DNA of 64,000 nt from the NCBI RefSeq assembly GCF_014764505.1, contig NZ_JACXWX010000007.1:62001-126000 (forward strand), written 5' to 3'. The notes beneath the pieces were generated by a model. That model was not told where the DNA came from, ran no database searches, and saw only the letters and a list, made by a program, of their open reading frames with translations. Position numbers and translations under genes: made by a program. The DNA comes from Phormidium tenue FACHB-886. GTDB taxonomy: Bacteria > Cyanobacteriota > Cyanobacteriia > Elainellales > Elainellaceae. Of the stretch, positions 1 to 64,000 are shown piece after piece. Within the stretch, counting starts at the first letter, position 1; each line of letters starts with the position of its first letter.

Positions 1-634
1 CGATCGACTTCTCAAAGGTACCGTCTCCGCGCTGGTTATCGGTGTTGAGGCGGCGGTAGTGCGGCAGGGAGCAAACCACCTCTACGCCGCGTTCTGCCAG
101 CCATTCTGGTAGATCTGCTAATGGCGGCAATAGCAGCACAGTCAAATTACAGCGATCGATCACCTGCTTGCCCCGCGCCACACACTGATCCACCAGATAG
201 CGAAAGTGCGGGTTTAGCTCTGGCGCACCGCCTGTAATATCTACCGTGTGCGCCTCGGTTTGGTCAAGCGCTTTCAGGCAGGCTTCGATCGTTTCCAAAT
301 CCATGATTTCGCGGCGATCCGGTCCTGCATCCACATGGCAATGGCGACAGGTCATATTGCAAAGCTTGCCAACGTTGATCTGGAAGATCTCCAGTTTGGC
401 GGGACGCAGCTCTGCCCAGCCCTGTTGGGCGAGGCGATCGTCAAAATTTGTTTGAGTAGACGGCTGCGGCAACTTCACGGTCTCCAACACAGCCAGCTGA
501 TGCCGGGGAGATACCAGGGGCGATCGACGGTGCAGCAGAGAAGTGGTGGGCTTTGCGCCTGCCGTACTGCTCTCCAAATCAGTGCCTGCCAGACCAACTG
601 CCGCCAACCGGGGCGACGGCGTCTCTTCAACCAT
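1..634 (-). CDS. arsS: Radical SAM protein, arsenosugar biosynthesis ArsS type (partial, N-terminal part)
   Basis: Only the first 211 residues are present; the gene runs off the left edge of the window. A radical SAM cluster motif CNMTCRHC lies at residues 92-99 (Cys92, Cys96, Cys99) and is followed by HVDAGPDR, the wording typical of the ArsS family. ArsS is thought to help turn dimethylated arsenic into arsenosugars by generating a 5'-deoxyadenosyl radical. The start is the ATG at 634; the roughly 80 residues before the cluster are poorly conserved, so this start is tentative. The AhpD-like gene just upstream on the same strand is the usual neighbour of arsS and supports the call. Confidence 0.82.
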   Translation of the reverse strand, partial: MVEETPSPRLAAVGLAGTDLESSTAGAKPTTSLLHRRSPLVSPRHQLAVLETVKLPQPSTQTNFDDRLAQQGWAELRPAKLEIFQINVGKLCNMTCRHCHVDAGPDRREIMDLETIEACLKALDQTEAHTVDITGGAPELNPHFRYLVDQCVARGKQVIDRCNLTVLLLPPLADLPEWLAERGVEVVCSLPHYRRLNTDNQRGDGTFEKSI

Positions 635-743
635 ACGAACCAGCCTTTCGAGGAGTAAACCTCTTGCATTCTAAAGCTTCTGAGGTGGAGCGGGGTGGCA
701 GAGGAAAGCTTGCCTCAGCGATCGGCTTCTACACAATTGGCTT

Positions 744-1076
744 CTACATCGTGACTTGCTTAACGTGGTCTAGCATTTGCAGCCCGTGAACTAAAGATGC
801 ACCTCCACGAATAGCAGTGGCAACGTGAATTGCCTCGGTCATCTGCTCTAGATCCGATCCCTGCTGCAGACACTCTTTGCTGTAGGCATCAATGCAGTAA
901 GGGCACTGCACCGTATGCGAAACCGCCAGCGCAATCAGCGCCTTTTCCCGAGCTGACAAGGCTCCCTCTGCGAACACTGCTCCGTAATAGGCAAAAAACT
1001 TTTCTGCCAGCTCCGGACTTCCCTCTGCCACACTGCCAAATTGCGCCAAATGCTCTGGCTTGTAGTACTGATCCAT
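744..1076 (-). CDS. Arsenosugar-associated AhpD/carboxymuconolactone decarboxylase-like protein
   Basis: A 110-residue single-domain protein of the AhpD-like, carboxymuconolactone decarboxylase fold. The redox motif CPYC sits at residues 58-61 after the helix EKALIALAVSHTVQ, as in AhpD-like alkylhydroperoxidases. Members next to arsS are annotated as arsenosugar biosynthesis-associated peroxidase-like proteins; their substrate is not established. The gene ends 109 bases before the arsS start on the same strand, so the two probably form an operon. The tyrosine in CIDAY stands where AhpD proteins often carry a histidine, so classic AhpD peroxidase chemistry is uncertain. Confidence 0.8.
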   Translation of the reverse strand: MDQYYKPEHLAQFGSVAEGSPELAEKFFAYYGAVFAEGALSAREKALIALAVSHTVQCPYCIDAYSKECLQQGSDLEQMTEAIHVATAIRGGASLVHGLQMLDHVKQVTM

Positions 1077-1462
1077 CTCAATTTCTCTGATTGTGGATAA
1101 GTTAACCCGAAGATTCTTCTACAAAGATCTTTGGTTTTCAGCCTGCGATCCTTAGCAGAATCTAAAGCTCTCGAGGAGTTAGAACTGCTTACCTATAAAA
1201 AGGAAGCGATCGAGTTTACGATCTTAAACTATCAGGACTAACGTAAGTCCTCTTCTACAAAACATTCTCTGCAGTACATTCTGTTGAAGAAGCTAAGATC
1301 GCTATCCACAAACTGCCCCTGTCCTGCCCCTGTCTAGCACCAGAGCGATTGCGGCTTTACCCTATTTTCGTTCTATGGAGGAAAAAGCCAAACGACGCCA
1401 GCAGCCCTTCGTCCCTCCCTCTACAATAGAGATAGGACTGTTAAGAACTGTGTAGGATTTTC
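1077..1462. other. Intergenic region between divergent genes
   Basis: This 386-base gap separates the minus-strand arsenosugar genes from hslO on the plus strand, so it should hold both promoters. A TACAAT hexamer at 1422-1427 is a possible -10 element for hslO, but there is no convincing -35 element. No open reading frame or strong hairpin is evident. Confidence 0.5.
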
Positions 1463-2368
1463 ATGGCAGATCAACTGGTTCGGGCAACCGCCGCTGATGG
1501 GGGCATTCGCATTGTGGGTGTAATCACCACCCGCCTCACCGAAGAAGCCAAACAGCGTCACCAGCTCTCGTACGTTGCGACGGCTGCCCTTGGTCGGACA
1601 ATGGCTGCAGGACTGCTGCTGGCATCCAGCATGAAGCGAGCAGAGTCCAGAGTAAATATTCGCGTTAAAGGAAATGGACCGCTGCAAGGCATCCTGGCCG
1701 ACGCAGGTTTGGATGGAACAGTGCGGGGGTACGTTGGCGATCCTGGTGTTGAGCTACCGCTAAAGCCCAACGGCAAGCTGGATGTGGGGGGTGTAGTCGG
1801 CAGCGAGGGATATTTGTATGTGGTGCGGGATGTGGGCTATGGCTATCCTTACTCCAGCACAGTCGAGCTAATTTCTGGTGAGATTGGGGATGATATTACG
1901 CACTACTTGGCGACCTCCGAGCAAACGCCTTCGGCGCTGATCGTAGGGGTGTTTGTAAGCGGGGAAGGCGTGACGGCAGCGGGAGGCTTGCTGGTGCAGG
2001 TGTTGCCCAAAGCCGCACGGGATGAGGCGCTGGTGGAAAAGCTAGAGTCTCGCTTATCCACGCTAACAGGCTTTACGCCCCTGCTTCAGGCGGGTAAAAC
2101 GCTGCCGCAAATCTTTGAGGATTTGGTGGGTGACATGGGCTTGGAAATTTTTCCAGAAACGCAGCTCTTGCGCTTCCACTGCAGCTGTTCGTTCGATCGC
2201 GTCTTGGGTGCGCTCAAGATTTTGGGCGAAGCTGAATTGCGCGACATCATCCAAAAAGAAGGCGAAGCTGAGGCAAGCTGCCAGTTTTGCGGCTCGGTCT
2301 ACAAAGCCGATCGCCACCAGCTAGAGCAGCTCATCCAGGAAATCCAACTCGAACAGGTGGAAGGATAG
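1463..2368 (+). CDS. hslO: Hsp33 redox-regulated holdase chaperone
   Basis: At 301 residues this is a full-length Hsp33. The C-terminal redox switch has the four zinc-binding cysteines in the family order: CSC at 240-242 and CQFC at 273-276. In the reduced cytoplasm they hold zinc. On oxidation they form disulfides, the C-terminal domain unfolds, and the protein becomes an ATP-independent holdase protecting unfolding proteins during oxidative and heat stress. The N-terminal domain starts with the typical DQLVRATAADGGIRI. The gene stands alone and is followed by a clear terminator. The ATG start fits the family N-terminus. Confidence 0.97.
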   Translation: MADQLVRATAADGGIRIVGVITTRLTEEAKQRHQLSYVATAALGRTMAAGLLLASSMKRAESRVNIRVKGNGPLQGILADAGLDGTVRGYVGDPGVELPLKPNGKLDVGGVVGSEGYLYVVRDVGYGYPYSSTVELISGEIGDDITHYLATSEQTPSALIVGVFVSGEGVTAAGGLLVQVLPKAARDEALVEKLESRLSTLTGFTPLLQAGKTLPQIFEDLVGDMGLEIFPETQLLRFHCSCSFDRVLGALKILGEAELRDIIQKEGEAEASCQFCGSVYKADRHQLEQLIQEIQLEQVEG

Positions 2369-2393
2369 CATTACAGGTAATTGCAAAGCAAAT

Positions 2394-2440
2394 GGGTGCT
2401 TCTGGTAAATGCTCTCTCTGCCAGAAGCACCCGCTTTTGT
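2394..2440 (+). terminator. Intrinsic terminator of hslO
   Basis: A perfect 12-bp stem (GGGTGCTTCTGG at 2394-2405 with CCAGAAGCACCC at 2421-2432) closes a 15-base loop and is followed by GCTTTTGT. It begins 25 bases after the hslO stop codon. Confidence 0.85.
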
Positions 2441-2549
2441 AATGCAGGGATAAAACGTTAGGCTAGTATTCGGAAAAAGTTTTGTGATATCAGGAGGGGT
2501 TCGCCCACCTGTTCTCGTTCGTTTAGCGCCCGTTTAACCCAGTGAGCTT

Positions 2550-3389
2550 ATGACTGCGCCCTCTGATCTGGAACCCGCTACCACCCAAACGCCAGCAGCA
2601 AACTCGACTGCCGAATCGCAATCGATCGCTGCAGATGACACGGCTAACTCAAGCGATCCCAACGCTGACGATTACCTCAATGAACTTCCAGATGAGGTAG
2701 AAATGTCCTTGTTTGATCATCTAGAAGAACTGCGGCAGCGCATTTTCTATGCGTTGATTGCAGTCTTTGTAGGTGTAGTCATCTGCTTTATTTTTGTCAA
2801 TCCGATCGTCGAGCTGTTGGAAGTTCCGGCAAAGGGGGTCAAGTTTCTACAGCTGGCTCCAGGCGAATATTTCTTTGTGTCCATTAAGGTAGCGGGCTAT
2901 AGCGGCATTTTGGTGTCTAGTCCGTTCATCCTCTATCAGATCGTGCAGTTCGTGCTGCCTGGCTTAACTCGGCGAGAACGGCGGCTGCTTGCGCCGATCG
3001 TTTTAGGGTCTACGATTCTGTTTGTAGCTGGGCTGGCTTTTGCCTACATTGCGCTGATTCCAGCAGCGCTCAACTTTTTCATTACCTATGGCGAAGGCGT
3101 CGTTGAACAGCTTTGGTCGATCGAGCGCTATTTTGAGTTTGTGCTGCTGTTGCTGTTTAGTACGGGACTTGCCTTTCAGATTCCCGTAGTGCAGCTGCTG
3201 CTGGGCTTGTTGGGCATTGTGGGTTCGAAGCAAATGCTTTCTGGCTGGCGCTTTGTGATTTTAGGTGCGGCTGTGTTGGGGGCAGTTTTAACCCCTTCTA
3301 CTGACCCCGTGACCCAAAGTCTGCTGGCAGGAGCTGTGCTGGCGCTTTACTTTGGAGGTATCGGCATGGTGGTCATGATTGGGCGCTAG
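2550..3389 (+). CDS. tatC: Twin-arginine translocase subunit TatC
   Basis: A 279-residue polytopic membrane protein with the TatC hallmark [13 protein letters not shown] starting near residue 52, followed by six hydrophobic segments. TatC is the receptor that binds twin-arginine signal peptides and works with TatA-type proteins to move folded proteins across the thylakoid and plasma membranes. The first 50 residues are an acidic, Ser/Thr/Ala-rich extension unlike the core; a shorter translation starting at Met52 is possible, but the long form is in frame and open. The csaA-like gene follows 13 bases after the stop, suggesting co-transcription. Confidence 0.95.
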
Positions 3390-3402
3390 CTTGTCAGAAG
3401 AA

Positions 3403-3738
3403 ATGCCAGAAATCACCTATTCAGACTTTGAGCAAGTCGAGATTCGGGTCGGGCAAATTATCCGGGCCGAAGCGTTTCCCAACGCCCGCAAGCCTGCCTA
3501 CAAGCTGTGGATCGACTTTGGCGACTTGGGGATTAAAAAATCCAGCGCTCAAATTACGAAGCTCTATACCCAAACGGAGCTGGTCGATCGGCAAATTTTA
3601 GCGATAACAAACTTTCCACCCCGACAGATTGCAGACTTTATGTCTGAGGTATTGGTGCTGGGCGTGGTGCTGGAGGATGGTGCGGTGGCACTGGTACAAC
3701 CCGATCGGCAGGTGGATCTGGGGTTGCGGCTTTTGTAA
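3403..3738 (+). CDS. csaA: CsaA-type export chaperone / tRNA-binding-domain protein
   Basis: A 111-residue protein made of one tRNA-binding (EMAP II-like OB) domain, the same length as Bacillus CsaA. The core IRVGQIIRAE, the middle KPAYKLWIDFGDLGIKKSSA and the ending with DRQVDLGLRLL match the CsaA family. CsaA binds precursor proteins and SecA in Bacillus and is described as an export-related chaperone. An in-frame TTG at 3379 inside tatC would add eight residues, but the ATG at 3403, preceded by a purine-rich AGAAGAA, gives the family-length protein. Its position directly behind tatC fits a role in export, which is inference. Confidence 0.88.
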   Translation: MPEITYSDFEQVEIRVGQIIRAEAFPNARKPAYKLWIDFGDLGIKKSSAQITKLYTQTELVDRQILAITNFPPRQIADFMSEVLVLGVVLEDGAVALVQPDRQVDLGLRLL

Positions 3739-3784
3739 ACTGGTGCTGTGTCGGCAGTGCAGAGGCATGACCTCGAACAGCGAG

Positions 3785-4099
3785 TTATTCGTTAATTAGC
3801 CATTCAGATGCACGATCGCCCAAGTCTAGCGGAATACTGACGGCTTTACCGAGGCGGGGGCGTTCTTTCGTTTGGGCAATGAATTGCTCGACTTGGGCAG
3901 TGCTGCCCCAAGCCGCCAGGTAGTTGGCAATTTCTGCTAAGTGTTCTAAATATTCAGCTTCTGTCATGGGGAAAGAGGCTTGCTCCAGATATTTCCACAT
4001 GACCTGTAGGAAGATTTTGTCATGACCTTTGCGGAGCTGCACATCAAACGATCGCCCCCATTTAGTCAACAACAGTTGGTGTAACTCATCTCCAGTCAT
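3785..4099 (-). CDS. DUF3067 family protein
   Basis: A 104-residue soluble protein that I recognise as DUF3067, a family of cyanobacteria and plastid-bearing eukaryotes. The conserved run KWGRSFDVQLRKG near the N-terminus, FLQVMWKYLEQASFP in the middle and GKAVSIPLDLGDRASEW at the C-terminus are family signatures. No catalytic residues or membrane segments are visible. It is convergent with the tatC-csaA pair and has no obvious operon partner. Its function is not known to me. Confidence 0.85.
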   Translation of the reverse strand: MTGDELHQLLLTKWGRSFDVQLRKGHDKIFLQVMWKYLEQASFPMTEAEYLEHLAEIANYLAAWGSTAQVEQFIAQTKERPRLGKAVSIPLDLGDRASEWLINE

Positions 4100-4593
4100 G
4101 GCTTACCTGCAGTGCTTGCCCTTCTTGATCAATCCGTCTCCTACTAAAATTTACGCTATTTGGGAGTCTCTCACTCTTCTGACTTGAGCAAGACTCCTCT
4201 GCTCTAAGACCCCCAACAAAGCAGTGGCTCGCTTCGTGATTTCGCTTTTTCGGCAGCCGATCGCTGCTGAAGTTATAGTCATCCAAACTGCACTTCTGGC
4301 TTGTGAAACAAATTATTTTGCAATGTTTCTTGCCGATCTTTTTTCAGACTTGACGCGATCAATTGATTTTGAAATATTAGATTTAGTCTTAAAAAACAGT
4401 AATTATCTCATCAGAATTCAGAAGACCCGGTAGGATGAGGAAATGCAAAAATTGCTGTAGGCTGGCTAGTCAGCAGCAAGCGCACTTCAAGTTTTTTGTG
4501 GAGCAGATTTTGCTCGCTTCCTCAAAAGCTGAGGCATAAAAACAAAGATTGGCAGGCAATTTATTCAGTTTAAAAAGTTGGGCTGAGGGTTCA
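4100..4593. other. Intergenic region, no supported gene
   Basis: This gap of about 490 bases is more AT-rich than its flanks. A 69-codon open frame at 4224-4433 has no ribosome binding site or family resemblance and I do not call it. The region should contain the promoters of the DUF3067 gene and the next plus-strand gene. Confidence 0.4.
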
Positions 4594-4956
4594 ATGGAAA
4601 TTCGGGAACAGTTAAGCCGACAGCGCGTTAAACATATCATCAGCAGCTACCAGCTCGGCGGCGAAGAACCTCACCGCTTTGATCTCTACCTTGATGAGCT
4701 GCTGCAACTCTATCCACGCCCTTTAATTGAACTCGCGCTGATTGAAACGCTAATCGATCATTGGCTCTCAATTCCACTGCTGCGGGGCATCGAGTTTTTG
4801 AACCAAACCCACGACAAGTTGAAAAACTGGGAAACGCAGCCGATCGTCAGCACCATCACACCCGAGCAGTTTCAGCAGATTGCCGGGCTTGACCCTACAC
4901 CCATTTTTGGCTCCGCCGAGTTGCCACCTGCCTGCCCGATCGTCCGTCCCATATAA
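4594..4956 (+). CDS. Conserved hypothetical cyanobacterial protein
   Basis: A 120-residue soluble, helical-looking protein with no motif I can assign. It begins MEIREQLSRQRVKHIISSYQ and has a C-terminal proline-rich tail. The ATG at 4594 is chosen over an upstream in-frame TTG at 4549 because GAGGG lies just before it. Codon use matches the neighbouring genes, and it sits convergent with comF with only 25 bases between the stops. The function is unknown. Confidence 0.7.
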   Translation: MEIREQLSRQRVKHIISSYQLGGEEPHRFDLYLDELLQLYPRPLIELALIETLIDHWLSIPLLRGIEFLNQTHDKLKNWETQPIVSTITPEQFQQIAGLDPTPIFGSAELPPACPIVRPI

Positions 4957-4981
4957 GCGCATATAAGCAAAGCTGATCAGT

Positions 4982-5671
4982 TCAAGTCTTGCCAGCCCTG
5001 GCGAGCGTCACCACGCCCAGCACCGAAATTTGCTGCCGTCGCAGAACCTCAGCCGCCGATCGAACCGTTGCGCCTGTGGTGTAAATATCATCCAGCAGCA
5101 GCACAGCACGAGGGGGATGACGCAGCAGGACAGGGCTGGGCTGGAAGGCAGCTTCCAGAGTATGCGATCGGGCATCTGGACTGAGCCCAAATAAAGCTTC
5201 AGTTTCGCGGGTTCGCAGCAACCCATGGCGCTGAAGCGGCAAGCCTGTATGGTGGCAGAAGGCAGCGGCCAGCAGTTCAGCTTGGTTAAAACCGCGCTGC
5301 TTTTGTCTGGCAGCATGGAGCGGAATGGGAATAACGCTGGGATTGGGAAGTGAAAAGGACTCAGCCTGCCAAGCTTGAGCAAGCCAGCGACCAAGCGGCT
5401 GAGCAAGCTGGCGTTGATTTTGGTATTTGAGGGCAGCAATCGATCGCTTTAACATGCCGCCATAAACACCCCAAGCGAATACAGGCAGCGGCTTTTGCCA
5501 AAATTCGCTAGGATGGGAAAGGCGGCACTGTTGAAGCTGCTGTTCGCAGGCGAGGCAGAGCGGTTGCGGAGTCGATCGCTGACAAAGCGGACAGGGCGAC
5601 TCCAACACCAGATCTAGCAACTGCCCCCAATCTTGTCCCCAGTTTCGCCCCCATCCAAACCAACTTTTCAT
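4982..5671 (-). CDS. comF: ComF family phosphoribosyltransferase-like protein
   Basis: The 229-residue protein has the ComF layout: an N-terminal zinc finger with Cys27, Cys30, Cys39 and Cys42, then a type I phosphoribosyltransferase domain. The PRPP-binding loop VLLLDDIYTTGAT lies near the C-terminus, and the KYQNQRQLAQPLG and RGFNQAELLA blocks are typical. ComF is needed for uptake of single-stranded DNA in naturally competent bacteria, and cyanobacterial homologues are linked to competence and phototaxis. No other competence gene is nearby. Confidence 0.92.
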   Translation of the reverse strand: MKSWFGWGRNWGQDWGQLLDLVLESPCPLCQRSTPQPLCLACEQQLQQCRLSHPSEFWQKPLPVFAWGVYGGMLKRSIAALKYQNQRQLAQPLGRWLAQAWQAESFSLPNPSVIPIPLHAARQKQRGFNQAELLAAAFCHHTGLPLQRHGLLRTRETEALFGLSPDARSHTLEAAFQPSPVLLRHPPRAVLLLDDIYTTGATVRSAAEVLRRQQISVLGVVTLARAGKT

Positions 5672-5904
5672 CTACTGCTCCATTGAAACTAGAACTGCTG
5701 CAGCTAGACATTGACAGGCAAAGAGGTGGAATTGCCGCTTCATTACGTTGTTTGTTCTGCTGTAACAAATCTATAATTCCACTTTCCTAGCAGAGGCTTA
5801 ACATGTTAGGTATCTTGCTTTCTATAAGTTCGTGAGCTTAGCAGCACCAGCCTGCACTGTACACTCTATCCACCTACATAAGGACACTTAAGCAACAACT
5901 GCCC

Positions 5905-6438
5905 ATGACTCTGAGCAAACCCAATCGCGACTTACCCACCATCAACGAACGGATTCGATTTCCAAAAATTCGAGTTATCGACACAGACGGGGCGCAGTTA
6001 GGCATCCTCACACCAAGAGAAGCGCTGCGAATGGCTGAAGAAAAAGAGCTAGATCTGGTGCTGGTGAGTGACAAGGCAGATCCGCCCGTTTGCCGAATCA
6101 TGGACTACGGGAAGTTCAAATTTGAACAAGAAAAGAAAGCGCGGGAAGCTCGTAAGAAGCAGCACACTTCTGATGTGAAAGAAGTGAAAATGCGCTACAC
6201 CATTGAGCCGCACGATTACCAGGTCCGCGTCAATCAAGCCGAGCGCTTCTTGAAAGCAGGTGACAAGGTAAAAGCGACGATTATGTTCCGGGGACGAGAA
6301 ATTCAGCACAGTAATTTAGCTGAGGGGCTGCTGTCGAGGATGGCAAATGACCTGCAGGAAGTAGGCGAAGTGCAGCAGGCTCCTAAGCGCGAAGGGCGCA
6401 ACATGATGATGCTGATCGCACCGAAGAAAATCGGCTGA
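5905..6438 (+). CDS. infC: Translation initiation factor IF-3
   Basis: A 177-residue IF-3 with the N-terminal domain ([20 protein letters not shown]), a lysine-rich linker ([15 protein letters not shown]) and the C-terminal 30S-binding domain ([17 protein letters not shown]). It binds the 30S subunit, keeps it apart from 50S and proofreads the initiator tRNA. The usual downstream partners rpmI and rplT are not present; a strong terminator follows, so the gene is transcribed alone. The start used is the plain ATG at 5905 before TLSKPNRDL. Confidence 0.97.
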
Positions 6439-6492
6439 TCTTACCAGTCTAAATAGCTTCAGGGAGGCTAGTTTGCTTCTCTAAGTCCAGCT

Positions 6493-6537
6493 GGCAGCGT
6501 TGTAGAAGGCTTTTGCTTTCCACAACGCTGCCTTTTA
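6493..6537 (+). terminator. Intrinsic terminator of infC
   Basis: An 11-bp perfect stem (GGCAGCGTTGT at 6493-6503 with ACAACGCTGCC at 6522-6532) is followed by TTTTATT. It lies 55 bases after the infC stop. Confidence 0.85.
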
Positions 6538-6558
6538 TTCAAGCTTTTTGCTGAAAGC

Positions 6559-6655
6559 TATAGCGCTAGGCGCATTCGTTAGGACAGGTCTTTTTGTGTA
6601 AAAACCTAGTGCAGCACCGCTTTTACATAAGAAGAATCTCGATCGAGGCGCGTAG
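6559..6655. repeat. Dispersed hairpin repeat, copy 1
   Basis: This element starts TATAGCGCTA, then GTTAGGACAG, then a 15-bp imperfect hairpin (6590-6604 with 6620-6634) and a GGCGCGTAGCGCC dyad. The same order of blocks recurs at 12499-12600. The two mismatches in the hairpin are both G-T wobbles, so the RNA stem would be kept. The rest of the 450-base gap (6439-6889) holds no gene. Confidence 0.6.
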
Positions 6656-6889
6656 CGCCATACACTCCGCATAGCTGCAACAAAAAACCAGAGCAATTTT
6701 CACTGATTAGATCGCCATTACTCCAGCCTTGGGAATTCTGGGACTGGCGCTGCCAGCCTTTGCCCGAATGGAATTACGCCCATCCATCACATAGTGCTGC
6801 AACCTGTTTTTCCAAAACTTATCGCGTCGATCGCAATAAAAATCCCAGAGCATGTTTAGATGTAGGCAACATCAGGGCGACGAGGCTAC

Positions 6890-9880
6890 ATGAGAGAAAC
6901 TACAAAGCTACCCGTCACAGCGATCCGCAACCGCAACCAGCAGCGAGTGAACGGCTGGGGCTGGCTGCGATTCCTCAATCTACGTCCAGAAGAGAGCGAG
7001 CGGACGTTTTTGATGTTTGCCTCCTACACCCTGACCTCAGTAGGTATTTTATGGTTTGAAGTCAGCGTTGCAGCTTTGTTCTTAGGGGAATATGGCGCAG
7101 AGTCACTGCCCTGGATCTATTTGGCAAGCGCTGGAATGGGAACGGGGTTGGGTTTTATCTATTCCTGGCTGCAGCGAGTGCTGCCGCTGCATCGTGTGTT
7201 GGTGGTGTCTTCGGTCTTGGTGGCGTTGCCGCTGCTGCTGTTTTGGGCAGGGATGAATCCAGTTTTGCTGGGCGGTATTGTGGTGTTTTTGATGCGGCTG
7301 TGGCTGGAGGCTATTTATGCCGTGAACGAGCTGAATACCACCATTGCTGCCAATCAGCTTTTCACGATTTGGGAGATTAAACGCACCTATCCGTTTGTAA
7401 GCAGCGGCATTTTGGTGGCAGATGTACTGAGCGGGTTCTCCTTGCCGATCTTGCGATCGTGGGTGGGCTTGCCTAATGTGATTCTGCTCTCATGTCTGAT
7501 GTTGCTCATGGGTGCAGGCATTCTGTACTACGTCACCCGGATTTATCGGCAGGCATTTCCAGATTTTTCGCGCCGCCGCTTCCGGGAAAAATCGCCCGAC
7601 TACAGCACCCGGATACAGGGTTCTGTGCGGCAATATGTGGTGCTGGTGTTTGCGTTTTTCATCATGCTGCAGGTGTTGGCGCTGCTGCTCGACTTTCAGT
7701 ATCTCAATCAGTTGGAGCAGCGTCCCAATGTTAGCGTTGACGATATTGCAGATTTTTTAGCGGTGTTTAGCGCCATTCTAGGTGCCTTTGAGCTGCTCAC
7801 CCAGTGGTTTATCTCAGGGCGAGCCATTCGCCGTTTGGGAGTGTTTGGCATCGCCATTTTGCCGCCTGCATTCATCACAGGCTTAAGTGTAATCACCTTG
7901 AGCGGAGCCATCACTTTGTTTGCTGGGATCATAGTGCTGAAGTTTTTGGACGAACTGCTGCGTTACACCCTGGTTGCCAGTACGGGACCCATCTTATTTC
8001 ACCCTATTCCCGATGCTAGCCGCAGCCGCATTCAGTCGATCGTCCGGGGAATTGCCGAGCCGCTCTCAACAGGCGTAACGGGTGTAGTCATGCTAATCAC
8101 CCTATGGCTGATCGAGCATACTAGGGCTGGCTCTATTGCCAATTCTCAAAGTCTGATCTTCCTATCGTACACAGCGTTGTTTTCGCTGTTCTGGCTATTT
8201 GCCGTCCTGATGCTGCGCACAAAATATGTGGAAGTGCTCGTCCTTAGCGCTGAACGAGGACAGCTCACTCAGGTCTCTGAGATGGATTTACCTGTTCTGC
8301 GGCGCAACATCGCCGAGACGCTGAACCGAACAACTTCCTCACGCGATGCAATATCACGCTTTGAAGAAGAGCAGAAATCCTGTATTGAGATGCTGTCTCA
8401 GACCGATCCGAAAAATGCTGCAGAGGTGCTCGCGCCGTTGCTGTCTCGCTTGCCTCCTGCCCGTCAGCACCAAAGCCTAGAGGCAATGCTGAAGCACCCC
8501 AATCCTGCCTACTTGGAACAAGTGCGATCGCTGATTTCTCAGCCCCTGCCGCCAGAAGTCTACGCTGTAGCGCTCCGCTACATCTGGCTTACTGAACCGA
8601 ATCCCGATATGAACCAGCTACGCGACTACTTGAAGCCAGAAGTCGATCCAGTCATCCGTGGGACAGCAGCATCCCTGATGCTGCGGCGTGGCGATCCACA
8701 GCAAAAAGCCGAAGCCACCGAAACTCTGCGGCGAATGCTGACCCACAAGCGAGAGCGAGAACGGGTGATGGGCTGCCGGGCATTAGGCGAAGCAGACTAT
8801 CTGCAATCGCTGCGGCTTTATATTGAACCGCGACTGCAGGATGAATCGCTGCGGGTGCGCTGCGCCATGCTGGAGGCGATCGCCGCCACTCACTCAGAAG
8901 CCTACTATCCTGCCTTGCTAAAAGGGTTGTACTACAAATCCACTCGCGATGCCGCTAGACATGCTTTAGAGCGGTTGGAAAACGAAGCAATTCCACTCCT
9001 GCTGAACCTGGCAGAAGATCCCTACAAACCAGAAGTCGTGCGGGCAACTGCTTGGATGACGATCGGGCAGATTGGCACCGCAGAAGCGCTAGAAATTTTG
9101 GTGACTCGCTTGACAACGGCTTGGGGCTGGAATCGGCATGTGCTGCTGCGGACGTTAATGAAACTACCCCCGGAAACAGCCGTGTCTGTGGTGGAGCAGC
9201 TCATTGGTCGGAGTGGTGTAGAAGCGTTAATTGACCAGGAGCTACAGTTTCTTGCCCATATGTACGCCAGCCTGCTAGATCTTGACCCTGAGCTGGCGAA
9301 CAGCGAAGCAGCCAACCTGCTGCGGCGTGCCTTACGTGACTCAGAAGCCGACGCGATCGAGCGTCTATTCATGCTGATGCGGCTTATGTATGATTCCAAC
9401 AAAATTCAGGCGGCAGCGTTTAACTGGCGATCAGAATCCCGGGATAACCTGGGGCGAGGCTTAGAGATTCTAGACAATACGCTAGACTTGCACCACAAGC
9501 AGGCGCTGTTGAGTATTCTCGATCGTCAAGCTGATTCTGAAAAGCTAAACAGTCTTGCTGACATTTGCCCCTATACGCCCTTTTCCCCCAACCAACGCTT
9601 GCGTTTTTTAGTGGATTTGCGGCATTTCCTCTCAGATTGGGCGCTCGCCTGCTGCTTCCACTTAGCACGGCAAATGCACTGGAGCCTCACTTCAGATCAA
9701 GTTCTAGCCTGTCTTCGTTACCCAACTGGCTTTGTGCGTGAAGCTGTGCTTGCCTACCTGCAGACCGCCTCGCCTACTACGCTACAAGACTTGCTGCCGC
9801 TGCTGAAGGATGACCCCAACCCGCTGGTTGCCAGTCAAGTACGGGAGCTGATGACAGAAGGGATAAGGGGCAAGAGATGA
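6890..9880 (+). CDS. Nucleotide-translocase/MFS-like membrane protein with HEAT-repeat C-terminus
   Basis: A 996-residue protein in two halves. Residues about 40-430 form roughly a dozen hydrophobic segments resembling the ATP/ADP translocase (NTT) and MFS transporters. Residues about 450-990 are soluble, with tandem helical repeats of HEAT type (for example around ALGEADYLQSLRLYIEP and RATAWMTIGQIGTAEALEIL). The substrate cannot be told from the sequence; I did not confirm the charged residues needed for nucleotide exchange in plant NTTs. The ATG at 6890 has GAGG six bases upstream. A cyclic-nucleotide-binding gene follows 113 bases later. In some bacteria related proteins carry such a domain in the same chain, so the two probably work together. 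Confidence 0.75.
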   Translation: MRETTKLPVTAIRNRNQQRVNGWGWLRFLNLRPEESERTFLMFASYTLTSVGILWFEVSVAALFLGEYGAESLPWIYLASAGMGTGLGFIYSWLQRVLPLHRVLVVSSVLVALPLLLFWAGMNPVLLGGIVVFLMRLWLEAIYAVNELNTTIAANQLFTIWEIKRTYPFVSSGILVADVLSGFSLPILRSWVGLPNVILLSCLMLLMGAGILYYVTRIYRQAFPDFSRRRFREKSPDYSTRIQGSVRQYVVLVFAFFIMLQVLALLLDFQYLNQLEQRPNVSVDDIADFLAVFSAILGAFELLTQWFISGRAIRRLGVFGIAILPPAFITGLSVITLSGAITLFAGIIVLKFLDELLRYTLVASTGPILFHPIPDASRSRIQSIVRGIAEPLSTGVTGVVMLITLWLIEHTRAGSIANSQSLIFLSYTALFSLFWLFAVLMLRTKYVEVLVLSAERGQLTQVSEMDLPVLRRNIAETLNRTTSSRDAISRFEEEQKSCIEMLSQTDPKNAAEVLAPLLSRLPPARQHQSLEAMLKHPNPAYLEQVRSLISQPLPPEVYAVALRYIWLTEPNPDMNQLRDYLKPEVDPVIRGTAASLMLRRGDPQQKAEATETLRRMLTHKRERERVMGCRALGEADYLQSLRLYIEPRLQDESLRVRCAMLEAIAATHSEAYYPALLKGLYYKSTRDAARHALERLENEAIPLLLNLAEDPYKPEVVRATAWMTIGQIGTAEALEILVTRLTTAWGWNRHVLLRTLMKLPPETAVSVVEQLIGRSGVEALIDQELQFLAHMYASLLDLDPELANSEAANLLRRALRDSEADAIERLFMLMRLMYDSNKIQAAAFNWRSESRDNLGRGLEILDNTLDLHHKQALLSILDRQADSEKLNSLADICPYTPFSPNQRLRFLVDLRHFLSDWALACCFHLARQMHWSLTSDQVLACLRYPTGFVREAVLAYLQTASPTTLQDLLPLLKDDPNPLVASQVRELMTEGIRGKR

Positions 9881-9993
9881 AGAATGAAAAGGGAAGAATA
9901 AAGTGGATCAATCTGATTCAAAATTACTAAAGAATTACTAAGAGTAAGTAGATTTCTTTCCTCATCTCTTTTCACATTCCTCCTCTTCGTACC

Positions 9994-10485
9994 ATGCCCA
10001 GCAGCATCGATCGCCTCCTCTTCGTTCGCAAAGTACCAATTTTTCAAGAACTCCGATATGACTTTTTGATGCGGCTGGCATCGATCATGGAGGAGCTAGA
10101 GTTTCCTGCCAAACACCGAATTTTTTCGCAGGGCGAGGTGGGTCGATCGCTTTACATTTTGGTATTGGGTTCAGTGCGGGTGCATATTGGCGATCGGGAG
10201 CTGGCAGTGCTGAAAACAGGAGCCTGCTTCGGGGAGATGGCAATTTTTGATGCGGAGCCACGCTCTGCCTCAGTGACAACACTGGAGTCTTGTAAGTGCT
10301 TAATGCTGAAGCAGCAGCAGCTTTATGAGGCGATCGAAGAAACGCCCGATATTGCTGTAAATATTATTCGCCTGCTGTCACGTCGGACCCGTGAACTCAA
10401 TGAAAAAATGAATGCGCTGCAGGAAGAGCGCAGTCAGGCAGAGGTGCTTCCACCTCCGCCTCCGCTATTACGCGAGCGACGTTAG
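9994..10485 (+). CDS. Cyclic nucleotide-binding domain protein
   Basis: A 163-residue protein that is a single cNMP-binding domain with a short charged and proline-rich tail. The phosphate-binding cassette reads FGEMAIFDAEPRSASV, which keeps the Glu and Arg that hold the cyclic phosphate and ribose, so it should bind cAMP or cGMP. There is no DNA-binding helix-turn-helix, so it is not a CRP-type regulator. Residues after about 130 (RRTRELNEKMNALQEE) look like a short coiled coil. It follows the HEAT transporter and may act as its detachable regulatory domain; this is inference. Confidence 0.88.
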   Translation: MPSSIDRLLFVRKVPIFQELRYDFLMRLASIMEELEFPAKHRIFSQGEVGRSLYILVLGSVRVHIGDRELAVLKTGACFGEMAIFDAEPRSASVTTLESCKCLMLKQQQLYEAIEETPDIAVNIIRLLSRRTRELNEKMNALQEERSQAEVLPPPPPLLRERR

Positions 10486-10645
10486 TCAGTCTTTGCTTTG
10501 AAAGGTTGACAACTATTTTTGTGTAAAGAAAGTTGTGTGAATCTAAACCTTAGTTACAAGATAGCCTGTGGTAAGTAAACCGATCGGACGAGGGTGATAG
10601 GGTGATCTGCAATACCTCATCGCATCAACCTTCGGATAGAGTTTT

Positions 10646-10822
10646 ATGTACGGTAAAGATTCAAAAAAAGATTGGGTCAGCTCTGCAATTACGGCTGCTT
10701 TGGGTGCTGGCGTAGTCACTACATTTGCCATTAGCCAGGGGCAGCATCCGTTGATGGCATTCGGCATCACAGGGTTTGCCGTTGCAGCCACGCTACTGCT
10801 CGATCGATATTTGTTCTCGTAG
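10646..10822 (+). CDS. Small membrane protein, 58 residues
   Basis: The frame runs ATG at 10646 to TAG at 10822. The peptide has a charged N-terminus (YGKDSKKDW) and two hydrophobic stretches, about residues 13-29 and 36-52, consistent with a helical hairpin in the membrane. Codon use is like the neighbours and the frame ends cleanly. There is no recognisable family or strong Shine-Dalgarno sequence. It lies 160 bases after the cyclic-nucleotide-binding gene on the same strand and could belong to that unit. Confidence 0.62.
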   Translation: MYGKDSKKDWVSSAITAALGAGVVTTFAISQGQHPLMAFGITGFAVAATLLLDRYLFS

Positions 10823-10969
10823 CTGTAGCAATCATCTTTTGCAGATTTTTAGACGGTTATTCAGGCAACCCGCTATTCGGGCTTTACCTCCGCCCAGCGT
10901 TTTATAGTATTCCCCTAGCGTTTCCTTACAGTATTTCCTTCCCATAGTCCCTGAGAGTGCCGTTTCTAT

Positions 10970-10999
10970 CCAGCCCCGTAATAGGGCTGGAATTTTTTT
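10970..10999 (+). terminator. Intrinsic terminator
   Basis: A 7-bp GC-rich stem (CCAGCCC at 10970-10976 with GGGCTGG at 10984-10990) is followed directly by AATTTTTTT. It lies about 150 bases after the 58-residue gene and probably ends that transcription unit. Confidence 0.85.
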
Positions 11000-11070
11000 G
11001 GCGATCGCGACCTCATGATTTTTGAGAAAAGGTGAACCGTTTTTCTCAGGATCGCTTAGAATACTTGCCT

Positions 11071-11145
11071 AAAACGATCAATATGATGGTTTTCTACAGA
11101 TGATGTAGGATATGAGTCTGTAATCGTTTTTAACGCTACATGTAG
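11071..11145. promoter_or_regulatory. Nested dyad cluster upstream of the peptidoglycan-binding gene
   Basis: AAAACGAT (11071-11078) and ATCGTTTT (11123-11130) are inverted repeats whose centre coincides with a second dyad CTACAGATGATGTAG (11094-11108). A third, CTACATGTAG, is at 11136-11145. The CTACA/TGTAG half-sites are therefore repeated about 40 bases apart. This looks like operator architecture about 80-150 bases before the start codon. The rest of the 400-base gap holds the terminator at 10970 and a TGAGAAAA/TTTTCTCA hairpin at 11023-11048. Confidence 0.4.
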
Positions 11146-11222
11146 GGTCATCGTTTCCGCCCATGCTTAGCCTGTTTAATTTACTCCCCTCATCGCAGCC
11201 ACTCTAAAGGAGGCTTTGCTCC

Positions 11223-12428
11223 ATGAAAATCTACATTCCTCGCTTCCACCAACCTCGTTTACTCTGCCGTTGGCAAAGCAGCTTAGCAGGCTTGCTGCTG
11301 GCAGCAATAGTCGCGGAGGCTGCTCCTGCCGTAGCTCAATCTGCTGGGGGAGCGCTGCAGCTCAACGATAGCGGTGATGCGGTGGTGGAGTTGCAGCGCC
11401 GTCTTACGAATCTGGGGTACTACGACGGCGAAATTACAGGTTTCTTAGGTTCTCAAACCAAAGAGGCGATCGTGCAGTTCCAGCAGGAGATGGGTTTGAC
11501 AGCAGATGGCATTGTGGGCGCTGCCACTGAGGCAGCCCTACAAGAGCCTTCTAGTCAAGCTGAGCCACAAGCGGCTGGGGAATCCGCTGAGCCTCGGGCG
11601 GTTGTCCGCGTGGGGGACAGCGGCGAACAAATTGCCGAACTTCAACGCCGCCTCACGGATTTGGGCTATTACAATGGCTCAATCTCTGGCACGTTCGATC
11701 GCCCCACTGAAGAGGCAATTCAGCGCTTTCAACGCGACAACGGGCTACCCGCAGATGGCATTGTGGGCGCTGCCACTGAAACTGCGCTGCGGCAGCCTGC
11801 CGTACCAACTTCACCTTCGTCTACTTCGATTAATTCCGCGCCCAACTCTACAGCAGCCTCCGCTCCCTCCTCGGCTGCTCGTCGGGTAGCAGCGCTGCGG
11901 CTGGGCGATACCGGAACCGCGGTTTCGGAGCTGCAATCCCAATTGAGCGAGCAAGGCTTCTATAAAGGTGAAATTAGCGGAAATTATGATGCTCAAACGC
12001 AGACGGCCGTAACGAGCTTGCAGCGATCGCGGGGTTTAACGGTCGATGGAATTGCTGGACAGCAGGTGACAGAAGCGCTAGGAATGACGGCGATGGAGCA
12101 AACCAGTCAGGGCAGCAACCCACAGACCTGGCAGCAGCTCCAACAAACTCGACTGGAAGCACGACAGGCGCGTCAAGAAGCCGATCGTGCTAAGCAGGAA
12201 GCAGAGCAGGCTCGCTTAGAAGCAGAGCAGGCGAGGTTGGTTCTAAACCAAAATCTGCAGGAGGGACAGTATAGCGTCTCTGAGCTGCAGCGGCATTTGC
12301 AGCGGCGTGGCTACAACCCAGGTGAAGTTAATGGCGTGTTGAGTCCAGATACGCAAACTGCAATTACTGAGGCGCAGCAGCGCTATGGGCTCAGTGAGAG
12401 CGATTTTGCAGGCGACGGGTTGCCTTAA
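11223..12428 (+). CDS. Secreted peptidoglycan-binding protein with four PG_binding_1 domains
   Basis: The 401-residue protein begins with a signal peptide (hydrophobic core SLAGLLLAAIVAEAAPAVA, cleavage near residue 38). Four PG_binding_1 modules follow at about residues 46-104, 128-186, 224-282 and 351-398, each with a form of VxELQRxLxxLGYYxGxIxG. A charged coiled-coil segment rich in EARQARQEADRAKQEAEQ precedes the last one. Such modules bind cell-wall peptidoglycan; no catalytic domain is present, so a structural or scaffolding envelope role is likely. Modules one and two share an identical 29-base stretch (11502-11530 and 11751-11779), a sign of recent internal duplication. An AGGAGGC lies just before the ATG. 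Confidence 0.9.
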   Translation: MKIYIPRFHQPRLLCRWQSSLAGLLLAAIVAEAAPAVAQSAGGALQLNDSGDAVVELQRRLTNLGYYDGEITGFLGSQTKEAIVQFQQEMGLTADGIVGAATEAALQEPSSQAEPQAAGESAEPRAVVRVGDSGEQIAELQRRLTDLGYYNGSISGTFDRPTEEAIQRFQRDNGLPADGIVGAATETALRQPAVPTSPSSTSINSAPNSTAASAPSSAARRVAALRLGDTGTAVSELQSQLSEQGFYKGEISGNYDAQTQTAVTSLQRSRGLTVDGIAGQQVTEALGMTAMEQTSQGSNPQTWQQLQQTRLEARQARQEADRAKQEAEQARLEAEQARLVLNQNLQEGQYSVSELQRHLQRRGYNPGEVNGVLSPDTQTAITEAQQRYGLSESDFAGDGLP

Positions 12429-12498
12429 GCAGATGAAGCTTTGTAAGACGTGAGCGTTGCGCGTCTTTTGCCTCATGCCCTTAAAAACTCAATTTCTT

Positions 12499-12600
12499 GT
12501 ATAGCGCTACACCTATATGTTATGACAAACCTTTTTGTGTAGGAACCCTGCTGCACGGGACTTCTACACAAAAAGGACCTCGCTCTAGGCGCGTGGCACT
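12499..12600. repeat. Dispersed hairpin repeat, copy 2
   Basis: Contains TATAGCGCTA at the left, GTTATGACAA, then a perfect 13-bp inverted repeat (CCTTTTTGTGTAG at 12530-12542 with CTACACAAAAAGG at 12564-12576) and a GGCGCGTGGC block. The order matches the element near 6559-6655. It lies in the gap after the peptidoglycan-binding gene. Confidence 0.6.
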
Positions 12601-12635
12601 GTAAGGGTGGAGCAGCTTCGCTGCTCCACCCTTAC
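12601..12635. repeat. 16-bp perfect inverted repeat with 3-base loop
   Basis: GTAAGGGTGGAGCAGC at 12601-12616 pairs fully with 12620-12635 around TTC. There is no T-run on either side, so it is not a standard terminator. It directly abuts the dispersed repeat to its left and may be part of the same composite element. Confidence 0.7.
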
Positions 12636-12679
12636 AGGCTTAAAAAGCTATTTAGACAGGAAGTCTACTCCAACAGAAA

Positions 12680-12716
12680 GGTTCTCTTTGCGGTATTGTG
12701 ATCATTAAAGAGAACC
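12680..12716 (+). promoter_or_regulatory. Inverted repeat in the bciB leader
   Basis: GGTTCTCTTT (12680-12689) and AAAGAGAACC (12707-12716) are perfect inverted repeats separated by 17 bases. The right arm ends 19 bases before the bciB ATG. It may be an operator or an RNA hairpin that controls translation or early transcription. Confidence 0.45.
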
Positions 12717-12735
12717 CTATAAAAACCGCTTTTCA

Positions 12736-13941
12736 ATGACTTCTGTACTGCCCGATGCCCCCAAGCACAAGAAAGCCAAAGCGCTGAAAGCTGGAAGCCC
12801 CCGCCCTGCTAAAGAGCTATGCAGCGAATGCGGATTATGCGATACGTACTATATTCACTACGTGAAAGAAGCCTGTGCGTTTTTGAATCAGCAGATTCCG
12901 GAATTGGAGACGCAAGCACACGGACGCAGCCGTGATTTGGAGAACGCAGACGATCGCTATTTTGGGGTAAGCCAGCAGATGATGGCAGCCCGCAAAACGC
13001 AGCCGATCGAAGGGGCACAATGGACAGGTATTGTTAGCTCGATCGCCATTGAGATGCTGAATCGCGGCATTGTGGAAGGCGTGGTTTGTGTCCAGAATAC
13101 CCAAGAAGATCGGTTCCAGCCGATGCCTGTGATTGCGCGAACACCGGAAGAGATTTTGGCGGCGCGGGTCAACAAACCCACACTCTCACCTAATTTGTCT
13201 GTGCTGGAGCAGATCGAGCAATCAGGGCTGAAGCGGCTGCTGGTCATTGGGGTGGGCTGTCAGATTCAAGCCCTGCGGGCAGTGGAGAAGGAGCTGGGGT
13301 TGGAAAAACTCTATGTTCTAGGAACGCCCTGCGTTGATAATGTGACCCGTGCTGGGCTGCAAAAGTTTTTGGAAACAACCAGCCGATCGCCTGATACGGT
13401 AGTTCACTATGAGTTCATGCAGGATTTTCGGGTGCATTTCAAGCATGAAGACGGTTCGGTGGAAACGGTTCCTTTCTTTGGTCTCAAGACAAATCAGCTT
13501 AAAGATGTGTTTGCCTCGTCCTGCATGAGCTGTTTTGACTATGTGAATTCGCTTGCCGATCTGGTGGTGGGATACATGGGCGCCCCGTTTGGCTGGCAGT
13601 GGATTGTGGTGCGGAACGATCGCGGTCAAGAGATGCTGGATTTGGTGCAGGAGCAGGTAGAGACACAGCCAGTGATGTCGAAGGGCGATCGGCATCAGGC
13701 AGTGCAGCAAAGCATCCCTGCTTACGACAAGGGCGTAACGCTACCGATGTGGGCAGCCAAGCTAATGGGCGTGGTGATCGAGCGAATTGGACCGAAAGGG
13801 CTGGAATACGCCCGGTTCTCGATCGACTCACACTTCACGCGCAACTATTTGTACCTGAAGCGCAATCATCCTGAGAAGCTAGAGGCACATGTGCCGGAGT
13901 ATGCAAAGCGGATCGTGGGGCAATATGAGCTGCCGGAGTAA
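12736..13941 (+). CDS. bciB: Ferredoxin-dependent 3,8-divinyl chlorophyllide reductase (BciB/Slr1923 type)
   Basis: A 401-residue protein of the FrhB/FdhB (coenzyme F420 hydrogenase beta subunit) superfamily. The N-terminal CSECGLC (Cys29, Cys32, Cys35), GTPCVDNVTRAG and SSCMSCFDYVN supply iron-sulfur cluster ligands. The whole sequence follows Synechocystis Slr1923, which reduces the 8-vinyl group of divinyl chlorophyllide using ferredoxin electrons and FAD. Plant 7-hydroxymethyl chlorophyll a reductase is a close homologue, so that reaction is the main alternative. The gene sits about 3 kb upstream of por, a neighbouring step of chlorophyll synthesis. Confidence 0.88.
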   Translation: MTSVLPDAPKHKKAKALKAGSPRPAKELCSECGLCDTYYIHYVKEACAFLNQQIPELETQAHGRSRDLENADDRYFGVSQQMMAARKTQPIEGAQWTGIVSSIAIEMLNRGIVEGVVCVQNTQEDRFQPMPVIARTPEEILAARVNKPTLSPNLSVLEQIEQSGLKRLLVIGVGCQIQALRAVEKELGLEKLYVLGTPCVDNVTRAGLQKFLETTSRSPDTVVHYEFMQDFRVHFKHEDGSVETVPFFGLKTNQLKDVFASSCMSCFDYVNSLADLVVGYMGAPFGWQWIVVRNDRGQEMLDLVQEQVETQPVMSKGDRHQAVQQSIPAYDKGVTLPMWAAKLMGVVIERIGPKGLEYARFSIDSHFTRNYLYLKRNHPEKLEAHVPEYAKRIVGQYELPE

Positions 13942-14039
13942 ATTTCCTTGGGTTGACTGCCCGGAAGTGAATTATAAATAACTCTGTTTAAAGCATAGTT
14001 ACAAGGGCTTAGACAAACCTTACACAAGATTGAACCTGA

Positions 14040-14086
14040 GCTGCAAAGATTGAAACCTGAGTAGCTCAGGTTTCAATCTTTGCAGC
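14040..14086. repeat. 22-bp perfect inverted repeat with 3-base loop
   Basis: The arm 14040-14061 (starting GCTGCAAAGATTGAAACCTG) pairs completely with 14065-14086 around TAG. A partial extra copy of the arm, AAGATTGAACCTGAG, lies just to the left. No T-run follows. It could be a factor-assisted or bidirectional end signal for bciB, or a mobile palindrome. Confidence 0.7.
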
Positions 14087-14215
14087 GATCGCTTTACGAG
14101 CGTCAGGCTACAACTTCGAGACCTGAAACACGAGCTTGTGATCACCGCCTTGTAACCTCAGACCCGATCGCCAATCTTCTAACATAAAGCTAGGCGTAGG
14201 AACAGGACGGGCAAG

Positions 14216-14854
14216 ATGGGTCAAACTATTGCAGCAGACAAAGTAACGCTCTATGACCTAGAACATCGGTTTCAGCTACGGCAAACCGAAGACCCATTGT
14301 TCTTTTCAGAATGGCAGGCAGACCTGCCTGCGCTGACAGAAACAGAACAGCAGCGGCTGGCACGAGTGCAGGCGATCGTCGCAAACTTAGAGCGGCGATC
14401 GGTGTTAGAAAACACCGTCAAATTAGCAGTCGTTGCTCCTCTGCTAGATTTATCAGGGCTGTTCTTACCCCCGTTCTATGTCAGCACCGAAGACTCTGTA
14501 GAAATCGAAGCTGCCGATGAGAGCATGATCGTACGGGGTCGAATTGATGTCCTGGTATTGCAGGATCAGCTTTGGGTGCTGGTGATTGAGTCCAAACGAG
14601 CCGAGTTTTCACCTAAGGTGGGCATTCCTCAGATATTGTCTTACATGCTGGCAGCACCCAATGAGAATTTGCCTCGCTATGGGCTAGTCACCAATGGCAC
14701 AGATTTTATTTTCTTGAAGCTCATGGTTCAAGACGTTCCCTACTATGCTCGATCGCGGCAATTTGTTTTAGGGCAAGACAACAATCTGGAGCGCGTGTTG
14801 CAGATCCTCAAGCATTTGGCAACAGTGATTGGACAAACAAGGCGATCTGGATGA
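14216..14854 (+). CDS. Solitary PD-(D/E)XK nuclease-like protein (HSDR_N type)
   Basis: The 212-residue protein has the layout of the N-terminal nuclease domain of type I restriction R subunits: helix glutamate Glu65 (LENTVKL), Asp111 (RIDVLV), Glu125 and Lys127 (IESK) and Gln139. These are the catalytic residues of the PD-(D/E)XK fold, so nuclease activity is plausible. There is no helicase domain and no hsdM, hsdS or other methylase nearby. Similar stand-alone proteins are common in cyanobacteria and are often labelled restriction endonuclease subunit R. AGGA lies eight bases before the ATG. The biological role is unknown. Confidence 0.75.
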   Translation: MGQTIAADKVTLYDLEHRFQLRQTEDPLFFSEWQADLPALTETEQQRLARVQAIVANLERRSVLENTVKLAVVAPLLDLSGLFLPPFYVSTEDSVEIEAADESMIVRGRIDVLVLQDQLWVLVIESKRAEFSPKVGIPQILSYMLAAPNENLPRYGLVTNGTDFIFLKLMVQDVPYYARSRQFVLGQDNNLERVLQILKHLATVIGQTRRSG

Positions 14855-14982
14855 CTGCAACTTCTGCATTTGATATTTGCTTTTACTACTCACAGCTACT
14901 ATCAAGGCTTTCCTTTTCTCCATTCCCACAAACTTCATAGAGTCCGGCAAAATAAAGGGGTGGCAAATTAAGGAAAGTTAAA

Positions 14983-16824
14983 TTGGCTACTACAAAGCGC
15001 TACCAAAGAGCAAAGCAGTCCTCCCGTCCCCCCGCCCGCAGAGAACGATCGCCCGACCCAGCCCATCCCCTCCTGCGGCTGATGCGCTACGGCAGAAGAT
15101 ATCGCCTGCAAGTTTGGCTAGCGACGCTTTGTTCGGTGCTTAACAAACTGTTTGACCTTGCGCCACCCGTGCTGATCGGCTTGGCGGTGGATGTGATTGT
15201 GCAACGGCAGGATTCCTGGATCGCCCAGTTTGGAATCGCAGACGTGAGAGGACAGTTCATTGCGCTTGCTGTACTAACGGTGGTGGTGTGGATTTTAGAA
15301 TCAGCGTTTGAGTATGCCTACGCTCGCCTATGGCGCAATCTGGGACAAAAAATTCAGCATGATCTGCGGCTAGATGCCTACCAGCATTTACAAGAGCTGG
15401 AGCTGGAATACTTTGAAGCCCGCAGCACAGGCGGCTTACTGTCAATCCTAAACGACGACATTAACCAGCTTGAGCGGTTTCTTGATTTTGGCGCCAACGA
15501 AGTGATTCAGGTCATCGTAACGGTGTTAATCATTGGCGCAGGTTTTTTCTGGATTGCGCCGAGTGTCGCTTGGATGGCGATGCTGCCGATGCCATTTATT
15601 TTGTGGGGATCGATCGCCTTTCAAAAACTGCTAGCACCCCGCTATGCCGATGTGCGTGAAAAAGTGGGTTTGCTTAGCGGTCGCCTTGCCAATAACCTGG
15701 GTGGAATTGTCACAATCAAAAGCTTTGTCACAGAAGCGTACGAAGTCGATCGCCTGCGGATTGAGAGCGAAGCGTATCGCCAAAGTAACCGACGCGCGAT
15801 CGCCCTGAGTGCAGCTTTTGTCCCGCTGATTCGCATGATCATCCTGGCAGGATTCACAGCGCTGCTGGTCTATGGTGGCTTTGAGGCGATCGAAGGCAGG
15901 ATGTCGGTGGGAACCTATAGCACCCTGACGGTGATGATTCAGCGGCTGCTGTGGCCCCTGACGCGACTTGGCGAAACCCTCGATCAGTACCAGCGGGCAA
16001 TGGCATCGACGAATCGGGTAATGAATCTGCTGGATACGCCCATTGGCATTCATTCAGGCACGCAGCTATTGAGCAACGGGCGATCGGCGGTGCAGGGAGA
16101 AATCTGGCTGCAGGATGTAACGTTTGGCTACCGCGATCGCCTGCCAGTGATCCAAAATCTGTCGCTGCATATTCCAGCCGGCAAAACGACAGCGATCGTT
16201 GGCTCGACAGGTTCTGGCAAAAGTACCTTGGTCAAGCTTTTGCTGCGTTTGTATGATATTCAATCGGGCAGCATCACCCTTGATGGAATTGAGCTGCGCG
16301 AACTGCAGTTTGCAGATTTGCGAAGGGCGATCGGCTTGGTTAGTCAGGATGTCTTTCTGTTTCATGGCACTGTAATCGAAAACATCACCTATGGCAGCCC
16401 CGATGCCACCCTATCAGAAGCAATAGCGGCTGCCAAAATTGCCGAAGCGCATGAGTTTATCGAGCAATTACCCCAAGGCTACGACACGATCGTTGGGGAA
16501 CGGGGACAAAAGCTTTCGGGCGGGCAGCGCCAAAGAATTGCGATCGCTCGTGCCGTCCTCAAGAATCCGCCGATCTTGATTTTGGACGAAGCCACTTCTG
16601 CCGTAGACAACGAAACTGAAGCGGCAATTCAGCGATCGCTAGAGCGCATCACGCAAAACCGCACTACAATTGCGATCGCCCATCGCCTTTCCACAATTCG
16701 CAACGCCGATCGAATCTATGTGATGGAATACGGGCAGCTGGTGGAGCAAGGAACGCATGAAGAACTACTCGATCGGCAGGGCATTTATGCGAATCTTTGG
16801 CGGGTTCAGCTAGGGGTGCGCTAA
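14983..16824 (+). CDS. ABC transporter, fused permease and ATPase (MsbA-like exporter)
   Basis: A 613-residue half-transporter: a transmembrane domain of six helices (about residues 40-350) fused to an ATPase. Walker [10 protein letters not shown] is at 407-415, the signature [10 protein letters not shown] begins at about 511, and Walker [10 protein letters not shown] is near 535. It should act as a homodimer exporting a lipid, peptide or drug; the substrate is not predictable. I use a TTG start at 14983 with AAGGA eight bases upstream; the next ATG lies 33 codons in and would remove part of the basic N-terminus. It stands between the nuclease-like gene and por. Confidence 0.92.
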
Positions 16825-16975
16825 GCAAAAGAATATTTTTGCAAGGAGGAGTTTTTGCAGAACAGGCTGCGCCCCTTTGCAAAAATTTCTTCGCAGCAAC
16901 TGGTGCAAGGGGTTCGGCGGTGTGAGATTCTGAGAACAGTGCAGATTAAACAACCCATAACTGCTCGATTCATAG

Positions 16976-17989
<1,014 letters not shown>

Positions 17990-18072
17990 TCTGGAAAGGT
18001 TCAGCCCTTTGAGTGAAAGCACTTGCCTACAGTACAAATCTATCGACGTACATACAGATCATGGAAAATCTG

Positions 18073-18103
18073 TGAAAAAGCCCCGCAATGCGGGGCTTTT
18101 TCA
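18073..18103 (+). terminator. Intrinsic terminator of por
   Basis: A perfect 14-bp stem (18073-18086 with 18090-18103) around AAT ends in CTTTTTCA; the A-run on the left arm makes it usable in both directions. The rest of the gap to 18490 contains a doubtful 26-codon frame at 18183-18263 and the dyads at 18371-18405. Confidence 0.9.
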
Positions 18104-18370
18104 TAAGAAGGGTCCTCAAGCTAAGCGGGAAGCACCATTAGGCAAGCACGTAAGCACGCAAGCAGGAGCAGGATGTGAAGGGATGAAGTTTCACGTGGCT
18201 GTATACATGAACCGCCCTACCCGTGAGGGATTTGCACCAGTTTTAGCGATGGATTTGCGCTAGACGTTCTGCTTTTGTGGTACATGTGTTTTAAGGGTTA
18301 GTAATACGTTTGTTCTGAGTCTTTTGTTCCCCTAGCCCAGAAAAATGGATCAAACTGTTGAAGTTTGAGT

Positions 18371-18405
18371 ACAATTGCACTAAATTGTTAGTACATCGGT
18401 ACTAA
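18371..18405 (+). promoter_or_regulatory. Two abutting dyads upstream of the 475-residue gene
   Basis: ACAATT-N6-AATTGT (18371-18388) is followed at once by TTAGTAC-ATCG-GTACTAA (18388-18405). Both are perfect inverted repeats, centred about 17 bases apart, and end about 85 bases before the next start codon. This is typical of operator sites for a dimeric regulator, but the regulator is not identifiable. Confidence 0.4.
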
Positions 18406-18490
18406 GGTAGTTTCATTACAGCTTTTTGCCTTGTAGACCAATCTTGTAGATCAGCCAATTTGCCCCCTAGAAATTAACGAGGGAACAGCT

Positions 18491-19918
18491 ATGAGAGAAT
18501 CCCAGGCAGGACTTCAGGAAATTTACGATACTTTGCGATCGATTAGCGTCGAGCCGCACTCCACTTCCAATACCCGCGTCACACAAACACCTCCACAAGC
18601 GCAACCTGCTCAATCGCAGACAATCACTACGTTTGGTGCGGGTCGTTCTCCAAAATCTTCCCAAAAATCTCCCTCCAATGTCTCCCATCTCAATGCTCAT
18701 TCTGCGCGGCAGCGGCAGCAATCTGCGTATCCCACTGAGCGGACAGCAGGACAGCCAACCCACTTGTCCACTCCTGTCCCATCTCAAAGCCGCAAATCCA
18801 CGCCAAGCCAAACTCAGCGCCACTTCGGAACTGCACCCAACCAAGCTGCACCCAACCAAGCTGTACTGAGCCAAGCTGTGCCCAACCCCACGTATAGCCA
18901 AACGCAAAGCAGTCAAACGCAAAGCAGTCAAACGCAAAGCCAAGCACCGGAAACCCGCCATTCATCTCCTCGATCGATCGATCTGCCGCATGTTCCCGCT
19001 CGATCGTCATCCACTCAGCCTGCAGTAACTCACCCCTTGCCAAGTACATTTGCAGCAGAGCCAGATGAACCGATTTGGGATGGGCAGGCAGATTGGCAGT
19101 CTTACCCATCGCACCGTGCTGATCCTGTGGCAGATAGCGTGGCTCGGCTGCAAGAAAAATCAACGCAGTATCTCCAGCAGCTAGCGCAAGCGGTCTGGGA
19201 TAGCCCGGCACAGCAAATGGATGCAGCAATACGCCAGCTAGAAGCACAAGCTCAGCATGTTAACGAGTTGGCAAACACTCAAGAAGCAGCCCTATTGGAG
19301 CTAAAAGCGATCGCCAAACAGATCGAGCACGACTGGAAAACTGTGGAATTGGCAAACGCAGCACGACACGGCTATTCGGTTGACGATCTACAAGTCCCTA
19401 ACCTATGCGACTATGGGCAAACCTCAGTGCCTCAGGTGGGAAAAGACGATCGAGGTGTTTTGGTCGTATCGGCACGGTCGATCGATTGGTTTAAAGCCGA
19501 ACGAGAAGCTGAACTCACAGCACAGGCACTACGCCATCGGGCAACGCAAGACAATCGCAGATCCAAACCCTCCTGGACGAAAGCCTTTAGCCGCTGGCTA
19601 ATTGGCACATCGAGCAAATCAGCCGCTGCCAATCGCAAAGCTCGATCCAAAGGAGCCACCCACCGCCGCAAACCCCAGTCCTTTGGCATCCGTGAAGGAG
19701 CAACCTTGGTGGTTGTAGCAATGGTTGTGCGGGTGCTGTTGAATTTGCTAGTGGTCGCTCATCCTGCCTTGCAGTTTCCAGCGATCGCTTTAATGGTAAC
19801 ACCGGGTGCGATCGCACTCTACCGCTCAACTGTAACGCCCAAGTCGATGTCGATCTGGGGATGGCGTTTGGTTTCTATCATGCTGGGGCTTTGGCTGGCA
19901 GGACGGCTATTCCTTTAA
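18491..19918 (+). CDS. Unknown protein with low-complexity N-terminus and C-terminal membrane helices
   Basis: I do not recognise a family for this 475-residue protein. Residues 1-190 are Ser/Thr/Gln/Pro-rich with short tandem repeats (SSQTQSSQTQ, and a repeated NQAAPNQA). Residues about 210-290 look helical and coiled-coil-like (QEKSTQYLQQLAQAVWD, ELANTQEAALLELKAIAKQ). A basic stretch near 355-395 precedes two or three membrane helices at about 405-475. The likely topology is a large disordered cytoplasmic part anchored by its C-terminus. The ATG has GAGG eight bases before it, and the first 24 residues (RESQAGLQEIYDTLRSI) look like a helix. Confidence 0.7.
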   Translation: MRESQAGLQEIYDTLRSISVEPHSTSNTRVTQTPPQAQPAQSQTITTFGAGRSPKSSQKSPSNVSHLNAHSARQRQQSAYPTERTAGQPTHLSTPVPSQSRKSTPSQTQRHFGTAPNQAAPNQAVLSQAVPNPTYSQTQSSQTQSSQTQSQAPETRHSSPRSIDLPHVPARSSSTQPAVTHPLPSTFAAEPDEPIWDGQADWQSYPSHRADPVADSVARLQEKSTQYLQQLAQAVWDSPAQQMDAAIRQLEAQAQHVNELANTQEAALLELKAIAKQIEHDWKTVELANAARHGYSVDDLQVPNLCDYGQTSVPQVGKDDRGVLVVSARSIDWFKAEREAELTAQALRHRATQDNRRSKPSWTKAFSRWLIGTSSKSAAANRKARSKGATHRRKPQSFGIREGATLVVVAMVVRVLLNLLVVAHPALQFPAIALMVTPGAIALYRSTVTPKSMSIWGWRLVSIMLGLWLAGRLFL

Positions 19919-20073
19919 TGATTGAACAGGTGATTGCATAGGTAATACCGATCTTCTACAAAACTCTATGAATTGAGAAAAAATACAGTAACCCATTCAG
20001 CATCGCTCAGGTGCTTTCAAAAGAATCCATAAACAAAAATCTTGATTGTCCTAAAGCGACAAGGAGGTGAACA

Positions 20074-20157
20074 ATGAGTTTGTTTCTAGGAGGAATGTGG
20101 CTGTTGGTTGTCACGATCTGCTTTGCACAAATGGAGGCTGGTGATGAGCGATCTTGA
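20074..20157 (+). CDS. 27-residue membrane peptide with strong ribosome binding site
   Basis: An AAGGAGGTGA at 20061-20070, close to a perfect anti-16S match, precedes the ATG at 20074. The peptide starts SLFLGGMWLLVVTICFA, a single hydrophobic helix, and ends in an acidic tail. The stop TGA at 20155 lies inside the start of the next gene, whose ATG is at 20144, giving a 14-base overlap in another frame. Such layouts couple translation of two genes. I cannot assign a family; the quality of the binding site is the best evidence that it is made. Confidence 0.6.
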   Translation: MSLFLGGMWLLVVTICFAQMEAGDERS

Positions 20158-20572
20158 TAGCGATTCGCCTTTGCTAAAGATGTTGCTGCTGGGTGGTATT
20201 TTTGTAGTAGTGTTTGCATTATTAGTAGATTTGCGGCGAGTAGGAACTTGGAGTAATTGGTTTACCTCCTCTCTTACCCCTGCTCATTCCCCGATCGAAA
20301 CATGTCAAGGAGAAATTCGCGGTAATATCAATATCTCACGAGAAAAGTTAGCAGAGTTTCTCACTGTTTCAGAACGAGAACCCAGAACGAGAGTGCAAGA
20401 TATCCTGCAGCAGTCTTATTGCCAATTGCCCACGATCGAGGTTCGCGCTGGAGTTCCCGCCGAGCGCCAAGTTTACCCGCTTGCATTTCACCCACAGACT
20501 TGGCTAATCGTGCTTTACGAAGGCGAAGAATATGCTGGTTTCCAATTTAGCTTTCAGAACAGCGAAGAATAG
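20144..20572 (+). CDS. Hypothetical single-pass membrane protein
   Basis: A 142-residue protein of unknown family with an N-terminal helix LLKMLLLGGIFVVVFALLV (about residues 10-28) and a soluble remainder containing two cysteines (ETCQGEI and QSYCQLP) that could form a disulfide outside the cytoplasm. The start at 20144 has GGAGG six bases upstream, within the 27-codon gene; an upstream in-frame start at 20108 has none. The overlap suggests that the two products are made together. Confidence 0.72.
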   Translation: MSDLDSDSPLLKMLLLGGIFVVVFALLVDLRRVGTWSNWFTSSLTPAHSPIETCQGEIRGNINISREKLAEFLTVSEREPRTRVQDILQQSYCQLPTIEVRAGVPAERQVYPLAFHPQTWLIVLYEGEEYAGFQFSFQNSEE

Positions 20573-20899
20573 AGGTTCTGTAGTTGACCAGGTTGAAGAA
20601 CCAAAATAGCATTCAACGGGAACAAAAATTGCCCATGAGGAGATGAACGGTAGAGGATTGGGCAGGTAGTGCTACTGAGCCATGCACACAGCCCGTTGAA
20701 AATGACACCGATCGACTCTGCCCCAGAGACTCACCAGAGACTCCCTAGATATTTGCCGATCGGCTCTTCCTAGAAAGAGTCTTCCTCAGATTCTGAGCCA
20801 CCGAGTCTAGCGGTTGCAGCCATCCACGTTTCTCTCTGTCTGTTAAATTTGAGCATTGCAGCTCAGAGGCTTTGTATTGAGGACGTGCAACGGGGTGAA
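20573..20899. other. Intergenic region, no gene seen
   Basis: A 327-base gap inside the envelope cluster. It has no open frame with a ribosome binding site longer than a few codons, and no strong hairpin. An in-frame TTG at 20849 could extend the next gene by 17 codons but lacks a binding site. Confidence 0.4.
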
Positions 20900-21415
20900 A
20901 TGGCTATGACTCAACAACAAAAGATTATTCAGTTAGCGAGGCAGCTTAAGCTGTGGCTTACGGTCAGAATTTGGCTGCTGTGGGGCAGCGGGGTAGCGAT
21001 CGCACTGATAGCGACGGCTTGCAGTTTGATGACTAGCCCGGAACCCCTGCGACAAATTCAAATCCAGCAAAATTGGGCAGTTAAACAGGGCGATCGGATT
21101 GCTAATCATCCTGTAGTAGCGGGGTTGGGTGACATCTCGATTCAGCTCAATGGCGATGCTGCCTATGCCCCTTTTGCCGGACGGGTGGAGCCTAACTCAG
21201 AATTTTGCGTTCTATATTCCACACCAGAGATTCCGGCGTATCTATTTCGTCTCTGTGGCTTATCTCAGCTCCAGCTTGGAGAAGTTTCCACAGGTGCAAT
21301 GATCGGCACAGGTGACTATTTACATATCACAACGCTACGAAAACAGCCGGATGGCACTTGGACGATTGTTGAACCTGCCAAAGATATTTTAGAGCGTATT
21401 CTGACACCGCCTTGA
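20900..21415 (+). CDS. Putative lipoprotein, unknown function
   Basis: A 171-residue protein with a basic N-terminus, a hydrophobic stretch and a lipobox-like IATAC, so it is probably a lipid-anchored or membrane-anchored protein. The mature part contains the pattern YAPFAGRV followed by GTGDYLHI, which faintly recalls the beta-rich biotinyl-lipoyl or LytM fold; the zinc ligands of LytM peptidases are not there. I do not assign a function. It is one base apart from the possible GTG start of the following secreted protein and 13 bases from its preferred ATG, so they form an operon. Confidence 0.68.
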   Translation: MAMTQQQKIIQLARQLKLWLTVRIWLLWGSGVAIALIATACSLMTSPEPLRQIQIQQNWAVKQGDRIANHPVVAGLGDISIQLNGDAAYAPFAGRVEPNSEFCVLYSTPEIPAYLFRLCGLSQLQLGEVSTGAMIGTGDYLHITTLRKQPDGTWTIVEPAKDILERILTPP

Positions 21416-21428
21416 GGTGAATGCTGCT

Positions 21429-22691
21429 ATGAAGAAGAACTACTCACTGCTGTTACTGAGTTTGGCAACTCTGACACTAGGCTATAGTACCGCTGCACAA
21501 GCCGAAGAAATTCCTTCCCCTGCCCTGCCTGCAGCTGCTATAGAAGCGCCTCAGGACGATCGCCTCGCAGTTCCACCCGATGCAGTCGATGTGCCCGTGG
21601 GTGCCTCTGATACTGCCTGGACTGATCCACCGCCACCACCTGACCCAGCCGAACCGGCCCCTCCCCAATCCGCTCCACCCCAATCTGCTCCACCCATAGC
21701 AGAAGCCACACCTGTAGAGCCGCCTGCCGCCCCGCCGATTGCTCTCAGTTTATTGGAAACCGTCAAGACTGCGGCTGATCAGAAGCCAGTTGAGCTGAAC
21801 TTTGGGCTAGCATCCGACGGAGTGCCTGAAGCAGCCCCGCCGCCGATCGCCCCACCGCCAGCTCAGCCTAGCCCAGCGGCAGCAGCCCAAGTCTCTAATT
21901 CAGAGAATCTAGCAACCTTGCCGCTAAACACTTTGTTTGCAGGCGATTCAGAATCTTTAGTGGCAAAGGCAGTCGGCAGCGCTGAGGGAACTCGTACTCC
22001 CAACGGCGATCGCAACCCTGCCTACTACGGACATATTGATCCAGGAAACAAAGCTTGGAATCAGGGCAGTTTTTCCTATCAGCACGGAGCAACCTCGCCT
22101 GAAGAAGCCGATCGCAAGCAGTTGCAACGCCTGCAGGAGCAAGCAGCCATAATACAGGCAACAGCGATCGCAAACGGCATTAATCTCACCCTGGAAGAAG
22201 CGCTAAATGGTATTGATTTGGCTAACCAAGCCCCAAAAGCAGCGCTCGATCGAGAAGGCTACATCGACTGGCTTGTCAGAGCACGTGCGATAGGTAAAAC
22301 GGGTGAAGAGGCAATTCTGTGGGCAAGAATTCAGTCTTATATTGACCCTGTTACTCAGCGCTGGAATGCGCCAGGGCTAGGCAACAACGAAGCCAGCATC
22401 AGCCATGACCAAGCCCGCCGCATGGAGGCAATTGCTCGGGCGATCGCCGTCTATCAGCAGCACCAGCCAGCGCCTTCTCCGGCTCCAGAAATTGCCAAAG
22501 CAAGCTTGCATACACTATCAGAAGAAATTGGGTTAGCCCGTTTATTTAAAGAAAAAGTAGTCAGTCAATTCAGTGCACCACCAGAGATAGCACCAGAAGC
22601 TGCGTCAACGCTACAGTCCACCCAAACGGACAATGACGAAACTTTGTTAGCCTCTGCCGATCTACTGTTCTCGCTCGATCTCCACCCTTAA
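21429..22691 (+). CDS. Secreted proline-rich protein with possible lysozyme-like domain
   Basis: A 420-residue exported protein. The signal peptide KKNYSLLLLSLATLTLGYS ends at AQA near residue 26. A low-complexity Pro/Ala-rich region follows to about 150. A folded domain at about 170-340 begins AVGSAEGTRTPNGDRNPAYY and contains GHIDPGNKAWNQGSFSYQ. The glutamate in SAEG before a small-residue segment is reminiscent of lysozyme-like transglycosylases, but this is only a resemblance. The ATG at 21429 is preceded by GAGGTGA at the right distance; an in-frame GTG at 21417 is the alternative. Partner of the preceding lipoprotein gene. Confidence 0.72.
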   Translation: MKKNYSLLLLSLATLTLGYSTAAQAEEIPSPALPAAAIEAPQDDRLAVPPDAVDVPVGASDTAWTDPPPPPDPAEPAPPQSAPPQSAPPIAEATPVEPPAAPPIALSLLETVKTAADQKPVELNFGLASDGVPEAAPPPIAPPPAQPSPAAAAQVSNSENLATLPLNTLFAGDSESLVAKAVGSAEGTRTPNGDRNPAYYGHIDPGNKAWNQGSFSYQHGATSPEEADRKQLQRLQEQAAIIQATAIANGINLTLEEALNGIDLANQAPKAALDREGYIDWLVRARAIGKTGEEAILWARIQSYIDPVTQRWNAPGLGNNEASISHDQARRMEAIARAIAVYQQHQPAPSPAPEIAKASLHTLSEEIGLARLFKEKVVSQFSAPPEIAPEAASTLQSTQTDNDETLLASADLLFSLDLHP

Positions 22692-22700
22692 GGCAGTGGG

Positions 22701-23507
22701 TTAACCACCTTGCTCCACGTTCCAGCCAAGCTGGGTGGGCTGCTCATAAATTCGCTTTAGCGTATTGATATCGCGCACCGAAATGACAGGCGGGTTCCGC
22801 ACTTGAGCAAAATACATGACATCCGTTTCTGTTGGGCTGTGTCCCCAAATGCCGAGCGCGTGTCCCAGCTCGTGTCGGGCAGTTGCTAGGGTGTAAGCAG
22901 GCGTTTGGATGGGGCTAAGCCGCACGGTAAAGCGATGAGACCGCAGGGGTGGGTTTGAGGCGCGATCGACAAATAGCTCATAGCGAGTTTCTGCCGATCG
23001 CACTCGCGGCAAATTAGCCGGGTTTCCTGCCGCCCCAGCAGGCAAGCGCTGCAGTGGGGGAACCGATCGCAACACCTGAATGTTTGCTTCGTCTGGGGAA
23101 GCGACAATCTCCAGAGGTAAATAAACTGTCCAGTCATGAACTGCCTGTATCACAGCCGAAACCCAGGCTTGAGCACGATTGCGTTCATATTGATTCAGCG
23201 GAGTGGCAGCTTCATCGATCGACTGCACATAGACTTTCACAGGAAACTGTGACCAAACCAGGTAGCCTGCATCGGTCGGTGCGATAGCCGAAAAATAATC
23301 ACCCTGATTGCCAGGGTCTTGCCACTGGGCCAAAGTTGGTGGCAGCGGATGGGATTGGAGCGCTGGCCCTGTTGCTGAAGCAGGAGGCATTTGGGCAAGT
23401 GCTATTGGCTGCAGAAGCCAGCCTGCCAGTAAGAGAGCCAGACCCAAGATAAAAAGCAGCGGAGATCGCAACCACCGTGGCAACCTCCGCTTAAATTTGT
23501 AGATCAT
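22701..23507 (-). CDS. Matrixin-like secreted zinc metalloprotease
   Basis: The 268-residue protein has an N-terminal membrane or signal segment (SPLLFILGLALLLAGWLL) and the zinc motif HELGHALGIWGH, the HExxHxxGxxH pattern of M10A/M12 metallopeptidases. A downstream Met in TDVMYF is the met-turn. It should be an exported endopeptidase of the matrixin type; its substrate is unknown. It is convergent with the secreted proline-rich gene with nine bases between stops, and followed on its upstream side by secG. Confidence 0.87.
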   Translation of the reverse strand: MIYKFKRRLPRWLRSPLLFILGLALLLAGWLLQPIALAQMPPASATGPALQSHPLPPTLAQWQDPGNQGDYFSAIAPTDAGYLVWSQFPVKVYVQSIDEAATPLNQYERNRAQAWVSAVIQAVHDWTVYLPLEIVASPDEANIQVLRSVPPLQRLPAGAAGNPANLPRVRSAETRYELFVDRASNPPLRSHRFTVRLSPIQTPAYTLATARHELGHALGIWGHSPTETDVMYFAQVRNPPVISVRDINTLKRIYEQPTQLGWNVEQGG

Positions 23508-23531
23508 GCGCTTGTTCTGCTGTGCCGGTAG

Positions 23532-23777
23532 CTATTGAGGCAGCGGTGCATTCAGCCAGCCTGCACTTAGAACGACCGTCAATCCCATAAAAACCACCGT
23601 CAACGTCCAGGTAATACGATTCAGCGTTGACTCAGCACTCTTGGTACTGGTAAAGAGTTGCGCCTGTCCCCCCAGTCCGCCTAGCCCATCTCCCTTAGGG
23701 CTGTGGAGCAGAACCAAAATCACCAACCCCACTGCTGAAATTGCCCAAAGAGCCTGAACGATACCCGCTAACGTCAT
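23532..23777 (-). CDS. secG: Protein translocase subunit SecG
   Basis: The 81-residue protein has the SecG form: a first helix (VQALWAISAVGLVILVLL), the conserved HSPKGDGLGGLGG loop, and a second helix near the C-terminus. SecG supports SecYEG-dependent protein export by assisting SecA. It follows gpmI on the same strand with 53 bases between, the usual cyanobacterial pairing. Confidence 0.95.
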   Translation of the reverse strand: MTLAGIVQALWAISAVGLVILVLLHSPKGDGLGGLGGQAQLFTSTKSAESTLNRITWTLTVVFMGLTVVLSAGWLNAPLPQ

Positions 23778-23830
23778 AACAATAAATTCCTACCTAGTGT
23801 CTGAGCGATTGTACGCTACTCATCCCTATT

Positions 23831-25429
23831 CTATAAGGAGACTCGAACGGGTGTCCGGTTTGCCTTCAGATCGACATCTGCAGGTAAGATCATTGAGCGC
23901 CCGGTCATCTCGGGTGGCTGCGGCAGGCGCAGAATATCCAGAATGGTCGGTGCAATATCTGCCAAACAACCATCGCTGCGGAGCTGCACATCTGTTGCAT
24001 GCCCAGGAATCTTGCGCTGTTCGCCTTCGACCAAGATGAACGGTACTGGATTTGTGGTGTGGGCAGTCCACGGATTGCCTTGTTCATCCCACATCACCTC
24101 AGCGTTGCCGTGATCGGCAATGATAATTGCCGTGCCGCCCATCTTAATGGTGCTCTCCAGCAGGCGACCAAGGCATTGATCAACAGTCTCGATTGCCTGT
24201 ACTGCCGCCTCCATTTTGCCGGTATGCCCCACCATGTCAGGGTTCGCATAGTTGATCACAACCAGCGAGTAAATGCCCTTCTCGATCGCCGCCACTACGC
24301 CATCTGTCACTTTAACTGCCGACATGGCAGGGGCGCGATCGTAAGTTGCTACCATCGGGCTAGGCACTAGCTCCCGGTCTTCTCCTTCAAACGGGTCTTC
24401 GCGTCCACCGTTAAAGAAGTAGGTAACATGGGCATATTTCTCGGTTTCGGCGGTGCGGAACTGCCGAAGCCCGTGGGCAGCAATTACTTCGCCCAAGATA
24501 TTGTCAGAGTTTTGTGGTGGAAAGGCAACCAGCACCGGGAAGTGGGGGTCGTATTGAGTGAAGGTCGCGAAAGCCAGCGGGGTGATGTAAGTGCGCTCAA
24601 AGCTCTTGAAATTTGGATCGACAAAAGCCTGCGTCAACTGACGAGCGCGATCGGGCCGGAAGTTAAAGAAGATAATGCCATCGCCCGGCTCCACAGCGCC
24701 CGGTGCGATTCGAGTAGGCAGAACAAACTCGTCGGTAACACCTTCAGCATAAGAATCTTGCAGCACTTCTTGCGCCGATCGCCCGTCTCCCTCGCCATCT
24801 GTCACCATCAGGTCATACGCCAGCTTTTCTCGGTCCCATCGCTGATCTCGATCCATCGCGTAGTAGCGACCGCTGAGGGTAACGATGCGCCCAACGCCAA
24901 ATTTCTCAATGTAGCTATCAAGCAACTTTAGTTCTTCCAAGCCGTCGCTGGGCTTTGTATCCCGCCCATCCGTAATGGCATGGATGCAAACGTCGGTAAT
25001 GCCTTGCTCCTTAGCCAACTCCAGCATCCCAGACAGGTGAGACAGGTGAGAATGAACCCCACCCTTGGAGCAAAGACCAATCAAATGCAGCTTTCCATTA
25101 CGCTGACGCACATCTTCACAAACTTGCAGCAGAGCACCATTGCTAAGGATTGTCCCGTCTTCTACAGCATCGGTAATGCGGACTAGCTCCTGCGGAACAA
25201 TTCGCCCTGCGCCAATATTGAGGTGCCCAACCTCAGAATTGCCCATCTGCCCTTCCGGAAGCCCAACGCTTTTGCCCGATGCCTGAATTAAAGTGTGTGG
25301 ATAGGCAGCCCAAAGGCTGTTCATTACCGGAGTATTGGAGATAGCAATCGCATTGCCATCTTTGCCTTCCCGGTAGCCCCAACCATCTAAAATCACCAGC
25401 ACCACCGGAGGAATTAACGCCTGTGCCAT
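23831..25429 (-). CDS. gpmI: 2,3-bisphosphoglycerate-independent phosphoglycerate mutase
   Basis: At 532 residues this is the full-length cofactor-independent enzyme, which interconverts 3- and 2-phosphoglycerate in glycolysis through a phosphoserine intermediate and two Mn ions. The N-terminus VVLVILDGWGYRE supplies a metal ligand, and NSEVGHLNIGAGR carries the nucleophilic Ser. HITDGRDTKP-type and DHGNAE blocks of the alkaline phosphatase superfamily are present. The start ATG at 25429 gives the family N-terminus. It is an essential carbon-flux gene and is followed by secG. Confidence 0.97.
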   Translation of the reverse strand: MAQALIPPVVLVILDGWGYREGKDGNAIAISNTPVMNSLWAAYPHTLIQASGKSVGLPEGQMGNSEVGHLNIGAGRIVPQELVRITDAVEDGTILSNGALLQVCEDVRQRNGKLHLIGLCSKGGVHSHLSHLSGMLELAKEQGITDVCIHAITDGRDTKPSDGLEELKLLDSYIEKFGVGRIVTLSGRYYAMDRDQRWDREKLAYDLMVTDGEGDGRSAQEVLQDSYAEGVTDEFVLPTRIAPGAVEPGDGIIFFNFRPDRARQLTQAFVDPNFKSFERTYITPLAFATFTQYDPHFPVLVAFPPQNSDNILGEVIAAHGLRQFRTAETEKYAHVTYFFNGGREDPFEGEDRELVPSPMVATYDRAPAMSAVKVTDGVVAAIEKGIYSLVVINYANPDMVGHTGKMEAAVQAIETVDQCLGRLLESTIKMGGTAIIIADHGNAEVMWDEQGNPWTAHTTNPVPFILVEGEQRKIPGHATDVQLRSDGCLADIAPTILDILRLPQPPEMTGRSMILPADVDLKANRTPVRVSL

Positions 25430-25551
25430 GTGAACAGCCCTTCAGTGTTTGGAATTTCTCAGCAATAATATCATCCAGTCTTTGGGATTGCGTACTCTCA
25501 ATTAGGAAGTATCAATGACCTATCGCAAGTAGTATTAATACTCAACCACAG

Positions 25552-25580
25552 TAATCATAATCAGTTCATGATTGTGATTA
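25552..25580 (-). terminator. Hairpin after the ABC-F gene
   Basis: TAATCATAATCA (25552-25563) and TGATTGTGATTA (25569-25580) form a 12-bp stem with one wobble and a 5-base loop, about 24 bases after the ABC-F stop. There is no T-run, so the terminator call is weak. Confidence 0.4.
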
Positions 25581-25603
25581 AGCTAACCTTCAGCTCACCG
25601 TCG

Positions 25604-27322
25604 CTAGCCTTTTTTAACCTGCGCTTTTTGTTTCTGTTTTTCCTTTTGTTTGTCGCGTTTTGCTGCCACTTTTGCTGCTTTCTCTGCTTCGAGCGCCTCA
25701 ATGATAGAGCGGTCTTTCTCCTCAGCTATTTTGTCAAGATAATAGTGATAATCACCGCGATACAACCGCAGTTCACCGTCGCGAATTTCAACAATTTTAT
25801 TGGCAACTTGCGAGATGAAGTAGCGATCGTGAGAGACAACGATCGCCGTTCCATCGTAGTTCTGCAGGGCTCCCTCCAGCATTTCCTTTGCTGGAATATC
25901 TAAGTGATTGGTTGGCTCATCTAACACCATTAAATTAACAGGGCGCAGCAGCATTTTTGCTAGCGCCAGCCGTGCTTTTTCGCCACCGCTTAATGCAATT
26001 ACTTTCTTAAAAACAGTATCTTCACTAAATAAGAACCGTCCTAACAGTGTCCGGACTTCTTCATTTTTCCAATCTGGAACTTCGTCATGGATTGTTTCAA
26101 AAACGGTCTTGTCTAGATCAAGCGCTTCTGCCTGGTTCTGCTCAAAATATCCAGGAATTACGTTATGATCCCCTAACTTTACAGTGCCTTCGGCAGGCCG
26201 CTCCATGCCCATAATTAGCCGCAGCAGTGTCGATTTGCCACAGCCATTTGGACCCAAAAATGCGATGCGATCCCCGCGTTCAATCAGCAGTTCTGCACCT
26301 AGAAATAGGATTTTCTCATCATATATATGCGTCAAATCTTTGATGATCACTACTTCACGACCGCTACGGGGCGCTTCCGGAAAGCGAAACCTCAATGTTT
26401 TAACACCAGCCACGGGTGCTTCAATTCGTTCAACTTTCTCAAGCTGCTTCTCGCGGCTTTTTGCCTGGGTGCTTCGAGTAGCGCTGGCCCGGAACCGATC
26501 AACAAACGCCTGCTGTTTATCTAGCTCTTTCTGCTGCCGCTCAAAGGCACTAAGCTGCGCGAGCTGTGTTTCCTCTTTCTGCTGTAGGTAAGCGCTATAG
26601 TTGCCCAGATAGGTCGTTGAAATCCCCCGCTCAGTTTCCACAATTTGGGTACAGAGGCGATCCAAAAATTCTCGGTCATGGGAAACGATAACCATCGGCG
26701 TTTCAATTCGCTTCAGATATTTTTCTAGCCATTCAATCGTCTCTAGATCCAGGTGGTTAGTCGGCTCGTCTAGCAGCAGCAAATCGGGTGACTGTAGCAA
26801 AATTTTGCCTAAACCCATCCGCATCTGCCAGCCGCCGCTGAATGAGCTAACGAATCGATCGCCATCAGTGGGATCGAAGCCCATTTCTGGCAAAATTTTC
26901 TCAATCCGTGCTTCCAATCCATAGCCATCTAGTGCTTCAAACTGGCGCTGGAACCGATCGAGCTTGTGAATCAAACGATCAAGCAATTCGGGATCAGCCG
27001 CTTGCATATCGTGCTGGACTTGTAGAATCGCTTCGTGAACCTGATTCGCTTCAGTAAAAGCCCGCCAGAATTCATCCCGCACAATTCGTTGGGGATCAAT
27101 GTCAAATTCTTGATTGAGATAGCCGATATGCAGACTGGTAGGGCGGACAATATTGCCTGCCGTTGGCTCAATTTCGCCTGTAATAATCTTGAGCTGCGTT
27201 GATTTCCCGGCTCCGTTGACCCCCACTAACCCAATTCGATCGCCCGGCTTCACTTCCCAGTTAATGTCTTTCAGCACTTCGCCTGTCGGATAGATTTTGC
27301 TGATATGTTCCAGGCGCAGCAT
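25604..27322 (-). CDS. ABC-F family ATPase
   Basis: A 572-residue soluble protein with two ATPase cassettes and no membrane domain. Walker A motifs are GVNGAGKST (34-42) and GPNGCGKST, signatures are FSGGWQMRMGL and LSGGEKARLAL, and the two cassettes are joined by a charged linker with KQQAFVDRFRASA. ABC-F proteins bind the ribosomal E site and relieve stalled translation or protect it from antibiotics. The C-terminal tail is extremely lysine-rich (KRDKQKEKQKQK). The subfamily, for example Uup or YdiF-like, is not certain. Confidence 0.93.
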   Translation of the reverse strand: MLRLEHISKIYPTGEVLKDINWEVKPGDRIGLVGVNGAGKSTQLKIITGEIEPTAGNIVRPTSLHIGYLNQEFDIDPQRIVRDEFWRAFTEANQVHEAILQVQHDMQAADPELLDRLIHKLDRFQRQFEALDGYGLEARIEKILPEMGFDPTDGDRFVSSFSGGWQMRMGLGKILLQSPDLLLLDEPTNHLDLETIEWLEKYLKRIETPMVIVSHDREFLDRLCTQIVETERGISTTYLGNYSAYLQQKEETQLAQLSAFERQQKELDKQQAFVDRFRASATRSTQAKSREKQLEKVERIEAPVAGVKTLRFRFPEAPRSGREVVIIKDLTHIYDEKILFLGAELLIERGDRIAFLGPNGCGKSTLLRLIMGMERPAEGTVKLGDHNVIPGYFEQNQAEALDLDKTVFETIHDEVPDWKNEEVRTLLGRFLFSEDTVFKKVIALSGGEKARLALAKMLLRPVNLMVLDEPTNHLDIPAKEMLEGALQNYDGTAIVVSHDRYFISQVANKIVEIRDGELRLYRGDYHYYLDKIAEEKDRSIIEALEAEKAAKVAAKRDKQKEKQKQKAQVKKG

Positions 27323-27421
27323 TCGAGACTCCCTTGGCGATTGTTTTAACTAATATTGCATCAGACCAACTTTAACAAAATTTTAAGAGCTATTGGGGGC
27401 AGGTAATGCTGGAAGGGCAAA

Positions 27422-28678
27422 TCATGCTTCATTTGAGAGCAGCAAATTTTCAAGAAACTCATACAGCTCTGCTTCAGCCTGTCCTTGCAGCTGCCAGTCT
27501 TTCAGCTCGATTAAGCCTTGGGCTAGCTCGGTCGATCGCTTCTTGTAGGTATTATGGGCAGTTAGTAAATCCATAAAAACTTCCCGCTCAATTTGCAATC
27601 GATCGGCATCCTCGGGTAAAGGCGAGGCATAAGCCACCGCATCTGCCTCATATTTCAGTAGAAAAATCAGGGCACGGCTAATCTGCTGGAGCTGGAGCTG
27701 CAGCTGCCGTGTATCAAGATCGAGGCGATCGAATCCTACTTGCCCATCTAGCCGTAGCTCCACGATCGGCTCTTCATCTGGGTTGAGCTTCTTTGCTTGG
27801 ATCGCCTGGTGAATCTCAGCAACTGCCCCCTGCTTAATTTCCTCAACGCTTTCTTGTCCTCTAGCAGTTAGCCGTAGCCGCACGACTGGACGCTGCTGAT
27901 AATCTTGCTTCAGCTCTGCCTTGACTCCAGTGCTGTCCATTTCAACTAGGTAAACACCGCGATCAAACCCTGCCTCTTCCACACTGTTTGCCTCGATAGA
28001 ACCCGGATTAAAGATCCAGCCCTCGAGCGCGTAGCTTTTGTGAATATGCCCCAGCGCCAGATAGTTCACGCCTGCCTGTTTCAACGGCAGCACTTCGGCA
28101 TAGCGCAGTGCCCCTTGATAGCGGGCTATTTGCCCCTCTAAGCCGTGATGAAACATCATCACAGTCTGGTTAATCGGCGGTAGAGTTCGAATAGCGGCAG
28201 CAATTTGCTCGATCGCCCGTGGCGCAGAAGCACCATACCACTGCGACCCTAACACGCGCACACCGCAGTCAAGGTCAATATATCCCCCAGAGCAACCATC
28301 CCACGGTGAGTATAAGGGTTCCCCCATTGCTACATCACCCGTTTCTAGGAGAATCAGCAGCTGCCAATCCGCCAAATACCGCAGCCAGCTTGTCTTGGTT
28401 CCGTAAGGACGATTGTCGTGATTCCCTTCGATCGCCAGCACCGGAATCCCGGCGGCTTTTAGCGACCGCAAGGCAATTTGCGCTTGGTTCAAAGTACTCG
28501 GCTGGATATTGCGATGCTCAAACAAATCGCCTGCAATCAAAACAAAATCAACTTGTTCACCAATCGCATACTTCTCGATCGCATCCTGAAAGGCATAGAA
28601 AAAATCCTGAGTGCGCTGCTTGTTGTCGTAGCGATCGAACCCTAAATGAACATCGGCAAGGTGAAGAAAGCGTGGCAT
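27422..28678 (-). CDS. SbcD/YhaO-like DNA repair exonuclease
   Basis: A 418-residue metallophosphoesterase of the SbcD/Mre11/YhaO group. The five motifs are all seen: ADVHLGFD near the N-terminus, AGDLFEH, EGNHDN, FHHGLEG and LGHIHK. These hold the two manganese ions used for nuclease action on DNA ends. SbcC is not adjacent, so the partner is elsewhere or absent. It lies 99 bases upstream of the ABC-F gene on the same strand. Confidence 0.9.
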   Translation of the reverse strand: MPRFLHLADVHLGFDRYDNKQRTQDFFYAFQDAIEKYAIGEQVDFVLIAGDLFEHRNIQPSTLNQAQIALRSLKAAGIPVLAIEGNHDNRPYGTKTSWLRYLADWQLLILLETGDVAMGEPLYSPWDGCSGGYIDLDCGVRVLGSQWYGASAPRAIEQIAAAIRTLPPINQTVMMFHHGLEGQIARYQGALRYAEVLPLKQAGVNYLALGHIHKSYALEGWIFNPGSIEANSVEEAGFDRGVYLVEMDSTGVKAELKQDYQQRPVVRLRLTARGQESVEEIKQGAVAEIHQAIQAKKLNPDEEPIVELRLDGQVGFDRLDLDTRQLQLQLQQISRALIFLLKYEADAVAYASPLPEDADRLQIEREVFMDLLTAHNTYKKRSTELAQGLIELKDWQLQGQAEAELYEFLENLLLSNEA

Positions 28679-28992
28679 AAGTGGCAGCGTAGTACAAGAG
28701 GACTATTCACTCTGCACATTCTAGATCTAGTTAGGCGATCGGAGTTGGGGTTTAGGAAAATTTCTAACAGATGAGCGGAGGTATCTCGATAGCGCTAACT
28801 ACTTCTAGCTCCCTTAGTTAAATTATGACCAAATAGATCTAATACGAAAACACAAAAAAGGAGCAGCATTGGCGGCTCCAGAATGTTTAGCACTTATGGC
28901 GCTATTTACCTAAATCAGAATATGTGAAAACCTCAGGAAGCGAAATTTCCGTAAAGGTTTGCCCAACGAAGGCACTAGTGCTATCGACAGGA
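28679..28992. other. Intergenic region
   Basis: The gap between the SbcD-like gene and prfA. It contains the operon terminator at 28853-28879 and, to the left, the likely promoter of the nuclease gene. No open frame is seen. Confidence 0.5.
28853..28879 (-). terminator. Intrinsic terminator of the ribosomal super-operon
   Basis: Read on the minus strand, GGAGC (28879-28875) pairs with GCTCC (28864-28860), with a further GC pair inside and a four-base loop, and is followed by TTTTTTGTG. It lies about 110 bases beyond the prfA stop and ends the 31-gene block. Confidence 0.8.
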
Positions 28993-30138
<1,146 letters not shown>

Positions 30139-30153
30139 TTACGGCTACTGACG

Positions 30154-30396
30154 CTATTTTTTCTTAGCATCTCCACTCGATTTGGAAGAATCTGACATGC
30201 CGTACTTTCGCAAGAAGCGTTCTACACGACCTTCGGTGTCAATAATCTTTTGGGTTCCCGTAAAGAAGGGATGATTCCCTGACCAAACGTCTACATGCAG
30301 TTCGGGCTTGGTGGAACCAACGGTCATCACTAGTTCACCGTTGCAGTAAACTTTCGCTTCGGGATACCACTCAGGGTGAATATCAGCTTTTGCCAT
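30154..30396 (-). CDS. rpmE: 50S ribosomal protein bL31
   Basis: An 80-residue bL31. The family core (HPEWYPEAKVYCNGEL, ELHVDVWSGNHPFFTGTQK) is clear. It has only one of the zinc-binding cysteines, so it is the C-minus form, which binds no zinc; this is usual in cyanobacteria. bL31 bridges the 50S central protuberance and the 30S head. It lies between rpsI and prfA. Confidence 0.95.
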   Translation of the reverse strand: MAKADIHPEWYPEAKVYCNGELVMTVGSTKPELHVDVWSGNHPFFTGTQKIIDTEGRVERFLRKYGMSDSSKSSGDAKKK

Positions 30397-30495
30397 GGTG
30401 TCAATTGAGTAAAAGTTAGTGCTGTTCTGATCTCAAGCTATCTTCATTCTAGCGAGCCTAACGCAGTCGCAACCTGCCAGCGGCAGTGAACTAGT

Positions 30496-30909
30496 TTAGC
30501 GCTTAGAGTACTGAGGCGCTTTGCGTGCCTTGTGTAACCCGTACTTCTTCCGTTCTTTAGCGCGGGGATCACGCGTGAGGTAGCCCTCAACTTTCAGGGG
30601 CTTGCGGTTTTCTGGGTCAAGTTCGCACAGCGCCCGAGCTACACCCAGTCGAATTGAATCCGCCTGTCCCGTTAAGCCGCCACCTGACGCACTCACCAAG
30701 ATATCGTATTCGTTCTCCAAGCCCAGCGTTTCTAGCGGAGCCTTGGCGACCGAGAGATAGGTAGGATTAAACTGAAGATACAGATCCCCAGGCTTGCCAT
30801 TAATAGTAATTTGACCTGTACCTGGGACAAGACGCACACGCGCGACGGCAGACTTCCGCCGACCTGTGCCCCAATACATAACGCGATCGCTCTTATCAAT
30901 TGCCTGCAT
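30496..30909 (-). CDS. rpsI: 30S ribosomal protein uS9
   Basis: A 137-residue uS9. The start of the fold ([19 protein letters not shown]) and the C-terminal RKAPQYSKR, which reaches into the P-site tRNA contact, are intact. It starts five bases after the rplM stop, the standard rplM-rpsI pair. Confidence 0.97.
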
Positions 30910-30914
30910 TCGTT

Positions 30915-31364
30915 TTAACCTCTAGGAATAGTTGTGACATTAAGAACTTCGGGCTGCTGTGCTTGGTGCGGATGGTTGGGTCCAGTGTAGACCTTCAGCT
31001 TGGTAAAGAGCTGCCTTCCTAAGGTGTTTTTGGGCAGCATTCCCTTCACAGCTTGCTCAATAATTCGCTCTGGAATCCGCTCCTGCAGTTGAGCAAACGT
31101 CTCAGTTTTCATACCACCCGGACGACCGGAATGACGACGGTACAATTTTTGAACGCGCTTCTTGCCCGTGATGTCTATCTTTTCGGCGTTTACCACAATT
31201 ACGAAGTCGCCTGTGTCTAGATGCGGCGTGTAGGTTGGCTTGTTCTTGCCGCGCAACACCATGGCAATCTCGCTAGCGAGCCGTCCGAGGCGCTGGTTTG
31301 CAGCGTCAACTATATACCAGTTGCGCTCGATCGTATCTTGGGGAGGAAGGTAAGTTTTATTCAT
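30915..31364 (-). CDS. rplM: 50S ribosomal protein uL13
   Basis: The 149-residue protein shows the uL13 core: [19 protein letters not shown] near the N-terminus and MLPKNTLGR followed by [11 protein letters not shown]. An early assembly protein of the 50S. It lies 52 bases after truA and is coupled to rpsI. Confidence 0.97.
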
Positions 31365-31416
31365 AGTGCGTCACTGTGCTTCAGCTTGCGTAAAGTTTCA
31401 GGGTGTAAAAATTTGG

Positions 31417-32304
31417 TTAGCAGGTTCCAGAGAGTATTTCTGCCGTGGGCAAGAGAAAATGGGGCTGTGTGTCAAACCAAAGCTCGGGCGGCAGTGGAAA
31501 ATCTGGGTAACCCACTCGCAGCAAGCACAATCCTTGCGGAGGAGCGGCATATTTCACCAAATCTCGCCGCTGCTGCTGCCAGATCTCGGTGAACTCATGG
31601 GGAGATCGCATTTCGCTTCCCACCTCTACCAACATCCCTACTAGCAGCCTGACCATGCCGTAGAGGAAGCCGCTTGCCTGCAGCTCAATCTCAATCAAGG
31701 CACCGCGCCGTGTACACTCTGCCACCTGCACATCTACCCAGGAATGAGGGCGTTTTGAGCCAGCCCGATGGAACGCTGCGAGATGCTGCTGCCCAACCAA
31801 AGGCTCCAGTGCCTTCTGCATCAGTGCTTCACTAAGCGGTGACAAATAATAGTGCCACGCAAACGAACGCACAAACAGATTTGGACGGGACTCTGTGTAA
31901 ATCGTATAGCGATAGCGACGCCACACAGCAGAAAAACGAGCGTGCCAATTTGCACTGACGGCAGTCGAGGCGCGGATCAAAACATCCTTTGCTAACCGTG
32001 CATTAAGGATATCCGCCCAACGATGCGCTGGAATATGAGCAGGTGCATCAAAGTGAGCAATCTGCGCGGCTGCATGAACCCCCGCATCAGTACGCCCAGC
32101 ACCATGCAGTGTGACAGGATAACCTACCATGGAAGCAATCGCCGTCTCGATCTCCTGCTGCACTGTACGCTGCTTAAGCTGCCGCTGCCAGCCATGAAAA
32201 TGAGTACCCAGGTACTGAATGACCAAGGCAACCCGCTGTTTTTCCATTGGCTGAATGACTGAATTCGCTTTGGAAAGGCTAGTAGCTGGCATCACAACCA
32301 TCAC
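31417..32304 (-). CDS. truA: tRNA pseudouridine(38-40) synthase TruA
   Basis: A 295-residue TruA, which makes pseudouridine at positions 38-40 in tRNA anticodon arms. The catalytic Asp is in GAGRTDAGVHA near residue 72, and the substrate block GTHFHGWQRQ is present. The first 19 residues are poorly conserved; an internal Met before EKQRVALVIQYLG at about 32247 is a plausible alternative start. It stands between rplQ and rplM, as in other cyanobacteria. Confidence 0.95.
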   Translation of the reverse strand: MMVVMPATSLSKANSVIQPMEKQRVALVIQYLGTHFHGWQRQLKQRTVQQEIETAIASMVGYPVTLHGAGRTDAGVHAAAQIAHFDAPAHIPAHRWADILNARLAKDVLIRASTAVSANWHARFSAVWRRYRYTIYTESRPNLFVRSFAWHYYLSPLSEALMQKALEPLVGQQHLAAFHRAGSKRPHSWVDVQVAECTRRGALIEIELQASGFLYGMVRLLVGMLVEVGSEMRSPHEFTEIWQQQRRDLVKYAAPPQGLCLLRVGYPDFPLPPELWFDTQPHFLLPTAEILSGTC

Positions 32305-32309
32305 TGAAC

Positions 32310-32660
32310 CTAGGTTAGCTCAATGATCGCCATCTCTGCATTGTCACCACGACGGTTGATCGTGCGGAGGATGCGAGTATAGCCGCCAGTACGATCGCCA
32401 TAACGATCCTTTACCTGCTCAAACAGCACATGAACAAGCTGTTTGTCATAAATGTAGCCCATTGCCTCTCGACGAGCGGCAAGCGAACCATCTTTAGCTA
32501 GGGTGATCATCCGTTCTGCTTCGGAGCGAACGGCTTTCGCTCTCACCTTGGTCGTGGTGATACGACCATGACGAATTAGTTCTGTAGTTAGCGCCCTCAA
32601 AAGTGCTTTTCGTTGGTCAGCAGGCTTACCCAACTGCGGGACGCGACAACGGTGACGCAT
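32310..32660 (-). CDS. rplQ: 50S ribosomal protein bL17
   Basis: The 116-residue protein begins [19 protein letters not shown], the universal bL17 start, so the ATG at 32660 is used although the frame is open further upstream. bL17 sits at the exit of the peptide tunnel. It is five bases from truA and follows rpoA, the usual order. Confidence 0.97.
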
Positions 32661-32735
32661 AGTAGAAACAAAATAAACAATACAAAACGACACAAAAAAG
32701 CGACAGAAAGTAGTTCTCTGCCTCAGCCTCTCTAA

Positions 32736-33686
32736 CTACTGGGCAGGACGCGAAGACTTATCATGCGGTAGCGTGATACCCAACCGGTCCTGCAGCGCCT
32801 CGATCACTTCTTCTGCTGATTTCGCTCCAAAGTTCTTGATTTCCAAGAGATCTTCTTGAGTGTAGTCCAGCAGATCGGCAACGGAGTTGATTTGTGCCCG
32901 TTTCAGGCAGTTGTAGGCCCGCACTGAAAGCTGCAGTTCTTCAATCGGAATTTGATTAGCGGGATCGTCCGAACCTTCGTCTAAATCATCGATCGGTGCA
33001 AAATCGATCTCCCGTAGCGGATTAAAGAGTCCAACCAAAATGTCTGCTGCTTGGCTCAAGGCTTCCTGCGGAGTCAAACTGCCGTTCGTCCAAATCTCCA
33101 TAACAAGGCGATCTTTTTCTAGTGACTCTCCCAGCCTGGCGCTTTCAATCGAGTAGTTCACCTTGCGAACTGGCATGAAAATTGAGTCAATCTGCAGGAA
33201 ATCTAAAGCGGAACCTTCATCACGGCTACGATCGATTGCTCGGTATCCTACCCCTTTCTCAATTCGGAATTCCATCTCTAGCGTTGCACCTGCCGCTATG
33301 GTTGCAACATACTGATCTGGATTAATGACCTCAACCTCTGAAGGAAGCTCAAAGTAGGCTGCCGTGATGGTAGCAGGTCCTTCAACACGCAAACGACCAA
33401 TCTGAGGCTGCGAAGAGTAACTTTTAAGGACAATTTCCTTCATGTTCATCAGAACATCAAGCACATCCTCTCGCACACCCGGAACCGTCATAAACTCATG
33501 CGTGACGCCCGCAATCCGAACGGCAGTCACGGCGGCTCCCTCCAAGTTGGAGAGTAACACCCGCCGTAGCGCATTTCCGACTGTGATCCCCTGACCACGA
33601 TCGAGGGGTTCTAAAATAAATTTGCTGTATGAGCTTCGATCTTCACTTGTATCGGATTCAATGCACTCAACTTGAAACTGTGCCAC
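32736..33686 (-). CDS. rpoA: RNA polymerase alpha subunit
   Basis: A 316-residue alpha subunit. The N-terminal dimerisation domain (QGITVGNALRRVLLSNLEG) assembles beta and beta'. The C-terminal domain (SVRAYNCLKRAQINSVADLL, then LLEIKNFGAKSAEEV) contacts UP elements and activators. It is in the standard place after rpsK and before rplQ. Confidence 0.98.
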   Translation of the reverse strand: MAQFQVECIESDTSEDRSSYSKFILEPLDRGQGITVGNALRRVLLSNLEGAAVTAVRIAGVTHEFMTVPGVREDVLDVLMNMKEIVLKSYSSQPQIGRLRVEGPATITAAYFELPSEVEVINPDQYVATIAAGATLEMEFRIEKGVGYRAIDRSRDEGSALDFLQIDSIFMPVRKVNYSIESARLGESLEKDRLVMEIWTNGSLTPQEALSQAADILVGLFNPLREIDFAPIDDLDEGSDDPANQIPIEELQLSVRAYNCLKRAQINSVADLLDYTQEDLLEIKNFGAKSAEEVIEALQDRLGITLPHDKSSRPAQ

Positions 33687-33761
33687 AGCCTAGCCTCCCT
33701 TCTTTCTCGCCCTAGAAAGTACTCTTTCTTCACTCCTCAACACCCCATTGATTCAGCAGCT

Positions 33762-34160
33762 TTAAACGCGGCGTCGCTTGGGGGGACGACAACCATTGTG
33801 AGGGATTGGCGTTACATCTCGAATTAATGTGATTTCCAAACCTGCTCCCTGCAGCGCTCGGATCGCAGTTTCCCGTCCAGAACCTGGGCCGCTTACCATC
33901 ACTTCAATCTGGCGCATCCCTTGATCTGCTGCCCGACGACCTGCATTCTCAGCTGCCGTTTGAGCCGCAAATGGAGTTCCTTTCTTTGCACCCTTAAACC
34001 CACTAGAACCTGAGGATGCCCAGGAGATCGCTTCACCGTTTATGTCGGTGATCGTGATGATTGTGTTGTTGAACGTAGACTGAATATGCGCTACGCCGCT
34101 AGGGACATTCCGCTTCTGCTTTTTCGCGCCACCCGTCTTCTTTGTTGGTTGTCTCGCCAT
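33762..34160 (-). CDS. rpsK: 30S ribosomal protein uS11
   Basis: A 132-residue uS11 with [15 protein letters not shown] at the start of the fold and the C-terminal signature [19 protein letters not shown]. It forms part of the 30S platform with uS7 near the E site. Confidence 0.97.
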
Positions 34161-34294
34161 ACGTGCTGCCTTTCTGCCAATGTAATCTCAAATCAAAGCC
34201 CAAACATATCTAAATACAAATAATTGAGTGCCTAAACCCCAACTGCTTGCTGCAGCCACCTGCCGCATGAAACTGATGCTGCCAAAGCGCCCAA

Positions 34295-34678
34295 TTACTT
34301 CTTGCCAGGTGCCTTTTTCTTCCCTGCTACCGTCCGGCGTCCACCTCGACGGGTCCGTGCGTTAGTACGCGTCCGTTGACCACGTACTGGCAGCCCCATA
34401 CGATGGCGACGACCCCGATAAGTGCCAATGTCCATCAACCGTTTGATGTTCATGGACTCTAGACGACGTAGGTCACCCTCTACCTGGTAATCTCCTTCAA
34501 CGACTTCCCTGAGTGAAATGACTTCAGCGTCGCTGAGATCCTTGATACGGGTATCAGGGTTAACACCTGTTTTAGCTAAAACCTGCTTTGACCGCGTTAA
34601 GCCAATACCATAGATGTAAGTCAAACCAATCTCAACGCGCTTGTCTCGGGGGAGGTCAACTCCTGCAATTCGTGCCAC
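34295..34678 (-). CDS. rpsM: 30S ribosomal protein uS13
   Basis: The 127-residue protein starts [20 protein letters not shown] and ends in the basic tail that contacts P-site tRNA, with [19 protein letters not shown] before it. It lies in the head of the 30S subunit. The gap of about 130 bases to rpsK has no gene. Confidence 0.97.
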
Positions 34679-34811
34679 GTTCCAAACCTCTCTTTATTGC
34701 TTCTATCAGCCGCTAGCCGTAAATCTAAAGTTCTGAAAGTCCAGGCAATGCTTTGAAGCTCGTAATGCTTAATTTGGAAGGCACTAAGCGCCTGGAAACT
34801 GCTAAAAATAA

Positions 34812-34925
34812 CTAACCCTGACGCTGCTTGTGTTTTGGGTTAGAACAAATCACCATAACCCGACCGCGACGACGGATGACGCGGCACTTTTCGCACATTC
34901 TTTTTACAGATGCTCGGACTTTCAT
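34812..34925 (-). CDS. rpmJ: 50S ribosomal protein bL36
   Basis: A 37-codon gene, ATG at 34925 and TAG at 34814-34812. The protein begins [13 protein letters not shown] and contains the zinc ligands Cys11, Cys14, Cys27 and His32 of the zinc-binding C-plus form. It is in the conserved place between infA and rpsM. Confidence 0.97.
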
Positions 34926-35113
34926 GTCCCCTAAGTTATATTCAAGACTACAAACGTAATATCATATCGCTTAACAGAAGCACTGTCAACTTGCTGACAC
35001 AGCCTGCTTCAGCAGCAAGAATTTCGATTCACTCCAAGCTCAGTGAGCTTGAAATGAGCATACTAGAACTAGCAGCAGCTCAGAACAATAACTGTCCTAT
35101 GCCACCTGTGTCG

Positions 35114-35350
35114 CTACTTTTTGGTATTTGTATTGCGGAGACGATAAGTAATCCTACCTTTAGTTAAGTCATAGGGCGTTAGCTCCACTTTAACGCGATC
35201 GCCTGGCAGGATTTTGATGTAATTGCGGCGAATCTTGCCAGAGATGTGGGCAAGCACATTGAAGCCATTATCCAAATCAACTCGAAACATAGCATTGGGC
35301 AGTGAGTCTGTCACTGTCCCTTCCATCTCAATTAGATCCTGTTTAGACAA
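35114..35350 (-). CDS. infA: Translation initiation factor IF-1
   Basis: A 78-residue OB-fold protein with the IF-1 core ([20 protein letters not shown], then [20 protein letters not shown]). It occupies the 30S A site during initiation. The tail NTNTKK makes it a few residues longer than most. It lies between adk and rpmJ. Confidence 0.97.
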
Positions 35351-35539
35351 AGCGAGTACTCCTGGTATAAATTTGACGCGAGTAAGGCTCTAAAACCTAC
35401 TACAAAGCGAGGGCTTGACACTCTCTCTAGCCTAACAAATGTTTACAAAAGCGGCTTAAGCTCCGGTAGCTCTAGCATGTGATGAAGCTGAGCTACCGTT
35501 GGCAGAGTAACCCTAGATCCGTTTTTGGAGATTGTCAAG

Positions 35540-36097
35540 TCATGCCGATTTAAGAATTTGCCACAGCTTAGCGGTTATTTCTTCGATTTTCTGGTCGCCG
35601 TCAATCGTGATGAGCTGGTGGCGACTGTTGTAGAAATCAATAAGGGGGGCAGTCTGCGCTCGGTAGACCTCTAAACGGTTGCGGATAACTTCTTCTGTGT
35701 CATCTTTTCGCCCCCGGAGTAGCAACCGTGCGAGCAGTGCTTCGTCAGGTACATCAAAATTGATGACATTGTCGCAGGTCTGATGGATCTCATTTAGTAA
35801 GTTATCCAAGAACTCTGCCTGAGCCACTGTGCGAGGAAACCCATCTAGAATCCATCCAGCTTTAGCATCCTCTTGACCGAGCCGATCGCGCACCAAATCA
35901 AGAATGAGCTGATCTGGAACCAATTCACCTTGATCCATGTAAGACTGGGCTTTTTGCCCCAGTTCTGTTTTTAGGGCCACCGCAGTACGCAAAATTTCAC
36001 CGGTCGAGATGTGAGGAATTTGCTGCTCCTGCGCCAGCATTAAAGCTTGAGTGCCCTTTCCAGCTCCTGGCGGACCCAGGAAAATTAATCGTGCCAC
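35540..36097 (-). CDS. adk: Adenylate kinase, short form
   Basis: The 185-residue enzyme converts AMP and ATP into two ADP. The P-loop [10 protein letters not shown] is at residues 7-16. The lid ([14 protein letters not shown]) is the short type without the zinc-finger insert. The start is a GTG whose G is shared with the TAG stop of secY, so translation is coupled. Confidence 0.97.
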
Positions 36098-37410
36098 TAT
36101 TGTTTCACCATTCCTTCGTAGCGTTGGGAAATCACGTAGGTTTGGATCTGCTTTGCCGTGTCAATTGCCACCCCTACTAGAATCAGCAGTGAAGTTGCCC
36201 CCAGTCTTTGAAAGGTAGTCACATTAGTTGCGCCTTCCACGATCGTGGGAACGATAGCGATCGCGCCCAAGAAAATAGCACCTAGAAAAGTCAAGCGGTT
36301 TAGCACCCGCTCAATATATTCACTAGTAGCTTTACCCGGGCGAATGCCTGGAATACTAGATCCCATCTTCTTAAGGTTTTGAGACAAATCTACGGGATCA
36401 ACGAAGAGAGAGGTATAGAAATAGCTGAAGAAGATAATCAACCCCAGATACAGCACGATATAAACCCAGCTTCCAGGACTAAGATATTTGATTGCCTGAG
36501 TCAGGATTGGGTTATCTGGCAGCACTTGCAGCAAAAAGAATGGTAGAGATAGGAAAGCGTAAGTGAAGATAATAGGCATCACACCGCCCTGGTTAAGCCG
36601 CAGCGGCAGATAGCTGCTTCTCTCTAGATACATCCGCCGACCCACCTGACGACGCGCAGAGATAATTGGAATTCGCCGAGTGCCTTCCTGTACAAATACA
36701 ATCCCAACAATCATTGCCAGGAAAACGAACGCAAGCAGAATAACACCGCCTACCGTGCTGCGATCGTTGCTGTTCTGTGCCAGTTCAATCGTGTTACCAA
36801 TTTGAGCGGGTAAAGAAGAGACAATGCTGACAAAGATAAGCAGCGATGCACCGTTACCAATACCGCGCTCAGTAATCAGCTCCCCTACCCACATGACGAA
36901 CATAGATCCAGCGGTTAGTGCTAGCGCTGTTTCTGCAATGAAAACAGGACCCGGATTAGTTGCGTAGTTATTTACAAAGATGGCAAGACCTACACTTTGA
37001 ATAATCCCCCAGCCCAAGGCTACATAGCGAGTGATTTGGGAGATTTTGCGCTTTCCGGCTTCACCTTCGTTCTTCTGTAGGTCTTCCAAGCTCGGCAAAG
37101 CCTTCGTCATCAGCTGCATGATGATCGAAGCGTTGATGTAGGGCAAAATGCCCAGAGCGAAGATGCCTAAGGCTGATAGACCGCCGCCCACAAATAAATC
37201 AAATAGTCCAACTAGGCTACCCAATGCACCACCTTGCACAGCCTGCTGGAAGGCGTCCCGATCAATTCCTGGAACCGGAATTCGGATACCTAGGCGAACT
37301 AAAATTAGCATTCCGACGGTAATCAACAGCCGCCCTCTCAGTCCAGCGGCTTGTGCCATCTGAACAAATGTTTCTTGCGCTGTTGGTGCTTTATCTCGGT
37401 TAACAACCAT
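36097..37410 (-). CDS. secY: Protein translocase subunit SecY
   Basis: A 437-residue channel protein with ten membrane helices. Family blocks include [14 protein letters not shown] in the first periplasmic loop, [17 protein letters not shown] in the plug and second helix, and [20 protein letters not shown] in a late cytoplasmic loop. It forms the SecYEG pore in thylakoid and plasma membranes. It follows rplO after 161 bases and overlaps adk by one base. Confidence 0.98.
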
Positions 37411-37571
37411 GAAAGATACCTCTGTAGCGGCGGTTATAGCATTATTTCTATAAACTCTTTCTTAAGTGTAAGTGCCTAGACCTGCTTAGAACAACTGTCG
37501 CATGAGGCGATCGCTGTCTATCAGGCTAGGCACTGATTTTGGCACTTGTTTTTAAGTGAGCAGCCAGCCCT

Positions 37572-38018
37572 TTAGCTAACCACTTCACAGCTTCCGCCCG
37601 CTTGCTCAATCTTGGTACGAGCCGATTCTGTAAAAGCAGCTGCTGTCACGTTCAGCTTCACGGAGAGATCACCGTCACCCAAAATCTTGAGCGGACCATC
37701 ATCACTGGTCACAATGCCAGCTTCAATCAGCGAGCTGAGACTCACTTCGCTATTGGCCGTTAGGGATGCCAGATCACCCACATTGATCACCGTGTAGTTC
37801 ACGCGGTTCACCAACGGAAAGTGCTTCAGCTTCGGGATACGCCGATACAAAGGCATTTGCCCTCCTTCAAAGCCAGGACGGGTGCCGCGACCAGAGCGAG
37901 ACTTTTGACCCCGCATGCCAAACCCGCCGCTTGCCCCTTGCCCAGCCGAAATACCTCGACCAATGCGCCGCTTGCGCTTTTGGGAGCCTTTTTGAGGAAC
38001 GGCATCTTCTAATCTCAT
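37572..38018 (-). CDS. rplO: 50S ribosomal protein uL15
   Basis: A 148-residue uL15. The glycine- and arginine-rich N-terminus ([19 protein letters not shown]) reaches into the 23S rRNA, and the globular C-terminal part follows. It directly follows rpsE; rpmD, which lies between them in many bacteria, is missing, as normal for cyanobacteria. Confidence 0.97.
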
Positions 38019-38092
38019 CGTTCTTTTTCCTTAGATTGTGCGTAAATCAATCTTTGCTGCTTGAAGGATACTCTTACCCGTTAAACCGTTCG

Positions 38093-38629
38093 TTAGCCGT
38101 ACAAGTTCTCAATTGGCACACCCCGTTCTTCTGCCACCTCAGAGAAGGTTCGCAGTGAGGCAAGTGCATTGGTAGCAGCTCTTGCATTGTTGAGGGGATT
38201 GCCTGATCCCAGCTGCTTCGCCAGAATGTTTTTAACCCCTGCCAACTCCAATACAGTACGGACGGCTCCCCCAGCGATTACACCCGTCCCCGGTGCAGCA
38301 GGGCGCATCAGCACTTTTGCACCACCGCCTAAACCATTAACTGGGTGAGGGATTGAGTTTGCCTTGGTCAAAGGCACCTCCACCAAGTGCTTTTTGCCAT
38401 CTGCAACGCCCTTGCGGACGGCACCAATCACGTCGCTAGCTTTACCAACCCCAACACCAACCTGACCGCGTTCATTGCCGACGATCACGATCGCCCGGAA
38501 GCTGAGTTTTTTACCACCCTTGACAACCTTAGTCACCCGTCGAATTTGGACGACCCGCTCCTGCCACTCGCTTTCCTTTTCTTTAGTGGCTTTATTATTT
38601 TTACGACGCTGCTCTCGCTCTTTAGCCAT
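38093..38629 (-). CDS. rpsE: 30S ribosomal protein uS5
   Basis: The 178-residue protein shows the two uS5 domains: [18 protein letters not shown] with the dsRNA-binding fold, and [18 protein letters not shown] in the C-terminal part. uS5 acts in decoding accuracy and mRNA entry. A lysine-rich 28-residue leader precedes the core. Confidence 0.97.
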
Positions 38630-38643
38630 AATTAGTCCTTCCC

Positions 38644-39006
38644 TTAGAAGTTCAGTCCACCTTCTCTAGCAGCGTCAGCCAATGCCTTGACGCGACCATG
38701 GTACAAATTACCGCCGCGATCGAACACGACTTGCTGAATTCCTTTAGCAGCCGCGCGTTCTGCAATTAGCTTACCGACCTCGGTAGAAGCATCACAGGTC
38801 GAGCCAGTTTCTAGCTTAGAGCGCAATTCTGCCTCTAATGTAGAAGCGGCGGCAATTGTATGCTGTTGGGAATCGTCGATCACTTGAGCATAAATATGCT
38901 GGTTAGAACGGAAGATTGCCAACCGGGGGCGATCGCTTGTTCCTGTAACCGTACGGCGAATGCGAGTGTGGCGACGATGGGTCGCTTCCTTGCGAGTCCT
39001 CTTCAT
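38644..39006 (-). CDS. rplR: 50S ribosomal protein uL18
   Basis: A 120-residue uL18 that binds 5S r[23 protein letters not shown] and the ending AREGGLNF are typical. Its ATG overlaps the rplF stop by one base (TAATG), so reinitiation is likely. Confidence 0.97.
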
Positions 39007-39545
39007 TACTTCTTACCTGCCTTACCTGCCTTACGTCTAACCACTTCACCAGAGTAGCGAATGCCCTTACCCTTATAAGGTTCTGGCGGACGAACTGAAC
39101 GAATCTTAGCGGCAGTATTGCCAACTAACTCTTTATTGATTCCTGTAACAACGACGTTGGTGTTGTTCTCAACCGCAAGCTGAATTCCTTCAGGCGGCTC
39201 AATTTGAACAGGGTTGCTATATCCAACGTTTAGCACCAAATTCCGTCCCTGGACTTGAGCACGATAGCCAACTCCCTGGATCTCCAAGCGCTTCTGGAAG
39301 CCTTGCGACACTCCTTCTACCATGTTGGCAACGAGAGTGCGGCAAAGCCCATGGCGCTGTCGGGCGCTGCGAGACTCATTGCGGCGATTCACCAGAAGGG
39401 TTTCCCCATCTTGAACAACTTCTACCTCAGCGGGTAAGGTACGAGCTAGTTCGCCTTTTGGTCCTTTAACCGCCACATCCTGACCAGCGATCGTTACGGT
39501 TACTTTCTGGGGAACGGGAATCGGGCGTTTTCCAATACGAGACAT
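39006..39545 (-). CDS. rplF: 50S ribosomal protein uL6
   Basis: The 179-residue protein starts [17 protein letters not shown] and ends with the conserved [13 protein letters not shown] and a basic tail. uL6 lies near the sarcin-ricin loop where elongation factors bind. Confidence 0.97.
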
Positions 39546-39563
39546 GATTTCCTCCTTAGGTTC

Positions 39564-39965
39564 TTACCAGATGTAACAGAGGACTTCGCCACCCAGCCCC
39601 TGCTTGCGGGCATCGCGATCGGTCATGATGCCGCTAGAGGTGGAGATGACAGCAATACCAATGCCACCTAACACGCGAGGCAATTCCTTCCGGTTAGAGT
39701 AGACACGCAGTCCGGGTTTACTGATGCGCTGCAAAGCCGTGATAATCGGACGACGGGTCTTACCCTTGTACTTTAGAGTGATCACTATCGTTTTTTTGAC
39801 ACCCTCTTCTTTTTCGGAGAAGTCACCAATGAATCCTTCTTCTTGCAGCACTTTGGCAATGCTGCGGGTCATCTTCGTGGAGGGAACCTCCGTCGTTTGA
39901 TGCCGCGCCAAGCCTGCGTTACGAATGCGTGTCAGCATGTCTGAAATAGTATCGTTAGCCGCCAT
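39564..39965 (-). CDS. rpsH: 30S ribosomal protein uS8
   Basis: A 133-residue uS8 with [14 protein letters not shown] at the start and [20 protein letters not shown] at the C-terminus. It binds the central domain of 16S rRNA. It directly follows rplE: rpsN, which sits between them in many bacteria, is absent here. Confidence 0.97.
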
Positions 39966-39989
39966 AGTTTCCTCTTCGATGAAGCTGCC

Positions 39990-40538
39990 TTAATTCTCCC
40001 GGAAGGGCATTCCCAACTCTTTCAGCAAGGCGCGACCTTCTTCGTCTGTATTAGCAGTGGTAATGATTGAAATATCCATCCCCCGGATCTGATCGATGTC
40101 GTCATAAACGATCTCAGGGAAAATTAATTGTTCGCGAACGCCCAGCGTGTAGTTACCCCGACCGTCGAAGCTCTTCGGGCTCACTCCTCGAAAATCGCGG
40201 ATGCGGGGCAGCGCCAAGTTCATGAAGCGATCCAAAAAGTTGTACATCCGATCGGCTCTCAGTGTCACCATCACGCCAACGGGCATTCCCTGCCGGATCT
40301 TGAAACCTGCGATCGCTTTCTTCGCTCTTGTCACAACTGGTTTCTGACCCGTAATTACGGCGATCTCTTTCAGAGAGGATTCCATCGCTTTGGCGTTTTG
40401 AGCCGCCTCGCCTAAGCCTCGGTTGACAGTGACTTTTACTAGCTTCGGGACTTCGTGAACGTTGCTGTAGCTGAATTGCTCAGTCAGCTTCGGCACCACA
40501 TTGTCTTGATAAATCTTTTTCAGTCTAATATCTGCCAT
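39990..40538 (-). CDS. rplE: 50S ribosomal protein uL5
   Basis: A 182-residue uL5, which binds 5S rRNA and contacts P-site t[42 protein letters not shown] and the C-terminal [19 protein letters not shown] are family blocks. Confidence 0.97.
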
Positions 40539-40579
40539 AATTTCCTCACGGTTCCCTGGTCTTGGTCAGGGATAAATAG

Positions 40580-40918
40580 TTAGTCTAGAATCTCACCCGT
40601 TTTCTTCAGCATTCGCACTTTGCGACCTTCAGCGTTGATGGTGTAGCAGATGCGACTAGCCACTTTCTCTTTGCTGGAGTAAATCATTACGTTGGAGCTG
40701 TGAATCGGTGCTTCTGCAGTGGTAATTTGCCCCGATTCACCTTCCTGCTGGGGTTTGACGTGCTTCGTCTTGACGTTAACGCCTTGAACAATGACACGGC
40801 TGGTTTCAGGAAAGACGCGCAGCACTTCACCAACTTTACCCTTCTCGCTACCGGTAATTATCTGTACCGTATCCCCCTTTTTTATGTGCATTTTATGACG
40901 CACTTTAGTTTGAGCCAT
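40580..40918 (-). CDS. rplX: 50S ribosomal protein uL24
   Basis: A 112-residue uL24 with the KOW motif [20 protein letters not shown] near the N-terminus. It starts 50S assembly and borders the tunnel exit. Its ATG overlaps the rplN stop by one base. Confidence 0.97.
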
Positions 40919-41283
40919 TACAGCACCTCCGGAGCCAGCGAAACGATCTTAGTAAAGTTTTTGTCGCGCAATTCCCGCGCAACGGGACCAAAGACACGAG
41001 TGCCTCTAGGGTTGCCTTCAGCATTGATGATTACAGCAGCGTTATCGTCAAAGCGAATGCTCATACCGCTGTCTCGCCGCAATCCTTTTCTAGTTCTAAC
41101 AACCACTGCCCGCACCACGTCGGATTTTTTTACCGCCATGTTGGGGAGTGCATCTTTGACCACGGCAATAATCACGTCACCCACGCCTGCATAACGGCGA
41201 TTACCACCCAAGACGCGAATGCACATCAGCTTGCGGGCACCGCTGTTATCTGCCACATTCAGGTAGGTTTCTTGTTGAATCAT
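40918..41283 (-). CDS. rplN: 50S ribosomal protein uL14
   Basis: The 121-residue protein begins [20 protein letters not shown] and ends [12 protein letters not shown], both typical of uL14. It forms an intersubunit bridge and is the docking site of the silencing factor RsfS. Confidence 0.98.
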
Positions 41284-41360
41284 CGATCAGTCTCCCTCGT
41301 CCTTCATCTTCTTCCTGGTTATTTTTTGCACGCTCTGCACAAAAAATAGAGTTCTGGGGG

Positions 41361-41612
41361 TTATACCGTGGGAGCATTGCCAAGGATTTCGACAACCGCC
41401 CAGCATTTGGTGCGGCTAAGGGGTCGAGTCTCCTGAATGCGAACACGATCGCCCACCTTACATTTGTTCTCTTCGTCATGCACCTTGTACCGCTTGGTAC
41501 GGGCAAGGATCTTTTTGTACTTTGGGTGCGGGGCGCGATTCTCTACAGCAACCACCACCGTCTTTTCCATTTTGTCGCTTACGACTAAGCCGACTCGCTC
41601 TTTGACTGCCAT
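41361..41612 (-). CDS. rpsQ: 30S ribosomal protein uS17
   Basis: An 83-residue OB-fold protein: [20 protein letters not shown] and [19 protein letters not shown] are uS17 hallmarks. It binds 16S helix 7 and 11 early in assembly. It sits between rpmC and rplN. Confidence 0.97.
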
Positions 41613-41625
41613 TGCAACCTAACCT

Positions 41626-41838
41626 CTATTCGTCTGCTGATTGAATTTGACGTTCCCGCTCGATTGTCATCAGTTGAGCCAGCTTGTGACGCAAATGCTT
41701 GAACTGGTGCGAGTTTTCGAGCTGACGAGTTGCTTTCTGGAAGCGCAACTGAAAAAGCTCTTTCTTAGTTGAGGCGATTTGATCAGAAACTTCCTGATCG
41801 CTGAGTTCCCGAAATTCTGAAATTTTGGGTAGAGGCAT
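41626..41838 (-). CDS. rpmC: 50S ribosomal protein uL29
   Basis: A 70-residue two-helix protein with SDQEVSDQIASTKKELFQLR and KHLRHKLAQLMTIERER. It sits at the peptide exit near the trigger factor site. Five bases separate it from rplP. Confidence 0.96.
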   Translation of the reverse strand: MPLPKISEFRELSDQEVSDQIASTKKELFQLRFQKATRQLENSHQFKHLRHKLAQLMTIERERQIQSADE

Positions 41839-41843
41839 GGTGT

Positions 41844-42263
41844 TTATGACTCCCCGGATTCCCGTGTAATAAACTTTGTTTTGATCGGCAGCTTATAAGC
41901 TGCTAACCGCATTGCTTCCCGTGCGATTTCTTCAGACACGCCTGCGATTTCAAACATAATCCGGCCAGGCTTAACCACTGCCACCCAAAATTCTGGATTC
42001 CCTTTACCAGAACCCATCCGAGTTTCAGCAGGACGCATCGTTACAGGCTTGTCTGGGAAGATGCGAATCCAGATTTTGCCACCCCGACGAATGTAACGGG
42101 TCATGGCACGACGGCTCGCTTCAATCTGCCGGGAGGTGATCCAAGATGGCTCTTGAGCTTGCAGCGCGAAATCGCCAAAGTTAATTTCGTTGCCCGCTGT
42201 CGCCATACCGCGCATCCGTCCCCGGTGCTGCTTGCGGAATTTAGTTCTTCTAGGACTTAGCAT
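41844..42263 (-). CDS. rplP: 50S ribosomal protein uL16
   Basis: A 139-residue uL16. It begins [18 protein letters not shown] and contains [20 protein letters not shown] with MGSGKG, the loop close to the A site and peptidyl transferase centre. Confidence 0.98.
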
Positions 42264-42331
42264 GATGAGTACCTCTTAATTAGATGCTGAGTTTCAATTC
42301 CTTGAGCAGAAGTTAAACCCAAGCCTCACTC

Positions 42332-43081
42332 TTATCCTTCGTTCGATCGATCTTCATATTGTTGACGGCGGCGCTGTTGACGGCGACGTTGGGGAGCATT
42401 AGCCGGAGTATTGTCAATTTCTTGACCCGGAATGATTTCACCCCGGAAAATCCAGACTTTGATACCAAGAATTCCGTAGATCGTCTGCGCTGTCTTGTAG
42501 GCAAAGTCAATATCAGCACGGAGGGTATGGAGAGGCACTTTGCCTTCGCGAGTGTACTCTGTTCGGGCAATCTCCGCGCCATTCAAACGACCGCTGACCT
42601 GGATTTTGATTCCTTCGATGCCCGCTCGCTGTGCCCGCTGAATCGCTTGACGTACCACACGACGGAAAGAAACCCGACGCTCTAGCTGCTGAGCAACATA
42701 TTCCGCAATCAAGCTGGCATCCGCATCAACGCGAGCTACTTCCACCACGTTAATCCGGATTTGGCGATCGTTATCCCCTAACGCCTGCTGCAAACCGCTC
42801 CGCAATCTCTCGATTCCTTGACCTCCTTGACCCACAACCACACCCGGGCGAGCCGTGTGAATCTCTAGGTCAATTTGATCTGCTTTGCGCTCGATACGAA
42901 CCTGAGAGATACCAGGACTGTCGAGGCTCTTGAGCTTCTGCGGGTTCTTCTCAATGAAATGGCGAATGGTGTGATCTTCCTGCAGGAGTTTGGGGTAACG
43001 GCTGGAATCAGCAAACCAGCGCGAGCGATGCTCCTGTGTAATGCCAAGGCGAAAGCCTACTGGATGAATCTTCTGTCCCAC
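42332..43081 (-). CDS. rpsC: 30S ribosomal protein uS3
   Basis: A 249-residue uS3 with an N-terminal [17 protein letters not shown], a KH domain ([18 protein letters not shown]) and the C-terminal domain ([20 protein letters not shown]). It lines the mRNA entry channel. The last 20 residues are a Gln/Arg-rich tail ([11 protein letters not shown]) longer than in most species. Confidence 0.97.
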
Positions 43082-43103
43082 GGTGCGTCCTCTGAGCTAA
43101 TAA

Positions 43104-43466
43104 TTAATCTTCTTCGCCTGCGCCCGGCGCAACGGCAATTGTAATATGGCAGGTCGGCTTGCGAATTTGGTAAGCGCGACCTTGTGCACGAGGGCGAAAG
43201 CGCTTCAGCACCGGACCTTGATCGGCAAATGCCTGACTGATTACCAAATCGGCTGGGGTTAAACCCTCATTGTGTTCTGCGTTTGCAACCGCCGATCGCA
43301 ACACCTTTAAGATGGGATCGCAGGAGCGATAGGGCATAAATTCTAGAATAATCAGGGCTTCCCGATAGGAGCGTCCCCGAATTTGGTCCAAAACACGGCG
43401 CACTTTGTGAGGCGACATGCGGACATATTTTGCACTTGCTTTAACTTCTCCAGTTGCGAGAGCCAT
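43104..43466 (-). CDS. rplV: 50S ribosomal protein uL22
   Basis: A 120-residue uL22 whose beta hairpin ([20 protein letters not shown]) lines the exit tunnel. The ATG at 43466 with AGGAG before it is preferred to a GTG one codon upstream. It lies between rpsS and rpsC. Confidence 0.96.
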
Positions 43467-43533
43467 CACTTTACTCCTTGAGCGATTAGCGGTCAGCCAT
43501 CAGCCCGATGGCTGATGCTAATTGCTTTTTCTT

Positions 43534-43812
43534 TTATCGACGTGCTTTCTTATCAGACTTTGAGTGACCTTTAAAGGTGCGGGTAGGGGCAAACTCACCC
43601 AGCTTGTGACCCACCATCTGTTCCGAAACATAAACAGGCACATGCTGACGACCATTGTGAACAGCAATTGTGTGTCCAATCATCTGCGGCAGAATTGTTG
43701 AGGCACGTGACCAGGTTTTGATCACCTCTTTCCGACCGCTTTCATTCAACCGCTCCACCTTGGTCATCAGGTGGTCTGCGACAAATGGACCTTTTTTAAG
43801 AGAGCGAGACAT
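43534..43812 (-). CDS. rpsS: 30S ribosomal protein uS19
   Basis: The 92-residue protein starts [15 protein letters not shown] and ends [19 protein letters not shown], both typical. It is a 30S head protein that contacts the 50S through bridge B1. Confidence 0.98.
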
Positions 43813-43846
43813 AGCTTCTAATTCACCTTTTGTCTAATCACTAGCG

Positions 43847-44710
43847 TTAGGATTCGCGTCCGCCTCTGCCTCGCTTCGAGGTGCGGCGACGACGGCGCAC
43901 AATGAAGGCATTGCTCAGCTTCTTCTTCTTGCGGGTCTTGTAGCCCAGTGCAGGCTTACCCCAAGGCGTGACAGGACCTGAACGACCGATCGGCGCTCGT
44001 CCTTCACCACCCCCATGTGGGTGATCCACTGGGTTCATTACGCTACCGCGCACTTCTGGACGACGTCCCTTCCAACGCTTACGACCCGCCTTGCCATAGC
44101 TAGCGTTGCGAACGTCTGCATTGCCTACTTGACCGATCGTGCCGTAGCATTCCCGGCGGATTAGCCGCACTTCCGTGGAGGGCAGACGCAGCGTCACGAA
44201 GTTACCTTCCTTAGCAACAACCTGAGCTGCCGCACCTGCTGCTCGCACAATTTGACCACCTTTACCAGGAACTAGTTCAACGTTGTGAACAGTCGTTCCT
44301 AAAGGCATGTTGCCCAAAGGCAGAGCATTGCCAATCTCAAAGGGGGCATCAGGTCCTGAGACAACGGTTGCGCCAACCTTGAGATTAGCGGGGCAAATGA
44401 TATAGCGCTTCTCACCATCTCGATAGTGCAGCAGCGCAATCCGAGCGTTGCGGTTGGGATCGTATTCGATCGCTGCCACCTTTGCCGGGATGCTGTGCTT
44501 ATTACGATGAAAATCTACGATGCGATAGAGACGCTTATGCCCGCCGCCGCGATGACGACAGGTAACAACGCCCCGATTATTGCGCCCTTTAGGACGGTGA
44601 ACCGACTTAGTGAGAGACTTCTCGGGTTCGGATTTTGTGATTTCCGCAAAATCAGAGACAGCTCGTTCGCGGGTTCCAGGGGTATAGGGTCGGTAATAAC
44701 GGATGCCCAT
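43847..44710 (-). CDS. rplB: 50S ribosomal protein uL2
   Basis: A 287-residue uL2, needed for subunit association and the peptidyl transferase centre. [20 protein letters not shown] and the C-terminal [15 protein letters not shown] with its essential His are intact. It follows rplW after 94 bases. Confidence 0.98.
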
Positions 44711-44804
44711 AGTTCACTCGGCTTTAGTGGATTATCTTCTGACGAAGACCAAACTTCGAGGTATCTTGCTAAAGTGCAGTTTTGCTATACTTCGGCACTA
44801 GAGA

Positions 44805-45110
44805 CTAGACTTCGGGGAAGAGGGTGATCGAATCACCTTCTGCCAGCGTAACGACTGCCCGCTTGTATTGAGGGCGGTGACCAGCAAACTTACCGACCCG
44901 CCGCTCCTTAGCCGGAGGATTATAGGTATTGACTGCAACAACTTTGACATCGAACAGTTCTTCAATCGCTTCTCTAATCTGCGGCTTAGTTGCCTTAGAG
45001 ACGACTTCAAAGCTGTACTTATTTTCTTCCAGCAGCCGAGTTGCTTTTTCAGTAATCAACGGACGGCGGATGAGATCAGGGAGTGAACGCGCATCGAATT
45101 TAGGCATCAC
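44805..45110 (-). CDS. rplW: 50S ribosomal protein uL23
   Basis: A 101-residue uL23 ([38 protein letters not shown]). It is the docking site for trigger factor and SRP at the tunnel exit. Its start overlaps the rplD end by 11 bases. Confidence 0.97.
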
Positions 45111-45735
45111 CGTAGACCTCCTGAATTTTCGCGATCGCTGACTCAGTTACCACAATCTGATCAGCAGCCAGAATATCAAAAATGTTGAGGTTGCTAGCTG
45201 ACATCAGCTTCAACTTCTCCACATTGCGAGCCGAGAAATACACATTGTCATCGCGATCAGACACAATTAGCAGAACTTTAGCGTCTGGCTCAATTCCCCA
45301 GCGGTTCAGCGCCTGTAGCAGTTCTTTAGTTTTGGGGCGAGACAAGTTCTCAGCAAAATCTTGCACAACGACTAGATCTTCGACTCGGCTTTGGAAGGCA
45401 GTCCGCAGCGCCAGCCGACGCTCTTTGCGGTTCATCTTCACTGAATAATCTCTGGGTTTGGGACCAAAGATCACACCGCCGCCTTTCCACAGCGGAGAAC
45501 GGCTAGAACCAGCGCGGGCGCGACCCGTTCCTTTTTGCCGCCATGGTTTACGCCCCCCGCCACGTACCTCAGCTCTGGTTTTACTGGAGGCTGTGCCTTG
45601 GCGAGCATTGTTCATCTGCCGCACAAGGGCACGGTGAACGACGTGAGCAGCGCTTTCTTCCTTGGCTACCCTTAAATCGAGCGAAGCCGAACCTGCTTCC
45701 GCTCCTTGCCAATCTTTTACTATGCAATCAACCAT
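45100..45735 (-). CDS. rplD: 50S ribosomal protein uL4
   Basis: A 211-residue uL4. The extended loop [19 protein letters not shown] narrows the exit tunnel. In E. coli uL4 also represses its own operon by binding the leader; whether this holds here is unknown, though the leader before rplC is strongly structured. Confidence 0.97.
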
Positions 45736-45803
45736 AATCTTTCCTCTCTCCCGGTGGCAGTAACCTAACTATCGACCCTGAACAATCGGCTTCAATAATT
45801 GGT

Positions 45804-46445
45804 TTACTTTGCCCGTCCCACTATTTTTTCAGGCACGATATTTACCAGCGCACCTGGCTTCCCTGGCAGCGCCCCTTTAATCAAGAGCAAATTCCGCTCG
45901 GCATCTACACGCACGATCGTCAATTTCTTGATCGTCACCTGGGAGCCACCCAACCGACCTGCCATCCGTTTACCGGGATAGACACGACCAGGCGTTGTAC
46001 CTGCACCCGTTGAACCTGGCGCACGATGGTTTTTAGAACCATGTGCCATAGGTCCGCGCTTGAAGTTGTGACGCTTTTGGTAGCCTGCAAAGCCACGACC
46101 AATGCTAGTGCCGATCACATCCACAACCTGACCGGGCTGAAAGGCATCCGCCTTCAGCTCCTGCCCCAGCTGGTAATCGCCTGTGCTTTCCAAGCGGTAT
46201 TCATGGAGGTGTCGAAGCGGAGAAGCTTCAGACTTCCTCAAATGACCCAATTCCGGCTTAGTCAGGGCTTTCTCTTTGACCGCGCCGAAGCCGACTTGGA
46301 TTGCAGAGTAGCCATCTGTTTCTGGAGTTTTGATCTGGGTTACGGTGCAAGGACCCGCCTGCACAACGGTGACGGGAATCGCAAGTCCCGCTTCGTCAAA
46401 TACCTGGGTCATCCCAAGCTTTGTGCCAAGAATTCCAACAGACAC
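45804..46445 (-). CDS. rplC: 50S ribosomal protein uL3
   Basis: The 213-residue protein begins [19 protein letters not shown] and has [15 protein letters not shown] and [12 protein letters not shown], the loop that reaches the peptidyl transferase centre. The start codon is GTG at 46445, preceded by AAGGGGAG. It is the first gene of the 31-gene block; rpsJ and tuf are not in front of it, which is normal in cyanobacteria. Confidence 0.98.
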
Positions 46446-46844
46446 AATTCGTCTCCCCTTCTACATACTGTGCTTTGCGGTCCGCAGGTCGCAAACCGCA
46501 CAGGACTGGATTGGCAATCGCTCACCAATCCATCCCGCTCTATCCACCGTGAATGCAAGGCGTCACTCCCTGAGCAAAACTCAGAAGAAACGCGATGCAA
46601 AACCTTCACGCCTTATCAAAGTCGGCTCAAGGACATAAAACCGAGAGAGCCAAGCTAAAAAGCAAACTCTGAAAATCGATCGCCTATCGCAGCCTAATAG
46701 TGCCGGGACTTGAATTGAACCTTTGCAAGATCAACTCAGTATCCGCTTACGGGGATGAAAAGCTCCATTCCCACAATGGCAACAGCTACTCATCATAAAG
46801 CAAAGATTTGATGTTTGTCTACAAATCTTTTAAAGATCTACCCA
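46446..46844 (-). promoter_or_regulatory. Structured leader and promoter region of the ribosomal operon
   Basis: A 399-base gap upstream of rplC with several hairpins on the minus strand: an 11-bp stem with a 2-base bulge (46468-46478 with 46491-46503) just before the ribosome binding site, GGATTGG/CCAATCC (46508-46514 with 46525-46531), and CTGAG/CTCAG (46570-46574 with 46580-46584). No reading frame is convincing. Autoregulation by a ribosomal protein is possible. Confidence 0.5.
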
Positions 46845-47252
46845 TCAATTTTCTTTGGTTGTGGCGTAAATTGTTAGCTCGCGGTAGCCTGTTGCGGGAT
46901 CAAGCTCGCGCTTAAAGCTGAGGTTGGGCAGCACACCGATGACAATTTCAGCGGTGGTGTAAATCAAGCTACCGTTCATCAAATGTCCACCGATCGTTTT
47001 TCCGGTAGGATCGGCGATCGCAATGTGGCAGTGCGATCCTTGCGTTGACAGAATGCCTGTGAGCGAGACAATCTCAAATTTCCCTTCGTATTGCGTTGCA
47101 GCTGATTGATCCGCCAAGCGCAATACTGCTTTAGTCAAGCTGCCCACGCAGGTAATCACATAACCTGCCTCAATGGACTGCTTTTGCACGAACGCTTCTA
47201 GTTCCACTCGGAGGTCTTGCTGTGGCTTAAGCCGGAGGGCGATCGCATCCAT
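46845..47252 (-). CDS. PPC domain (DUF296) protein
   Basis: A 135-residue single-domain protein of the plants-and-prokaryotes-conserved (PPC, DUF296) family. AYVITCVGSLTKAVLRLAD-like strand, GSHCHIAIADPTGKTIGGHL and PNLSFKRELDPATGYREL are the family blocks; the histidines in HCHIA and GGH usually bind a metal in related structures. In plants the domain is fused to AT-hooks. The bacterial role is not known. It is divergent from the DUF2358 gene. Confidence 0.88.
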   Translation of the reverse strand: MDAIALRLKPQQDLRVELEAFVQKQSIEAGYVITCVGSLTKAVLRLADQSAATQYEGKFEIVSLTGILSTQGSHCHIAIADPTGKTIGGHLMNGSLIYTTAEIVIGVLPNLSFKRELDPATGYRELTIYATTKEN

Positions 47253-47368
47253 GTTGAACCGTGATGATTTTTGCTAAGAGCAGCAATTGACTCTGCCCCT
47301 GGAAGACTGTGTCCAGCAGATAGACACGGTAGCATGTCTACAAAACCTAACTTGCTTGGCTTGAACTT

Positions 47369-47797
47369 ATGGACATCGTAGACGCTCTTAAAGAAGACTA
47401 TCGCAAGTTTCCCAAGGATCAAAATTTCAATCTGTACGCCGAAGACCTGTACTTTAAAGACCCGTTGAATAAATTTCGGGGGCGTGCTCTGTTTAAACTC
47501 TTGATCAACTTCATGAGCATCTTCTTTTTGGACTGCGTTTTTGATGTTCACCAGATTCAACGTAGAGGCGATGAGATTCGTACAGACTGGACGCTAAGTT
47601 GGACAACACCCCTGCCTTGGAAGCCTCGCATTCATATTCCTGGCTGGAGCGAGCTGAAAGTGAATGCCGAGGAGTTGATTGTCTCTCAAATTGACTATTG
47701 GCGTTGTTCCCGGTTGGATTTACTCAAGCAGCATTTCCCCTGGTTCTATAAACAAAGTGTGCTGGATGAAAAACACCCAACACACCCCGACGTTTGA
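47369..47797 (+). CDS. DUF2358 family protein
   Basis: A 142-residue protein that I recognise as DUF2358, an NTF2/SnoaL-like fold found in cyanobacteria and chloroplasts. LKEDYRKFPKDQNFNLYAED, YFKDPLNKFRG and WSELKVNAEELIVSQIDYW are characteristic. No catalytic residues are known to me. It is convergent with the next minus-strand gene. Confidence 0.85.
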   Translation: MDIVDALKEDYRKFPKDQNFNLYAEDLYFKDPLNKFRGRALFKLLINFMSIFFLDCVFDVHQIQRRGDEIRTDWTLSWTTPLPWKPRIHIPGWSELKVNAEELIVSQIDYWRCSRLDLLKQHFPWFYKQSVLDEKHPTHPDV

Positions 47798-47815
47798 AGC
47801 TAGCACGCAAAAAAA

Positions 47816-48664
47816 TTACACTGGGCTTGTAGAAGCTGATCGCGTTACGCGGAAGCTGTAGGATTCGCTGTCTCCCTCTTGGCTGGTAAAGCGAAGATAG
47901 TATGTCCCAGAGCGCAGAGTGGGCGCAACCAGCGAACCTGTATTGCCTTGATTGACGTTAACAAACAGGAAGCCCCCGTTATTCTTGCGGACAGCATTGC
48001 CACTATCATCCAGAACACTGAGGGCGATCGGATCGCTGAGGCTGTTGTTGGTCAATCGAAAGTTCATGCGGCTTGTACCGCTGATGTCAAACTTATATAG
48101 GTCAGTGTCATCCGAGCCTATCGTGCCGCCGCCCGAGCGACTTTGCCCCAGGCTAAGACTACCCAAATCTCTAGCATCATCCAAATCTACCGAGCCACCA
48201 CCAGACGAAGAGCCAGAGCCAACGCTTAGCCTTAGTTCGTAGTCCTCATTCCGGCCTTCCTCGCTTTGGACACGCAGAAAATAGCTTCCCGACTTCAGCT
48301 GGGGATCATTGAGGCTGAAGGTTTCTCCAGCTTCAACGTTGGTAAACAAAAGCCTACCGTTGCTGCCCCTAACACCCCGCCCCCGTCGATCTAGAACCGT
48401 GACAGCGATCGCATCGTTGCCGTCATTTTCTAGCCTGGCGGTAAACCTATTACGCTTGTCAAGTCTAAACTTGAAGAAGTCAAGATCCCTGCCACCTACA
48501 TCTCCCGAAAAACTTCGGCTATTGCCCGATCGAAGTGTTCCCAAATCTTCGGCATCGTCGATTTCATCGCCAAATTCACTGCGACGCGTCGAAAAGCTCA
48601 GACGACTGCTGACAGCCAACGAATTTTCTTTCACTGAAGTCCGAAACGTTTTGCTCGATAGCAT
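47816..48664 (-). CDS. Protein with two pre-peptidase C-terminal (PPC) domains
   Basis: A 282-residue protein formed by two beta-sandwich repeats of the bacterial pre-peptidase C-terminal type. Each starts with a DDAxDLGxL block (near residues 36 and 158), continues through DLDFFKF or DTDLYKF, and ends with SGSYFLRVQSEEG or SGTYYLRFTSQEG. Such domains usually follow secreted proteases, but here no catalytic domain and no clear signal peptide is present. It may be exported by another route or be a surface layer-like component. Role unknown. Confidence 0.75.
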   Translation of the reverse strand: MLSSKTFRTSVKENSLAVSSRLSFSTRRSEFGDEIDDAEDLGTLRSGNSRSFSGDVGGRDLDFFKFRLDKRNRFTARLENDGNDAIAVTVLDRRGRGVRGSNGRLLFTNVEAGETFSLNDPQLKSGSYFLRVQSEEGRNEDYELRLSVGSGSSSGGGSVDLDDARDLGSLSLGQSRSGGGTIGSDDTDLYKFDISGTSRMNFRLTNNSLSDPIALSVLDDSGNAVRKNNGGFLFVNVNQGNTGSLVAPTLRSGTYYLRFTSQEGDSESYSFRVTRSASTSPV

Positions 48665-48878
48665 GATATTGCCTGCTGTGAATTTATTCCTGGAGAAGAG
48701 GCTTTAGCCCATGTCTCCGATCCCCGTTAAGACGTGGGACAGTCATCCATTGTTCCTTAAAGCCCTCCCCAAAGGCTGGAAGACTTGCTGAAGTCTGAGA
48801 AGAGGAAATAGGAAGGCAAACACAATTACCTCTAGGTATGCTGAGGATCATACATCGATCGCAAAACTCTTCATTTGC

Positions 48879-49295
48879 ATGGCACAACATCAGCAGTTAA
48901 TCAAAATCTCAACGCAGGGCAAAACTCTCCACAAAGTCACCTCTAAAGTCGCTGCTGCTGTGGCAGACTCAAACATTCAAACGGGACTCTGTACGCTATT
49001 TCTTCGGCATACCTCTGCCAGCCTAATTATTCAAGAAAATGCTGATCCAGATGTGCTACTGGATCTATCAAACTTTTTGGCAAAACTTGTCCCGGAGAGC
49101 GATCGCTACATCCACAGTACAGAAGGTGCAGATGATATGCCTGCTCACATTCGCACAGTGCTGACTCACACCTCAGAGCAGATTCCGATTGCCAATGGTC
49201 GGCTAGTGCTGGGCACATGGCAAGGCATTTATGTCTGGGAGCATCGCAGCCACAGCCACGTCCGGGAATTGATCGTGCATATCACGGGTGACTAA
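48879..49295 (+). CDS. YjbQ family protein (UPF0047)
   Basis: The 138-residue protein has the full YjbQ signature: TGLCTLFLRHTSASLIIQEN near the middle and STEGADDMPAHIR, then RLVLGTWQGIYVWEHR. YjbQ-type proteins show weak thiamine phosphate synthase activity in vitro, but the physiological role is unclear. It stands alone. Confidence 0.93.
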   Translation: MAQHQQLIKISTQGKTLHKVTSKVAAAVADSNIQTGLCTLFLRHTSASLIIQENADPDVLLDLSNFLAKLVPESDRYIHSTEGADDMPAHIRTVLTHTSEQIPIANGRLVLGTWQGIYVWEHRSHSHVRELIVHITGD

Positions 49296-49311
49296 AAAGG
49301 AAACAAAAAAT

Positions 49312-49334
49312 CCCTTTCTTGAAACAAGAAAGGG
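49312..49334 (-). terminator. Intrinsic terminator, mainly for the minus-strand gene
   Basis: CCCTTTCTTG (49312-49321) pairs with CAAGAAAGGG (49325-49334) around AAA. On the minus strand it is followed by ATTTTTTGTTT, a good T-run, so it ends the gene at 49373-49600. It may also stop YjbQ transcription. Confidence 0.8.
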
Positions 49335-49372
49335 AGCATTTCTGTCGGAAATCTGAAGGTCAAAAAAACGAG

Positions 49373-49600
49373 TTAACTCAAAGCCGAGAGATCGTTAACG
49401 ACTCTTACTCGCCCTCTACGAACCGCATATAAAAGTCGATCGATTGCATAACGCTCCTCATCTGCCAGAGAGTCAGTCAGCAGCGCTGCCATCAGTCCAT
49501 AGCGGTCGGCAAGTGTTATTTGACCTGAAAGACTAACCTGGGCAAATAGCTCAGCGAGGGCAAATTCTAATAGTTGGGGCAAGTCGAAAGAAGCAGGCAT
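49373..49600 (-). CDS. Small conserved hypothetical protein
   Basis: A 75-residue, mostly helical protein (PQLLEFALAELFAQVSLSG, then DRYGLMAALLTDSLADEERY and YAVRRGRVRVVNDLSAL). I believe related short proteins are common in cyanobacteria, but I know no function. I use the ATG at 49600; an in-frame GTG two codons upstream is possible. It ends at a clear terminator and is divergent from hemB. Confidence 0.7.
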   Translation of the reverse strand: MPASFDLPQLLEFALAELFAQVSLSGQITLADRYGLMAALLTDSLADEERYAIDRLLYAVRRGRVRVVNDLSALS

Positions 49601-49695
49601 CAGCACTTGTTTATTCGATGCTGTTATCTTCGCTGGTTTACTGAAAGTCGCAAGTGATAGTTCAGTCCCAATCTCGTGTTTCTGCTCACTCCATT

Positions 49696-49711
49696 GTTGT
49701 GACTTAAATCA
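49696..49711. promoter_or_regulatory. CRP-like palindrome between the 75-residue gene and hemB
   Basis: TGTGACTTAAATCACT matches the cAMP receptor protein consensus TGTGA-N6-TCACA at 9 of 10 half-site positions. It lies 85 bases from the start of the minus-strand gene and about 150 bases upstream of hemB. The window offers no direct proof of binding. Confidence 0.45.
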
Positions 49712-49861
49712 CTTGCCTCTAGCGGCCCTACAGTTTTTACAGAACGTAACGCATTCGTAACGACAGTACAACCGCCGCTTTAGACTAGATTACCTGGGTA
49801 GATAGCCGATTGCCCTTAGGGTTCTGTTTAACAACCGTTAGTAAAGATTTAGCTCAACACC

Positions 49862-50845
49862 ATGTTTCCAACTCAGCGTCCCCGCCGTCTGCGCAACCAT
49901 CCCCAACTGCGTCGGATGGTACAAGAAAATGTTTTGACCACTAATGATTTGATTTATCCTCTATTTGCTGTGCCAGGTGAGGGATTTGCTAAAGAAGTGA
50001 AATCCATGCCGGGGGTGTATCAACTGTCGATCGACAAGATCGTAGAAGAAGCCAAAGAAGTGTATGACTTAGGCATTCCAGCGATTATTTTATTTGGCAT
50101 CCCAACTGACAAAGACGCAGAGGCTACGGGTGCATGGCATGATCACGGCATCGTACAGCTTGCTGCCACCAAAGTCAAAGAAGCCGTACCCGATCTAATC
50201 GTGATTGTGGACACCTGCCTCTGTGAGTACACCTCGCATGGGCACTGTGGCTATTTGGAAGTAGGCGATCTAAGCGGTCGTGTTTTGAACGATCCGACGC
50301 TAGAACTCTTGAAGAAAACAGCCGTTTCCCAAGCCAAGGCTGGAGCTGATATTATCGCCCCATCCGGTATGATGGATGGCTTTGTTCAAGCAATTCGGGC
50401 GGGGCTAGATGAAGCGGGATATCAAGACATCCCCATCATGTCCTATGCTGCCAAGTACGCTTCTGCCTACTATGGTCCTTTCCGCGATGCGGCTGAATCG
50501 GCTCCGCAGTTTGGCGATCGTCGTACTTATCAGATGGATCCTGCCAATGGGACAGAAGCGCTCAAGGAGATTGAGCTAGATATCGCCGAGGGTGCAGACA
50601 TGCTGATGGTGAAGCCTGCTTTGGCATATATGGATATCATCTGGCGTGTCAAAGAAGCTACCCATCTGCCGGTTGCTGCCTACAACGTATCGGGTGAATA
50701 TTCCATGATCAAAGCTGCAGCCCTGAACGGTTGGGTGGATGAACAGCGTGTTGTCATGGAGACGCTTATTGGCTTTAAGCGGGCTGGAGCCGATCTAATT
50801 TTGACTTATCATGCCAAAGATGCGGCACGTTGGTTGAGCGAGTAA
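49862..50845 (+). CDS. hemB: Porphobilinogen synthase (5-aminolevulinate dehydratase)
   Basis: The 327-residue enzyme joins two 5-aminolevulinates to give porphobilinogen, feeding heme, chlorophyll and phycobilins. The metal-site motif [14 protein letters not shown] is present, and the two active-site lysines lie in SYAAKYAS and MVKPALAY. The start [19 protein letters not shown] is typical. A direct repeat CGTAACG-N4-CGTAACG lies about 100 bases upstream, together with the CRP-like site. Confidence 0.98.
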
Positions 50846-50854
50846 TCCCTTAAC

Positions 50855-50883
50855 AGGAGAAACGTTCTGGTGACGTTTCTCCT
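50855..50883 (+). terminator. Hairpin after hemB
   Basis: AGGAGAAACGT (50855-50865) pairs perfectly with ACGTTTCTCCT (50873-50883) around a seven-base loop, ten bases after the stop codon. The following AAACTATC has no T-run, so it is probably a weak or RNA-protecting end. Confidence 0.6.
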
Positions 50884-50970
50884 AAACTATCTGGAAAATT
50901 GCTGGCGCTCTGCCGAATTCTGAATCGGGCTCAATCCGATGAGAGCATATTAAGTACTTAAATACTAAGG

Positions 50971-51159
50971 ATGGAGTGTCAGAATCGGCAATCAGAGATC
51001 GATCGCAAATCAGAGATCGATCGCACCGAAGCCAAACATAACTACGAAGTCAAGATGAAGGCGGAGCTAGAGATCGAGTTTTTGCATGACAAGCTGAATG
51101 CTCTCCGAGAAGCAGAAATCTCCCATCTCGTTCAAATGTTGCAAACTCAACAGCGCTAG
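50971..51159 (+). pseudogene. Short DUF1003-like remnant with an 18-bp tandem duplication
   Basis: A 62-codon frame. The peptide segment CQNRQSE, then HNYEVKMKAELEIEFLHDKL matches the cytoplasmic C-terminal end of DUF1003 membrane proteins, which normally have two helices before it; those are missing. Two exact 18-base copies (50990-51007 and 51008-51025) encode SEIDRK and SEIDRT. It is probably a decayed C-terminus, but it could be a translated stand-alone coiled-coil protein. Confidence 0.5.
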
Positions 51160-51277
51160 CTGCAGCGAATTGAACCACTGATAACTCAGGAGAAGCTCAC
51201 AGCAGATGGCGCGAACTGATATTGTGAAGATGGCTGTTTAAACTTGTAAACGTTGTCTGTATGGATATGCTTCTGCC

Positions 51278-51793
51278 ATGAACTACGTGATTGCCGTCCT
51301 ACTTGATCGCATCCAAGCCGAAGCAGCATATTCCGCTTTAGAAAAAGAAGGCTTGCCGATGGAGCAAGTTAGTATTTTGGGTAAAGGCTATAAAACTGCC
51401 GATGAGTTCGGCTTCATTGACCCCAAACAACCTGCCCGCAAGCAAGCCCTGCTGATGGCAACTTGGCTAGTTCCCTTTGGGTTTGTGGGCGGTATTGCCT
51501 TCAACCTGGCAACACAATATCAGCTTGTTCCAGAAGTGGGCAGTGTTGGGAATCGCCTGCTTGGAGGGGTTCTAGGGGCGATCGCTGGGGCAATGGGAAG
51601 TTTCTTTATCGGAGGGGGTGTAGGTCTTGCTGCTGGCAGTGGAGATGCGCTTCCTTATCGCAACCAGCTTAACCAAGGAAAGTATCTTGTTGTTGTTCAA
51701 GGCGCACCGAACATCACAAACCAAGCAACGCGAGTTCTGAAGCAGTTTGACCCTGAAAGTTTGCAAGGATACGTTGATCCAGTCCGATCTTAA
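51278..51793 (+). CDS. Hypothetical membrane protein, stress-protein-like
   Basis: The 171-residue protein begins with a ferredoxin-like cytoplasmic part (ALEKEGLPMEQVSILGKGY) followed by two glycine-rich membrane segments at about 60-85 and 95-125 (GGVLGAIAGAMGSFFIGGG). It resembles general stress 17M-type or glycine-zipper proteins of bacteria, but the match is weak. Residues 130-171 return to a soluble strand-rich tail. Function unknown. Confidence 0.7.
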   Translation: MNYVIAVLLDRIQAEAAYSALEKEGLPMEQVSILGKGYKTADEFGFIDPKQPARKQALLMATWLVPFGFVGGIAFNLATQYQLVPEVGSVGNRLLGGVLGAIAGAMGSFFIGGGVGLAAGSGDALPYRNQLNQGKYLVVVQGAPNITNQATRVLKQFDPESLQGYVDPVRS

Positions 51794-51893
51794 AGAGCAA
51801 TCGAACAACGGATTGCCGTAAATCTCTGGCGTTCTGCAATGGATAAGAAGCCGATCGCTTCTACCGTTTCTAATATTAACTATTGATTTTGCA

Positions 51894-52604
51894 ATGTCTC
51901 TTCCTAATTCTCTTGATGATGCGGTGGCTCAAGCACGGGCAGCAACGGCAGCAGCAATTGCTGATGGTTATACCAAGCTGCAAGTAGATCTCCTGTTTCC
52001 AGAGCTGAAGATTATGCCTGTGACAGAGCAGTTTTTGCCTGTGTTTGAGTCATTTGGGTCGAAGCTGCGCGTCTATTTTCCAGATGCAGGGTCAGCAGCC
52101 TTGGCACGGCGGGACTGGGGTGAGAAACCGTTTGCCATTCGAGGTATTAGTGATATGAAGGCAGAGATACAACCTGAAGAGCAAGTGTTTCTGTTTGTGG
52201 AACCCTCCTCCGTGGAAGTGCTGGAGGTAGAAAAGCTGTGTCAGCAGGCAGGCGATCGCCCTGTGGTGCTGCTCAACCCAAAGCTAGAAGACATCGCTAT
52301 CATTGGTATAGGCTATGCGGGGCGGCAGTTGCGCGAACGCTTTTTGAACTTGATCGAACCCTGCTATTATCTGCAGCCGCTAGAAGGAGCAGCCCTTCGT
52401 CGGGCTTACCCTGGTGCATGGCAAGTTTGGCAAGAAAAAGATGGCACATATGAGCTAATTGCTGAAGAAGAGCAGAAGCCATCTGGAGAAACACTTGATC
52501 GACTTTTATTTGGCACAGGGGAGGCAGCCTCCTCTGCTGCCCCCTCTCCCCGCCGTGGCTTTCTTGCCTCGCTCCAGCAGTTCTTGCGCGCCCTTAGTCA
52601 GTAG
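51894..52604 (+). CDS. DUF1995 family protein
   Basis: A 236-residue soluble protein of DUF1995, shared by cyanobacteria and plastids. PNSLDDAVAQARAATAAAI, LQVDLLFPELK and NPKLEDIAIIGIGYAGRQLR are the family landmarks; plant LPA3, which helps photosystem II assembly, belongs to the same family. The C-terminal 30 residues are Ser/Ala-rich and unconserved. The function here is inferred only from relatives. Confidence 0.85.
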   Translation: MSLPNSLDDAVAQARAATAAAIADGYTKLQVDLLFPELKIMPVTEQFLPVFESFGSKLRVYFPDAGSAALARRDWGEKPFAIRGISDMKAEIQPEEQVFLFVEPSSVEVLEVEKLCQQAGDRPVVLLNPKLEDIAIIGIGYAGRQLRERFLNLIEPCYYLQPLEGAALRRAYPGAWQVWQEKDGTYELIAEEEQKPSGETLDRLLFGTGEAASSAAPSPRRGFLASLQQFLRALSQ

Positions 52605-52758
52605 CAGCACTGTAATCTAGAATACAAATCTTGAAATATACTGAAGAAATGCTCATACAAATTTCAACAAACGAGCTTGTTACTCGGTCGGTCTTTTGGG
52701 CACACTAAGGAAGGATACCCAGCCCAGTTGGGCTTAAATTTAGGAGGGTTGAATCAGC

Positions 52759-53511
52759 GTGAGCGATCGACGCATTTTCATTGGAGACGTTCATGGTCAC
52801 TACGATGGCTTAATGAATTTGCTAGAAACGATTGCCCCTGCTGCCTCTGACCAGGTTTATTTTGTGGGTGATCTAATCGATCGCGGACCCAAAAGCGCCC
52901 AAGTCATTGAGTTTGTGCGGCAGCAAGGCTATCGCTGCGTGTTGGGTAATCACGAACAGCTCCTGCTAGAAGCTTTTCCCGGCAGCAACAAAGTTTCTCA
53001 TTTTGCTCTACAGGCATGGCTGCAAAGCGGCGGACAAACCACGGTGTCCAGTTACATTGAGCCAGATCACCTACTAGAAAATATTGAATGGCTCCGCACC
53101 TTACCAACACATCTCGATCTAGGCGATATCTGGCTTGTTCATGCGGGGCTACATCCTGGCTTATCTATCGATGACCAAACCACTCAAGAGTACTGCTGGA
53201 TCCGCGAAGAGTTTCACAGCATGTCGCAACCTTACTTTGCGGACAAATTAATCATCACAGGACACACCATCACCTTCACGCTGCCCGGTGTTGCTCCGGG
53301 CAAGCTGGCGCAAGGGCAGGGATGGCTAGATATCGATACAGGTGCTTATCATCCCAAAAGCGGCTGGCTAAGTGCGTTTGACTATACCCATCAGCAGGTT
53401 TATCAGTTCAACGTGTACAGCAAGCGATCGCGCACCCTGCCGTTGGCTAAAGCTACCACTCAAATTGAGCCATCTCAAATAGTGCGGCGACGGCAGTTGC
53501 TTCAGCTCTAG
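52759..53511 (+). CDS. Metallophosphoesterase of the serine/threonine phosphatase type
   Basis: The 250-residue protein has the PPP-type motifs GDVHGHYDGL (near 9), GDLIDRGPKS and GNHEQ, with later His in HAGLHPG and TGHTI. It should dephosphorylate proteins or diadenosine tetraphosphate in the cytoplasm; the family includes both. The GTG start at 52759 is preceded by AGGAGGG. Residues beyond 215 are a basic, unconserved tail. Confidence 0.9.
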   Translation: MSDRRIFIGDVHGHYDGLMNLLETIAPAASDQVYFVGDLIDRGPKSAQVIEFVRQQGYRCVLGNHEQLLLEAFPGSNKVSHFALQAWLQSGGQTTVSSYIEPDHLLENIEWLRTLPTHLDLGDIWLVHAGLHPGLSIDDQTTQEYCWIREEFHSMSQPYFADKLIITGHTITFTLPGVAPGKLAQGQGWLDIDTGAYHPKSGWLSAFDYTHQQVYQFNVYSKRSRTLPLAKATTQIEPSQIVRRRQLLQL

Positions 53512-53577
53512 GTTCTTGCGGCTTCAAGTTCTTATGGCTCCAGATTACTCCAGCTCCAAATCCTCACTCCAAGTCCT

Positions 53578-54729
53578 TTAGCTTTGAGCACTCAATTGCG
53601 CTTCTGGCAAAATCAGCATTGCATCTCCGAAGGAATAAAAGCGGTATTGCTCTGCGATCGCCATCTCATAGAGATTTAGTAGCCGCTGCCGCCCAATTAA
53701 AGCGCTGACCAGCATCAGCAAACTAGACTTGGGTAAGTGGAAATTGGTGATTAAGCCGTCTACTGTCTGCCATTGATAGCCCGGATAGATGTACAGCTCT
53801 GTTTTGCCGCAGTAGGGCTGGAGTGTACCGCTTTGAGAGGCTCCTTCCAGCGATCGTACTGCCGTTGTGCCTACTGCAATGACCCGTCCGCCTTGAGCTT
53901 TAGTGCGGTGAATTGCTTCTACTGTTTCAAGCGGCACTTCTAACCACTCGCCGTGCATCTGATGCTGCGTAATGTCTTCTACCTCAACCGGGCGAAACGT
54001 CCCAACGCCAACGTGTAATGTCACATAGGCTTGTTGAACGCCAACGGCACGCAGGCGATCGAGCAAGGTGGGTGTGAAATGTAAGCCTGCCGTGGGAGCA
54101 GCCACAGAACCCGCCCGATCGGCGTATACAGTTTGGTATCGCTCTGGATCTGCGTGTGATTCTGTGATGTACGGCGGCAAAGGCACAACACCAAGCGCGG
54201 GCAAGACCGTCAACAGCGATTGATTGTTGGGAATATCAAACCGCAGAAGGCGCCCGCCTGTGGCAGGGTCGATCGCTATCACCGTCGCAAACACCTGCAA
54301 GCTAGCAGGTGTAGCCGCTTCAAATGCGATACGCATTCCCGGTTTCACCCGCTTTCCGGGTTTAACCAGCGCCAGCCACTCATTGTGTTGTTGCTCTTCC
54401 AGCAGCAGGATTTCAATTTTGGCGGCGCTGTGTTGGTCTGGGTTGCGCTCGTCTATCTTGCGTCCATACAGCCGCGCTGCGATAACCCGTGTGTCGTTTA
54501 AAACCAATAGATCTCCGGGACGGAGCAGCTCTGGTAGTTCTCGAAAAATTCGGTGCTGATAGGAAACTGCGTCGATTACCAGCAGGCGAGAACTGTCCCT
54601 CGGCTCAGCAGGATCTTGGGCAATCCGGTCAACAGGTAGGGAGTAGTCGTACGCAGAAAGAGACAGGTCAGGATGGGTAGAGGAGAGGCGATCGCTTAAA
54701 GCGCTATCAAAAACCTGAGGGACTTCCAT
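53578..54729 (-). CDS. queA: S-adenosylmethionine:tRNA ribosyltransferase-isomerase QueA
   Basis: A 383-residue QueA, which adds the epoxycyclopentanediol ring from SAM onto 7-deazaguanine in tRNA to make epoxyqueuosine. The start of the fold ([20 protein letters not shown]) and later blocks ([48 protein letters not shown]) are intact. The ATG at 54729 is chosen; the frame is open 25 codons further upstream, but those residues have no family match. Confidence 0.94.
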
Positions 54730-54860
54730 CGTTTCGTTCAACTCCAGCACAAGCGCAATTGGGTGGAACCCCCATCCTACATCGGGGACTTCTCCCCTGT
54801 GCACGCGTGCAGTTTACGGGGACTATAAAGGAGTAAGCATTTGCCAGGATTTATCCACAT

Positions 54861-55250
54861 ATGGAATATCTCTACTACCTTGCGAATGCCAGCCTCACAT
54901 TACGAGTGGTTGAGCATCTTCACCAGATGCCTCATCTGCCCGTTTGTTTCATGACGGTGATCCATCAGATTGATGGCTGGGTAATTAAGGTTCAGTTGGA
55001 GCGCGCTCTAGATGAACGCGAGAATGGAGATTTTCGAGCATTTTTAAACGAACTCGGCATTCCCTTCGAGCCGACTATGCGAGTGCGTATGGCGCTGTGG
55101 GGTTTGGAAACCGGGCAATCTCCGGTAGAAGTGATGCGTCGCTATCAGGTAGCGGTCGTTTCGCATGGTAATCCAGATCGCACTGAGATTGAAGAGTTTC
55201 GGCAGCAGTTTGTGCAAGGCTTGGGGTACTGTCCGGAAACACTGGCATAG
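54861..55250 (+). CDS. Conserved hypothetical protein
   Basis: A 129-residue soluble protein with no motif I can name. Predicted mixed fold, with EYLYYLANASLTLRVVEHL at the N-terminus and ETGQSPVEVMRRYQVAVVS in the C-terminal half. It is convergent with a YraN-family gene across a perfect 25-bp inverted repeat. Codon use supports it as a gene. Confidence 0.72.
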   Translation: MEYLYYLANASLTLRVVEHLHQMPHLPVCFMTVIHQIDGWVIKVQLERALDERENGDFRAFLNELGIPFEPTMRVRMALWGLETGQSPVEVMRRYQVAVVSHGNPDRTEIEEFRQQFVQGLGYCPETLA

Positions 55251-55268
55251 AGTTTGGCATAGAATCAG

Positions 55269-55319
55269 GGGCAAAGAAAATAGCTCAGTGGTTAAACCAC
55301 TGAGCTATTTTCTTTGCCC
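55269..55319. terminator. Bidirectional terminator, perfect 25-bp stem
   Basis: Bases 55269-55293 are the exact inverted complement of 55295-55319 with one base between the arms, and each arm contains a run of A or T. It lies between two convergent genes, so it can stop both transcripts. The arm happens to contain TAGCTCAGTGGTT. Confidence 0.85.
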
Positions 55320-55356
55320 GACAACCCATAGCAACGGTATGGCGGCTATGCCAACG

Positions 55357-55839
55357 TTACTCAAAGGCGCCCGGAATATATTCTTGGAGCGTAAGGCAAT
55401 AGTTGTCGATCGTCACAGGTTTGCCGAGTTGCACCGGGGGAAACTCAGCTGATGCAGGATGGGCAGCACGGGAGCGCTGACAGGAGACTAGCGCCACGTC
55501 AAAGCGACAGGGAAGGCTAGCAAGAGTAGGATGGGCGGCAAGAAACAGATGGGCGGACTGCCGCAGTTTTTCTTGCTTTTGAGGCGTAATGGCAAGTAGT
55601 CCGTTGGCATCCCAATTGCCCCGGCTGCGGGCTTTTACTTCGACAAAAGCGATTATTTGGCTATGAGGTTGGATAGCTGTATCAACAACTAGGTCTAGCT
55701 CTCCAAAACGGCATTGCCAACGGCGCTCCCGAATTTGCCAACCTTGAGCAATGAGCCAGTGGGCTACGAGTTTTTCTGCTAGATTGCCTACCGCAAGGGC
55801 AGTTTGTTTATCTGAATAGCGGGGTGAAAACGGACTCAT
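55357..55839 (-). CDS. YraN family endonuclease-like protein (UPF0102)
   Basis: A 160-residue member of UPF0102 with a PD-(D/E)XK-like nuclease fold: GNLAEKLVAHWLIAQGW, then FGELDLVVD with the metal-binding Asp and FVEVKARS with Glu and Lys. Relatives bind or cut DNA in recombination. The ATG at 55839 matches the family start; the frame is open to 55896. Confidence 0.88.
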   Translation of the reverse strand: MSPFSPRYSDKQTALAVGNLAEKLVAHWLIAQGWQIRERRWQCRFGELDLVVDTAIQPHSQIIAFVEVKARSRGNWDANGLLAITPQKQEKLRQSAHLFLAAHPTLASLPCRFDVALVSCQRSRAAHPASAEFPPVQLGKPVTIDNYCLTLQEYIPGAFE

Positions 55840-56131
55840 AGCAGTTCGGTTGCAACAGGCTAAACGCTGATACGGAGATTGAAACAGCTTCAACAAATCG
55901 CATCTGCGGAAATTCCCCGCGCAGACCGGCTGTGTCTAAGATCAGGGTTCCCAATTACCTTAAACAACAGCGCAAGCCGATCGACCTGTGCCCATTTTCT
56001 TCAGGTTATGAGGTGTGATGGGCGAAGCTCACTAGACTTGTGACGCCTAAATCCTGCTTTTGCTGCAACATTCAGGTACGATCGGGATGAACACTTTTTA
56101 GGTTATTGCCTGTGTTTTGGCAGCGTTTTGC

Positions 56132-56635
56132 ATGATTCCTAGATCAAACACTGGATTTTCTGGATTTGCCTGTTTGCTGTTGGGGCTGGCGATGGTTTGT
56201 CTGTCGTTTATCTATACCCCTACTGTTTTTGCTGAGGATTTTAACAAAGCCTTTTTGGTGAACGAGGATTTCTCTGGACGTGATTTGAGTGATTCTAGCT
56301 TTACCAAGGCGAATTTAAAAGGAGCCAACCTCAGTCAAACAAATCTACAAGCAGTTAGCTTCTTTGGAGCAAATTTGGAAGCTGCAAACTTAGAGGGCGC
56401 TGATTTAACTAATGCCACCCTGGACTCGGCGAGATTGGTGGGCGCAAATCTAACTAATGCCAACCTTGAAGGGGCATTTGCTTTTAACGCCAAATTCAAC
56501 AATGCGACGATCGATGGAGCTGATTTTACCGAGGTGATGCTGCGTGACGATATGCACGATCTGCTGTGCAAAGTGGCTCAAGGAACCAATCCAACCACCG
56601 GACGGGCAACACGAGACACACTGGAGTGTTACTAA
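56132..56635 (+). CDS. Pentapeptide repeat protein with signal peptide, likely thylakoid lumen
   Basis: A 167-residue protein with a signal peptide (FSGFACLLLGLAMVCLSFIY, cleaved after a VFA-E site) followed by about eight to ten A(D/N)LxX repeats (for example DLSDSSFTKANLKGANLSQT and GANLEAANLEGADLTNATL), which fold into a right-handed beta helix. Lumenal members of this type are known in cyanobacteria and plastids; the ligand is unknown. The C-terminus with two Cys (HDLLCKVAQGTN and DTLECY) may form a disulfide. Confidence 0.85.
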   Translation: MIPRSNTGFSGFACLLLGLAMVCLSFIYTPTVFAEDFNKAFLVNEDFSGRDLSDSSFTKANLKGANLSQTNLQAVSFFGANLEAANLEGADLTNATLDSARLVGANLTNANLEGAFAFNAKFNNATIDGADFTEVMLRDDMHDLLCKVAQGTNPTTGRATRDTLECY

Positions 56636-56648
56636 AACACTCCAGTGT
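56618..56648 (+). terminator. Hairpin overlapping the pentapeptide gene stop
   Basis: ACACTGGAGTGTT (56618-56630) pairs with AACACTCCAGTGT (56636-56648). The stem begins in the last codons of the gene. A second T/A-flanked stem follows at 56710-56745. Confidence 0.6.
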
Positions 56649-56709
56649 TGCAAAGCCGTTTCGAGATTGCATATTGCTAATTTCAGTTCCTGAAATTGGC
56701 AATGGTTAC

Positions 56710-56745
56710 TTTTTGTGGTGTACAGTGTGCAGCACACCACAAAAA
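56710..56745. terminator. Bidirectional terminator between convergent genes
   Basis: TTTTTGTGGTGT (56710-56721) and ACACCACAAAAA (56734-56745) are perfect inverted repeats. The A- and T-runs sit at the outer ends of the stem, so transcription from either side meets a stem followed by T residues. Confidence 0.75.
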
Positions 56746-56827
56746 TATGATTGCGGATAATTTTACCAAACTTTTGTATATCAGCCGAGCATAGGTCTTC
56801 AACCACTTGGGAGATTGAGCTTCTCGA

Positions 56828-57775
56828 TTAGAAGATGCCCGTTTGCACTCCCAACTCGGTTTCTAAGGTATCGCGGATTCCCTCACCTGTATGACAGGCG
56901 GAGATCAAAACTTCGCTGGTCTTGCCCCAGGCGATCGTTCCATCTGCACTGATGCCGATCGCGCCAAAATCACGATCGCGCTGTGCCGCTTCGTAAAAAG
57001 ACTTTTCAAAAGCAGTCTCAAGCGGCATGCCATCTGTGACGCGCACCACCACCCGCGCCGCAAAGCATTCGTCTACGATATGCTCCCCAATGCCAGTGCA
57101 GCTTACTGCCGCTGCTGAAGAGGCATAGTTTCCGGCGGGCATCGCAGAGTCACTGACGCGCCCAATCCGCTCAAACCCTTTACCACCGGTGGAGGTTCCC
57201 ACCGCTAGCTGCCCACGGCTGTCCCTTGCAACTACGCCGATTGTGCCACGTCCGGCTTCTGCCGTTACTTCTGCGGCATCTTTAGCAGTAACCCCTGCCA
57301 TTGCCCGCTGAAAGTGGTTTTCCCGTTCCTCTACCCATTCCAGCAGACGGGTTCTAATCGCCGGATCGTAAAGCGGCAGTCCTAGCTCCCGCGCCAGCTC
57401 CACAGCTCCATGATCAGAAAGGATGCGATCGGATGCGCCTTGTAAAAACACCGCCAAGTCGATCGGGTTTTTCACCCGTGCTACATTAATCACTCCGCTA
57501 AAGCGCTGATGGTTGCCATTCATTAAAGAGGCGCTCATCCGAATTTGCCCGTCTGACTGCAGCACCGAACCGGTTCCAGCATTAAACATCGGCTCATCTT
57601 CTAAAAGCCGACAGCCAAATGCAACAGCGGCTTCTGCTCCTTCATCGGATTGCAGAAGCGCGTATACTTCCTCCACAATCCGGTAAAGCGATTGCCGCAC
57701 TACCTCTAGGCTGCCTTTGCTGCTCAATCCTGCACCACCGTGAATAATCACTTTAGGCTGCACTGCCTCTGCCAT
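56828..57775 (-). CDS. Isoaspartyl peptidase / L-asparaginase (Ntn hydrolase)
   Basis: A 315-residue plant-type asparaginase. It is made as a precursor that cuts itself before the catalytic Thr178 in GRGTIGVVARD; the resulting N-terminal Thr is the nucleophile. VIIHGGAGLSSKG at the start and GNYASSAAAVSCTGIGEHI are typical. It hydrolyses isoaspartyl dipeptides and asparagine. The ATG at 57775 follows AAGGAAG, unlike the in-frame one at 57853. Confidence 0.93.
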   Translation of the reverse strand: MAEAVQPKVIIHGGAGLSSKGSLEVVRQSLYRIVEEVYALLQSDEGAEAAVAFGCRLLEDEPMFNAGTGSVLQSDGQIRMSASLMNGNHQRFSGVINVARVKNPIDLAVFLQGASDRILSDHGAVELARELGLPLYDPAIRTRLLEWVEERENHFQRAMAGVTAKDAAEVTAEAGRGTIGVVARDSRGQLAVGTSTGGKGFERIGRVSDSAMPAGNYASSAAAVSCTGIGEHIVDECFAARVVVRVTDGMPLETAFEKSFYEAAQRDRDFGAIGISADGTIAWGKTSEVLISACHTGEGIRDTLETELGVQTGIF

Positions 57776-57976
57776 AGTTCTTCCTTTTAAATGATTTAGG
57801 GTGATTTGCGCTTCAAGCAGCTCGATTGTTTCCGAAAAGGCTGTCGTGTGCAACTTTCAGAAATAGCCTAGAGTTGTTCAAGCGCAAAGCGCTATCGTAC
57901 CCTACTCACTGTAGGGTTTTCTGACGAAGAATCCTATTGTGGGTCAAATTTCTCGTACTTACTATCCAGTTTTAGA

Positions 57977-57992
57977 AACTGCTATAGCAGTT
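57977..57992. repeat. 16-bp perfect palindrome
   Basis: AACTGCTATAGCAGTT is fully self-complementary and lies in the 280-base gap between the asparaginase and DUF2256 genes. Palindromes of this wording are, to my recollection, common between cyanobacterial genes. Confidence 0.4.
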
Positions 57993-58055
57993 AAACCAGA
58001 GACATTCTCGTGGTGCTCTATACAAAGAATGTCCTGAGCGCAGGAGATAGTATAT

Positions 58056-58253
58056 CTAGCTTTGTGCAGCTTGCGATCGATGCCGTCGGCAACGCTCAGA
58101 GCAATATTTTACTTCGTCCCAGCAATCCTCCCATTTCTTGCGCCACGTAAAGGGACGCTGGCAGACCGGACAGAGCTTAGTGGGCAGGTCAGCTTTAGAG
58201 CGCACACGACCAAGTGATTCAGCTTTGCCTTTAGAGTTCAGCTTGCGGGGCAT
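58056..58253 (-). CDS. DUF2256 small zinc-binding protein
   Basis: A 65-residue protein with DUF2256 spacing of cysteines: Cys28, Cys31, Cys44, Cys51 and Cys55, in CPVCQRPFTWRKKWEDCWDE and KYCSERCRR. These should hold zinc. The family is widespread and its function unknown; it is often found near photolyase or cryptochrome genes, which is not the case here. Confidence 0.9.
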   Translation of the reverse strand: MPRKLNSKGKAESLGRVRSKADLPTKLCPVCQRPFTWRKKWEDCWDEVKYCSERCRRHRSQAAQS

Positions 58254-58708
58254 AAAGACGAGTAGAAGTTCTTAGCTATCTATATGTTACTTCGATAGCG
58301 AGTATTGCGAAGAATATAGGTGTAACAACCGCAACAAAATAAGCTTGGACAGGATGGGTTGTTGTAAGAAACGTGCAAGTTCTTCACAACAACCTTGTGT
58401 TTATCTGAATGGTTGTTCACGGCTTTTTTATTATTTACGAGTTAGTTTGTTTAAATCTTGCTCGTCTTTGTGCGTCTCTAAATTCAGTATAGATACTGAA
58501 GTTAATTACCAGTATGAAACTTCTTTAGGAATCTTTCACCTCAGCTTAATCTTCGCGATGTATTACAGATTTATTGGAGATGATCGAAGTCTACAAGCTG
58601 GGCAAAACCTGCTTTAGCACTTAGATATGTTCTCTTTAACCGGAGTGCATCAAAATTCAGTTTCCTACGTCATCTAACCTGGATCAAATCTCCGTCTCTT
58701 AACTTTCT
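58254..58708. other. Intergenic region, no supported gene
   Basis: An AT-rich 455-base gap between divergent genes. A 90-codon open frame at 58345-58617 has no ribosome binding site and unusual Cys/Tyr/Phe composition, so I do not call it. It should contain promoters for both flanking genes. Confidence 0.4.
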
Positions 58709-59497
58709 ATGCTCAATCTCAGGCACAAAATTCAGACTGTTGCCAACACGTTTGGCTACAAAATTTCCAAAGTTCATCCTGCTAGAGAGTTTCCACTGAT
58801 CGATGTTTTGTCACTGGTAATGCTCGATCAGATGCGACATAATCCTCATCCATTTTTTGTGCAGATTGGCGCACATGACGGGCAATCGTCTGACCCTATC
58901 TATCAGCTCGTGAAGCATTACCACTGGCAAGGTTTACTGGTTGAACCACAGCCTAATGCCTTTCAAATACTTATGAAAACTTATGGAGATGAACCTCAGC
59001 TGCAATTTGAGAACGCAGCGATCGCCTCAGCTGATGGCACTGCCACGCTTTATCGAGTTCGAGAAACAGAAGTCGATCTGCCTCACTGGTACTATCAAAT
59101 TGCTAGCTTAAGCCGCGACAAGGTAGTAGATGTGCTGGAGCGATGGAAGACCCTTGAAAAAGATCCACGGGTTCCGGCAGACATCGCAGATTGGATTGAA
59201 GAACTGCCAATTCCGGCGCTATCAGTCAGGACGTTATTGTCCAAACACCAGGTTGAGAGAATTGATCTTCTGGTCATCGACACTATGGGATTTGATTTCG
59301 AGATCCTCAAAATGTTTCCATTTGAGCTGATAAAACCTGCTGTAATTCACTTTGAACATAATCATCTGTCCTCAAACGATCAGGCTGCCTGTCTGGAGCT
59401 TTTGATCGCTCAAGGATACAGCTTGGCTAAAGTTGCGGTTGATACAATCGCTTATCTCAATGCGCCAACCCGACATTGGGGTATGACGAACTGGTAA
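58709..59497 (+). CDS. FkbM family SAM-dependent methyltransferase
   Basis: A 262-residue protein with the FkbM fold: the SAM-binding segment FFVQIGAHDGQSSDPIY near residue 49 and LLVEPQPNAFQ at about 76, then a C-terminal VIDTMGFDFEILKMF and HFEHNHL. Members O-methylate sugars or polyketides. It is not within a sugar cluster, and the region upstream is AT-rich, which would fit an acquired gene. Confidence 0.85.
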   Translation: MLNLRHKIQTVANTFGYKISKVHPAREFPLIDVLSLVMLDQMRHNPHPFFVQIGAHDGQSSDPIYQLVKHYHWQGLLVEPQPNAFQILMKTYGDEPQLQFENAAIASADGTATLYRVRETEVDLPHWYYQIASLSRDKVVDVLERWKTLEKDPRVPADIADWIEELPIPALSVRTLLSKHQVERIDLLVIDTMGFDFEILKMFPFELIKPAVIHFEHNHLSSNDQAACLELLIAQGYSLAKVAVDTIAYLNAPTRHWGMTNW

Positions 59498-59552
59498 GGA
59501 TCTGTGAAGCTACCTGAGGTTGACCGATATCTGCCGATCAACCTGCAAACAT

Positions 59553-59594
59553 AAGCGCAAACGCAGCGGGGCGTAACCGCTATCGTTTGCGCTT
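59553..59594 (+). terminator. Hairpin after the methyltransferase gene
   Basis: AAGCGCAAACG (59553-59563) pairs with CGTTTGCGCTT (59584-59594), with an inner AGCGG/CCGCT stem. No T-run follows. It begins 56 bases after the stop codon. Confidence 0.55.
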
Positions 59595-59768
59595 GAACAT
59601 TTAAAGAGAGCTATAGTCTTCCTCCTATCTAAGGAAGTAAGGGTGATTTGATCTCTACCAAAATAGTTCGATCGGATCATGCGAAAGAACGACGCGACGC
59701 CGAGGTGATTTGCTATACATTAAGCGGCAGGATGTAACAGCCACTTTACTTCGGCACCTTTCGCCCGT

Positions 59769-59927
59769 ATGACAGATTTCAACAGATTCAAGCATTTGGG
59801 TTTGCAGCAGATTTCTGGAATCAGCGAAAACTTTGCTGTAGCTACTCAAGGGCTGGGAAAACTAGAGAGCGAGCTAAGCAAATGCAATACTTGCAGCGAT
59901 ATTAGCAGTCTGATTAAAGCTGCTTAA
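59769..59927 (+). CDS. Possible 52-residue protein
   Basis: ATG at 59769 to TAA at 59927. The hydrophilic peptide starts TDFNRFKHLGLQQISG and has a CNTC motif near residue 39. There is no clear ribosome binding site and no known family, so this is only a candidate. Confidence 0.3.
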   Translation: MTDFNRFKHLGLQQISGISENFAVATQGLGKLESELSKCNTCSDISSLIKAA

Positions 59928-60050
59928 TGCAACAGCTTGTAAAGCCTCTGTGTAAAGAAGCTCCCGCCCTTGATCGATGGTTACAGACTCTCCAGTAGAG
60001 TGAAGTTATCCATCCTTTAGTTGTCTGTGATACAGAAGGAGGAACCTACG

Positions 60051-60563
60051 GTGTTTAATCTACCTACTCGCGCATCATTACCGTGGCGAACTCTAGCGCA
60101 ACAATGGAGTAAGTCCACAACCAGTTTAGGACTCGCTTTGGGTTTGGCAGCCATGGGAGCTGCTCCCGCACTTGCAGGTGAAGCACCTCGTTCTGCGTCT
60201 CCTTCCCAACCCTTAGCAGATGGCGTTTATCTTTATGGTCAATCTCCAGATCCAGAGCAGATTGGCGCGGCGTATATGGTCTTTGAGGTGACGCAGGGAG
60301 ACGTTGTTGGTGCGTTCTACATGCCTCGTTCCTCGTTTGACTGCTTCCATGGCAACTTAGAAGCCGATCGGGTTGCTCTCACCGTTATTGACAGCTATGA
60401 GCAAACGCCGCATGAGTACGCCGTAGCTTATGAAACCAGTGATTCTGTGGCAATGGCAGGAGGGGAAACGATTGCTCCTGTAAGTTTAGAAGGCTTCCAC
60501 CGAATTGAAACTGTAAGCGAAAACGATCAACGTCTTCTTTCGAGCTGCAAGGCAGACCTTTAA
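60051..60563 (+). CDS. Secreted protein of unknown function
   Basis: A 170-residue exported protein with a long signal peptide (LGLALGLAAMGAAPALAGEAP, cleavage after ALA near residue 42). The mature domain contains DGVYLYGQSPDPEQIGAAYM and GDVVGAFYMPRSSFDCFHGN, a beta-rich form with two cysteines. I do not recognise a function. The start is a GTG at 60051 with AAGGAGGA eight bases before it. Confidence 0.78.
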   Translation: MFNLPTRASLPWRTLAQQWSKSTTSLGLALGLAAMGAAPALAGEAPRSASPSQPLADGVYLYGQSPDPEQIGAAYMVFEVTQGDVVGAFYMPRSSFDCFHGNLEADRVALTVIDSYEQTPHEYAVAYETSDSVAMAGGETIAPVSLEGFHRIETVSENDQRLLSSCKADL

Positions 60564-60649
60564 AGTTAGGCTCAAGAACTTAGCTTAAGAAACTTTAGAA
60601 AGTCAATAACGCAGTAGCTTAATCAGCGAATTCTTTGGTTAGGCTTATG

Positions 60650-60675
60650 GGGCACAGTTTATGTGCCCTTTTGTT
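60650..60675 (+). terminator. Intrinsic terminator
   Basis: GGGCACA (60650-60656) pairs with TGTGCCC (60662-60668) around GTTTA and is followed by TTTTGTTT. It ends the secreted-protein gene. Confidence 0.85.
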
Positions 60676-60721
60676 TGCCAAAAAATAATTATCCTTCCAC
60701 AGTTAAGAATAACGATCAAGC

Positions 60722-61165
60722 ATGAGCAATCTAGAACTGAAGCTGGTGAGCTATGAGGATGCCAAGGCAGCAATCCAGTTCATTCGCCAAGTTGTATTTC
60801 AGCAGGAACAGAGCGTTGATCCTGCTGTCGATTTTGATGGCTTAGATGAGATTGCAACTCATATCGTGGCTTACAAGACAGAGCGGCCCATAGCAACCGC
60901 CCGCCTGCGCCAGCTTAGCGATCGCACGCTGAAGTTGGAGAGAATGGCAGTTTTAGCAGCTTATCGGGGGCAAGGCATTGGGCGAGAAATGGTGAAGCTA
61001 GCAATTGCTGAGGGTGATCGGCAAAATGCACCTCAGCTCAAGCTAAATGCTCAGATTCAAGCCCAGCCCTTTTATGAAAAGCTTGGATTTGCTCCCTATG
61101 GAGAAGAGTTTGAGGATGCCGGAATTCGCCATATTGAGATGAGGCGATCGAGCAATCAACGCTGA
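60722..61165 (+). CDS. GNAT family N-acetyltransferase
   Basis: The 147-residue protein has the GNAT acetyl-CoA loop AAYRGQGIGREMVKLAI near residues 78-94 and a preceding LERMAVL strand. The QNAPQLKLNAQIQAQPFYEKLGF segment is typical of the ElaA-like or YjcF-like subgroup. The acceptor substrate is unknown. Start ATG at 60722. Confidence 0.9.
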   Translation: MSNLELKLVSYEDAKAAIQFIRQVVFQQEQSVDPAVDFDGLDEIATHIVAYKTERPIATARLRQLSDRTLKLERMAVLAAYRGQGIGREMVKLAIAEGDRQNAPQLKLNAQIQAQPFYEKLGFAPYGEEFEDAGIRHIEMRRSSNQR

Positions 61166-61957
61166 AGAAGTGTCTGAAAAGCTGCTTTCTGCTTTCTATG
61201 CTTGGGAGCGCTATATCCCCTAAGTCCGCCTAACCGTTCGTGTAGCGTGCGGTTGGCTAAGCCACCCTGACAGGGCTAGAGCTTCACCGTTCAAAGTCTC
61301 CCTTTCAAGGGCGATTCAGAGAGCCCAAACGCTAATTGGGCAAAAATTGTCTTTTCAGTCATCCTTTGATGAGCAAAGGAAAGATTTGGAGTGGCGCCAT
61401 AGAGTTTATAACCATTTTGTTACAAAGGTGGCAACGGAAATCGCAACGAAGATTGTGGCGCTCTTAAACAAATACATTAAGGATTGAAGCCGTAATACTT
61501 GTTACATTCATAGCCTATCCACTGTCCGCTGGAACTCAGCAGAATGAAGCAAGCTTAGTTCAATTTAATAGGTAAAGTTGCCTTGTAACCAGCCTAGCTT
61601 AACGGGGATCAATCTTGAGATGGATAGATCACAGGGTTTTCTAAGCTTATTATTAGGATGAAAAGAATAGGTTTTGTTCTTTTGAATACAATCTTTTACC
61701 TACACATTTTGTAAGCGAATTTATTGCTTAAATCTATTCAACAAACAACAAAAAGTTCAAGGAACTTAAAATCAAGTGCGATCTCGCATGGGGTCTGCCT
61801 TTAGGTAAATCTCGCTATTGACATAGGTAACATTACTGATTGAGAAATTCAAATCAATTTGTCATCCTACGCAATATAGAGCTAGAAAATCATTAGACAG
61901 GTTTGCAATCTTTAACACGGTCTAGAGTCAAACTAATTTTTGTTTTAAGGAATTATT
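61166..61957. other. Long AT-rich gap with a hairpin cluster at its left end
   Basis: The 792-base gap has no supported gene. Bases 61225-61340 contain several short inverted repeats close together: AACCG/CGGTT, CCCT/AGGG, CCTT/AAGG and GCCC/GGGC. The remainder is AT-rich and holds a TTGACA at 61817, a possible -35 element, with no good -10 partner. Confidence 0.45.
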
Positions 61958-62140
61958 ATGAACACTCTTAATGCCTGTCCTTGCTGCTCAGAATTGCTGT
62001 TGCGCCATGCTCGCCACGGTCACATTTATTGGTTTTGCTCACATTGTCGGCAAGAAATGCCCAATTTAAGTTCTACGCTGTCGGATCTTTGTCCTCAGCC
62101 CGCGCTCAATCGGCAGAAGACGCTTAAACTAGCTTCCTGA
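61958..62140 (+). CDS. Small zinc-ribbon protein
   Basis: A 60-residue protein with CPCC at residues 7-10 and CSHC at 27-30, a compact zinc ribbon, plus the conserved RHARHGHIYWFC linker. Similar N-terminal ribbons occur in cyanobacterial proteins of unknown role. The last 25 residues look disordered. AAGGAA lies upstream of the ATG. Confidence 0.72.
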   Translation: MNTLNACPCCSELLLRHARHGHIYWFCSHCRQEMPNLSSTLSDLCPQPALNRQKTLKLAS

Positions 62141-62300
62141 AACAGCGAAGATTGAATGTTTTTAATAAAATGCCTCTTTCACCAGAAGAAGCGGTAGGTT
62201 CTTAGCAAGAGTAGGGAATTTTATTTCCATGTAGGAGTAAAGCTTCTGCCTAACCAATCTGTAGGAATGACATCAGAGGCTATAAAAAATTGGTCTTTAA

Positions 62301-62403
62301 ATCAACTCGCGGCATTGAGTTGATAAGCAGCGATTCGCTCAGTGTTCTTACTTTAAGCGGTAATTGAATTCCAGCATTTAGCTGGGTCAATTGCCGCTTT
62401 TTT
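62301..62403 (+). ncRNA. Candidate small RNA ending at a strong terminator
   Basis: The stretch contains a first hairpin ATCAACTC/GAGTTGAT (62301-62308 with 62317-62324), an AGCGATTCGCT stem, then a two-part terminator hairpin. A TATAAA-like box lies at 62281. No coding frame explains the structures. The 337-base gap holds no gene. This is a candidate only. Confidence 0.35.
62355..62403 (+). terminator. Strong intrinsic terminator
   Basis: AAGCGGTAATTGA (62355-62367) pairs with TCAATTGCCGCTT (62387-62399) with one wobble, enclosing CCAGC/GCTGG, and is followed by TTTTG. It lies about 215 bases after the zinc-ribbon gene. Confidence 0.85.
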
Positions 62404-62477
62404 GTAGGCAAAGCCCACCTCTACTTCTAGAATGTTGGTTGCAGCAAGTTTTGTGCTTCCGCCTCGGAGATTGAAGA

Positions 62478-63926
62478 ATGAATCTACCCCTCGTGATCGA
62501 AATTGCCATCGGCTTAATCTTCATCTACCTGGTATTAAGTTTGCTCACTTCTGAACTCCAAGAGCTAATTGCTATCTTGCTGCAATGGCGAGCTGAACAT
62601 TTGAAAAAATCGATTGAAAATCTTCTAACTGGCAATGCAATCGACAATCCTATCTATCAGGAATTTGCCAATGAATTTTATGAAAGCCCTTTAATTCAAT
62701 CGTTAAATCAAGAAGCAAAAGGTCTGCTTGCGGTCTTTTTTCGGAGGATTGTTCAGGCATTAACTCACATTTACTATGTAGTAACTCGCACTCGGGGAGT
62801 GTTCGATCGCCAAAAAAGCGGGCCTTCTTATATTCCCGCAGAAACTTTTTCAGTTGCACTGCTGCAAAAGCTCAATATTGACCAGCTCAGCCAGAGAATT
62901 AGTGAATTAACCGCTAGAAAGTTTAGCGATGAGCGCTTGTTTTTGCTGCAGTCTATTCTGGAGGACCTTCGCAATAGTTTAGGAGACAACTCTTTTTTGG
63001 AACATGAGTTTAAAGCGCTGCAGCGAGGTTTAGCAGGTACAATTGATGATTTTATTAGCGGTCGAGCAACGCTTTCCAACAGTATTGAAGAAGTTTCTAA
63101 TCAGTTAATTCAATTCATTGAAAACACTGAAACGCTCTTGGGAGAGGATAACCACTGTAAAGAAATTATTCGTCACCGTCTCCCTTACCTCAAACAGACA
63201 ATCTCGCAGCAGCAGCTAGAACCCACTATCACCGAAGTGCTGCGATTAATCTTTGAGAACGATGTCGATCGCCACGTCAAGATTTCGCCGTGGCTAGCCG
63301 AGATCGTGGAAATGCTCGATCGAGAACAGCCCGATCTGCTGAAGAATGTAGCAACGCTGCCAGAGTCTCTTAAGCAAAATATGCTGAGTTTGGCGAAGCA
63401 AGCCCGCACTAAAGCTAACAGTTTGGAGGAGGAAGTGCGGCAGCTAGAAACCGAAGTAGCAGATTGGTTCAACAACTCTATGGAACGCGCTTCTGGCGTT
63501 TATAGGCGCAACTCCAAGGGTGTAGGAATTTTGATAGGTTTATCAGTTGCCATTTTGATTAATGCTGACACGATGCATATAGTCGGTCGTTTATCTAAAG
63601 ACAATCTGCTACGCTCCACGATTACCCAGGCCGCTGACCAAATGGTGATGCAAACTCCTGCCGCTTCACCTGAAGCAGAACTCGCACGGGTAAGAACAGC
63701 GGTCAACACTGAGTTAAACAAAATTCCTCTGCCGATCGGCTGGAACCCGATCAATCTGCAAGAGCAGGCAATTTCTGATAGAGAATGGCCTGTGCCTTTT
63801 CTGCGGCGGGCGATCGGTTGGCTAACTACAGGAATTGCCCTATCAATGGGGGCTTCATTCTGGTTTGACCTGCTGAAGCGGGTTGTTCAAGTGCGGGCAA
63901 CAGGAGACAAGCCTGACGGAAAATAG
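62478..63926 (+). CDS. Unknown membrane protein with helical cytoplasmic core
   Basis: A 482-residue protein. An N-terminal helix (LVIEIAIGLIFIYLVLSLL) is followed by ELQELIAILLQWRAEHLKKS, then a long helical segment to about 350 with coiled-coil character (ARTKANSLEEEVRQLETEV), and two membrane helices at about 350-368 (GVGILIGLSVAILINADT) and 440-460. I have seen similar conserved bacterial proteins without an assigned function. The ATG at 62478 is preceded by GGAG. The 3' end leads into an imperfect stem at 63940-63993. Confidence 0.75.
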   Translation: MNLPLVIEIAIGLIFIYLVLSLLTSELQELIAILLQWRAEHLKKSIENLLTGNAIDNPIYQEFANEFYESPLIQSLNQEAKGLLAVFFRRIVQALTHIYYVVTRTRGVFDRQKSGPSYIPAETFSVALLQKLNIDQLSQRISELTARKFSDERLFLLQSILEDLRNSLGDNSFLEHEFKALQRGLAGTIDDFISGRATLSNSIEEVSNQLIQFIENTETLLGEDNHCKEIIRHRLPYLKQTISQQQLEPTITEVLRLIFENDVDRHVKISPWLAEIVEMLDREQPDLLKNVATLPESLKQNMLSLAKQARTKANSLEEEVRQLETEVADWFNNSMERASGVYRRNSKGVGILIGLSVAILINADTMHIVGRLSKDNLLRSTITQAADQMVMQTPAASPEAELARVRTAVNTELNKIPLPIGWNPINLQEQAISDREWPVPFLRRAIGWLTTGIALSMGASFWFDLLKRVVQVRATGDKPDGK

Positions 63927-63939
63927 GAGACTCACAGCT

Positions 63940-63993
63940 GCTGTTGATTTTCTGAAAGATACACAAATCGGTTTTATCAGAAGAATCAACAGC
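63940..63993 (+). terminator. Imperfect hairpin after the last gene
   Basis: GCTGTTGATTTTCTGA (63940-63955) pairs with TCAGAAGAATCAACAGC (63977-63993) with one bulge. The loop contains a run of T, but no T-run follows inside the window. Confidence 0.5.
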
Positions 63994-64000
63994 AGGCTTA

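Follow-up and report, generated by a model that had tools for sequence, protein, structure and literature searches.

A cyclic-nucleotide-binding protein retained together with an NTT-HEAT protein in cyanobacteria

Proteins in which an NTT membrane domain is fused to HEAT repeats, with a gene for a cyclic-nucleotide-binding domain (cNBD) a short distance downstream, were described by Major, Embley and Williams (2017; PMC5381601). The same study reported three-domain fusions, a cyanobacterial distribution and repeated fusion and fission of the modules, and proposed that binding of cAMP to the cNBD adjusts NTT-mediated ATP uptake. No NTT-HEAT protein had been functionally characterised at the time of that survey. 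A search of the literature after 2017 returned reviews and citations of PMC5381601 and no functional study of an NTT-HEAT protein. For the homologous carrier AtNTT1, K527 and K155 have been proposed as ATP-binding and ADP-binding residues, respectively (PMC3306366). Removal of the C-terminal 41 residues of AtNTT1 increased ATP uptake more than tenfold, from which its authors suggested an internal regulatory domain (PMC3306366).

The locus analysed here lies in a window of 64,000 nucleotides (the whole stretch of DNA that was analysed) from a cyanobacterial genome of 8.9 Mb, the nearest named relatives of which are Leptolyngbya-like forms and Drouetiella. Three open reading frames of 996, 163 and 58 aa, all on the + strand, were located at exactly the positions given by a first-pass annotation of the window. 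The features of the locus are as follows.

6890..9880, + strand: gene 1, NTT-HEAT protein, 996 aa (open reading frame; HEAT_2; family profile against the PDB)
9881..9993, + strand: spacer between gene 1 and gene 2, 113 bases, with no terminator-like site
9994..10485, + strand: gene 2, single-domain cyclic-nucleotide-binding protein (sensor), 163 aa (cNMP_binding, E = 7.5e-20)
10485..10510, + strand: weak terminator-like hairpin starting from the sensor stop codon, where the unit could plausibly end
10646..10822, + strand: 58-aa small membrane protein, a conserved gene outside the transporter-sensor system (open reading frame; matched in 48/59 other genomes)

The hairpin was graded as weak because 8 terminator-like sites were found against 5.4 expected by chance. 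Genes 1 and 2 are interpreted below as probably forming a two-protein unit, a cAMP- or cGMP-controlled, NTT-derived carrier with a dissociable sensor. The computed basis for this interpretation consists of the domain content, the intact cassette of the sensor, the adjacency of the genes, their co-retention and co-loss when unlinked, and natural fusions.

Gene 1 comprises a membrane domain (approximately residues 25-455) followed by a HEAT-repeat domain (approximately residues 470-990). The strongest hydrophobic segments all fall inside residues 40-452, and HEAT_2 repeats were identified in a domain search with E = 1.4e-16. No match to Pfam TLC (PF03219) was obtained with gene 1 of the window alone, which lies below detection; a PF03219 search of its own genome gave zero matches, as did the controls. 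A profile of the membrane domain built from 17 family members was compared with all PDB chains and matched only ADP,ATP carriers (9j3j, E = 2.8e-7; 9j3n, E = 3.9e-5; two sequence groups, both annotated as ADP,ATP carrier protein). One gene 1 orthologue also scored above the PF03219 cut-off (26.6 against 21 bits). On these two sequence comparisons the homology of the membrane domain to NTT carriers is considered established. The first-pass annotation had described an NTT/MFS-like channel joined to HEAT repeats; the NTT-like domain and HEAT tail were recovered, and the word channel is replaced here, since NTT proteins are carriers. Orthologues of gene 1 were found in 49/60 genomes searched (own genome counted). 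A structural model of the membrane domain alone, for which few sequences were eligible, reached a pLDDT of 38.6.

Key residues of AtNTT1 were located in gene 1 by alignment. In the profile alignment AtNTT1 E245 corresponds to E147 (Glu in 14 and Asp in 3 of the 17 members) and E385 to D268 (Asp in 15, Glu in 2). The membrane half also contains many invariant polar and charged residues, which together with the kept acidic positions fit a working carrier. At the position of K527 a lysine was present in 0/17 members; gene 1 has V396 there, and Val or Leu occupies the position in all but three members, the alignment being remote at this point with a 2-residue gap nearby. AtNTT1 K155 apparently corresponds to Tyr77, judged from a by-eye alignment only (SAEIIPFLK against GAESLPWIY); a dedicated N-terminal profile for this position gave no carrier among its matches. 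ATP/ADP exchange should not be assumed for gene 1, because the family shows no lysine at the position aligned with the ATP-binding K527 of AtNTT1. Nucleotide transport, as judged from sequence, is accordingly an uncertain assignment.

Two other accounts of gene 1 bear on these residues. The protein could be an NTT-derived signalling receptor and not a transporter, the membrane domain serving to sense or anchor while the HEAT domain and sensor transmit the cyclic-nucleotide signal onwards to other proteins. Absence of the K527 lysine from every member, the apparent change of K155 to Tyr77 and the strong conservation of the membrane domain would all suit a receptor, and no member had been characterised as of Major et al. 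2017 (PMC5381601). Such a receptor is nevertheless unlikely given the acidic counterparts of E245 and E385, retained as Glu or Asp in 17/17 members, and the invariant polar and charged residues of the membrane half. Alternatively, gene 1 could be an ordinary exchanger of ATP/ADP or other nucleotides under cAMP control, as put forward by Major et al. (PMC5381601). Homology to ADP,ATP carriers agrees with this proposal, from which the family departs in missing the ATP-binding lysine of AtNTT1, and we regard it as rather improbable. The carrier interpretation can be extended, as a tentative suggestion, to an NTT-fold secondary carrier that is gated by a second messenger through a dissociable soluble sensor subunit and has a substrate other than ATP/ADP. 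It would represent a regulated class widespread in free-living filamentous cyanobacteria and strictly retained as a pair.

The cNMP_binding domain of gene 2 spans residues 35-116. Its phosphate-binding cassette, FGEMAIFDAEPRSAS (residues 79-93), is intact, and the cassette residues Glu81 and Arg90 are kept in at least 97% of 41 gene 2 orthologues, in agreement with the lone cNMP-binding domain with intact cassette noted at first pass. Sequences that closely match gene 2 include proteins of the CRP family, regulatory domains of kinases and the channels SthK and MlotiK1. Six class III cyclase domains were identified in the host genome.

The two genes are same-strand neighbours in 41/46 genomes that contain both within a sample of 60 relatives, and the matched ends of orthologous pairs lie 162 bases apart at the median. 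A conserved neighbourhood, on which the first-pass annotation had made its proposal depend, was thus found. The exceptions in this sample were G015 and G024, where transporter matches were incomplete and the sensor was not found, and G042 and G051, which have a sensor-like protein (41% and 51% identity, respectively) without the transporter. The 51%-identical sensor of G051 lies beside a cation-efflux gene; it occupies L071:5925-6398 (G051:C1) and overlaps the start of this cation-efflux (CDF) transporter gene by 11 bases. This suggests that the sensor may have acquired another transporter as its partner. Since G051 keeps a sensor without the NTT-HEAT transporter, the sensor may serve other partners too. 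Upstream of the transporter, infC was a frequent neighbour, seen there in 20 of the examined genomes.

Co-occurrence was evaluated in two further samples. Across the phylum, with orthologues of the sensor counted at an identity of at least 64%, the sensor was present in 25/25 genomes with a full transporter and in 1/92 others. Within one cyanobacterial family (f29, 99 genomes), 82 genomes had both genes, 17 had neither and 0 had one only. The pair was unlinked in 47/82 of these genomes, where the genes were separated by kilobases to megabases or placed on different contigs, and the 17 losses were spread over nine genera; the tally counts genomes, which are not independent observations or events. 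Loss of both genes was also seen within single genera. G155 is without both genes and G102, G117 and G125 of the same genus have both; in another genus G220 (89% complete) is without both and G180 has both. In G079 and G232 (one genus) only fragments of the transporter were left and the sensor was gone. The fragments lie at L107 (G232) and L108 (G079), one being a C-terminal and the other an N-terminal part of the transporter.

Both proteins were found in one open frame of 1153 codons in G202, with a linker of a few residues leading from the end of the HEAT part into the start of the sensor. This single chain is at L106 (G202:C48:107500-113500), and relatives of G202 have the pair split. The fusion could be an assembly error in one genome, although the two parts meet cleanly and in frame. 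In a tree of cNMP domains the sensor part of the G202 chain clusters with the split sensors and not with the older, divergent fusions, which on sequence grounds makes it independent of the older three-domain fusions. Divergent NTT/MFS-HEAT-cNMP single chains are present in the same phylum, so that relatives with the cNMP domain on the same chain, mentioned in the first-pass annotation, were found both in these and in G202. Divergent single-chain loci are L066, L067, L068, L070, L072, L110 and L111; G037, G041 and G057 each encode a divergent single chain alongside the split transporter and sensor.

The genes are retained or lost as a pair even where a long distance separates them, which makes it very probable that transporter and sensor act as one unit. 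The order infC, transporter, sensor could in principle be an old gene order shared by descent, with the sensor acting independently, and the position of infC upstream of the transporter in 20 of the examined genomes is in keeping with this. Shared synteny of this kind is contradicted by the unlinked co-loss, with still zero discordant cases among the 47 unlinked genomes of the family, as well as by the single-chain fusion of G202, and is very improbable.

In the two-protein unit proposed here, the N-terminal half of gene 1 would form an NTT-derived carrier of the 12-helix type and the C-terminal half a HEAT-repeat scaffold, presumably on the cytosolic side of the membrane. Gene 2 would bind a cyclic nucleotide, most likely cAMP, supplied by the six class III cyclase domains of the host, and would dock on the HEAT scaffold through a predicted physical contact. 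Occupancy of the sensor may then alter the rate of transport of a putative substrate, either upwards or downwards. The sensor must sit near the HEAT end, because it is there that the natural fusion joins it. Control from the C-terminus would have a precedent by analogy, since deletion of the AtNTT1 C-terminus raises uptake. The pair was also modelled as one chain via locus L005, where both genes share one frame with only TAA stops between them; with only five loci eligible as alignment rows, the model had a pLDDT of 43.8 and a pTM of 0.28, values too low for an interface between the HEAT tail and the sensor to be read from it.

The 58-aa protein is small and hydrophobic, and domain and sequence searches gave no significant family match. 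It had been put forward at first pass as a possible third part of the transporter. As a third subunit it was rejected, since in relatives it shows no linkage to the pair and frequently neighbours a peptidoglycan-binding gene. The gene was missing from the flanks of related transporter loci, occurring on other contigs or far off, and it occurs in genomes without the pair (e.g. G028, G033 and G056). In 12/19 loci fetched from other genomes it lies no more than 1.5 kb from a homologue of a peptidoglycan-binding-repeat gene, and in the window such a gene is located downstream of it at 11223-12428. A three-part complex including the 58-aa membrane protein, for which adjacency in this genome alone speaks, is practically untenable in the face of this separation, of its presence in pair-less genomes and of its linkage to the peptidoglycan-binding gene. 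It stands beside the sensor in the window through a chance of local gene order, and the 58-aa protein is a candidate small-protein partner of the peptidoglycan-binding-repeat gene.

Cyanobacteria make cAMP, and to our knowledge few non-transcriptional targets of it are known in these organisms. NTT-HEAT proteins are widespread among cyanobacteria. From their strict co-retention with gene 2 it is predicted that the NTT-HEAT carrier requires the small sensor as a subunit. This names the partner to be included in any transport assay; if the sensor is left out, an assay of the transporter could be unsuccessful for that reason.

The closest described system is the NTT-HEAT protein with a separate cNBD, known from cyanobacteria and further bacteria (PMC5381601), from which the present locus is indistinguishable in architecture: the domains, their order, the downstream same-strand cNBD gene and the phylum are alike. 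The NTT-HEAT-cNBD fusions of cyanobacteria, Deltaproteobacteria and oomycetes share all three modules and their order; they differ in being one chain, which is divergent (approximately 20-25% identical to gene 1), and in occupying separate branches of the cNMP tree. The plastid and chlamydial carriers AtNTT1 and Npt1 (PF03219/TLC) have a homologous membrane domain with the acidic residues matched at E245 and E385, and the AtNTT1 C-terminus is a regulatory site (PMC3306366). In contrast to these carriers, gene 1 lacks the K527 lysine, and probably K155 too, carries a HEAT extension of approximately 530 residues and is accompanied by a separate sensor. SthK and MlotiK1 resemble the pair in combining a membrane transport protein with a cNMP domain believed to regulate it; in the pair, the transport domain is that of an NTT carrier instead of a channel, and the sensor forms a protein of its own. 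The arrangement is already known in kind, because both the split organisation and the idea of regulation were published in 2017 (PMC5381601). What is added here is not a new system; it is the co-retention and co-loss of the unlinked genes, the single chain of G202, the comparison of residues with AtNTT1 and the finding that the 58-aa protein does not belong to the unit.
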